Shown: piece by piece, positions 1 through 33,686 of the stretch
Layout of the letters: each line of letters opens with the position of its first letter
How positions within the stretch are numbered: the first letter of the stretch is position 1
Source of the DNA: a virus
Strand: one strand, 5' to 3'
Length of the DNA: 33,686 bases
Virus record (IMG/VR): IMGVR_UViG_3300031656_000017
Location: 1-33,686 of that record
The notes under the pieces: generated by a model
Databases searched by the model: none
Seen by the model: only the letters and a program-made list of their open reading frames with translations
Told to the model about the DNA's origin: nothing
Translations under genes and position numbers: made by a program

Positions 1-246
1 TCCAACGCTTCCAAATCCCCATTTTTTTAATGCCATAGCTTTTCTTGTTGGCTCTCCTTTAGCGTCTTTCATAGCTCCTGCCATGCCTGCAAATCTGCAT
101 GCAAAAGATACTCTACGTTTTCCTGTACCAGATGTTTGTCTAGTCCCTAAAGTTTTACCTGTTTCTTTTTTGTACTTAGATCGCATTTTGCGATTAGACT
201 TTTCATAAGCTTGCTCTTTTATAAAAAGCGGCGAGTTGTTTTCCAT
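1..246 (-). CDS. DUF6321-like small basic protein, 3' end cut by the window edge
   Basis: This gene is too short for a long-ORF screen, but it is open from an ATG at 246 down to base 1, giving 82 codons with no stop. The product is very basic. It has a conserved core with residues R-V-S-F-A-C-R-F-A-G-M, then M-K-D, then P-T-R-K-A-M-A-L-K-K-W-G-F-G-S. I recognise this pattern from memory as DUF6321, a small family found in marine phages and some bacteria. Its function is unknown. It starts 3 nt after the stop of the 50-aa membrane protein, so it belongs to the same transcription unit as the ejection genes. The C-terminus lies outside the window. The family call is from motif recognition only. 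Confidence 0.75.
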   Translation of the reverse strand, partial: MENNSPLFIKEQAYEKSNRKMRSKYKKETGKTLGTRQTSGTGKRRVSFACRFAGMAGAMKDAKGEPTRKAMALKKWGFGSVG

Positions 247-249
247 TAT

Positions 250-402
250 TTATTTTTTTTTAAGTTTTACCCATTTTGTTACTGTGTATCCAATGGTTAC
301 AAGAAGCAAAGTAATTTTTAACCAAGTTTCTATATGACCAAAGGTTGTTATTCCAACAACTCCGAAACTCATTGCATACATTTTAATATCCGATATACTC
401 AT
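250..402 (-). CDS. 50-aa single-span membrane protein, possible holin or spanin-like
   Basis: This short ORF has an ATG at 402 overlapping the TAA stop of the giant gene (TAATG), a layout suggesting translational coupling. The 50 residues hold one clear hydrophobic segment at about residues 27-42 (L-K-I-T-L-L-L-V-T-I-G-Y), with a second weakly hydrophobic stretch at about 12-21. A strongly basic tail (K-L-K-K-K) follows, as expected for a cytoplasmic anchor. Small one- or two-span proteins with charged tails next to virion genes are often lysis proteins, but a virion membrane role is also possible. A better holin candidate lies at 29462-29860. The reading frame is well supported; the function is inferred from size, hydrophobicity and position. 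Confidence 0.65.
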   Translation of the reverse strand: MSISDIKMYAMSFGVVGITTFGHIETWLKITLLLVTIGYTVTKWVKLKKK

Positions 403-3400
403 TATTTGTTTTTAGGCATTAGTTCTAATATTTTATTTACTCTGTTTTTTTCGTATTGTAAAGCTCTTATTTGTTTTTTAGTTAAACCATATTTAAGTAA
501 TGTTTTTACTTGGTCAGGTTTGTTTTCATCTTTAATAGAATCAAATTGTCTTCTAAGCCTTCTTTCAGCACTTTCGTTTTTAGGTTTTGCTTTTACTTTA
601 GGTGTTGGTTTAGTTTCTTCTTTTATTTCTTCTTTAACTTTAACTTCTTCTTTAGGATTAGCTTCTGCATTTTGCAGCTCTATAATTTTTTCAACTCTAA
701 CTTGTTCTTTACCTAAAGCTTTTATTTCTTTTTTAGTTAATCCTAAATCTAATAACATATCAATTTGCTCTTTAGTTTTAGTAAGCTTTTTCATGTCATC
801 AATTTCTTTTACTTTTTCTTCCTCAGGCGTTAATACTTTAGCTGCATCAAATCCTCCGTAATAACCTAAACCTACATCCCAAGTAGACCAACCAAGACCT
901 AAAGCAACTTTTTGCCAAAGAGAAGACTGTTCGCTTACAATACCTCGCATGCTATTTAGCTTTTTAATAACTCTATCCAGCGGAATATTAGTAAGACCGG
1001 TTGTTATTTGAGCACCTGCTAAATAAGCTGGGTTATCTAAACTTAAACCTTTGTTTTTAATGTCTTTCATGTTCCAGCTAAAGCTTCTAAGCCCACCGTT
1101 TATTTTTTGTATTTTAGAACCAAGTGGTGGTGAAAAACCTAATAAATCAAATACAGCCTCTTCATACGCAGGACGATTCTTAGCATGCTGCTTACCTAAT
1201 TCCATCAAAGCACTTTTTATTGCAACTACTGCTGCTCCACCTATGCCTAATCCTTTTAATTGTGAATCAATCATACCGTTAGCTATTCTTGAAATCTTTT
1301 CGCTTTTCTTAGCGTCTTGTTGTTCTTCATCTTCATCTTCACCAAATCCTAAAGCAAATACAGCTTGTTGCAATGCATTAAATATTAAATTTTGCACCGC
1401 CCCGTAATAAACAATTTTAGATACATTTGTTTTCCAATCACCTCTGCCATTTGCAATATCCTGCGCTGCTCTTTTTTGTATACGAGCATACTGCATTGGT
1501 GTATTTGCCCAAGCTAATATAACACGACCTGCTCCAGATGCTTGTTGTTGGCTAATTCTATTCGGATTACTTGATTGCTGACTTTCTTCTGCTATTTGTC
1601 TAAAATCTTCAAAAGCTTGTGCTTCTGCAGCCTTTTGTTCCATCCCTTTAGCAACTAAAGCTTTTACTCTGTTTCTATAAAATGTAGAACCACCTGTTGC
1701 AATAGCAAAACTATCTGCAAATCTAGTCATAACAAAACCTTTACTTAGTAAAAACGCTATAGCTGATTTAACTTTGTTATTTGAATCTCTCACAGCATCT
1801 GCAATTTCAGATTCACTTACATTAATCTTAAGGCCATTTCTACGTTCAACTAAATAGTCAGAGTTCATTAGCGTCATGAAGTCACCCCAAAATTGTTTTT
1901 GATTTGCAAATGCTGCACCTGCTTTAACTATATTATTATCACCCCAGTTTATAAAGTTTACCGCAGATATAGTTTGTAAAAGCGCAGAACGCGTGTTTAA
2001 GAACATTACAGCACCCACAGAATTGTTTAGCCAATCTAATATGCCGTCTGTTACACTGTTCCCGCCTGGCGGCCTGTTGCTTCCAGACTTCATTCTACGT
2101 ATAGAATCTTCTAAAGCATTACGCCATCTAGTTCCATACGCAGCTTCCATTTTATTTAAATTATCTTCAGAAAATATAATATTAATGTTTTCTCTCCATT
2201 CTTGCTGATATTCAGCTCTGTTAACTTTATTAATATCATTTATAATATCACCAGTAATGTTGCCGCCTAACCAGCTTTTGCCTGGTTTTGGATATGGTTT
2301 ACCTTTTTGAATTTTCATTAACTCATCAGTAAAAACGCTAAGCTCAGCATTGTTATCTACAAAATCGTTTAATTCTTTTATATCTTTTTTAGATAACCCG
2401 GGTATATCCATACCTTGTTTTGACCACACGGCTACACGAACGGCATGCGAAAATGTAAATCCTCCTATACCTGTTGGTTTACTTAAACTTTTAGGTAAAG
2501 TTTTTAAGTTTTGTTTTAATGCTTTAAAATCATTTGCCGCAGCTATCTTAGCTTGCGTTACAGCCGACTCAGCTCTATCATAAGGATCAAGTAAGTTTGT
2601 TTTAAGAAATGCCATTTGAGCATCACCTTTTTTGCCTTTACCTAACATTTTATATAACAAACCTGTAAAGTCTTCAGCGCTTGCGGGAATAAAGAAATTA
2701 AATCGACCTTTACTAGCGCCCACTGTTTGAGCTCTCGCAGCAGAATATTGTTTATATGTTTCAATTCCAGAAGAATCTTCAATCATATCATTTACGATAG
2801 TATCAAAAGTTTCTAGTTTGCTTTCTTTTGCCAATTGAACTTTAGATTTAACATCAATTTGACTAAGCACATTTTTTACAGCTTGTACATTTTTAATTGC
2901 ATCATCTGCAAAGTAAAAATCATTATAGCCTTCTGCGGCTTTACCCATTATCCAGCCAGCTTTTGCTTCAGCTGTACCGTCACCTAGACCTGTTATGTTT
3001 TTTAAAGGTATATTAATACCGTTTGCTTCCATAAAAGCTTTTATAGGACCATCAGCATTTTGAGGCCTTGCTGTAAGTATAAATACATCTTCAGTTCCTC
3101 TAGCATCTGCTATTTTTTGAGCAACTTCAAACAAAGGACCTTTTTTGCCTTCGACAACTTTGCTAAATTGTGTAAAATCAAACTCAGCACCTTGAGACTC
3201 AAGATTTGAGGCTTGTTGAGCAAATTGCGTAGCATTTATTTGATTAGTAGAACCGTCAGGCATATTAACAATAACCATGCTTTTCGACTTTGCAAGTGTA
3301 TCATCAAAATCAAACACTCTAATTTTTTTAACAGGAGCGTTTAGTTTTCTAGCATTGTTTAAAGCTTTATCAGTTTTTTCTAATGCGTTTACAGCTTTTT

Positions 3401-6400
3401 GTACAGTTATAGGATTGTTATATTTTATATCATTTGGTATTAAATCGCTATCAAGTTTAGAAGCCATTGATTTTCCTTCCACCAAAGGTAATGCCGATTT
3501 AATAACTTTTGCTGCATTATAATCAGAGTTCTCTATAGTTCTTAATATGGCTTCGTTTTGAATATTAGAAGCTTGTACTTTTTCATTAGCATTATATCCA
3601 TCATATATTTTTGGATCAATACCAAATCCGCTTTCTTCAGCAATTGTTTTTCCTGTGTCAGGATTTTTAAGTGTGTTTAAATCAATTCCTGCAGCGGCAA
3701 GTCTTGTTATAGGGTTATTAAATATACTTTGACCTTCTGCTAATGTAGAATCTAATTTAGCCTGGTCTAATAAATCATCATCAAATTTAGAAAGTTGTGT
3801 TTGATAATAATTTTCTTTTATAGCCTCCATTGTAGGAATAGCAGCATTATTTTTAATAGCTAAAAGTATAGATGCTCCAACTACCGAGGCAGGTGGATTA
3901 TGCTCTTCTCTATATTTTTTACCTTCTCTTTGCTGTTTTTTTGAATTAATACCTCCATATCTCATTTCAATTGAGCGATACTTAAATTGTGCAGATATTT
4001 TTACTAAACCTGTAGTAGCTTGATAACTCTGTATAATAATAGCAGCGCCTATATCTAATGACATACCGCCTGCAACGGCATCGGTAAGTTGATTAACTAC
4101 ATGATCTAAAACTACCATATTATCTTTAGCTCTTTGCGCAGCTAATTCTCTAACTTTTTTATTTTTAGAAAAAGCTTGAATAGGCGATACTCGCATAGCT
4201 TTAGGGCCATTGTAAGAGTTAGCACTTTTTATTAGTTTTTTGTAAGCGGGATCACTTTTGCCGTAATATAACCTACCAGGTTTAGCAACCCAGTTTGTTA
4301 TGCCTTTAGTTGTAATCTCAACAAATTTTCCGTCTTTTGTTTTTCCAAACTTAATAGGTTTTTTTATTCCACCTTCAAAAGCTTGCTTAGCAGAAGAATA
4401 CATTTTTCCTCCTTTAACACCATAAAAAGTTTGTTTACCACCACTACCCATTTTACCGGCTTCTATAGTAGTAATGTCTAATCCATATTCAACAACAGCT
4501 TTCTGCATAGCGGTTTGCTGAGCCTTTCTATTAGATTCATTTATAGGTGGAGACTTAAAGTCTAAATCCGCTGCTAATTGTTTTTTGTTTTTTAAAACAG
4601 AAACAGCTTTAAATGAGGTTTTTAGCTTAGGAGGCATACTATCGTAACTTTCTAATTTACTAGCCATAGATGCGTTTTTGCCCGCAGCAACATCTTGTTT
4701 GGTTTCTAAGCTTAAATCAGTATCTGATCTTACAATTTCGTTTGTTACAAGTTTTCCGTATAAATTAGCAATGCCTTTTAAAGCCTGCGCTTGAGAAGAC
4801 CTTGCATTAAATCCTTCTTGTTTTTTGCCATCAACGATACCAAATGCTTCCAAAAACTGCGCTTTAGTAATTCCTTTATTTAAAACAAACGGAGCAAGCC
4901 CGGCGCCTTTACCAAGTCTAGCTTTTTTAGTATAAAATGCGTCAAGCAATCCTTTTGGCACGCCTGTAGAGGTACCTAAGAGCTTCTCTGTTGCAGCTTC
5001 TACTACTGCGCCTTGTGGTAATATCTTTAATAGTTTATCAGCGTTCTTATTAACAAATTGCTGTATAGCTGTTGCATCTCCTTTTGATAAATTAGCAGCG
5101 GGTACAGTAAGTTTTTTAACCGGTATACCAATTTCTTCTGCAATAATTTCAGGAGCTAAGTCACCAAGCTTTTTAAACGTTAGATTTTTAGGATCAATGC
5201 CTTCAATCTTTTCTTGCACCTGCTCTTTAATCTTGCCTACAGCATTGTTAGATATAAGAGAGCTAGGTTTTATTTTTCTTTTTACAGGTTTTGGAGTAAC
5301 TTCTGTTGTTATTTCTTCAGCCATTACGCCTTTAGCCTCCGTAACATCGGTTGTAAATTCTTCTCCTAAAACTCTTTGGGAAGCTTCTATAGCTCTAGCT
5401 GGTAAAAATTTGTTTATATAAGCAGCTAATGGAACACCTGATTCAGGTTTGTACTCTTTAATTAAATCAATTATGCCACGCTTACCTGTTTCTATTTCGT
5501 CTGTTAAAAGTTGACGATCAAAATTAGGTGCTTCACTTCTTTTTTCTACTATTTTACTTACTATAGGCTTAAATTGCTCTATAATTTCAAAAGCCCCATC
5601 TTTGCCTTTTGTTTCATAAATAGTTTGCACGTTTTCACTTGCCTTAATATTAGATTCTAGCTTGCTTTCTTTTGCAATTATGTCTTTTGTTTCGGATTCA
5701 ACTTTAGCTAGTTGGTTGTCTATTGATTTGGTTTCACGAGCTCCTTTGGTTCTACCGTCAACCTTTTCGACTATTCCATCAACTAATTTACCTTTTGCTC
5801 CTTCTTTGGCTATCTTAAGCTGAGCTTCATTTAATTTGTTACCAGAGTTAATTGTATCGTTATAGTCTTTTAAAAAATTAAAAACATCTAATCCAGTGTT
5901 AAACTCAATATTTAATGGCTGTTTTTTATTAGATTTAAAAACATTAGATATTTTATCTCTTAACGCTTCGAAAAAGCCTTTTGTTTTTTCATTATAAACA
6001 ATGTCACCATTCGTAATAGCCTCACTAACTAAAGGAATAACTTCCTCATAAGTCATTTCAGCTGAATAATTTTTATCATCTATATAGTCTTGAAGCCTAG
6101 CTCTCATTTTATCTCCGCCTTCAATTTGCTTATTGTTTAATATCTCTGTTATTAAAGACTTGCCAAAAGTTATAGCTAGCTCAGGATTGTTTTGAAATGT
6201 TTGTTTAAAAAATGGATGTAAGAGTTCATGCTGGTCAGTAGTATATTTATTTCGTTCTGCAGCAACTCTGTCATTTATTAATATAATAGTTTCACCGCCA
6301 AACTCAACAGCCTGGCCGTATCCTAATGATTTTTGTACTTTAGCACCCTTATCTGCAAGCTCTTTAACTCTAGCATCGTAAGATTCTTGTGTGCCATAAT

Positions 6401-9050
6401 TTTCAAACTCCGCTCCCAACTGTTCTGCTATTAATCTAGCTCCCTCTCTAGTTTTAGAACTTTCAATATCAATTACTGTGTCTTGTATAACTAATTCTTG
6501 AATTTCTGTTTTTATTTCATTTAACCTAGTTTGATCACCATTACCTTCGGTAATATCAGAGTCATTTATGTCTTTAATTTTTTGCTGAAGTTTATTTTTT
6601 TCTATTAACAATGCAGTTAAAGGGGCTTGACTTTTAAGGTTTACACCAGCTGTATTTAAAGCGTTCGCATTTGATTGAACATCTAAAAAGTTTTGCTTAA
6701 TTACATCAGCCTCTCCTTGAGTTATGCTGCCGTTGTTTACTTCTGCTTTTAATTGTGTGTTTAATAAACTTAAAGATCCATTAACGCTGGCAAGCTTAAC
6801 AGAAGTGTCAGATACATTAATATCGCTAAAAGCAGTGTACATAGCATCTACTCCAGAATCATCTAATATGGTGTTAACTCTTCTATTAGTTGCTGATTGA
6901 TTTAAGTAAGATCGCCCAGCCCCAACACTTGATAGTTTTGCTCCAAATGCTCCACCAATTAAAAATGTGTCAAATCCTTCTGCAAACTTTTTATTAAAAT
7001 CTATTTCTTTTCCTGTGTATAAATATTCAGCTAATTCATTAAGAACAAATGTTCCTGTTTCTGACCCGCCTTCCATTCCAAACGCTTTACCTATATCTCC
7101 AAAATAATTTGCTATCCCTTTAAAAGAATCATCTAAATTTTTAGGCTTAAAACCAAAAGCTTTTTTAGCTAACCCTCTAGTTACAATTTCTAAAGCACCT
7201 TCCGATAAGCCAATCATTAAAGAATAACCAGAAAGAGCTAAGCTTAAATCATCACCCTCTTTTTGTTTATCTCTACTAGCAGAGGAGGCTTCTCCTACTA
7301 TTAACAAAGGAATACCAATAATAGGTATTGACACCTCAATTAGACTAGTAGCTGAACTTAAAGCATCTGTAGATAATCGCGTCATTTGACTTACAAAATC
7401 TCTTTGAAAAGCTCCTTCGGTAATGGTTTGATCAAAAGTACGCATAGTAGAATTTATATTATCTACTTCGTCATACATTTTTTCTGATATATCTAATAGG
7501 TAATTAGCTATATCTCCAGAGGGAAGGCCAAATTTAGAAGCCATCTTATTTATAACTTTAGCTCTTTGCTCATAAGGCAATGCATTTACTGCTGCTAATG
7601 TTTTATCGTCAAAAGCAATAGTAGCTATTTGCTGATTTACCCAGCTAGGTATACCAAGCACCTTGCCCCCTATGCGAGTTAAACCCGCTTCAAAGCTTTT
7701 TCCTAAACGCGGAGCAAATTCAAGACGTTTGGCGTTTTCTTTATTTTTATTTGTAATAGCAAGTACTGTGTTAAACGGATCTTGCGCTGCACTAAGTGTG
7801 TAATCTTCAGCAGTTAATTCCATAACCGACTTAGCGTCTTTGCCTGTTCTTATTTTATAGTTATTAAAAGCTTGTTGCTGATTTGCTTTAGGTATTTTTT
7901 GCTGTTCTCCTTGTATGTAAAAACCACCGCCTTTTTGCCCATTGCTTGCCGTAAAGCTTTCTACATAAAAAGCTTCCTCAGAAACATTTTTTAAAGTACC
8001 ATCATCTTTACGTAAATTTTGCATTTCAATAATTTCCGCATTGCTTGGAGAATTATCTATTATTTGCTGATATTGGTAATCTGATGCTAAGCTATTTCTA
8101 GTTTTAATTAAGCTGTTAAAAAAATTTGCTTCTTCTTCAGTATAAATAATTGGCTTACCTTCTTTGTCAAATTCAAAATCATTTTTAATAATTTTATCAT
8201 ATTTTTCTATTTGAACTTCCAAAGGAACCGGTTTGTATCCAGCGCGATAAGGCCCTACGTAGGGATTATTATCTATTACTATTTCACCATCAGCTTTTTT
8301 GATCCATATATTTGGATCATCACCTTCGGTAATAGGCTCATCCATAGGTATAACTGAAGGCACTAATGTGTCGTCCTTAAGTTTACTATTTAATTTTGTA
8401 ATTTCAGCGTTTCTTTTTTCTTGTTTGCGTAATTGTTTTTTATATAACTTTAATGCTTTTTCTTGATCTTCACTTGCATGACCTAATTCTACCTGTATGC
8501 TAGCAATAGAAAGGTTATTTGTTTCTTTTTTCCATTTATCTGTACCTTCTTTTTTTTGATAATATTCTAAATTATTATCTTCACCAACATTCCATTTAAA
8601 ATCGTAAGTGTTAGCATTGTAAGTTTCATTTTTAGAAACAACATTACTCAATTTTGTTTGTTGATCGTCGTAAGCCTTTTTTTGTTCTTGTTGTTTTTTA
8701 AAAGATTTTAAAAATTCACTTTCTTGAAATAAAGATTCTCCATCCCCAAAATTGAATTTCTCGGACATAACCGGTGTAGCTAGTGCATTGTCCTGTGCAG
8801 CAGCATTTTTCTTTTTTTCGTTTACTTTTTCAGCGGCACCTTTAGTTTCTTTAGAAAAAGAATCTACATTTAAAGATCCATCTTCATTAAATTTAGAAGG
8901 CTTTACTTCTTCAACAGCTTTTTCAGCGATTCCATCAACAATTTTTTGAGCAGACTGATCATTTTTATTTTTCCAAGCTTTAGTTAAAGCAATCTTTTCT
9001 GATAAAGATATATCGGAACTTAATGTTTGTACATATTCTAGTAATGTCAT
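402..9050 (-). CDS. Giant (2882 aa) virion/ejection-type polyprotein with HExxH and HAD-like motifs
   Basis: This gene fills about a quarter of the window. It is the kind of very large protein that podoviruses package and eject with the DNA. Visible landmarks are as follows. A hydrophobic stretch lies near residue 575. A zinc-peptidase-type H-E-L-L-H is at about 941-945, with acidic candidates for a third ligand at about 998-1003. A HAD-type phosphatase signature has D-F-D-D-T at 1914-1918, L-T-A-R-P near 1992-1996 and A-D-D at 2048-2050. An amphipathic, Ala/Gly-rich region follows at about 2400-2750, then a Lys/Glu-rich tail with two copies of a 28-residue repeat at the extreme C-terminus. 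It lies downstream of a small Ala/Gln-rich internal-protein candidate and a 366-aa unknown, which supports an internal virion role. I saw no lysozyme motif and no convincing N4-type RNA polymerase motif. Enzyme activities are predicted from motifs only. Confidence 0.85.
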   Translation of the reverse strand: MTLLEYVQTLSSDISLSEKIALTKAWKNKNDQSAQKIVDGIAEKAVEEVKPSKFNEDGSLNVDSFSKETKGAAEKVNEKKKNAAAQDNALATPVMSEKFNFGDGESLFQESEFLKSFKKQQEQKKAYDDQQTKLSNVVSKNETYNANTYDFKWNVGEDNNLEYYQKKEGTDKWKKETNNLSIASIQVELGHASEDQEKALKLYKKQLRKQEKRNAEITKLNSKLKDDTLVPSVIPMDEPITEGDDPNIWIKKADGEIVIDNNPYVGPYRAGYKPVPLEVQIEKYDKIIKNDFEFDKEGKPIIYTEEEANFFNSLIKTRNSLASDYQYQQIIDNSPSNAEIIEMQNLRKDDGTLKNVSEEAFYVESFTASNGQKGGGFYIQGEQQKIPKANQQQAFNNYKIRTGKDAKSVMELTAEDYTLSAAQDPFNTVLAITNKNKENAKRLEFAPRLGKSFEAGLTRIGGKVLGIPSWVNQQIATIAFDDKTLAAVNALPYEQRAKVINKMASKFGLPSGDIANYLLDISEKMYDEVDNINSTMRTFDQTITEGAFQRDFVSQMTRLSTDALSSATSLIEVSIPIIGIPLLIVGEASSASRDKQKEGDDLSLALSGYSLMIGLSEGALEIVTRGLAKKAFGFKPKNLDDSFKGIANYFGDIGKAFGMEGGSETGTFVLNELAEYLYTGKEIDFNKKFAEGFDTFLIGGAFGAKLSSVGAGRSYLNQSATNRRVNTILDDSGVDAMYTAFSDINVSDTSVKLASVNGSLSLLNTQLKAEVNNGSITQGEADVIKQNFLDVQSNANALNTAGVNLKSQAPLTALLIEKNKLQQKIKDINDSDITEGNGDQTRLNEIKTEIQELVIQDTVIDIESSKTREGARLIAEQLGAEFENYGTQESYDARVKELADKGAKVQKSLGYGQAVEFGGETIILINDRVAAERNKYTTDQHELLHPFFKQTFQNNPELAITFGKSLITEILNNKQIEGGDKMRARLQDYIDDKNYSAEMTYEEVIPLVSEAITNGDIVYNEKTKGFFEALRDKISNVFKSNKKQPLNIEFNTGLDVFNFLKDYNDTINSGNKLNEAQLKIAKEGAKGKLVDGIVEKVDGRTKGARETKSIDNQLAKVESETKDIIAKESKLESNIKASENVQTIYETKGKDGAFEIIEQFKPIVSKIVEKRSEAPNFDRQLLTDEIETGKRGIIDLIKEYKPESGVPLAAYINKFLPARAIEASQRVLGEEFTTDVTEAKGVMAEEITTEVTPKPVKRKIKPSSLISNNAVGKIKEQVQEKIEGIDPKNLTFKKLGDLAPEIIAEEIGIPVKKLTVPAANLSKGDATAIQQFVNKNADKLLKILPQGAVVEAATEKLLGTSTGVPKGLLDAFYTKKARLGKGAGLAPFVLNKGITKAQFLEAFGIVDGKKQEGFNARSSQAQALKGIANLYGKLVTNEIVRSDTDLSLETKQDVAAGKNASMASKLESYDSMPPKLKTSFKAVSVLKNKKQLAADLDFKSPPINESNRKAQQTAMQKAVVEYGLDITTIEAGKMGSGGKQTFYGVKGGKMYSSAKQAFEGGIKKPIKFGKTKDGKFVEITTKGITNWVAKPGRLYYGKSDPAYKKLIKSANSYNGPKAMRVSPIQAFSKNKKVRELAAQRAKDNMVVLDHVVNQLTDAVAGGMSLDIGAAIIIQSYQATTGLVKISAQFKYRSIEMRYGGINSKKQQREGKKYREEHNPPASVVGASILLAIKNNAAIPTMEAIKENYYQTQLSKFDDDLLDQAKLDSTLAEGQSIFNNPITRLAAAGIDLNTLKNPDTGKTIAEESGFGIDPKIYDGYNANEKVQASNIQNEAILRTIENSDYNAAKVIKSALPLVEGKSMASKLDSDLIPNDIKYNNPITVQKAVNALEKTDKALNNARKLNAPVKKIRVFDFDDTLAKSKSMVIVNMPDGSTNQINATQFAQQASNLESQGAEFDFTQFSKVVEGKKGPLFEVAQKIADARGTEDVFILTARPQNADGPIKAFMEANGINIPLKNITGLGDGTAEAKAGWIMGKAAEGYNDFYFADDAIKNVQAVKNVLSQIDVKSKVQLAKESKLETFDTIVNDMIEDSSGIETYKQYSAARAQTVGASKGRFNFFIPASAEDFTGLLYKMLGKGKKGDAQMAFLKTNLLDPYDRAESAVTQAKIAAANDFKALKQNLKTLPKSLSKPTGIGGFTFSHAVRVAVWSKQGMDIPGLSKKDIKELNDFVDNNAELSVFTDELMKIQKGKPYPKPGKSWLGGNITGDIINDINKVNRAEYQQEWRENINIIFSEDNLNKMEAAYGTRWRNALEDSIRRMKSGSNRPPGGNSVTDGILDWLNNSVGAVMFLNTRSALLQTISAVNFINWGDNNIVKAGAAFANQKQFWGDFMTLMNSDYLVERRNGLKINVSESEIADAVRDSNNKVKSAIAFLLSKGFVMTRFADSFAIATGGSTFYRNRVKALVAKGMEQKAAEAQAFEDFRQIAEESQQSSNPNRISQQQASGAGRVILAWANTPMQYARIQKRAAQDIANGRGDWKTNVSKIVYYGAVQNLIFNALQQAVFALGFGEDEDEEQQDAKKSEKISRIANGMIDSQLKGLGIGGAAVVAIKSALMELGKQHAKNRPAYEEAVFDLLGFSPPLGSKIQKINGGLRSFSWNMKDIKNKGLSLDNPAYLAGAQITTGLTNIPLDRVIKKLNSMRGIVSEQSSLWQKVALGLGWSTWDVGLGYYGGFDAAKVLTPEEEKVKEIDDMKKLTKTKEQIDMLLDLGLTKKEIKALGKEQVRVEKIIELQNAEANPKEEVKVKEEIKEETKPTPKVKAKPKNESAERRLRRQFDSIKDENKPDQVKTLLKYGLTKKQIRALQYEKNRVNKILELMPKNK
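417..500 (-). repeat. C-terminal 28-residue repeat, second copy
   Basis: This is the last of two protein-level repeats at the C-terminus of the giant protein. It encodes L-L-K-Y-G-L-T-K-K-Q-I-R-A-L and then a basic helix ending I-L-E-L-M. Against the copy at 672-755, 17 of 28 residues match by eye. The two are separated by a Lys/Glu/Pro-rich linker. Confidence 0.8.
672..755 (-). repeat. C-terminal 28-residue repeat, first copy
   Basis: The first of the two C-terminal repeats encodes L-L-D-L-G-L-T-K-K-E-I-K-A-L followed by a helix ending I-I-E-L-Q. The pattern G-L-T-K-K-x-I-x-A-L plus R-V-x-K-I suggests a small two-helix module, possibly for packing or binding another virion component. Confidence 0.8.
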
Positions 9051-9055
9051 TTAAT

Positions 9056-10156
9056 TTAATTTAAATTGTTATCATCTAAAAATTTTTGTGCGTCTGCTTT
9101 TTTTGATTCTGATAAATCAAATACAGCAGCATCTTCTTTTACTATAGGTGATTGATTTTTAGTAAATTCATTTAAATAATTATTCATAAAGTATTCTTTA
9201 TATTTATTTTCAAATAAAACTTTTTTATCTTGTTGCAAAGGCAAATCTAATTCATAACTCCAACTAGATCCGCCTGCATTAGCGTTCTGGGCCATTTGGG
9301 CGTCCTCATCAACACTTGTGTCTTTAGATATATAAACGTTCCAAGCAGCTACTACGTCTTGCTCAGAGCTCATTAAACCAGCAACCTCCGCGTTTATAAA
9401 AGGCGTTACTTTTTTTTCAATTTTATTTATATCAAATTTAATAATGTTTTTGCCCATACCATTACCTAAATCTAAAATTTCATAATCATAAGATCCATCA
9501 GGATTTTTTAATATAAATTCTTCACTTATTTTTGCATTAGGTTTTAATTGACTGTTTTCACCAATCATATCAGAATTAAACAAATTAACCTCAGTTAAAA
9601 GTCGCAGCATGTCTTTATCTATATTTGGGGTAGATGCAATTAAAGAAGTATCGGAATCTAATAAAGCTTTTAAAGATGCGCTATTTATAACTAAAGGAAA
9701 ACCAAAAGCTGGCCCCATAAAAGATATTTGCTGAGATCCATCTGGTAATAAATCTAAATAAGCATTATACCCATCTGTTTTAGAAAACCCAGGCTTACCT
9801 GCCATTAAACTATTAGCAACCGTGTATCTGTAATTATTGTTAGGATCAAAATTGGATTCTTCTGTAACACTAAGCTCTGAAATTAATGAAGATAAAAAAT
9901 CTAAAGAAGCTTGCGGGGATTCTTCAAGCATTTTTACACCAGCTAATTCTAATGAGCAATCTTCTGAAATACATTTGTTAGATTCAATGGCTATTTTTAA
10001 ATTAGCATATGTTTTACCTGCATGCCTATAAGCGTTGTCTAGCAATTGAAAATTATAATCACTTGCGTTGGCTACAAATCCTTTACTGTAAGCTATAGCA
10101 TCACTTTGATTAAACTGCTTTAAGTAAAGATTTTGAAATAAATTTTTGTTTTCCAT
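9056..10156 (-). CDS. Unknown protein, probable internal virion/ejection partner (366 aa)
   Basis: The gene lies 5 nt upstream of the giant gene and 20 nt downstream of the 222-aa gene, inside the ejection module. The product is acidic and soluble-looking, without a signal peptide or membrane span. The N-terminal third is predicted helical by eye (F-Q-N-L-Y-L-K-Q-F start). A middle region is rich in Asn/Asp/Gly, and the C-terminus is charged (E-S-K-K-A-D-A-Q-K-F). Two cysteines lie close together in C-I-S-E-D-C near residues 62-67. I do not recognise the family. Its position suggests a virion protein made with the giant, but a chaperone-like or structural role cannot be told apart. The start ATG is preceded by an A-rich leader without a Shine-Dalgarno sequence. 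Confidence 0.75.
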   Translation of the reverse strand: MENKNLFQNLYLKQFNQSDAIAYSKGFVANASDYNFQLLDNAYRHAGKTYANLKIAIESNKCISEDCSLELAGVKMLEESPQASLDFLSSLISELSVTEESNFDPNNNYRYTVANSLMAGKPGFSKTDGYNAYLDLLPDGSQQISFMGPAFGFPLVINSASLKALLDSDTSLIASTPNIDKDMLRLLTEVNLFNSDMIGENSQLKPNAKISEEFILKNPDGSYDYEILDLGNGMGKNIIKFDINKIEKKVTPFINAEVAGLMSSEQDVVAAWNVYISKDTSVDEDAQMAQNANAGGSSWSYELDLPLQQDKKVLFENKYKEYFMNNYLNEFTKNQSPIVKEDAAVFDLSESKKADAQKFLDDNNLN

Positions 10157-10176
10157 TTTTGTTTTTTTTAACTCCC

Positions 10177-10845
10177 TTAACTTCCGTAATATGCTCCAGC
10201 CATTCCCCCTAAGGATCCAAGCATATTTGTCATTGCACCTGTTTCATCTGCAGCAGCTTGTGCTTCTGCTTGCTTTGACGCTCCTAACATAGCCGCAGTT
10301 CTATCTAATTCTTGCATTTCCCTACCTTCTCTTGTGCTAAACATAAACTGCTCTCCAGCTACATCTGCTTGTTGAAGTCTTTGCGCTTCAGCCATTTGCC
10401 TTTGTTCCATTTGCTGCTCTCCAGCTGCTCGTTTATCTTCGTTAGTTTTTTCTTGTTGCTCAATACTAGCAGCTACTCCTTGTTTAGATTTCAAAGCAGC
10501 CTGTGCTAAAGCTGTTGCGCCGCCGGCACTTGACCCAGTGGCTCTTATAGTATCTAAAGTATTGGCTAAAGATATATCGGCTTGTTCAATTTTCATTTCA
10601 GCTGCGCCTGTGGCTACTGACAAGTTAGCAAAAGGATTACTTATCATGCCCGACAAATCCATTATTCCTTCATAAGGATTAATTATTTCTTGTCTATTGT
10701 TCTCTAATTGATTAAGTTTTGCTTGAAGTCTAGATCTTTCTGCTGCTGCGGCTGCTTCTCTTTTTCTAGCCGAACTAGCACCCATTAGTCCACCTAGAAC
10801 TGACAAACCGCCTCCTATTACTGCTGCTGCTATTGGTATTGGCAT
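10177..10845 (-). CDS. Ala/Gln-rich internal virion (ejection) protein candidate
   Basis: The 222-aa product has a hydrophobic, glycine-rich N-terminus (I-A-A-A-V-I-G-G-G-L-S-V-L-G-G-L) that could insert in a membrane. A long helical Ala/Gln/Glu-rich region follows, with a strongly charged coiled-coil stretch at about residues 125-180 (Q-Q-E-K-T-N-E-D-K-R). It ends in a second Gly/Ala hydrophobic patch (M-L-G-S-L-G-G-M-A-G-A-Y-Y-G). The layout resembles small internal core proteins of short-tailed phages, such as T7 gp14, and similar proteins I recall from marine phages. Its place between the nozzle genes and the giant protein supports a role in forming the ejection channel. The role is inferred, since no enzymatic motif is present. 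Confidence 0.65.
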   Translation of the reverse strand: MPIPIAAAVIGGGLSVLGGLMGASSARKREAAAAAERSRLQAKLNQLENNRQEIINPYEGIMDLSGMISNPFANLSVATGAAEMKIEQADISLANTLDTIRATGSSAGGATALAQAALKSKQGVAASIEQQEKTNEDKRAAGEQQMEQRQMAEAQRLQQADVAGEQFMFSTREGREMQELDRTAAMLGASKQAEAQAAADETGAMTNMLGSLGGMAGAYYGS

Positions 10846-10857
10846 AGTCTTGTTTTT

Positions 10858-12315
10858 TTATTGTTGATATCCATTGTTTCTTGTATATTTTGAGCTAACA
10901 GAAAATAATTCTTTAATCCCCGTATTGTCGGTTACCCCGTCGGTTTGCATTGTAACTGTTACATAATTACCTTTAATCCCGCTGATAAAATTTCCAAAAG
11001 TAACTTCAGCTTCAGCCGCAGGCGTATTATTTATTAAGTTAGCAACATAAGTATTTTCTTTTCTGTTAAACCCAGCGTAATTTATTGGTGGAAATAAAAC
11101 AGCAGGATACATATTTCCGTAATTATCAAATGCTCCTGTGGTATAGCTTCTTATTAAAGCGGCTTCGTCATTATTAAATACCCACCCAATTCCATCAAAA
11201 CCTATTGTTTCATAAGCGGGTCCAGCCCCGACGGAATCTGAAATTATACTGTTTACTTGCCAACCATTTGTTCCTTCGTAGCTAATAGTTTCAAAAGATT
11301 TACTTTGTTCTGGTTCTGGATTTAAAACAAAAGTTATAGAAGATTGATAAGGTATACTGTAAAACTTTGTAGGTCTACTTGTATAATGCTCATAAAGCCT
11401 TGCGCCATTTAAAGTATAGGTTTTATTTCTTAAGCTTAATATTTGATCTGGTTGATAATTAAAAAATCCTATCCAACCTTTAACTCTTTCGTCCCAAGAC
11501 AATGTTTCATAAGACGGAGCCTGTAATTGTACATTTTTTTGAATAGATACAACATACTGTTTACTGTATATGTCATATCCTCCTACTAATTTAGCTGGAA
11601 ACGAAGGCACAGAAAAAGAATTTATTTTATCTCTAAAAAAATCGACCATTCCAACTGCTGATATTTCAGTTAAGCCATCTTTAGAAAGTCTTAATATTAC
11701 ATTTTTGTTTGCGTCTGAAAAATATTTTTGATACCCATAAACAGCAAAGCTTTCTGGGTTAGTGCTCATGCCATAATCCCCGGCATATGCTTGAACAGTA
11801 CCTATAACTAAATTTGAAGTGGTTACAATACCTCCTCCTTCTGCTGAATAAATTGCATCTTTGTCTATTAAAGCGCGACTTACTTTTTGTTCTTGAAATA
11901 TAATTAATCTATTATCTTCCGCATGTAGCTTTTGTATTGAGCCATTAGCTGGATCTACGGACTTAGTTATGTCTTCGCCTACTGAAAATACATTGGTTCT
12001 ATTTATACCTGTTCTAGAGTTAAATATACCAGAATATATCATTGAATTTATTCTGTTAGAAGCATTAGGCTCTTCCTCAACTAAATAAGCTTTTACTCCA
12101 AAATCTACAGTTGTGTTATTATATCCACCTCTAATTCTAGATTCTTCTATAGCCCAATTTCCAGGGTCTGTTAAATTAGATCCTGCTCTGCTATAACCGC
12201 CAATACTTTGAGGCACACCAAAGGAGCCATTCCACACTGCTTTTTCAGGTGGATTGCTTATAGTCTTTTTTAATATAAAAGTGTTAAAATATTTTACTTC
12301 TACTACTGCTCCCAT
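10858..12315 (-). CDS. C-terminal portion of a tail nozzle/stabilisation protein as a separate gene (485 aa)
   Basis: The protein begins near K-Y-F-N-T-F and then shows E-S-R-I-R, a V-K-A-Y-L-V-E-E-E-P stretch and S-M-I-Y-S-G-I-F-N-S. Next come I-T-K-S-V-D-P, G-S-I-Q-K-L and A-G-D-Y-G-M-S-T-N-P-E-S, then L-R-L-S-K-D-G-L-T and a F-F-R-D motif. From memory, these motifs sit in the C-terminal half of nozzle-type proteins of marine podoviruses, continuous with the N-terminal half found here in the upstream 1516-aa gene. The fold is expected to be beta-rich and part of the tail tube exit. The ATG at 12315 lies 25 nt after the upstream TAG, in another frame. Two TAA codons precede it in its own frame, so it is a distinct ORF. 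Family assignment is moderate and the split interpretation is an inference. Confidence 0.65.
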   Translation of the reverse strand: MGAVVEVKYFNTFILKKTISNPPEKAVWNGSFGVPQSIGGYSRAGSNLTDPGNWAIEESRIRGGYNNTTVDFGVKAYLVEEEPNASNRINSMIYSGIFNSRTGINRTNVFSVGEDITKSVDPANGSIQKLHAEDNRLIIFQEQKVSRALIDKDAIYSAEGGGIVTTSNLVIGTVQAYAGDYGMSTNPESFAVYGYQKYFSDANKNVILRLSKDGLTEISAVGMVDFFRDKINSFSVPSFPAKLVGGYDIYSKQYVVSIQKNVQLQAPSYETLSWDERVKGWIGFFNYQPDQILSLRNKTYTLNGARLYEHYTSRPTKFYSIPYQSSITFVLNPEPEQSKSFETISYEGTNGWQVNSIISDSVGAGPAYETIGFDGIGWVFNNDEAALIRSYTTGAFDNYGNMYPAVLFPPINYAGFNRKENTYVANLINNTPAAEAEVTFGNFISGIKGNYVTVTMQTDGVTDNTGIKELFSVSSKYTRNNGYQQ

Positions 12316-12340
12316 AGATAATTATTACTTGTTTTTATTG

Positions 12341-15300
12341 CTATGTACATACTACTTGATTTGCTGTACCACAACCTTGACCTTGGCCACCGCTACCGCC
12401 ACCTGCTGGTTGAAAGCCTATAAAAGTATAAGGTGGAAATCCGTTTACAGCAACTGGGCAGATAGGTGAATAACATCCACCATTGCCAATTGCAGCACAA
12501 ACTCCTCCACCAGAAACCGCAAATTGCGTAGTTATATTTGCCGCTATTATAGATGTAACTGTTACGAGAACAAGACTACTATAATTGTAAATACCTGAAC
12601 ACGCGCTTCCTGCTTGATTTGTCCATGTAACAATTCCCTTTCCAGTTATAAATCTTAATGAAGCTTTATTTGGTATAGTTGACCAATCTATTGCGGTTTG
12701 CGGTTGTCCTCCTATATTGCTACTAGCTCTCATTTTTATTTGACCGGTAGCGTTGCTTCCAGTTTTATAGTATTGTATAGATACGCTTGAGGACCACACT
12801 CCGTTTATTTGAACTTGAAGAAAAGATCCTCTAAAAGGGCCAGCTTTTTGTAAATCACCCGCTTGTATATTACCATCTGCTTCTTGATTGCAATAGCTGT
12901 ATATGTTTGCAGTAGAATTTGGAATGTTTATACCTTCAATATTTATTATTTGATCTGCGTCAGCATAACTTCCGCTAACAAGTCCATTAAAAACAGCAGT
13001 AGCGTCTATAATAGCAGGCTCCCCATTGTTTAATACTGCGGGTGTAGGTCCTGTTTTAAGTAAATACTGAAATCCATCTACGCAAGCAGCTTCAATGTCA
13101 ACATTAAAAGTACAGAGTGATGCGCCTGTTGACAACGACCCTAAATTAACTTCCCCTAAAGCATCTTTTAATGTTACTTCTAATGTAAAAATACCTGCTG
13201 AAGTTGTGTTTTTAGTTATATTTAATGCGGCAATTTGATCTGTTCCTTCGGCCGGTATAACAGGAGTTCCTGTAAAGGGGCCAACTCCATCAGCTAATAC
13301 TACTCCAGCGGAATCTTTTTGAACTAATTCCCATATTAAATCTTGGCCCGCTAAATTTGCAACAGCAGGCGTTTGACCAGTAGCATCTTTATAAGCGGAT
13401 CCATTGTAACCTGTTATTTGTGTTACAAATTCTACATCAATATCAACGACTACAACGGTATTGGCTGGAGGACAAACAATTGCTGGTATTATATTTATTA
13501 ATTTTACTTCTTCTATAAATGTGCTTGCAGTTCCGTCTGTTGTTATAACTTTAAATTCAAAAGTAAAAACTCTAGGGGCAGGTAAAACTCCGTACCAAAA
13601 TAAATTTTTAGTTTTTATTTGATAAGTTCCATTATTTAAAGATAAATCTAATTCAAAATCAAGAAGTCTATCAACACCATTTCCATCTGTAACACTTTCT
13701 AATAAAAATTCAGTTATATTTGCCTGTGGAATTTGAGCGCCAAAGCTGTCAGTTAAATAAAAAGGAGCTCCGTTTATAACAGTTCCTATAACTGCATTTT
13801 CTTTAAAGTTAGGTGTAGAAAAATTTTCTAAATTTGCACCACCTATTGATTCATCTAATATAGCAGTATTTAAATCGCTTATTAAACCACTAGTTGAAGT
13901 TTCCCAAAATATATCTAGTAAAGATTCTACTGGTTTGGTTTCAAAAACAGCTAAATTTTGTATATTAATAGGAGCAACTTGTGGTGAAAACAAAAGCAAT
14001 GTATCGTCCGCTAATGTTTGAGCTTGATTAACTCTAACAGTTCCAATGCCTACAGTAAAACTTACAACTGAAGTGTCTGCTAATATACCTGCTCCTGAAA
14101 CTATATCTCCAGGTTTTGGCTGTAGCGATACATCACTAGAAAAAGCATCTACAGTAATGTCAATGTTATTTGTTATAATCCCATTAACAGTAGCTTGAAC
14201 AACTGTAGCGGGAACACCGAACTGAGTTGTTGTTGATATTCTTCCTATTAAAGGATTAGATTCAAAAAGATAAAACTCTTTATAGCCCGCAACTGGATAT
14301 CCTACTGAGGCTGGATTTAATCCAAACAAATCATTCATGCCAGCTATTGAACTTACTACTTCTGAAACTCTCCCTGGGTAATATTGAGTATTTTTATCTG
14401 CAGTCCCTGATCCTATATTTAAATTTTCAACTCTTCCAAATAATTCTTCAGAGCTTCTGAACAGTCTTTGTAACGGACCTACTTCAGTTAAATCTCTAGG
14501 AATTTTATTTATATTATCATTGAATAAAACGGTATGTGATGTTTTACCTAATTCAAGCGTATTGTTTTCAGGATAAGCGGCCATTACACCAGGCAAGTAA
14601 ACATTATAATATTCTTGTTCTGTTTGTTTAACAACTATTTTAAAAGAATACCACCCGAGTGGATTGTACTTAGAATTAGTGGATTCTCCATTGTAAATTC
14701 CAGGCCAGCCTGTTGCAGCGTTACTATCTAAAGGATATATAGGACTATTAAATAATACTTTTAAAGAATCACCTGGCCATTCCGCCGGAACCACGCCGGC
14801 TGATCTATATGGTGAAAATATTGTAGAACCTATATACTCCTGACCATCAACAACTGAACTGGCTAAACTATCTGAAAGTATAACAGAAGACTGTCTTCCA
14901 AATTTATCAGATAAAACAATGCCCACTTGATAATTTCTATTTTCTTTTAATGAATGATTAGGATATTCAATTTTACTAACGTTAGCTTCAACATCGGAAT
15001 TTGCAGTAAATAATAATAAAACACCAGTTGCTAAAGTAACATTGTTTGAGAAAGTCATAGCCAAGCTTGAGGGATCAAAGCTAATAACAATTGTATTTGG
15101 CGGTATTATAGCACCCGTAACATTTGAAGAAACAAATGATCCAGTAAAAACATCTCCCGTTACATTTGTGTAATTAATAGTAGCCACGTTATTAAAAGTA
15201 CCATTAACATTAACGGTACCAGCTTTTAAACTAAAATCAGCTTTAGGGGATGCATTAACATTATAATCTAAAGTTGCAGGAGGAGTGTGTTTATCTTGAA

Positions 15301-16891
15301 AATTAGAATAAACAACTCTATTGCTTATTACTTCTTGGCCAAAAGCTTTTACCGGCACTTTATCATATACTCTTACTATTTCACTTTCGGGTAAAGTTTT
15401 ATAAGGTTTTTTAGATTGATAATTGTATACAAAAAAATTAGGTTCTCCAATTGTAAGTAGTGTTGAATTAGATAAAGTTTGATTAACACTCATTGTTATC
15501 GTAAAAGTATCTTGATTAAAAGCAACTACAGTGGTGCCGTCAACAACACCTTCTCCATTTACAATGCTTCCTACCTGTATACCTCCTACTCTATTTCCAA
15601 CTACAATATCTCTCACTCCTGAAAAATTTCCGCTAACATTGCAGGTGCCTGATTGGCTTGCTACTGTTCCAATAGGTATTGTATCTACAACTTTTACTGC
15701 TAGTTGGTCTGCCTCTTTATAAAGTATATCAATTTCCGTAACTTTTAAATCACTTTGAAGTAAAGAATTAGTTGACTCTAAAGGAATTTTTAAAAGTATT
15801 TTATCTACTTTATTTTCTACAAATTCAACAATAGTTGTTCTGTATGCTGCTTCTTCATCATCTTGTTCAATACCTGTTGCAGCCGGTGTTTTTTGCATAA
15901 AATAACCATCTTGCTTTGGTATAAATGTTATTTGTGTAAACGGAGCAAAAACTGAATACTCTCCGTCATCATATCTAAATCTATAAGAAAATCTTACGAA
16001 CCTATCTTCTAAATAACTAGGATCCCCATTAAATGTAGATTCATAATAAGGGTTAGCATTAAAAACTAATTCTACATTATTGCTTAAAGTTTGAGCTTGA
16101 TTAACTTGTAAGTTTGGTTCATTGTATGCGACAACTGTGGTTCCGGCTGTTACCCCAGTCCCGGTAACTATTGATCCAACAGGTATAGAACCAATTATAT
16201 TATCTATTGGAAAAGTTGTCAAAGCTGATACTGCTCCATTAGTTAAAGCCTCTCCTCCATTAGGATAGAACTTAGACGAAACATCGTACATAGTTGTTTC
16301 ATATTCTACCTCAGAAGCTGATGTGCCTAATTGACTTTCTTGCCAAAGCTGCATAGGCTGGTATGGAAAGTTTTTAGCTACGGATATTTGTTCTTCTTTT
16401 GTGTAATATCCTAGCGTTTCTGTTGCAGTTACTATATTTATTTTTCTTGGCTGGTTTCTATTGTCCGTCCAAAATAATAATTCTTCTAAAAGATTAACTC
16501 CATAAATAGGATTAGATTGAGAAAAATTTAAAAATGCGCCAGAAATAAGCAAATTGCTTTGGCCAGTTAAAGTGTTATAAGAATATATACCATGACTTTT
16601 ACTTGGGTCATATGTTGGACTAGGTTCGTTAGGGTCTAAATAATTTGTTACAAAAACATATACCATAGACGATGAATCGTCTGCAAAGTACCCTATTGAT
16701 TGTGATCCACCTCCGGCAAAATCTACAAGTTCGCTATTTCCTAAAACATTTTCTAATGAGCCTACAGTATCACTTTCAGATCTACTTATTTGAACATTTA
16801 AAGCATTTCTATATTCACCTTGAGGCAATATTCTAGCATCTAGATCTTTATTCATTCTAGACCTTAAAAAATTATTTTTTGCTTGTGCCAT
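12341..16891 (-). CDS. Tail nozzle-type beta-propeller protein with inserted repeats (1516 aa)
   Basis: The N-terminus carries the signature M-N-K-D-L-D-A-R-I-L-P-Q-G-E-Y-R-N-A-L-N-V-Q, then S-L-E-N-V-L-G-N and a F-W-T-D-N-R-N-Q-P-R-K-I motif. I recall these from the nozzle or stabilisation proteins of marine short-tailed phages. The chain is beta-rich throughout. At least four copies of an adhesin-like repeat occur at about residues 231-281, 430-484, 567-630 and 907-972. Each has a T-T-V-V or similar strand followed by a Q-T-L-type strand and a hydrophobic L-x-F end. A probable Ig/cadherin-like region follows at about 1020-1150. The last 60 residues are Gly- and Cys-rich. It ends with TAG. 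The protein probably closes the tail and may touch the host surface; host-binding is inferred. Confidence 0.7.
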   Translation of the reverse strand: MAQAKNNFLRSRMNKDLDARILPQGEYRNALNVQISRSESDTVGSLENVLGNSELVDFAGGGSQSIGYFADDSSSMVYVFVTNYLDPNEPSPTYDPSKSHGIYSYNTLTGQSNLLISGAFLNFSQSNPIYGVNLLEELLFWTDNRNQPRKINIVTATETLGYYTKEEQISVAKNFPYQPMQLWQESQLGTSASEVEYETTMYDVSSKFYPNGGEALTNGAVSALTTFPIDNIIGSIPVGSIVTGTGVTAGTTVVAYNEPNLQVNQAQTLSNNVELVFNANPYYESTFNGDPSYLEDRFVRFSYRFRYDDGEYSVFAPFTQITFIPKQDGYFMQKTPAATGIEQDDEEAAYRTTIVEFVENKVDKILLKIPLESTNSLLQSDLKVTEIDILYKEADQLAVKVVDTIPIGTVASQSGTCNVSGNFSGVRDIVVGNRVGGIQVGSIVNGEGVVDGTTVVAFNQDTFTITMSVNQTLSNSTLLTIGEPNFFVYNYQSKKPYKTLPESEIVRVYDKVPVKAFGQEVISNRVVYSNFQDKHTPPATLDYNVNASPKADFSLKAGTVNVNGTFNNVATINYTNVTGDVFTGSFVSSNVTGAIIPPNTIVISFDPSSLAMTFSNNVTLATGVLLLFTANSDVEANVSKIEYPNHSLKENRNYQVGIVLSDKFGRQSSVILSDSLASSVVDGQEYIGSTIFSPYRSAGVVPAEWPGDSLKVLFNSPIYPLDSNAATGWPGIYNGESTNSKYNPLGWYSFKIVVKQTEQEYYNVYLPGVMAAYPENNTLELGKTSHTVLFNDNINKIPRDLTEVGPLQRLFRSSEELFGRVENLNIGSGTADKNTQYYPGRVSEVVSSIAGMNDLFGLNPASVGYPVAGYKEFYLFESNPLIGRISTTTQFGVPATVVQATVNGIITNNIDITVDAFSSDVSLQPKPGDIVSGAGILADTSVVSFTVGIGTVRVNQAQTLADDTLLLFSPQVAPINIQNLAVFETKPVESLLDIFWETSTSGLISDLNTAILDESIGGANLENFSTPNFKENAVIGTVINGAPFYLTDSFGAQIPQANITEFLLESVTDGNGVDRLLDFELDLSLNNGTYQIKTKNLFWYGVLPAPRVFTFEFKVITTDGTASTFIEEVKLINIIPAIVCPPANTVVVVDIDVEFVTQITGYNGSAYKDATGQTPAVANLAGQDLIWELVQKDSAGVVLADGVGPFTGTPVIPAEGTDQIAALNITKNTTSAGIFTLEVTLKDALGEVNLGSLSTGASLCTFNVDIEAACVDGFQYLLKTGPTPAVLNNGEPAIIDATAVFNGLVSGSYADADQIINIEGINIPNSTANIYSYCNQEADGNIQAGDLQKAGPFRGSFLQVQINGVWSSSVSIQYYKTGSNATGQIKMRASSNIGGQPQTAIDWSTIPNKASLRFITGKGIVTWTNQAGSACSGIYNYSSLVLVTVTSIIAANITTQFAVSGGGVCAAIGNGGCYSPICPVAVNGFPPYTFIGFQPAGGGSGGQGQGCGTANQVVCT

Positions 16892-16897
16892 TTAATT

Positions 16898-18139
16898 TTA
16901 GTGTTTAATCCATTTAGATTTTCCTCTCATTACTTGAACTATTTCTTCTAACTTTATATTAGATAATCTAATTTTTGCATTTCTAAGTTTTGCGGTTTTT
17001 TCTTTTTTAAGCCTTTGAACAACATATTCAGGTTGATTAATTCTAGTAGATAATACAGAGTAACTTAAGTAAGCATACATAGCTTCTTCAGCCATCTTAG
17101 GAACTTTAGTGTCTAAATCATAAGCTAATCCATCAGAAATGTATTCTAATACTATAAGCTTTCCAGTTAAATTACTAGAAAAAGACATTTTGCCTTCTCG
17201 TTCATTCATATTAAACCATCCGTTTGTTTGAGCTGTTTGAGGATCCAACCCGTATTGCCTGCCCCAGTTCCAGCTACCTTCAAAGCCATAAGCATTTTGA
17301 AAATCAATAACTTCATCTATATTATTGCCTTGTTGACCGTTTATTAAACTGTCATTAGCTTTTTTCCATCTTTCTTCAGTAATAGAAGTTCCTTCTATAT
17401 TGTCTCCAAAGTTATCGTTTGTCGGAACACCTGCTTGATCTTGTATAGGTGTTTCAAAAGGGCTTATAGTTAAATTGTTAGCTGGGTATATAGGTCTTTT
17501 AACACCCATATTGTCTATCCAAGAAACTGCAACATAATTAACGTAGTCTTGAGGTATAATAACGCTTAAACTAGCGGGTATAGTAAGCTCTTGAGAGTGA
17601 ATACTTTTTAAAGTATCATAACTAAACTCTTGCAATCCCCTTTTAGCATGAAATATAAGATCTGTTCGTTTTATGCTTGGTATTAATTTACCTGCTCCAA
17701 CGTATGCTATTAAAAAATTATTTATTATATTGTTTAAAGTTACATAAGCATAGCTTTCATAATTGTCTTCAACCGTTTGGCCATAAGCTTTTTCAGCTTC
17801 TGTTTGTCCGTACTTACCTCCAGTTAATATTTTTAATTGCACAACCACATAAGTTCCAGCTGGAAGCAAAGCAGTGAAAGTTATTCTATTGCCTACAACA
17901 GTATACGCTAAAATATATTCAGTATATGTTCCAGGAAAACCATTTGCGCTTGTATAAAGTTTAAAATTATTTAACGCATAGTTAGCATTGTTAGGATCAA
18001 ATGTGCTAAAAGCAAGATCTGTATTAAATGTAGTATTAAAAAATTCTCCTGCTACACCTGTCTGAGACACAAAACCTTGAGCACCTTCGTAATATTGTTG
18101 ATTTGTTTCGGTTATTAAACCTCCATTAGGAATTGGCAT
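16898..18139 (-). CDS. Head-tail adaptor or tail tubular-type structural protein (413 aa)
   Basis: The product combines a beta-rich N-terminal region with a conserved middle. The middle has A-K-R-G-L-Q-E-F-S-Y-D-T-L-K-S, then I-P-Q-D-Y-V-N-Y-V-A-V-S-W and a V-K-R-P-I-Y-P motif, a pattern I recall from marine phage tail or neck proteins. The C-terminal part has a M-A-E-E-A-M-Y-A-Y-L-S-Y helix and a basic tail, probably for contact with the portal or nucleic acid. The gene lies directly between the 260-aa connector candidate and the nozzle gene, 6 nt from each, which fits a tail tube or adaptor ring. I cannot tell whether it corresponds to a P22 gp4-like adaptor or to a T7 gp11-like tail tubular protein. 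Confidence 0.55.
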   Translation of the reverse strand: MPIPNGGLITETNQQYYEGAQGFVSQTGVAGEFFNTTFNTDLAFSTFDPNNANYALNNFKLYTSANGFPGTYTEYILAYTVVGNRITFTALLPAGTYVVVQLKILTGGKYGQTEAEKAYGQTVEDNYESYAYVTLNNIINNFLIAYVGAGKLIPSIKRTDLIFHAKRGLQEFSYDTLKSIHSQELTIPASLSVIIPQDYVNYVAVSWIDNMGVKRPIYPANNLTISPFETPIQDQAGVPTNDNFGDNIEGTSITEERWKKANDSLINGQQGNNIDEVIDFQNAYGFEGSWNWGRQYGLDPQTAQTNGWFNMNEREGKMSFSSNLTGKLIVLEYISDGLAYDLDTKVPKMAEEAMYAYLSYSVLSTRINQPEYVVQRLKKEKTAKLRNAKIRLSNIKLEEIVQVMRGKSKWIKH

Positions 18140-18145
18140 ATCTTA

Positions 18146-18928
18146 TTAGCTTTTTTCGTTTATTTCTTCTTGCTGCACTTTTTGCGAAGCAATCTGTATT
18201 ACTGTAGGATCATTTATAATAACGCCTGAATATTGCAATATTTTTAATATTATATTGGTTTGTTCAGAAGCGTCTAGTTCAAAATTTCTTGATCCTGTAT
18301 TTGGAAAAACCGTAGGATCAAATATAGTAATATCATATATGTATTGTCCTAAGTTTCCAACTATAAATCCCCAAATTGGGTCTAAAGGTTTTCTTATAAA
18401 ATCTACATTAATAACACCTAAAGCACTTGTAATAGTGCTAGGGCTTATAAAAAGTCTATTATTCTCTAATAAATATGTAGGAAAATTTTCAGTTGATTTT
18501 GTTAATTTTGATTTTTGAATATTATAAAAATCATTTCTTTGCAGTCTTTGTAGTTCAACCGCTTCTCTATTTGTAGGCTGAAAAGTTACAGCCCCTAATT
18601 TATATAACTCTACAGTTTGAGCATATATATCAGTAGTGGGTAAAGCCCAAAAAGGATTAGTGGGTATTGATGCAGAATCATATGTAGCTGTTCCAAATGT
18701 TTTAAGTATAGAAAGTTTTTCATCTATATTTAAAACTCTGTCAGCATAATCTAAATCTGTTTGAGGCACACGTATTTGTTGGTTTAAATCTTCAAAATAT
18801 TTATTGAATATTTCAAGCTGAACCTGTGTAGCAATGTCATTAAACTCTTGTGGAGTTATATATCCTCTTTGTTCTTTGTTTAATATTAACAAGACCGTCT
18901 GATACACTGTGTTTACGTTTACTGCCAT
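18146..18928 (-). CDS. Putative neck/connector structural protein (260 aa)
   Basis: The N-terminus is helical, with V-Y-Q-T-V-L-L-I-L-N-K-E-Q-R-G-Y-I-T-P-Q-E-F and then A-T-Q-V-Q-L-E-I-F. I remember this conserved start from marine phage structural genes of unassigned function. A beta-rich middle follows (Y-L-L-E-N-N-R-L-F-I-S-P-S), then D-F-I-R-K-P-L-D-P-I-W-G-F, and the C-terminus is Gln/Glu-rich. There is no signal peptide or membrane span. The gene sits between the capsid region and the 413-aa adaptor candidate, so a head completion or connector role is likely by position. The 61-nt leader carries a hairpin and the ATATTAATAT motif. The exact function is unknown. Confidence 0.55.
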   Translation of the reverse strand: MAVNVNTVYQTVLLILNKEQRGYITPQEFNDIATQVQLEIFNKYFEDLNQQIRVPQTDLDYADRVLNIDEKLSILKTFGTATYDSASIPTNPFWALPTTDIYAQTVELYKLGAVTFQPTNREAVELQRLQRNDFYNIQKSKLTKSTENFPTYLLENNRLFISPSTITSALGVINVDFIRKPLDPIWGFIVGNLGQYIYDITIFDPTVFPNTGSRNFELDASEQTNIILKILQYSGVIINDPTVIQIASQKVQQEEINEKS

Positions 18929-18949
18929 TTTTTATTTTATTATAATATA

Positions 18950-18969
18950 AGGCCCGAGTAGACGAGCCT
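18950..18969 (-). other. Hairpin in the leader of the 260-aa gene
   Basis: In the minus-strand transcript a 7-bp stem forms between AGGCUCG and CGGGCCU with a 6-nt loop and one G-U pair. On the plus strand the same site would have a C-A mismatch, so the structure fits minus-strand RNA best. No run of U follows at once (UUAUAUUAUAAU), so it is a weak terminator at best. It could be a processing or stability element. Confidence 0.5.
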
Positions 18970-18970
18970 C

Positions 18971-18980
18971 ATATTAATAT
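18971..18980 (-). promoter_or_regulatory. ATATTAATAT intergenic palindrome, copy 1
   Basis: This perfect 10-nt palindrome lies upstream of the hairpin and 42 nt from the start of the 260-aa gene. It is identical to copies before the 87-aa and 114-aa genes. It may be part of a phage promoter; this is inference from recurrence in gaps. Confidence 0.35.
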
Positions 18981-18989
18981 TACTTGTTT

Positions 18990-19814
18990 TTATAGTTTTT
19001 TATCTATAGACTTATAAATTTCTACTCCTTCATCTGTTTTTAAGAAAGCCGCAAACGCCGAGTAAGGGTTTTCATCAAATGGAACATTCATTAATTTTCT
19101 GTCATTTGTTCCCCATGTGAAAGATCTTTGATCTGCAGATATTTTTATTATACCTATTTCAGTAGCTCTAATTGCAAAGTTTCTAAGCTGTACATTTTCG
19201 TCATTAGCTAAGCTAATAAACAATTCTGGATTAGATCTAGCAAATAATAATAAATCTCTCTTAAGCTCTTTAGAGCTCATTTCATTTACTTTAGATCCTA
19301 GTTCAACTCTTAATATTGCTTCTCCATGATCTACGTCCATTGCTCTAGCCGCATTTAAAGCATCAATTTGAAGATCTAAAATATCTAAATCATCTATTGC
19401 TTCATCTTTTGCACTAAACTCTTCGTATAATTTACCTTTTAAAGGGTGATACAAAGATAATAATTTTTGTAAATTTTGTTGAGCTTTTTTAACAGTTAAA
19501 GTTCCATCTCTAAATCTTATATGCCCCATTGTAACTTCCCCTTTTTGTTCATCTACTAAAGGTGAATCTTGATTTGTTGCGTATCTTATTTCTCTTTGTT
19601 TTCCAGTTTTTTCATCAAAGTAGAGTAAAGCATGTTTTCTTGTATGCTTTCCTGGTATTGTTAATGTAAGAGGATTTTTATTTCCTTTTAAATAATATAC
19701 CCTGTCTTTAATTTCCCATTCTGGTTTTGTGGGTTTTACTGGAGTAGCAACTTGTGTTACCACTTCTTCTTGAGGAGCAACCTCAATTTGCTTTGCTTTA
19801 GCTTGTTTAGCCAT
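18990..19814 (-). CDS. Conserved phage protein of unknown function after the capsid gene (274 aa)
   Basis: The first 30 residues are Lys/Ala/Pro-rich and probably disordered. A compact domain follows, with R-V-Y-Y-L-K-G-N-K-N-P-L-T and then L-L-Y-F-D-E-K-T-G-K-Q-R-E-I-R-Y. Further on are G-H-I-R-F-R-D-G-T-L, Q-N-L-Q-K-L-L-S-L-Y-H-P and an acidic helix. The C-terminal half contains S-S-K-E-L-K-R-D-L-L-L-F-A-R-S-N-P, N-V-Q-L-R-N-F-A-I and a T-W-G-T-N-D-R-K-L strand. I recall such proteins from marine phages directly downstream of the major capsid gene, without an assigned role. A transcription- or assembly-related role is possible but not shown. It is separated from the capsid gene by a strong hairpin, so it may be expressed at a lower level. 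Confidence 0.7.
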   Translation of the reverse strand: MAKQAKAKQIEVAPQEEVVTQVATPVKPTKPEWEIKDRVYYLKGNKNPLTLTIPGKHTRKHALLYFDEKTGKQREIRYATNQDSPLVDEQKGEVTMGHIRFRDGTLTVKKAQQNLQKLLSLYHPLKGKLYEEFSAKDEAIDDLDILDLQIDALNAARAMDVDHGEAILRVELGSKVNEMSSKELKRDLLLFARSNPELFISLANDENVQLRNFAIRATEIGIIKISADQRSFTWGTNDRKLMNVPFDENPYSAFAAFLKTDEGVEIYKSIDKKL

Positions 19815-19850
19815 AATATAATAAAATTAAATAGTTTGTAAAAGTAATAA

Positions 19851-19877
19851 TTACCCCCGTTAATGCAACGAGGGTAA
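19851..19877 (-). terminator. Strong hairpin after the major capsid gene, probable (partial) terminator
   Basis: The minus-strand RNA can form a 10-bp stem (UUACCCUCGU with ACGGGGGUAA, including one G-U pair) around a 7-nt loop. It lies 23 nt after the capsid stop codon and before the next gene. The downstream stretch is U/A-rich (UUAUUACUUUU), though not a pure U run. Phages often place a leaky terminator or processing hairpin here to set a high capsid dosage. The plus-strand form has a C-A mismatch, again favouring the minus-strand transcript. Confidence 0.65.
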
Positions 19878-19900
19878 CAATTACATTAATATTGAATCAA

Positions 19901-21376
19901 TTAGATTCCTTTGAATAATACAAAGTTGTTAGCAGCTTGAGTTACTAAACATCTTTCAGATAGGAAGTTAACTTCCATAGCATCAAGAGTCGAAGTAAAT
20001 GCACCACCAGCAGAACCAGTTAGCCAAGATTTCATTCTTCTATCATCAGCTTGTGAAGCTCTATATCTTACGTGTAAGAAAGGTCTTCTGATGTTAGTTC
20101 CTAAAACTTGATCATACACTGTAGAAGTTCCAGCTGGTACTAATACACCTTCAATTGAATTAACTCCAACAATTCCTCCACGAGTAGAAGCATCATTTAA
20201 GTATTTCCAATCAGTTTTGTAAAAGTCATAAGAACCTCTTCTAAATCCAGAGAATCCTAAGTTAAGAGCCATTTCTTCAGAGTTTTCAAATAATCCAAAA
20301 GCAGTACCTCCAGCAAATCCGCCAGAAATAGAAGCTAACATATCGTCAAAATCAAGAGATGTTTGTCTCTGTAAGAATAACATGTTTTCTTCAATTGCTC
20401 CTTGAGTATCTAAATTCTTAAGGATAGCATCAAATTCATCAAGTCCAGCAGCAGCAGTAAATCCTACTTCTACATTACCTCTTGATTGAATAGCAGCAAA
20501 TAAACCTTCAGACCCAGGTAAAGCACCTGCTGGTACAGCAGCTACTTGATTGTATTCGCTTTCAATCATACTCATTTCTAAGTAATCTTCAAAACGTAAT
20601 CTAGTTTCAGATTCAGCTTTTAAATACCATAAGTATCCAGATGTTCCGTCTTCAGTTGCAACTTCAACCCATCCAATTTGAGCCATATCAGATCCAGACA
20701 CTACGTACTGGCTTCTTAGGATAATTGGTGAATTAGAATATTGTGTAAACTGAGGTTCAACAGAAACTCTTGATCCTGCTGCCTGTAATCCAGCACCAGT
20801 ATTTTGAGCTATTGCAGTACCTTTAGAATAAGAAGATCCATATACAAATACTTTTACGTTACCAGTTGTGAATGCCTGTCCAGCAGTATTCATATTGTTA
20901 CCGTTAAATAAAGTAACAACAATTGTTCCCGCTACAGCAGCTGTTCCAACTGTACTAGTTGCTACAAGTGCTTTTGCTTCTAAACCAGAAACTGTATCTA
21001 ATATAACTACAGTGTCATTTGGTGAAATAGTGTTTTGCACGCCAGGGAATCCAGCAGCAGGAGCAACAGTAATAGTGTTATTTCCTGCACCACCAATAGC
21101 ACAATTGTCATAAGATATGTGTAATCTATTTTGTTCTGACCAAATTACTTGATCACTTGTCATTGGCATTTCAGCGCCAACCATTCTTAAGAAGCCAGAC
21201 AATGTACGGTTTCCGTAACGCTCTACTTCTGCTTCATATACTTCTGGCAAATATTGCTGAGCAAAAGAGTTTGAATCTCCTGCGTTAGCACCGCCGTTAA
21301 ATTGTAGATAGTTGCTATTTAATAGCTCCTGTCTAGAGGAAGGGATTAAGCTTCCAAATTGTGGAGTTAAAGCCAT
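19901..21376 (-). CDS. Major capsid protein
   Basis: This 491-aa protein lies directly after a scaffold-like gene and two genes after the portal, the standard head order. An HK97-type layout is plausible: a helical N-terminal arm (Y-L-P-E-V-Y-E-A-E-V-E-R-Y-G-N-R-T-L) is followed by mixed beta and Ala/Gly-rich regions. There is a E-T-R-L-R-F-E-D-Y-L-E-M helix and a long central helix-rich part with D-E-F-D-A-I-L-K-N-L-D-T-Q-G. The C-terminus ends R-C-L-V-T-Q-A-A-N-N-F-V-L-F-K. An inserted Val/Thr/Ala-rich beta segment lies at about residues 95-185. Codon use is slightly richer in GC than in the surrounding genes, as often seen in abundant proteins. No prohead protease or cleavage signal was found, although a small HExxH protein is encoded at 31.0 kb. 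The call rests on position, size and composition. Confidence 0.85.
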   Translation of the reverse strand: MALTPQFGSLIPSSRQELLNSNYLQFNGGANAGDSNSFAQQYLPEVYEAEVERYGNRTLSGFLRMVGAEMPMTSDQVIWSEQNRLHISYDNCAIGGAGNNTITVAPAAGFPGVQNTISPNDTVVILDTVSGLEAKALVATSTVGTAAVAGTIVVTLFNGNNMNTAGQAFTTGNVKVFVYGSSYSKGTAIAQNTGAGLQAAGSRVSVEPQFTQYSNSPIILRSQYVVSGSDMAQIGWVEVATEDGTSGYLWYLKAESETRLRFEDYLEMSMIESEYNQVAAVPAGALPGSEGLFAAIQSRGNVEVGFTAAAGLDEFDAILKNLDTQGAIEENMLFLQRQTSLDFDDMLASISGGFAGGTAFGLFENSEEMALNLGFSGFRRGSYDFYKTDWKYLNDASTRGGIVGVNSIEGVLVPAGTSTVYDQVLGTNIRRPFLHVRYRASQADDRRMKSWLTGSAGGAFTSTLDAMEVNFLSERCLVTQAANNFVLFKGI

Positions 21377-21392
21377 AATTTTTTAGTTTTTT

Positions 21393-22577
21393 TTAGTTAA
21401 ATTTTTTTGTTTTAATTCGTAAGCTTTTGGAATCAGTACCGCTTATTGCTTTTACCTTAAGTCCATTTATAAACACTTCTCCTTGAGTAGATCTAGCTTT
21501 AGTACTACTTAGGTTTTTAGAACTGTTTACAACTTCTTTTACAGCATCGGCTTTTCCTTGCTCATAAAAATGAGAAGCGATCTTATCCACGTTGTCAGCA
21601 GCATACATAGCTTTATGATAGCCTTTCGTATCTTTAACATTACCTTCAGCGTCTAGGAACTTCCCGACAAGGTTATTAATGTTTGATTGGCTTTCTGCAA
21701 CTTTATCACGATTTTGAATATTGTACTTGTAATTTGTTTCACCAACTTTAATATCGAAACCTTCGAAATTATTGCTGAAAAGTTCTTTAGTACTTTCTTT
21801 AAATTGTGTGTGTTGTTGCTTAGACGCTTCTTGCTGCTTGTTATATCGGTTAAAAAAGTCCGTGGCTTTTTGTTGATCTTGAGTAACGCCCGGTCTCAAC
21901 TTGATCTCGTCGTAATATTTACTCTTTGTCTCTTCCAAATAGCTTTTGGCTTTTGCAACTTCTTCTTTAAACGCAATTCTTTTTTTGCGTGCGTCTCTAT
22001 CCTCATCGACATCTTCGTCAATGACAAAGTCTTCTAAAAGCATATCAACGTCTTCACCTTCTAAATAAGGTTTTTCTTTTTTATAGTATTCTTTTAATAA
22101 TGTAATATCATCTACTTGAGAATAATCAGCATTTAATCTAGTATAATCTTCTATTGTCCCGCCTGTTTCTTCCATAAATGAAACTAGCTTTTCAATATTT
22201 TCAGGTAAAGCTTTGCCAAGAATTTTTTCATCTTGTATTGCTTTTTCTACTTGAACTTCTGTAACTTTATCCTCAGTTACTTTTTTGATTGGAGAAAACC
22301 CTTCAACATCCTCGTTGGACTTTTGTATAGGTTCTCCCACCTCTGCGCTATCTCCGGATGATTCATCCATAGATACTTTTTCTGTTTCTCCGATTTGAAT
22401 GGCATCTTCATTTGGTATTACCACTTTTGTAATCTCTGGTGGTAGCTCAATCAAAGGCTCTTTGATGTTAACTCTTACCGGCTCATCACTAGGTGTGATT
22501 AATTTTTTAGGAGTTTTCTTTTTTAATTTAAACTCACCTTCCTGTTTAACAGGTTCATTTGTTTTTGTTTCTGACAT
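21393..22577 (-). CDS. Scaffold-like acidic coiled-coil protein (394 aa)
   Basis: The protein is very rich in Glu, Lys and Asp and lacks hydrophobic domains, as capsid scaffolds usually do. The first 130 residues look disordered (E-P-V-K-Q-E-G-E-F-K-L-K-K-K). An acidic helix follows at about 175-195 (D-M-L-L-E-D-F-V-I-D-E-D-V-D-E-D), then a long coiled-coil region and a conserved-looking Y-H-K-A-M-Y-A-A-D-N-V-D-K-I-A. The C-terminal end is basic, fitting capsid binding. It sits between the portal and the major capsid gene, the classic scaffold place. Its ATG follows the leader ATTATATTATATTATG, nearly the same as at the 274-aa gene. Sequence similarity to known scaffolds is not recognisable by eye. 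Confidence 0.7.
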   Translation of the reverse strand: MSETKTNEPVKQEGEFKLKKKTPKKLITPSDEPVRVNIKEPLIELPPEITKVVIPNEDAIQIGETEKVSMDESSGDSAEVGEPIQKSNEDVEGFSPIKKVTEDKVTEVQVEKAIQDEKILGKALPENIEKLVSFMEETGGTIEDYTRLNADYSQVDDITLLKEYYKKEKPYLEGEDVDMLLEDFVIDEDVDEDRDARKKRIAFKEEVAKAKSYLEETKSKYYDEIKLRPGVTQDQQKATDFFNRYNKQQEASKQQHTQFKESTKELFSNNFEGFDIKVGETNYKYNIQNRDKVAESQSNINNLVGKFLDAEGNVKDTKGYHKAMYAADNVDKIASHFYEQGKADAVKEVVNSSKNLSSTKARSTQGEVFINGLKVKAISGTDSKSLRIKTKKFN

Positions 22578-22608
22578 AATATAATATAATTAAATAATTG
22601 TTTACTTT

Positions 22609-24996
22609 CTACATGAAAGCTTGCATGCCCTCTTCGGGCTGACTTTCAAAGTTTATTGGCAAGCCGTCATTTTTTCTTTGACTTATTAATTCACTTTGTT
22701 GTGATGCTTCCATTTTACTACGAGTATCTTTACGATCTTCAATTGCGCCTTCTTTTTGTTGGACGTTTTGAACATCTAATTGTTTAAGCTTCATATCGTA
22801 CTGGAATCTTGTTTGCATTTTTTTTGCTTCTAATTGTGCTGCAATTTCCATTCGTTGAATTTCCATTTGATTTTTGGATTGTTCGAATTGCACGTTGGCA
22901 CCCATTATAGCTTCTTGTTTTTGCACTTCTGCCATTGCTGTTTTTTCCGCAGTGGATGCTTGAGATTGTCCTTGAGCTGCAATATTAGCTTGTTGATTAG
23001 CTTGATCTTGCTTAGCTTTAGCTTTACGCTTAATTTTAAGCATTTGATTTGCTAGCTTAAGATTTTTAATATTCCTTAAATCAATAGCATCTTCAAGATC
23101 AATACCTCCTTGCTGTAATGCAACTTGTATGTTATTTTCTAATTGAGCTTGTTCTTCATCGTCTGGTTCTAATTCTAAAAATATACCAAAATCATGAAGG
23201 TTTAAATTTACTATTTCTTCTAATGTTTTAATATTAAATGTAGATATAGAATTTTGTAATGCGCTTTTTGTTAGAGGGAATTCTAATGCATCAGCTATTT
23301 TAAGAGCAATGTTTTCGGCTAGTTTAAGAGTAATATAAAGACTTGACTGGTTAATATGCCTTGTAGCAACATTGGACGCGTTAGCGGCCATCTTCTGCAG
23401 TCCTACTAATGAGTTCTTATCCATAGCTGTTCCGTCTCTTGCTTCATTAAGACCGGTTACATCACGAATCATTTGTAAGTAATATTGATACGTTTGTATA
23501 AGAGCATTAATTTTAGATTGACCACTTGAACTATTAAGTTCTTGAATAGGTACTTTACCTGCATTCATATCTCCATCTTGCGTAAGCGATCTACCAACTA
23601 TAGAACCTGTTTGGAAATACATATTTAATGCTTCTGCTGGGTTATAATTAGTTCCATTGCCAAGGTCTACTTCTGCTAAGCCGTCCATATCTAAGTAAAC
23701 ACCATCTGGCACCATACGAGATAAAACTTGTTGCAGTTTTAAATGAGTTAACTGGATCATATCAGCAAACCCAACACATTTGCTTACAAGAGACTCAATG
23801 CGTCCTTTGTACATTCTAGGCGCGCATAAAGCGTAGTTCATTTCTACTTTAGTTGTATCAGCCGTAGGTCTGGACATGTTTTTTGCTAACTCCCACTTCA
23901 CCATTTCATTAGAGCCTAATACTTTAGCTCCTGTATATAATACTTCAATGGATCTTGACACTCTTTCAAAGTTATCATTTTCTGGCGGATTAAATGAATC
24001 AGGCTTTTCTAAAGCTTTTAATAATCCTTGGGGAGTTTCTTTTATTTTAAATACTTGATTATGATATGTTTTATAATCAAAATATAAAACTTGAACTGTA
24101 TTTTTATCATAATTACCCCAGCCAGTTACATATTGACTATTGCCAGGTAATTTTTGAATTCTTGCTAATTCTTTTTCTGAAATATTTGGAAATTCTTTTT
24201 TAAGTTCTGGTATAGTTATAGACTTTACTTCTCCTACGTAATATACATCATCAAAGTTAGGGTCTTCCGTATAAGAATAAATAACATAAGCAGGATCAAC
24301 ATATTCAACAGTAATTCCTTCAGCGGTATTAAAGCTAGTTTTCGCTACTGCCATGCCTAGTACTGTTAAGTCCATATTTAATCTTCTTCTTGTAAGATCA
24401 AATTTATTTTGAGCAAGCACAGACGAAATAGCTTCTTCTTCTGCTATTTCTATAGATTGCTTATAACTTAATTGCATATGAAGCTCTAACTCGTCTTTAG
24501 ACTCAGGTACTATATCAATATTTGGTGTTTGGTATAAATTAATACCTAGTGTTTGTTGAAGACTATCTAGATATTCTTTAGATATCATATCTTCATAAAG
24601 CATAGAAGCATAATCAGTTCTTTTCTTTATAGAAGACGGGTCTTGAGCGTAAGCTTTAATATCGTAAGACTTTCCAGATATACCATTTACTACGATGTCT
24701 ACAAATTTAGATAGAATAGGTACTGGCTTCCAGTCCAAGTTTAAATAAGATAAATCACCGTTTATAGATAGCTCATCTTTGTACTTTTGTATTGATTGCT
24801 CTCCTCTAGCATATAATCTTAATTGATGGAATTGATTCCAGCTAGTTAAATATCTATTACCATTAGTTCGCCCTTGACCAAACCACTCGTATTCAATAGC
24901 CTGCCCAACTTGCGTCCCGTATTCCAAACTTGCTTTTTCTGCATCACTTACTACTTGACTAGGAAAAGCGCTATTGGTGTTAGTATATATACTCAT
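22609..24996 (-). CDS. Portal protein
   Basis: At 795 aa, directly downstream of the large terminase with TAA and ATG back to back, this is in the portal position. The N-terminal part has N-G-I-S-G-K-S-Y-D-I-K-A-Y-A and then a R-R-R-L-N-M-D-L-T-V-L-G-M-A-V-A-K-T helix-strand. The middle carries F-Q-T-G-S-I-V-G-R-S-L and Y-Y-L-Q-M-I-R-D-V-T-G-L-N-E-A-R-D-G. This matches the stem and wing region of large portals, where the portal core ends in a G-L-N-E type motif. The C-terminal 150 residues are Gln/Lys-rich coiled coil, which could form the barrel inside the capsid. The length is at the high end for phage portals and is in the range I recall for crAss-like and marine short-tailed phages. Confidence 0.85.
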   Translation of the reverse strand: MSIYTNTNSAFPSQVVSDAEKASLEYGTQVGQAIEYEWFGQGRTNGNRYLTSWNQFHQLRLYARGEQSIQKYKDELSINGDLSYLNLDWKPVPILSKFVDIVVNGISGKSYDIKAYAQDPSSIKKRTDYASMLYEDMISKEYLDSLQQTLGINLYQTPNIDIVPESKDELELHMQLSYKQSIEIAEEEAISSVLAQNKFDLTRRRLNMDLTVLGMAVAKTSFNTAEGITVEYVDPAYVIYSYTEDPNFDDVYYVGEVKSITIPELKKEFPNISEKELARIQKLPGNSQYVTGWGNYDKNTVQVLYFDYKTYHNQVFKIKETPQGLLKALEKPDSFNPPENDNFERVSRSIEVLYTGAKVLGSNEMVKWELAKNMSRPTADTTKVEMNYALCAPRMYKGRIESLVSKCVGFADMIQLTHLKLQQVLSRMVPDGVYLDMDGLAEVDLGNGTNYNPAEALNMYFQTGSIVGRSLTQDGDMNAGKVPIQELNSSSGQSKINALIQTYQYYLQMIRDVTGLNEARDGTAMDKNSLVGLQKMAANASNVATRHINQSSLYITLKLAENIALKIADALEFPLTKSALQNSISTFNIKTLEEIVNLNLHDFGIFLELEPDDEEQAQLENNIQVALQQGGIDLEDAIDLRNIKNLKLANQMLKIKRKAKAKQDQANQQANIAAQGQSQASTAEKTAMAEVQKQEAIMGANVQFEQSKNQMEIQRMEIAAQLEAKKMQTRFQYDMKLKQLDVQNVQQKEGAIEDRKDTRSKMEASQQSELISQRKNDGLPINFESQPEEGMQAFM

Positions 24997-27210
24997 TTAA
25001 CTTATTATTTTTGATGTTGAACCTTTATTATCGTATTTTTTAATACCTAAATCCACAGGTTGAATTTCTGTTTTAGGCGGATTAGGTGCATACCTATGTT
25101 TGTTGCAAGCCATTAAAGCTAGCCCCGAACTTATAGATGCATCATGCTTTGTTCTGTTGTTAATATCAAACTTTGCCCAGTCTTCTAATGTTCTTTGAAA
25201 ATAAACATCACCATAGCCTGTTTCTTTTAAACCTACAAAATCATTTACATATGTTTCTATAGCCGCAGCATGAGCTTGTTTTATATCTTCACTAGAGTTT
25301 GGTATTCCTCCAAGTTCTCGTTCTGTTATTGAAAGTTTATTATATTTTTTATCAGGCCTATTAATTGAGTAACCTCTATATCCTCTACGTTTAAAATGAT
25401 ATAATAATCTTGGTTTATTGTTTTCAGCTAGTATTGGCATTCCGTAAAATACACAAGCCATTAAAACATCTTCAAAAAATATTTCAGCAGTTTGCGGTCT
25501 AGCTATATATTCTAAAAAGAAATGATTAGGAGGCACATCCTCCATGCTAAACTTGGTTAAGCCATGAAGAGATCCATTAGATCCTCTGCCATCTGTAGTG
25601 CCCGATATATCGTATGGATCACAACCAAATGCCCCGCAATGCTCATTACCAGGATGATTAGTGCCATTTTTTATATATCTTTTATTTTGTAAATTTGCAG
25701 GAGGAACCCAAGTTACTAAAAATCTACCGTCTTTATTTGGCACAAATAGTACTTTAGTATCCTTATGACCATTTTCCCATTGGAAACTTCCTTGCGTTAC
25801 ATTAACTGAGTTCTTAAGATCTTCATTAAAATCTATTTGCTCGTATATCTTTGTTAAATTAAATAAAGATTGTTTAGATTCGTCTCTAAATGCATGCTTG
25901 GTTGTTCGTGGAAACTGTCTGTAGAATTCATTTAAACTATCTTGATCAGACTTTAAGCCTTCTACTTCATTGTCCCAGTATTCTATTACGCCTTGTGTTA
26001 TTTTTGTTCCGTGTGGATCTTCAGCGGGCTTTTTTGGTGTAATGAATACAGGTAGGCCATAAGAATCAATGTATCCTTCGTAATTCCATTCCATAGGTAT
26101 GAACAAAGAATAGAGTCCTGAGCGAGTCTGTCCATTGGCGTTTCTTTTGGTAACATCCGAATTTTCATAAAGCTTTTTGAAATTAGCACCACCTTTATCA
26201 AGTGAATTTGATGTTGATCCCATCATACACTTTCCAATAACTCTACTACCTAATCTAAGGGTGGTTTTTGTAACCCTCCAGTTGTTAAGGATGTTGTTGG
26301 GCCTTTCCCATTTCCCCGATTCATCATGGACGAGGAGCCTGAGCTTCTCCCCATCGTAGGCATTGTCGCCGGTGTTCTTCCAGTCGATGGTCGTGTCCAG
26401 ACCGGTAATTTCTTTTTGGGTTTGATTGGAATCAAGTTTTCTACGGGTAAATTTGGAAGCAGGGACTCTGTAGGCAAGCTCGGTCTTGGGCCTGTCCATA
26501 CCGTCCTGGATCGGTTTGAAGAAGAATGGATAGTTAACGGATATTGGTACCACTTTATCTGTGAACATCTTCTTAGCATCGGCACCAGATTTGGACAATA
26601 TGCCGTACCGTGAATCCGTGGATATTGTAGCAAGGTTGACCGATTCAGCTGAGGACATAAATGAAAAGCCTGACCGACGGTTTTTAAGATAACACATTCC
26701 ATAAGACCGTGTGTCCGATTTACAAGCTTCCCAGAAAATGTAGAATAATCTATTTGATTCTCTAAAGTCCGGTTGCCCGACGTCAATTTTACTCCACTGC
26801 AGGTACATATAATTAGTGCCAGTAATGTAAGTAGGAACACCTTTGCTAGTGAACCAAAAACCTTCTTCACGCCTTGTAAATTCTTTGTCAATATAGTCAT
26901 ACCATTTTTCTTTAAAGTCTAACGGGTATTCTTCCCAGTCAAACACAGATTTAATTTTACTTAATTCTTTTGGGTATGGTGTATAAGTCCACTTGTCTTT
27001 TTCAAATTCAACAATATCTTTTACTTTAGGCAAAGCTATTTTAAGATTTTGTATTTCATAAATCTCGCCTATTTCACCTGTTTTACTTATAACTATTAAA
27101 TCATGCTCTTCGTTATAACCATAATCCCATTTTTTATACCTATTCATTCTATTAAGAACCTTAGGTTTTACGTAGTCTTTTAAGACTTTATATAAAGTTT
27201 GCTTATACAT
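24997..27210 (-). CDS. terL: Terminase large subunit
   Basis: The 737-aa product (ATG at 27210; a TTG seven codons upstream is also open) drives ATP-powered DNA packaging and cuts the concatemer. A deviant Walker A with R-R-S-G-F-S lies at residues 178-183. Walker B with L-L-V-H-D-E has its Asp and Glu at about 296-297. The C-terminal nuclease domain opens with F-G-C-D-P-Y-D at about 528-534, where D531 is a candidate metal ligand. Further conserved-looking elements are N-E-F-Y-R-Q-F-P-R-T-T-K-H-A-F and T-L-E-D-W-A-K-F-D. The gene overlaps the 93-aa gene by 8 nt and abuts the portal. Codon use changes sharply over about 26100-26850; see the GC patch. Confidence 0.92.
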   Translation of the reverse strand: MYKQTLYKVLKDYVKPKVLNRMNRYKKWDYGYNEEHDLIVISKTGEIGEIYEIQNLKIALPKVKDIVEFEKDKWTYTPYPKELSKIKSVFDWEEYPLDFKEKWYDYIDKEFTRREEGFWFTSKGVPTYITGTNYMYLQWSKIDVGQPDFRESNRLFYIFWEACKSDTRSYGMCYLKNRRSGFSFMSSAESVNLATISTDSRYGILSKSGADAKKMFTDKVVPISVNYPFFFKPIQDGMDRPKTELAYRVPASKFTRRKLDSNQTQKEITGLDTTIDWKNTGDNAYDGEKLRLLVHDESGKWERPNNILNNWRVTKTTLRLGSRVIGKCMMGSTSNSLDKGGANFKKLYENSDVTKRNANGQTRSGLYSLFIPMEWNYEGYIDSYGLPVFITPKKPAEDPHGTKITQGVIEYWDNEVEGLKSDQDSLNEFYRQFPRTTKHAFRDESKQSLFNLTKIYEQIDFNEDLKNSVNVTQGSFQWENGHKDTKVLFVPNKDGRFLVTWVPPANLQNKRYIKNGTNHPGNEHCGAFGCDPYDISGTTDGRGSNGSLHGLTKFSMEDVPPNHFFLEYIARPQTAEIFFEDVLMACVFYGMPILAENNKPRLLYHFKRRGYRGYSINRPDKKYNKLSITERELGGIPNSSEDIKQAHAAAIETYVNDFVGLKETGYGDVYFQRTLEDWAKFDINNRTKHDASISSGLALMACNKHRYAPNPPKTEIQPVDLGIKKYDNKGSTSKIIS
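26100..26850. other. GC-rich patch inside the terminase ATPase domain
   Basis: By hand count, the 60-nt rows from 26281 to 26700 average close to 47% G+C, with rows up to 58%. Nearby terminase rows around 27000-27120 are far lower. The third codon positions shift to G/C. The reading frame and motifs stay intact (Walker A and B both lie inside), so the protein looks functional. This looks like recombination with a higher-GC relative or an assembly join. Confidence 0.75.
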
Positions 27211-27484
27211 TTTTAGATCTTCCTTCTGCAAAACCTTTAAAAGATTTTTCTTCTTTTATTTCTTTAGGCTTTTCATTTAATAAAGCTTCTTCAGCTTCTA
27301 ATCTATTTAGTATTTCAAAAGCATCAAATATAGCTAGCTTTTTTGTAGCTGCCGCATTCTTTAATCTATCTGCAGTAATATCATCCCCTGAATCAACAAT
27401 AGCTTCTTTAGCTACTTTGATTAGCTCCTCAACTGCTATTTGCCCAGCTTGGATTATATTCAACTTCGTTTCCTTGGTATTCAT
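27203..27484 (-). CDS. Short protein in the small-terminase position (93 aa)
   Basis: The 93-aa helical product starts with an ATG inside the 3' end of the GroES-like gene (56-nt overlap) and ends 8 nt inside the terminase gene. The N-terminal half contains Q-A-G-Q-I-A-V-E-E-L-I-K-V and a conserved-looking A-D-R-L-K-N-A-A-A-T-K-K-L-A-I-F-D-A-F-E-I-L. The C-terminus is charged and Lys-rich. I recall this type directly before terL in marine phages, without a proven role. A small terminase subunit is the natural guess from place and size, but no DNA-binding helix-turn-helix is clear. Confidence 0.6.
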   Translation of the reverse strand: MNTKETKLNIIQAGQIAVEELIKVAKEAIVDSGDDITADRLKNAAATKKLAIFDAFEILNRLEAEEALLNEKPKEIKEEKSFKGFAEGRSKNV

Positions 27485-28034
27485 ATTTAATTACAATATC
27501 ATTAGATTTCATACAATATAAACGCTTGCCATCAATTAAAAATTCCCATTCGCTATTAGGTGTATAACCTACTAAGTCTCCTGGGTTAATATTAAGTGCT
27601 TTTAAAGAGCTGTTACCATATTTTAATATACCAACTAAGCTTTGCTCTTTATCTAGCGTTAAAGACTCATTGTCTTTTATCGGGGTTATAAAACAGCGAT
27701 CACCAAATGAATGCCAACCTGTTTTATTTTTATATAAATAAATTTGATCTATGGCGCAAAAATGTAAGCTTTCTTTAAACCAAGATCTGCTTTTTTTCTT
27801 ATTGCCTTTCATGTCATAAAACGTTCTAAAAACATTCTGATGAATAACAATTATATCTCCTACATTAATACTTGTATTAAAAGCTTTTGGTGTTTCTAAA
27901 ACTTTAGCTAATCTATTTACAAATTTAAAATCTTCTATTTTTGTATTTACAATTAACTCTTTATCCCCAATTTTAATTTTATTACTGTATTCATCACCTA
28001 GTGGTTCTACAATAAAATCATATATACTTTTCAA
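27429..28034 (-). CDS. Tandem GroES-like (co-chaperonin) protein
   Basis: The 201-aa protein contains two copies of a GroES-like beta-barrel pattern. The first, at about residues 40-100, has R-L-A-K-V-L-E-T-P, I-N-V-G-D-I-I-V-I-H and then K-G. The second, at about 131-185, has S-L-V-G-I-L-K-Y-G, I-N-P-G-D-L-V-G-Y, an E-F-L-I-D-G-K-R-L-Y strand and S-N-D-I-V-I-K. The order G-D-x-V, I-D-G, then D-I at the end is the GroES signature. If so, it would work with the host GroEL to fold the capsid protein, as T4 gp31 does. The start codon is TTG, overlapping the upstream stop (TTGA); no ATG occurs in the first 70 codons. The assignment is from pattern recognition and moderate. Confidence 0.6.
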   Translation of the reverse strand: MKSIYDFIVEPLGDEYSNKIKIGDKELIVNTKIEDFKFVNRLAKVLETPKAFNTSINVGDIIVIHQNVFRTFYDMKGNKKKSRSWFKESLHFCAIDQIYLYKNKTGWHSFGDRCFITPIKDNESLTLDKEQSLVGILKYGNSSLKALNINPGDLVGYTPNSEWEFLIDGKRLYCMKSNDIVIKYEYQGNEVEYNPSWANSS

Positions 28035-28258
28035 TACTCCAAATCATATTCAACGGATATTGCCATGTTAGAATTAAATTTCTTCCATGGCATTACCTCA
28101 TTGCTTTTTTTAATGTAAATATTATAAGAGCCATCAGATTCGTTTAATAAAATATGCGATATCTCGTGACCACCATAAACTTGCTGCCCAACTGAGTAAT
28201 GCATTGCTTCATTTTTATAATCAGAACCTATGCTAATTTTTCTTATATTATTCTGCAT
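28031..28258 (-). CDS. Small protein of unknown function (75 aa)
   Basis: The likely start is the ATG at 28258, overlapping the end of the 87-aa coiled-coil gene by 11 nt. A longer frame opening at 28300 would overlap that gene by about 50 nt and begins with an unconvincing basic stretch. The product holds Y-G-G-H-E-I-S-H-I-L-L, an N-Y-K-like basic N-terminus and an acidic C-terminal Y-D-L-E-Y. It is beta-rich by eye. The stop TGA overlaps the TTG start of the GroES-like gene, so the two are probably coupled. I do not recognise the family. Confidence 0.65.
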   Translation of the reverse strand: MQNNIRKISIGSDYKNEAMHYSVGQQVYGGHEISHILLNESDGSYNIYIKKSNEVMPWKKFNSNMAISVEYDLEY

Positions 28259-28511
28259 CTTCTTTTTCGATTTCAGTATAACTTCCATCTTTAAGATCAA
28301 TGTTTATCTGACCATATTCGTCTTCAAGTTCTTTTTTAGTAGCTTCAATCTCTTTAGATAACTCTGCTATTTGACCGTGAATATTTTGTTTTTGAACATC
28401 TAATACTCCTAGTGTTCTTAACCCTTCCGTTAACTTAACTTGTTGATCATTAACAGTTTTTAATTGCTTTTCAGTAATCATTGCTTTAATTTTGTCTTCT
28501 GCTTTTTTCAT
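28248..28511 (-). CDS. Small coiled-coil protein (87 aa)
   Basis: Almost the whole chain is a charged coiled coil (Q-V-K-L-T-E-G-L-R-T, then Q-I-A-E-L-S-K-E-I-E-A-T-K-K-E-L-E). It ends in a short beta segment with E-Y-G-Q-I-N-I-D-L-K-D-G-S-Y-T-E-I. I recall proteins with this E-Y-G-x-I-x-I and D-G-x-Y-T-E ending from many marine phage genomes, without an assigned role. It heads the block that leads into the packaging genes. Its leader carries an ATATTAATAT palindrome followed by an ACAATTAAATT element, which may mark a promoter. Confidence 0.75.
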   Translation of the reverse strand: MKKAEDKIKAMITEKQLKTVNDQQVKLTEGLRTLGVLDVQKQNIHGQIAELSKEIEATKKELEDEYGQINIDLKDGSYTEIEKEDAE

Positions 28512-28531
28512 TTGATTTAATTTAATTGTTT

Positions 28532-28541
28532 ATATTAATAT
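28532..28541 (-). promoter_or_regulatory. ATATTAATAT intergenic palindrome, copy 2
   Basis: The palindrome ends 20 nt upstream of the start codon of the 87-aa gene. Downstream, the minus strand reads AAACAATTAAATTAAAT, nearly the same as at copy 3. The shared spacing to the start codon (19-20 nt) supports a common promoter or leader element. Confidence 0.4.
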
Positions 28542-28558
28542 AGTTACGTGTTTTATTA

Positions 28559-29458
28559 TTATTTTAATGCTACTAAATCTGTTGCGGCGTCTGCTGCTGG
28601 GATTATAACATAACTAACTGCCGCTGGTAATATTGTTCCCACTGGAACTGCTTTAAACCTAACAACATCATTTACTCCTGGCAGTAAGCTTTCAACAGAG
28701 CTAACTGCAAATTTACAATCATCCACGTGACCAGTTTGATTTACTGTTATAATATCTCCTACAGAATAGTTAGATCCTGCATTTCGTATTTTAGGAAATT
28801 TAAATGAAGCAAGTGTTACAGCCCCATTTCTAGCTACGGCTATAGTAAGCTCTGCGCTTGTACCGCCTGTAGAAATAACAGTAACTACATCTCCTGCGCT
28901 ATAGCCTGATCCGCCTCTTGTTATAGTAACATCATCTATAGGTCCTGTTGCACCACCTCCTGTGATTGACTCAATTGTGCCAATTAAACCCGTTCCCCCA
29001 GCTGGAACTACAGTAGTTGTAAAAGCATTTCCTGCAGTATATCCTGAGCCAGCTTCAGTTACATCAACCCCCGGTAAATCCGCTATTATATCTACTGTTA
29101 AACCTGCAGGCACAGTAGCGGGTGAATTAGGTACGGCAGTTACAACTGTTGTTGCTACGTCATTTTGTGTAAAATATCCCGATCCCGCTACAAAATTAGC
29201 AGGAGAAGGATTAGCTCCTCTGAATATTGTTTCAAAATTAAAACCAGTTACCGTGTCTTGAGCTCCTGTAACGCCTGCTAGTATAACATCTACGTTTCCT
29301 TCACCCCCAACGTATAGTTGTGATCCTGTATAATTATTACCTAAGGTTGTTTGATTTTCGAACTCCCAAGCAGATCTTGCATCTAGAGCGCCGATAGCTA
29401 CTGGTGTAACCGCTAAAGCTTTGCCGAATGTTCCGGCTGTTATTGAGTATTGTCCCAT
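28559..29458 (-). CDS. Spike-base/decoration-like protein with four internal repeats (299 aa)
   Basis: The outer parts resemble small spike-base or head-decoration proteins. An L-Y-V-G-G-E-G-N-V-D-V strand lies at about residues 48-58, and V-P-V-G-T-I-L-P-A-A-V at about 271-281, ending D-L-V-A-L. In the known small forms these two parts lie close together. Here they are separated by about 200 residues with four repeats starting A-G-S-G-Y or a close variant at 91, 136, 182 and 227. This gives a period of about 45 residues. The repeats read G-S-G-Y-x-x-G-D-x-V-T-V and are rich in Gly/Thr/Val, so a stacked beta fold is likely. The protein probably sits on the outside of the virion. It follows a 3TM-type holin candidate and precedes the coiled-coil gene. 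Confidence 0.6.
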   Translation of the reverse strand: MGQYSITAGTFGKALAVTPVAIGALDARSAWEFENQTTLGNNYTGSQLYVGGEGNVDVILAGVTGAQDTVTGFNFETIFRGANPSPANFVAGSGYFTQNDVATTVVTAVPNSPATVPAGLTVDIIADLPGVDVTEAGSGYTAGNAFTTTVVPAGGTGLIGTIESITGGGATGPIDDVTITRGGSGYSAGDVVTVISTGGTSAELTIAVARNGAVTLASFKFPKIRNAGSNYSVGDIITVNQTGHVDDCKFAVSSVESLLPGVNDVVRFKAVPVGTILPAAVSYVIIPAADAATDLVALK

Positions 29459-29461
29459 TTT

Positions 29462-29860
29462 TTATTTATTACTTATTGATTTATATTTCTCAAAACCTCG
29501 TGATCCAAAGTAGGCCACATATACGGTTGTTAATAGTTGTTTTAATAATTCTATCCATTCCTGTTCTACAGTAAATGAAATTTCGTGATGACTATCAACC
29601 CATATAAAAGCTATAGCCATAAATGATAAGAATATAAGCGCCATTGGACGCGTGTTTTTACTAAGCCATGAATCTGATGACATATCTGATTCCCAGCGTT
29701 TACTTATTTGGTCTTCTGCACTAGCTGCAGCTTTCTCAACTATAACTTGAATTTCCTTTTTAATCTGAAGTTTTTCTTCGTCTGTAGTTGTAAGGTTGTC
29801 AATAACGTCACCAACATCTTTGATAACGTTACCGCTTAACCATTCCCAAATTTTTTTCAA
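29462..29860 (-). CDS. Holin candidate of the GTA/3TM type
   Basis: The 132-aa protein starts with an amphipathic, charged region and a coiled coil (E-K-L-Q-I-K-K-E-I-Q-V-I-V-E-K). A conserved-looking S-K-R-W-E-S-D-M-S-S-D-S-W-L-S-K-N-T-R-P follows. Then come hydrophobic spans at about residues 72-88 (M-A-L-I-F-L-S-F-M-A-I-A-F-I-W-V) and about 103-118 (L-L-K-Q-L-L-T-T-V-Y-V-A-Y-F-G), and a basic C-terminus. From memory this matches the holin family named after gene-transfer-agent holins (three-transmembrane). It would form the membrane pore that ends infection. The start codon is TTG; no other start occurs before the conserved core. Confidence 0.7.
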   Translation of the reverse strand: MKKIWEWLSGNVIKDVGDVIDNLTTTDEEKLQIKKEIQVIVEKAAASAEDQISKRWESDMSSDSWLSKNTRPMALIFLSFMAIAFIWVDSHHEISFTVEQEWIELLKQLLTTVYVAYFGSRGFEKYKSISNK

Positions 29861-29863
29861 ATT

Positions 29864-30208
29864 TTATTCTTTTTTAGTAAGTTTAATTACTCCATGAAAA
29901 TCACCGCTAAATTCACAAATAAGCGTATTTTCATTTTTTAATTTATATTTTATGATTACATCATATCCATTTCTTGGATTATAGCATCTTGTTGTAAAAG
30001 TATAATCATCTTGATATAAAATGGATTCTTTAATAAAGTTGTCATATTCAAAACTAAAATCAAATACTTGCAATACAGCGTAATCACTGGCTATAATTGT
30101 AGTTACATATGTTGATGTATTCGTAACCCATTCGCCTTCAAATTGCTTTTGTGCTTGAGTTGTTAAAAAAGTTAAAGCAAAAAATAATGTTGTAAATAAT
30201 TTTTTCAT
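29864..30208 (-). CDS. Secreted/periplasmic small protein (114 aa)
   Basis: The N-terminus is a clear signal peptide: M-K-K start, hydrophobic core L-F-F-A-L-T-F-L, and a likely cleavage site after T-Q-A-Q at about residue 19-20. The mature part of about 95 residues is beta-rich, with no cysteine except one near the middle and one near the end. It ends H-G-V-I-K-L-T-K-K-E. A lipocalin-like or similar small barrel is possible but not shown. The form of the signal is typical of Bacteroidota, which is a useful host clue. Adjacent to a holin candidate, it could act at lysis, or alter the infected cell surface. Confidence 0.75.
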   Translation of the reverse strand: MKKLFTTLFFALTFLTTQAQKQFEGEWVTNTSTYVTTIIASDYAVLQVFDFSFEYDNFIKESILYQDDYTFTTRCYNPRNGYDVIIKYKLKNENTLICEFSGDFHGVIKLTKKE

Positions 30209-30227
30209 AATATTAAATTTAATTGTT

Positions 30228-30237
30228 ATATTAATAT
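30228..30237 (-). promoter_or_regulatory. ATATTAATAT intergenic palindrome, copy 3
   Basis: This copy lies 19 nt upstream of the start codon of the secreted-protein gene. The minus-strand context AATATTAATATAACAATTAAATTTAAT aligns with copy 2 after a single-base gap. It stands in one of the longest gaps in this half of the window (55 nt). Confidence 0.4.
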
Positions 30238-30263
30238 TATTACATAAATTATAAAACTTTTAA

Positions 30264-31016
30264 TTATTCTCCTCCTCTTGTGTCGAAGTAGTTATCTTTT
30301 AAAGGTCTTTTAGCGCCCCTTGCAAAATAATCTCTATAATAGTCAGATTCGTCTTGCTTTTTCCCTGACTCTCTTCTTAGGGTGTTATATGCAGTAATCA
30401 TTGCTGCATTTCTATAAGCAGGGTGATTGCTATTTTCCATTCCAGGAGCATTTGGATTTGTGCCTAATGTTCTAGGGCCACTTTTAATTGCATCCATTGC
30501 ATCGAATATTGCATCACTCATTTCATTTTCTGTAGGGTTTGAATATCTTGCTTCTCGTAAATTATCCCCTATTTTTGAGGATGCTTTTGCAGCTTCTTCA
30601 TACTCTTTTAATATTTTTGGATTACCGCTTATGCCTCTTGCATTTTGCGACTGCTGAATAATTCTTTCTTCTCTTCTTTTTGTATTCGGTTCATAGCCAC
30701 CGTTAGTATCATTAAAATCGTTAAAATCTTTTAATTCTGGATTTATTAAATTTTGAGATGATAAATATGGGTATTTTCTAGACGGATTGAAGTCTTCCAT
30801 TTCGCGAGGATCAAAATAAGCATTATTTATTTTAGTTTCATTGCTTCGTAGATTTTTTTGAAAAGCGTCTTTACCTCTAAATGAAAATTGGGGGAAATCT
30901 AATACTCCGCCAACAATATCAGAGTCTTCACTTCTTAATTGTTCTTCATTAAATCTATCTTTCATTCTTCTAAAAGTTGTTGAGTCAAATGAGTCGTGTC
31001 CTTGTCTGTGTGCCAT
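30264..31016 (-). CDS. Unknown hydrophilic protein (250 aa)
   Basis: The product is rich in Asn, Asp, Arg and Ser and has no membrane span or signal. The start is M-A-H-R-Q-G-H-D-S-F-D-S, and the middle contains D-F-N-P-S-R-K-Y-P-Y-L-S-S. A helical part follows at about 125-170 (P-K-I-L-K-E-Y-E-E-A-A-K-A), with a C-terminal Y-Y-R-D-Y-F-A-R-G-A-K-R. The composition suggests an extended or partly disordered virion protein. It starts 1 nt after the HExxH gene and is followed by a 55-nt gap. I do not recognise the family. Confidence 0.7.
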   Translation of the reverse strand: MAHRQGHDSFDSTTFRRMKDRFNEEQLRSEDSDIVGGVLDFPQFSFRGKDAFQKNLRSNETKINNAYFDPREMEDFNPSRKYPYLSSQNLINPELKDFNDFNDTNGGYEPNTKRREERIIQQSQNARGISGNPKILKEYEEAAKASSKIGDNLREARYSNPTENEMSDAIFDAMDAIKSGPRTLGTNPNAPGMENSNHPAYRNAAMITAYNTLRRESGKKQDESDYYRDYFARGAKRPLKDNYFDTRGGE

Positions 31017-31017
31017 A

Positions 31018-31326
31018 TTATGAGTTTTTATAAGCTTCGTTTTCCCAAGGCAAATTTTTTGCCCCTTCTTCCATGTCAGCTCTTGAGTATTTTTTACCTT
31101 TCCAATATACGTTATTATTGTCGTAATCTAAATCACCACGTTTCATTTGATCTATGTGAATCATCTCATGATCAATAACTTCCTTGCATTGTGAAGGGTC
31201 TAAATCTTTGTTTAATATTATAGTACCATTATTGTTAGCTTTGCCCATAACCCCATCTTCCATTGGTACATTGTATACAGGAACATTGTCTTCCTTGTAT
31301 GGAGGGTTTTGCAGTTTAAAAGCCAT
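31018..31326 (-). CDS. Mini-metallopeptidase with HExxH motif (102 aa)
   Basis: The single small domain has H-E-M-I-H at residues 53-57, within C-K-E-V-I-D-H-E-M-I-H-I-D-Q-M-K-R-G-D-L. It then continues D-Y-D-N-N-N-V-Y-W-K-G-K-K-Y and ends L-P-W-E-N-E-A-Y. The His-Glu-x-x-His helix is the zinc site of many peptidases, and the Glu of the L-P-W-E ending might serve as a further ligand. I recall similar tiny proteins from marine phages. The substrate is unknown; virion protein maturation, peptidoglycan or host targets are all open. No recognisable prohead protease occurs elsewhere in the window, which makes a head-maturation role worth testing. Confidence 0.65.
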   Translation of the reverse strand: MAFKLQNPPYKEDNVPVYNVPMEDGVMGKANNNGTIILNKDLDPSQCKEVIDHEMIHIDQMKRGDLDYDNNNVYWKGKKYSRADMEEGAKNLPWENEAYKNS

Positions 31327-31329
31327 CTG

Positions 31330-31554
31330 TTATAATTTTTTTGTACCCATTAATTTCCATTGCCCATTTAAATTTTTCCAATCTTGTTTAATTCTATTAT
31401 TGGATTCATATGGGAATATTTTATTTAATGCGCCTTTTCTGGCTTCACAACCACAAGGGACGTTTAATCCCTTGCTCATTGTGTCAACCATTGTTTTGAT
31501 ACCAGTAGCTTTAGTAAACTTTTCTATACTGTCTCCTAAACCTCTTGATTTCAT
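31330..31554 (-). CDS. Small protein with a CxC motif (74 aa)
   Basis: The chain starts S-R-G-L-G-D-S-I-E-K-F-T-K-A-T-G-I. It holds P-C-G-C-E-A-R-K near residues 33-40 and continues L-N-K-I-F-P-Y-E. The two cysteines at 34 and 36 could bind metal or form a disulfide, but there are only two. I recall similar short G-L-G-D-x-I-x-K-F-T-K-A-T-G-I proteins from flavobacterial phages, with no known function. The neighbours are packed tightly: 3 nt to the HExxH gene and 2 nt from the 121-aa gene. Confidence 0.7.
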   Translation of the reverse strand: MKSRGLGDSIEKFTKATGIKTMVDTMSKGLNVPCGCEARKGALNKIFPYESNNRIKQDWKNLNGQWKLMGTKKL

Positions 31555-31556
31555 AA

Positions 31557-31922
31557 TTAAGCGTAAGAAGCTCCTGTGTAAGCAATCTGCGTTTGAGGTT
31601 GAGTAACTAAAATTCTACCTTGTAACCCTGTTTGAGCAGCTGGTGCTTGTGCTAATAAAATTGGTGATCCTACCGTAGATACGATTCCTCCTGGATTAGC
31701 AGCCATTGCTGCAAAGATTGCCTCATTAACAGTTCCAGATCCGCCAGCAGCTACTGCTAAAGGAATGTTTGAAGTAATAGTCCAAGCTCCTGTTGTTAAT
31801 GTAATTACTGTAGTAGCTACTACGCCTGCTGTTGTTGTTGCTACTCCAACTATGTATTCAGTTGGGATTAACACAGTCGGTATTGCTACCGCAGTTGTGT
31901 TGATTTTGATAAATTTTGCCAT
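31557..31922 (-). CDS. Ala/Thr/Val-rich small protein, possible decoration or structural protein (121 aa)
   Basis: The product is rich in Ala, Thr, Val and Ile with almost no charge and is probably beta-rich (T-V-L-I-P-T-E-Y-I-V-G-V). The composition resembles the external decoration protein at 28.6 kb, the capsid protein and the nozzle repeats, which suggests a virion surface role. No signal peptide is evident, since the first residues are M-A-K-F-I-K. The leader is unusual: a hexamer repeat of AACACT type ends 6 nt before the ATG. The family is not recognised. Confidence 0.65.
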   Translation of the reverse strand: MAKFIKINTTAVAIPTVLIPTEYIVGVATTTAGVVATTVITLTTGAWTITSNIPLAVAAGGSGTVNEAIFAAMAANPGGIVSTVGSPILLAQAPAAQTGLQGRILVTQPQTQIAYTGASYA

Positions 31923-31927
31923 TTTTT

Positions 31928-31955
31928 GTTAGTGTTAGTGTTAGTGTTAGTGTTA
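31928..31955. repeat. Hexanucleotide tandem repeat in a 5' leader
   Basis: On the plus strand the unit GTTAGT is repeated four times followed by GTTA, 28 nt in all. On the minus strand the tract ends only 5 nt upstream of the ATG of the 121-aa gene. Changes in copy number would not shift any reading frame but would alter leader spacing. Confidence 0.9.
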
Positions 31956-31990
31956 TTTGTTTGGCTGAGGTTTGTACAGTCCTCTCTGTT

Positions 31991-32362
31991 TTATTTTGTT
32001 CTTGTTCCTCTATTTCCTAAAGATTCATCTCTACGATCTTTACTTGAAATGTCTAATCCTTTTTTACCGATTCTTCCAGCAATGCTTTCGTCATCTTTAT
32101 CCATTTCACCTTGTCTGTGAAGTGGTCCTCCATGCATTTGAGGTGCTAAGCTAGCTTTAGCTGCATCATAGTTTCCATCATTGTCAGCCATTGCTTTTCC
32201 AAAAGCATTACCCTCTAAAGGTGTATCTCCCTTCATTTTAGGAGCCATACTGTTCATATACATTCCTGATTTACTACCTCCCATACTTAAAGGGGTTGAC
32301 ATGTGTTTCGATAAGTAATTAATACCTAATAAGTTTGCTTTTTCTTGTTTGTTAGATTCCAT
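31991..32362 (-). CDS. Small Met/Gly/Lys-rich protein (123 aa)
   Basis: A helical start (K-Q-E-K-A-N-L-L-G-I-N-Y-L-S-K-H) precedes a Met/Gly/Ser-rich middle (M-S-T-P-L-S-M-G-G-S-K-S-G-M-Y-M). The rest is hydrophilic with many charged residues and is probably disordered. There is no signal peptide, span or known motif. Its place in a cassette of similar tiny genes suggests an accessory virion component, but no function is recognised. Confidence 0.65.
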   Translation of the reverse strand: MESNKQEKANLLGINYLSKHMSTPLSMGGSKSGMYMNSMAPKMKGDTPLEGNAFGKAMADNDGNYDAAKASLAPQMHGGPLHRQGEMDKDDESIAGRIGKKGLDISSKDRRDESLGNRGTRTK

Positions 32363-32368
32363 AGTTGT

Positions 32369-32596
32369 TTAGTGTTTTTTTTCGTCGTATTTTAAATCGC
32401 CAGCTAATTTTGAAATGTGTTTTTCATCAGCTGTCATGTTTTTGTCGCTATGACCGTGTTTGTTATCATAATCAACATCTTCTTTAAGATATTTCATATG
32501 TGCTTCGTCATCTCGTTTTGTAGCCCCCATATTGGAATCTGTAACTTTTGACCATTTTGCGTTTCCGCTGTATTCTCCGTAATGTCCTTTATGCAT
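32369..32596 (-). CDS. Small His/Lys/Asp-rich protein (75 aa)
   Basis: The product has many His, Lys, Asp and Glu residues: H-K-G-H-Y-G-E-Y at the start, then D-E-A-H-M-K-Y-L-K-E-D-V-D-Y-D-N-K-H-G-H and H-I-S-K-L-A-G-D-L-K-Y-D-E-K-K-H at the end. The histidine content could allow metal binding, but the spacing fits no known site. It follows the 113-aa gene by 6 nt. The frame is preferred over an overlapping longer frame at 32494-32709 because it fits the neighbour spacing. Unknown family. Confidence 0.65.
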   Translation of the reverse strand: MHKGHYGEYSGNAKWSKVTDSNMGATKRDDEAHMKYLKEDVDYDNKHGHSDKNMTADEKHISKLAGDLKYDEKKH

Positions 32597-32602
32597 AATT
32601 TT

Positions 32603-32944
32603 TTATTTGTTGATAGTATTAAAATAATCATAACCCGCTTGAGTTTGCGCTCCTCCATATCCTTCTTGTAATCCTCCTTTATCAATTTCTTTTTTAGAGG
32701 TTTTACCACAATTTTGTAAACCGTCCATATATCTTTGTTTAGTAATTACCCCGCTACTGTACCTGTCTTCAAGCTTTTGGCATGGGTCTTTTTTATCAGA
32801 AGCTAAAACACCGCCTAATGTATCATTCTGCAGTTTAGCAAAATGAGGTGCATCAGAAACCGCAAATACAGCATCTGCTCCAGAAGTATAAGCTCCATAA
32901 AGTGGTGATTTTTGAAAAAACGGTGATGAAAATTTTGAACTCAT
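32603..32944 (-). CDS. Small protein with SPFF motif (113 aa)
   Basis: The chosen start is the ATG at 32944, one base after the previous stop. An ATG 17 codons upstream would overlap the 66-aa gene by about 50 nt and adds an unrelated basic stretch. The N-terminus reads S-S-K-F-S-S-P-F-F-Q-K-S-P-L-Y, which shares S-P-F-F with the start of the 66-aa neighbour. The middle contains D-P-C-Q-K-L-E-D-R-Y-S-S-G and ends in a Gly/Tyr-rich tail. Two cysteines are present. The family is unknown; the shared N-terminal motif may be a docking tag to a common virion partner. Confidence 0.65.
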   Translation of the reverse strand: MSSKFSSPFFQKSPLYGAYTSGADAVFAVSDAPHFAKLQNDTLGGVLASDKKDPCQKLEDRYSSGVITKQRYMDGLQNCGKTSKKEIDKGGLQEGYGGAQTQAGYDYFNTINK

Positions 32945-32945
32945 A

Positions 32946-33146
32946 TTATTTGTTTTTACAACCAAAGTTTTTAGCGTAGTTAGCCATTTTAACAACTTCT
33001 TCGCTATAATTATCTTTTTTAGACATAACAGAGCTAGCTGCAGAACAAGCGTCTTTAAAGCCGTTCTTTTTAGCCCACGAAGTAAACTTACCTTTGTTCT
33101 CTGGTTTAATTTTAGGAAATTCTTTAAAAAACGGAGATGTATACAT
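32946..33146 (-). CDS. Small basic protein with SPFF motif (66 aa)
   Basis: The start M-Y-T-S-P-F-F-K-E-F-P-K-I resembles the start of the 113-aa neighbour. A basic domain follows with K-G-K-F-T-S-W-A-K-K-N-G-F-K, and ends M-A-N-Y-A-K-N-F-G-C-K-N-K. The pattern K-G-x-F-T, G-F and a final A-N-Y-A-K-N recalls small basic proteins found in marine phages and some large viruses. Its charge suits DNA or capsid contact. Cysteines lie at 34 and 63. Its ATG overlaps by 1 nt the stop of the upstream 67-aa gene. Confidence 0.65.
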   Translation of the reverse strand: MYTSPFFKEFPKIKPENKGKFTSWAKKNGFKDACSAASSVMSKKDNYSEEVVKMANYAKNFGCKNK

Positions 33147-33349
33147 TATTTATATACTTTAGCACATTGGGTAATAGGCATTCCTTTATATGGTGTTGGG
33201 TATTTAGATACTTCCATTCCAGTAATACCAGAACTTGATCCTACGCCCATAGGAAATCCTTTTTTGCTTAAGGGTCCGTCCCATACAGCATTTTCACCAA
33301 CTTGTCCGTCAAGTTTGGGATTGTTTATTATTAATTTCTCTTTATCCAT
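33146..33349 (-). CDS. Small protein of unknown function (67 aa)
   Basis: The chain has K-L-D-G-Q-V-G-E-N-A-V-W-D-G-P-L-S-K-K-G and then G-S-S-S-G-I-T-G-M-E-V-S, followed by P-T-P-Y-K-G-M-P. It lacks a span or signal and looks extended, with many Gly and Pro. The stop overlaps the ATG of the 66-aa gene, and the start lies 2 nt after the previous stop, so it belongs to the tightly packed small-gene cassette. No family recognised. Confidence 0.65.
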   Translation of the reverse strand: MDKEKLIINNPKLDGQVGENAVWDGPLSKKGFPMGVGSSSGITGMEVSKYPTPYKGMPITQCAKVYK

Positions 33350-33351
33350 AA

Positions 33352-33639
33352 TTATTTATTTTGTGGCATTATATTATTAAAAGACTGCATAGGCTGGGGC
33401 ATTCCAAACATGTTCGGCATTTGAGATTGCATTCCACCCATTGCAACTGGATTAATTGGGCTTTGTTGCATTTGACCTGGCTGTTGAGTCATCCCAGATA
33501 ATGCACCAGTTTGTTGAGACGTTGCTCCTAAATTTGCTAGGCCTCCAAGTGCCCCAACAACCCCGCCTATCATTTTATTAGGGCTATGAGACGCGCCTGG
33601 CATCATGTCACCATTTGGCATTGTGTGTGTTTCTTTCAT
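33352..33639 (-). CDS. Small Met/Gln/Gly/Pro-rich protein (95 aa)
   Basis: The N-terminus is H-T-M-P-N-G-D-M-M-P-G-A-S-H, which resembles the H-T-M-P-D-G type start I recall from small phage proteins. A short hydrophobic Gly-rich patch follows (I-G-G-V-V-G-A-L-G-G-L), then a Met/Gln/Pro-rich low-complexity tail with M-Q-S-Q-M-P-N-M-F-G-M-P. About a fifth of the tail is Met. It may be disordered and accessory in the virion. Its ATG overlaps a TAA of a frame running off the right edge (TAATG). Unknown function. Confidence 0.65.
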   Translation of the reverse strand: MKETHTMPNGDMMPGASHSPNKMIGGVVGALGGLANLGATSQQTGALSGMTQQPGQMQQSPINPVAMGGMQSQMPNMFGMPQPMQSFNNIMPQNK

Positions 33640-33686
33640 TATCTTTCTTTATCTTTGTTTACATTTTTAATTGAAGTTATAAGAAC
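33639..33686 (-). CDS. Possible 3' end of an upstream gene, cut by the window edge
   Basis: Of the three minus frames at the right edge, only one is open until the TAA at 33641-33639, giving fifteen codons ending K-D-K-E-R. The stop overlaps the next ATG as TAATG, the same layout as at base 402. This favours a real gene end, but the stretch is too short to prove it. Confidence 0.35.
   Translation of the reverse strand, partial: VLITSIKNVNKDKER

Follow-up and report, generated by a model that had tools for sequence, protein, structure and literature searches.

A giant virion-module protein of an uncultured marine phage with predicted zincin metallopeptidase and HAD phosphatase domains

Background

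Among the described systems closest to the gene analysed here are the T7 ejection set, whose gp16 carries a transglycosylase, and the polyvalent proteins of phages and plasmids. As set out in the main text of Iyer, Burroughs and Aravind (2017, PMC5512222), polyvalent proteins are giant multidomain chains that are predicted to be injected, and a zincin domain is proposed to process them; the same text ties the peptidase of the phage N4 RNA polymerase to the zincin superfamily (Iyer et al. 2017, PMC5512222).

We analysed a linear virus fragment of 33,686 bases (the window), whose large genes all lie on the minus strand. For its largest gene the original prediction had proposed a protein delivered into the cell that combines a zinc peptidase with a HAD phosphatase and acts on host envelope, nucleotides or signalling. 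In the literature searched we found no earlier description of the HAD/kinase family to which this protein belongs.

Results

The giant gene and its neighbours

According to the listing of open reading frames, 402-9050 of the minus strand encodes an uninterrupted chain of 2882 residues, while the plus strand has many stops across the same span. The single chain with HELLH, DFDDT, TARP and ADD that had been predicted is thus real, each motif being located by residue, and its strand is minus. The 49,998-base contig L002/G001 carries an identical giant. The virion module comprises the following genes.

27231-24997, minus strand: terminase large subunit (from homologs)
24996-22609, minus strand: portal (from homologs)
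Between portal and major capsid-type protein, minus strand: gene of 394 aa
21376-19901, minus strand: major capsid-type protein (from homologs)
10177..10845, minus strand: Ala-rich gene of 222 aa in the position of phi40:1 gp099, a virion protein by MS/MS (synteny)
9056..10156, minus strand: gene of 366 aa in the position of phi40:1 gp100, a virion protein by MS/MS (synteny)
402..9050, minus strand: giant virion/ejection gene of 2882 aa, the final gene of the module (open reading frame; order of terminase, portal and capsid homologs; MS/MS-detected giants in the same position in phi40:1 and phi18:3)

Along the minus strand the order is terminase, portal, the 394-aa gene, the capsid-type protein, further virion structural families, the 222-aa gene, the 366-aa gene and the giant, which accordingly sits in the virion-gene neighbourhood typical of polyvalent proteins. 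The terminase, portal and capsid proteins match podoviruses of Flavobacterium, Cellulophaga and Maribacter as well as one spring-water genome, and the terminase and portal also match Tenacibaculum phages. Because these matches are to podoviruses of flavobacteria, the host of this uncultured marine phage is probably a flavobacterium. Elsewhere in the window, 28559-29458 (minus strand) encodes a 299-aa protein with GSGYxxGD-like repeats, perhaps a surface or fibre protein.

A place in the phage particle

A giant gene in the same position is present in every isolated relative examined. The phi40:1 records (gp097-gp101) state structural proteins identified by experimental MS/MS, and in the phi18:3 records gp123 is among the proteins stated to be structural by experimental MS/MS. 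Two features lie in the N-terminal third of the window giant.

6921..7733, minus strand: segment common to the giants of isolated Flavobacteriia podoviruses, residues ~440-710 (profile scores)
7278..7355, minus strand: hydrophobic stretch and possible membrane segment, residues ~566-591 (Kyte-Doolittle over 19 residues, up to 2.06), the only strong one in the chain

A profile of residues 440-710 scored 95.5 bits against Panino, 35.9 against elemo, 22.3 against phi38:1 gp101 and 20.8 against phi13:2 gp127, and it also found the MS/MS-detected giants of phi40:1 (22.3 bits) and phi18:3 (19.2 bits); the best of 205 decoys reached 6.4. The N-terminal third of the window giant is therefore homologous to virion proteins found experimentally, and, given that these giants occupy the same position, packaging of the 2882-aa protein in the particle is well supported by homology and synteny. 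The giants of the isolated phages lack the HAD domain, the C-terminal block and the kinase described below, so the MS/MS evidence covers relatives that share the 440-710 segment. The giant of Maribacter phage Panino (L024:35435-40924) is annotated as a tRNA methyltransferase and yet gives a strong 440-710 match; that name is probably wrong or covers just one domain.

Together with the two neighbouring genes before it, the giant appears to stand where a T7-like phage has its ejection set, with the giant last, and the resemblance of this layout to such a set suggests that it enters the host. Of the predicted delivery into the cell, the packaging part therefore stands through homology and synteny, whereas host entry is a sound inference from gene order. 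Comparison of the 366-aa gene with phi40:1 gp100 gave no significant sequence match, that of the 222-aa gene with gp099 gave none at all, and the 222-aa gene is T7 gp14-like by position alone.

A predicted gluzincin domain

The zinc-peptidase signature lies in the following domain.

5751..6473, minus strand: zincin-like metallopeptidase domain, residues 860-1100 (AF2, Foldseek, invariant HExxH and E)
6216..6230, minus strand: HELLH, residues 941-945 (invariant columns)
6042..6044, minus strand: E1003, which probably supplies the third zinc ligand, 57 residues past the second histidine (invariant in both sets of relatives, 19 and 92)

In an alignment of 19 relatives (residues 750-1480), whose columns average 30% identity, full invariance was confined to H941, E942, H945 and E1003, and the same four were the sole 100% columns among 92 relatives. 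The signature at 941 is thus borne out, and it is joined by E1003, which the earlier reading had missed; an HExxH with a downstream glutamate ligand is the arrangement of gluzincins. The spacing from the second histidine to the glutamate ranges from 45 to 85 among relatives (median 57). HExxH arose in 5 of 5000 shuffles of the giant, a chain with just 7 histidines. In the AF2 model (pLDDT 77.5, pTM 0.78) HELLH lies within a single helix; two strands follow, and then a helix that holds E1003. The Foldseek matches are weak, the sensible ones near the top being gluzincins, placed second and fourth (best E 0.064, probability 0.77); a profile of the zinc region found no real match among PDB sequences. 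From the motif and the model, residues 860-1100 are predicted to be a gluzincin metallopeptidase, better read as a processing protease.

An exact HExxH is present in 89 of the 92 relatives, and the remaining 3 rows have an added residue between the histidines. These longer motifs (HEKAGH in L015, HEITGH in L147, HEFIGH in L161) may mark inactivated proteases. As a detectable zincin match is missing in 24 of 116 giants and three rows are degenerate, the protease seems not to be essential in all giants. The giant of MW202828 (L028:42-11621; 3859 aa) was misleadingly named 'reticulocyte binding/rhoptry protein' by automatic annotation. It has HExxH twice, both times in zincin-like surroundings; the second site scores near decoy level and is not claimed.

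A HAD phosphatase with a variable cap

The second hydrolase domain and its motifs are listed below.

2826..3338, minus strand: HAD phosphatase domain in short-cap form, residues ~1905-2075 (AF2, Foldseek, PHROG 415, Pfam in relatives)
3297..3311, minus strand: motif I DFDDT, residues 1914-1918 (conservation)
3063..3074, minus strand: motif II TARP, residues 1993-1996 (conservation)
2961..2963, minus strand: motif III K2030 (invariant in 116 relatives)
2901..2909, minus strand: motif IV ADD, residues 2048-2050 (conservation)
3258..3263, minus strand: cap site, about residues 1930-1931, occupied in relatives by 46 inserted aa or by a P-loop kinase of ~200 aa (alignment)

The DxDxT, T/S, K and DD elements occur in that order, and D1914, D1916, T1918, T1993, K2030, D2049 and D2050 are invariant in 18 relatives. 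Across 116 giants the motif I aspartate, TAR, K2030 and DD are invariant; part of this set was collected with patterns spanning motif I and GYNDFYF beside motif IV, TAR and K lie outside all collection patterns, and the C-terminal collection used other peptides. A loose four-motif pattern arises in 97 of 5000 shuffles of the giant, and we therefore base the HAD call mainly on conservation. The AF2 model (pLDDT 75.8; the remaining four models 51-59) agrees with the predicted signature: it shows a Rossmannoid core with motifs I, II and IV at the ends of strands E30-35, E110-114 and E165-170. With two separate hydrolase domains that have full catalytic sets in one chain, the multi-enzyme nature of the protein is upheld, and zincin and HAD together provide the several unrelated enzyme domains of a polyvalent protein.

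Fold searches with this model returned HAD enzymes at modest scores (PDB TM-scores <0.5); the viral models gave an unnamed protein (51% identity, E 2e-21) and a PNKP phosphatase-domain protein (2e-4). PHROG 415, 'polynucleotide kinase', matches 7 of the 18 relatives (best 4.3e-6) and the window protein at 9.2e-4; Pfam gave DUF2608 in 7 relatives and Hydrolase in 2. No real match came from PDB sequence searches with the single HAD or its profile, and tblastn of the HAD against isolated phages returned nothing. Metagenome-assembled genomes also encode small HAD proteins that are related to this domain but stand alone (L190:9992-10561, L191:1705-2247, L192:2988-3767); these are possible sources of it.

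The cap between motifs I and II varies among the 116 giants: it is short in 91, has a 46-aa insert in 15 and a kinase in 8, with 2 unscored; the window's own HAD is without kinase. The ~200-aa kinase is of P-loop type with GGPGAGKT and is carried by L015 (10676-11308), L065, L089, L102, L105, L109, L128 and L145. In L015 it matches AAA_33 (3.7e-15), the T4 PseT kinase (1.4e-6 over 157 aa) and the PDB entries 4gp6, 4gp7, 4jst and 4mde (E 3e-4), structures of the Clostridium thermocellum Pnkp kinase domain. When the kinase label is mapped onto a tree built from the C-terminal block, three changes are required, and well-supported branches force at least 2 of them, which places the kinase in about three positions; the kinase has thus moved or been lost repeatedly. 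L185, filed under an Aliivibrio metagenome-assembled genome, carries a partial giant of the kinase-cap type and is probably a misbinned phage fragment.

The PHROG match, together with a kinase of the PNK family in the relatives' HAD cap, argues for a phosphatase of nucleic-acid ends; this is the most likely prediction, and the fold matches also point towards the PNKP group, although direct alignment with the T4 PseT phosphatase is weak. In the kinase-bearing relatives the domain would form a bifunctional end-healing enzyme, with the matching 5'-kinase added inside the cap. An ejected HAD of 5'(3')-nucleotidase type that alters signalling nucleotides or the nucleotide pools of the host directly upon entry seems to us unlikely. 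It would account for the fold, which nucleotidases and PNKP have in common, for lower-ranked fold matches to deoxynucleoside-5'-monophosphatase and 5'(3')-deoxyribonucleotidase, and for the weak alignment of the HAD profile with the T4 PseT phosphatase, essentially over motif I alone. However, the PHROG that the profile matches bears the name polynucleotide kinase, and the recurrent cap partner is a polynucleotide-kinase-family domain rather than a nucleotide enzyme.

If nucleic-acid ends are the substrate, the HAD and kinase might instead repair RNA (tRNA) as a pair that counters anticodon nucleases, like T4 PseT with Rnl1. HAD plus PNK is a known end-healing pair, with T4 PseT/RnlA as precedent, yet we hold this quite improbable since the RNA_ligase family PF09414 was found in none of the 26 related contigs of 50-69 kb, in which its positive controls were detected, and DNA ligase is common there instead. 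The presence of PF01068 in 19 of the 26 contigs against 0 of 26 for PF09414 weakly favours DNA ends over tRNA repair, as the contigs may be incomplete. PF09511 also gave 0 of 26, its controls being silent too.

Conserved and exchangeable parts of the family

Two further regions of the chain differ in their distribution among relatives.

663..2753, minus strand: most conserved part of the family, matching no known family, residues ~2100-2796 (56-92% mean identity per 50-residue block)
5181..5588, minus strand: module that follows the zincin and is exchangeable, present in 39 of 116 relatives, residues ~1155-1290 (sigma-70 region-2-like look)

The C-terminal block is much better conserved than the remainder, whose N-terminal modules vary and swap among relatives; profile searches with the block gave no PDB or Pfam match. 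The 1155-1290 module resembles sigma-70 region 2 in some relatives, an unproven likeness (Sigma70_r2 in just 1 of 23 members, E 0.0018, weak), and it found no match in the PDB. Matches of the c1, c2 and sigma regions to isolates were near decoy level and are not claimed. With the whole giant, Pfam, tblastn against isolated phages and a defence-system library returned nothing. Pattern scans of IMG/VR with two different protein parts confirmed at least 562 and at least 578 relatives; genome assemblies yielded just eight confirmed related stretches, some of them plainly viral fragments. In L018:6761-15741 the C-terminal part of the giant is split into two overlapping frames, by a frameshift or a sequencing error.

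A giant serving merely as channel or scaffold of the ejection core, with zinc and HAD domains left over as structural remnants, is the least probable reading: the isolates' giants lack the HAD, some relatives have no zinc motif or a degenerate one, and the conserved core lies in the 440-710 segment and the C-terminal block, but a zincin region that at 30% identity keeps only its catalytic residues invariant fits catalysis rather than a scaffold, as do HAD catalytic residues invariant in 116 giants.

Discussion

We consider it probable that the giant is a polyvalent internal virion protein of a Flavobacteriia-type podovirus, in which a self-cleaving zincin accompanies a HAD 3'-phosphatase that heals nucleic-acid ends. 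The protein would be packaged in the capsid, as homology indicates, and leave with the DNA. The gluzincin (HExxH and E1003) may cut its own chain, in the head or in the host, and so free the working pieces. The HAD would be catalytically active, a Mg-dependent member of the polynucleotide 3'-phosphatase group, and would regenerate 3'-OH ends, most probably on incoming phage DNA or nicked nucleic acid, enabling phage or host ligase or polymerase to act. In some relatives a matching 5'-kinase in the HAD cap would make the enzyme bifunctional. The envelope or signalling role suggested earlier found no support, and neither did the suggested timing ahead of phage transcription; a processing role suits the zincin better, and the HAD is more plausibly a nucleic-acid-end phosphatase. 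More tentatively, a large undescribed marine phage family (hundreds of IMG/VR contigs) may deliver a cap-cassette HAD 3'-phosphatase that has repeatedly gained a 5'-kinase, is released by the zinc protease and heals ends or breaks of phage DNA before phage gene expression.

If so, the particle would hold an end-repair enzyme active on entry, when the genome is single-copy and open to attack, and the polyvalent-protein catalogue would gain another enzyme class. The family is large and offers clear catalytic residues to test.

Among known systems, T7 gp14/gp15/gp16 show a like order of small, middle and giant gene ending the virion module, although sequence evidence of homology to the three window genes is absent. 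The N4 virion RNA polymerase is also a giant ejected chain for which the main text of PMC5512222 reports a zincin-like domain; a Pfam search of the window giant found no N4-type polymerase domain, and PF00940 was silent in 26 records, as were its controls. The closest isolates are phi40:1 gp101 and phi18:3 gp123 (1691 and 1935 aa), detected in virions, with the same place after the portal/MCP module and the 440-710 segment; no HAD was found in them, and no HExxH in the giants of phi38:1 and phi13:2, their near-identical or close relatives. The 3694-aa structural protein of Flavobacterium phage elemo shares the place, the 440-710 segment and a zincin match with intact HExxH, but differs in having DUF3293 and no HAD. 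T4 PseT (Pnkp) pairs a PNK-family kinase with a HAD phosphatase as the kinase-bearing relatives do; its domains, however, stand in tandem, unlike a kinase nested in the phosphatase cap, it is not a virion giant and its HAD match is weak.

The polyvalent proteins described in PMC5512222 are alike in the giant chain beside virion genes, the zincin-like metallopeptidase, the unrelated enzyme domains and the predicted injection. The main text of that paper holds neither 'haloacid' nor 'phosphatase' and has 'had' three times, the sole use seen being the verb; nor did that main text show a kinase set within a HAD cap or the giant's C-terminal block. The window giant is best read as a member of the polyvalent-protein kind, to which the HAD and the nested cap kinase of its relatives would be new features.
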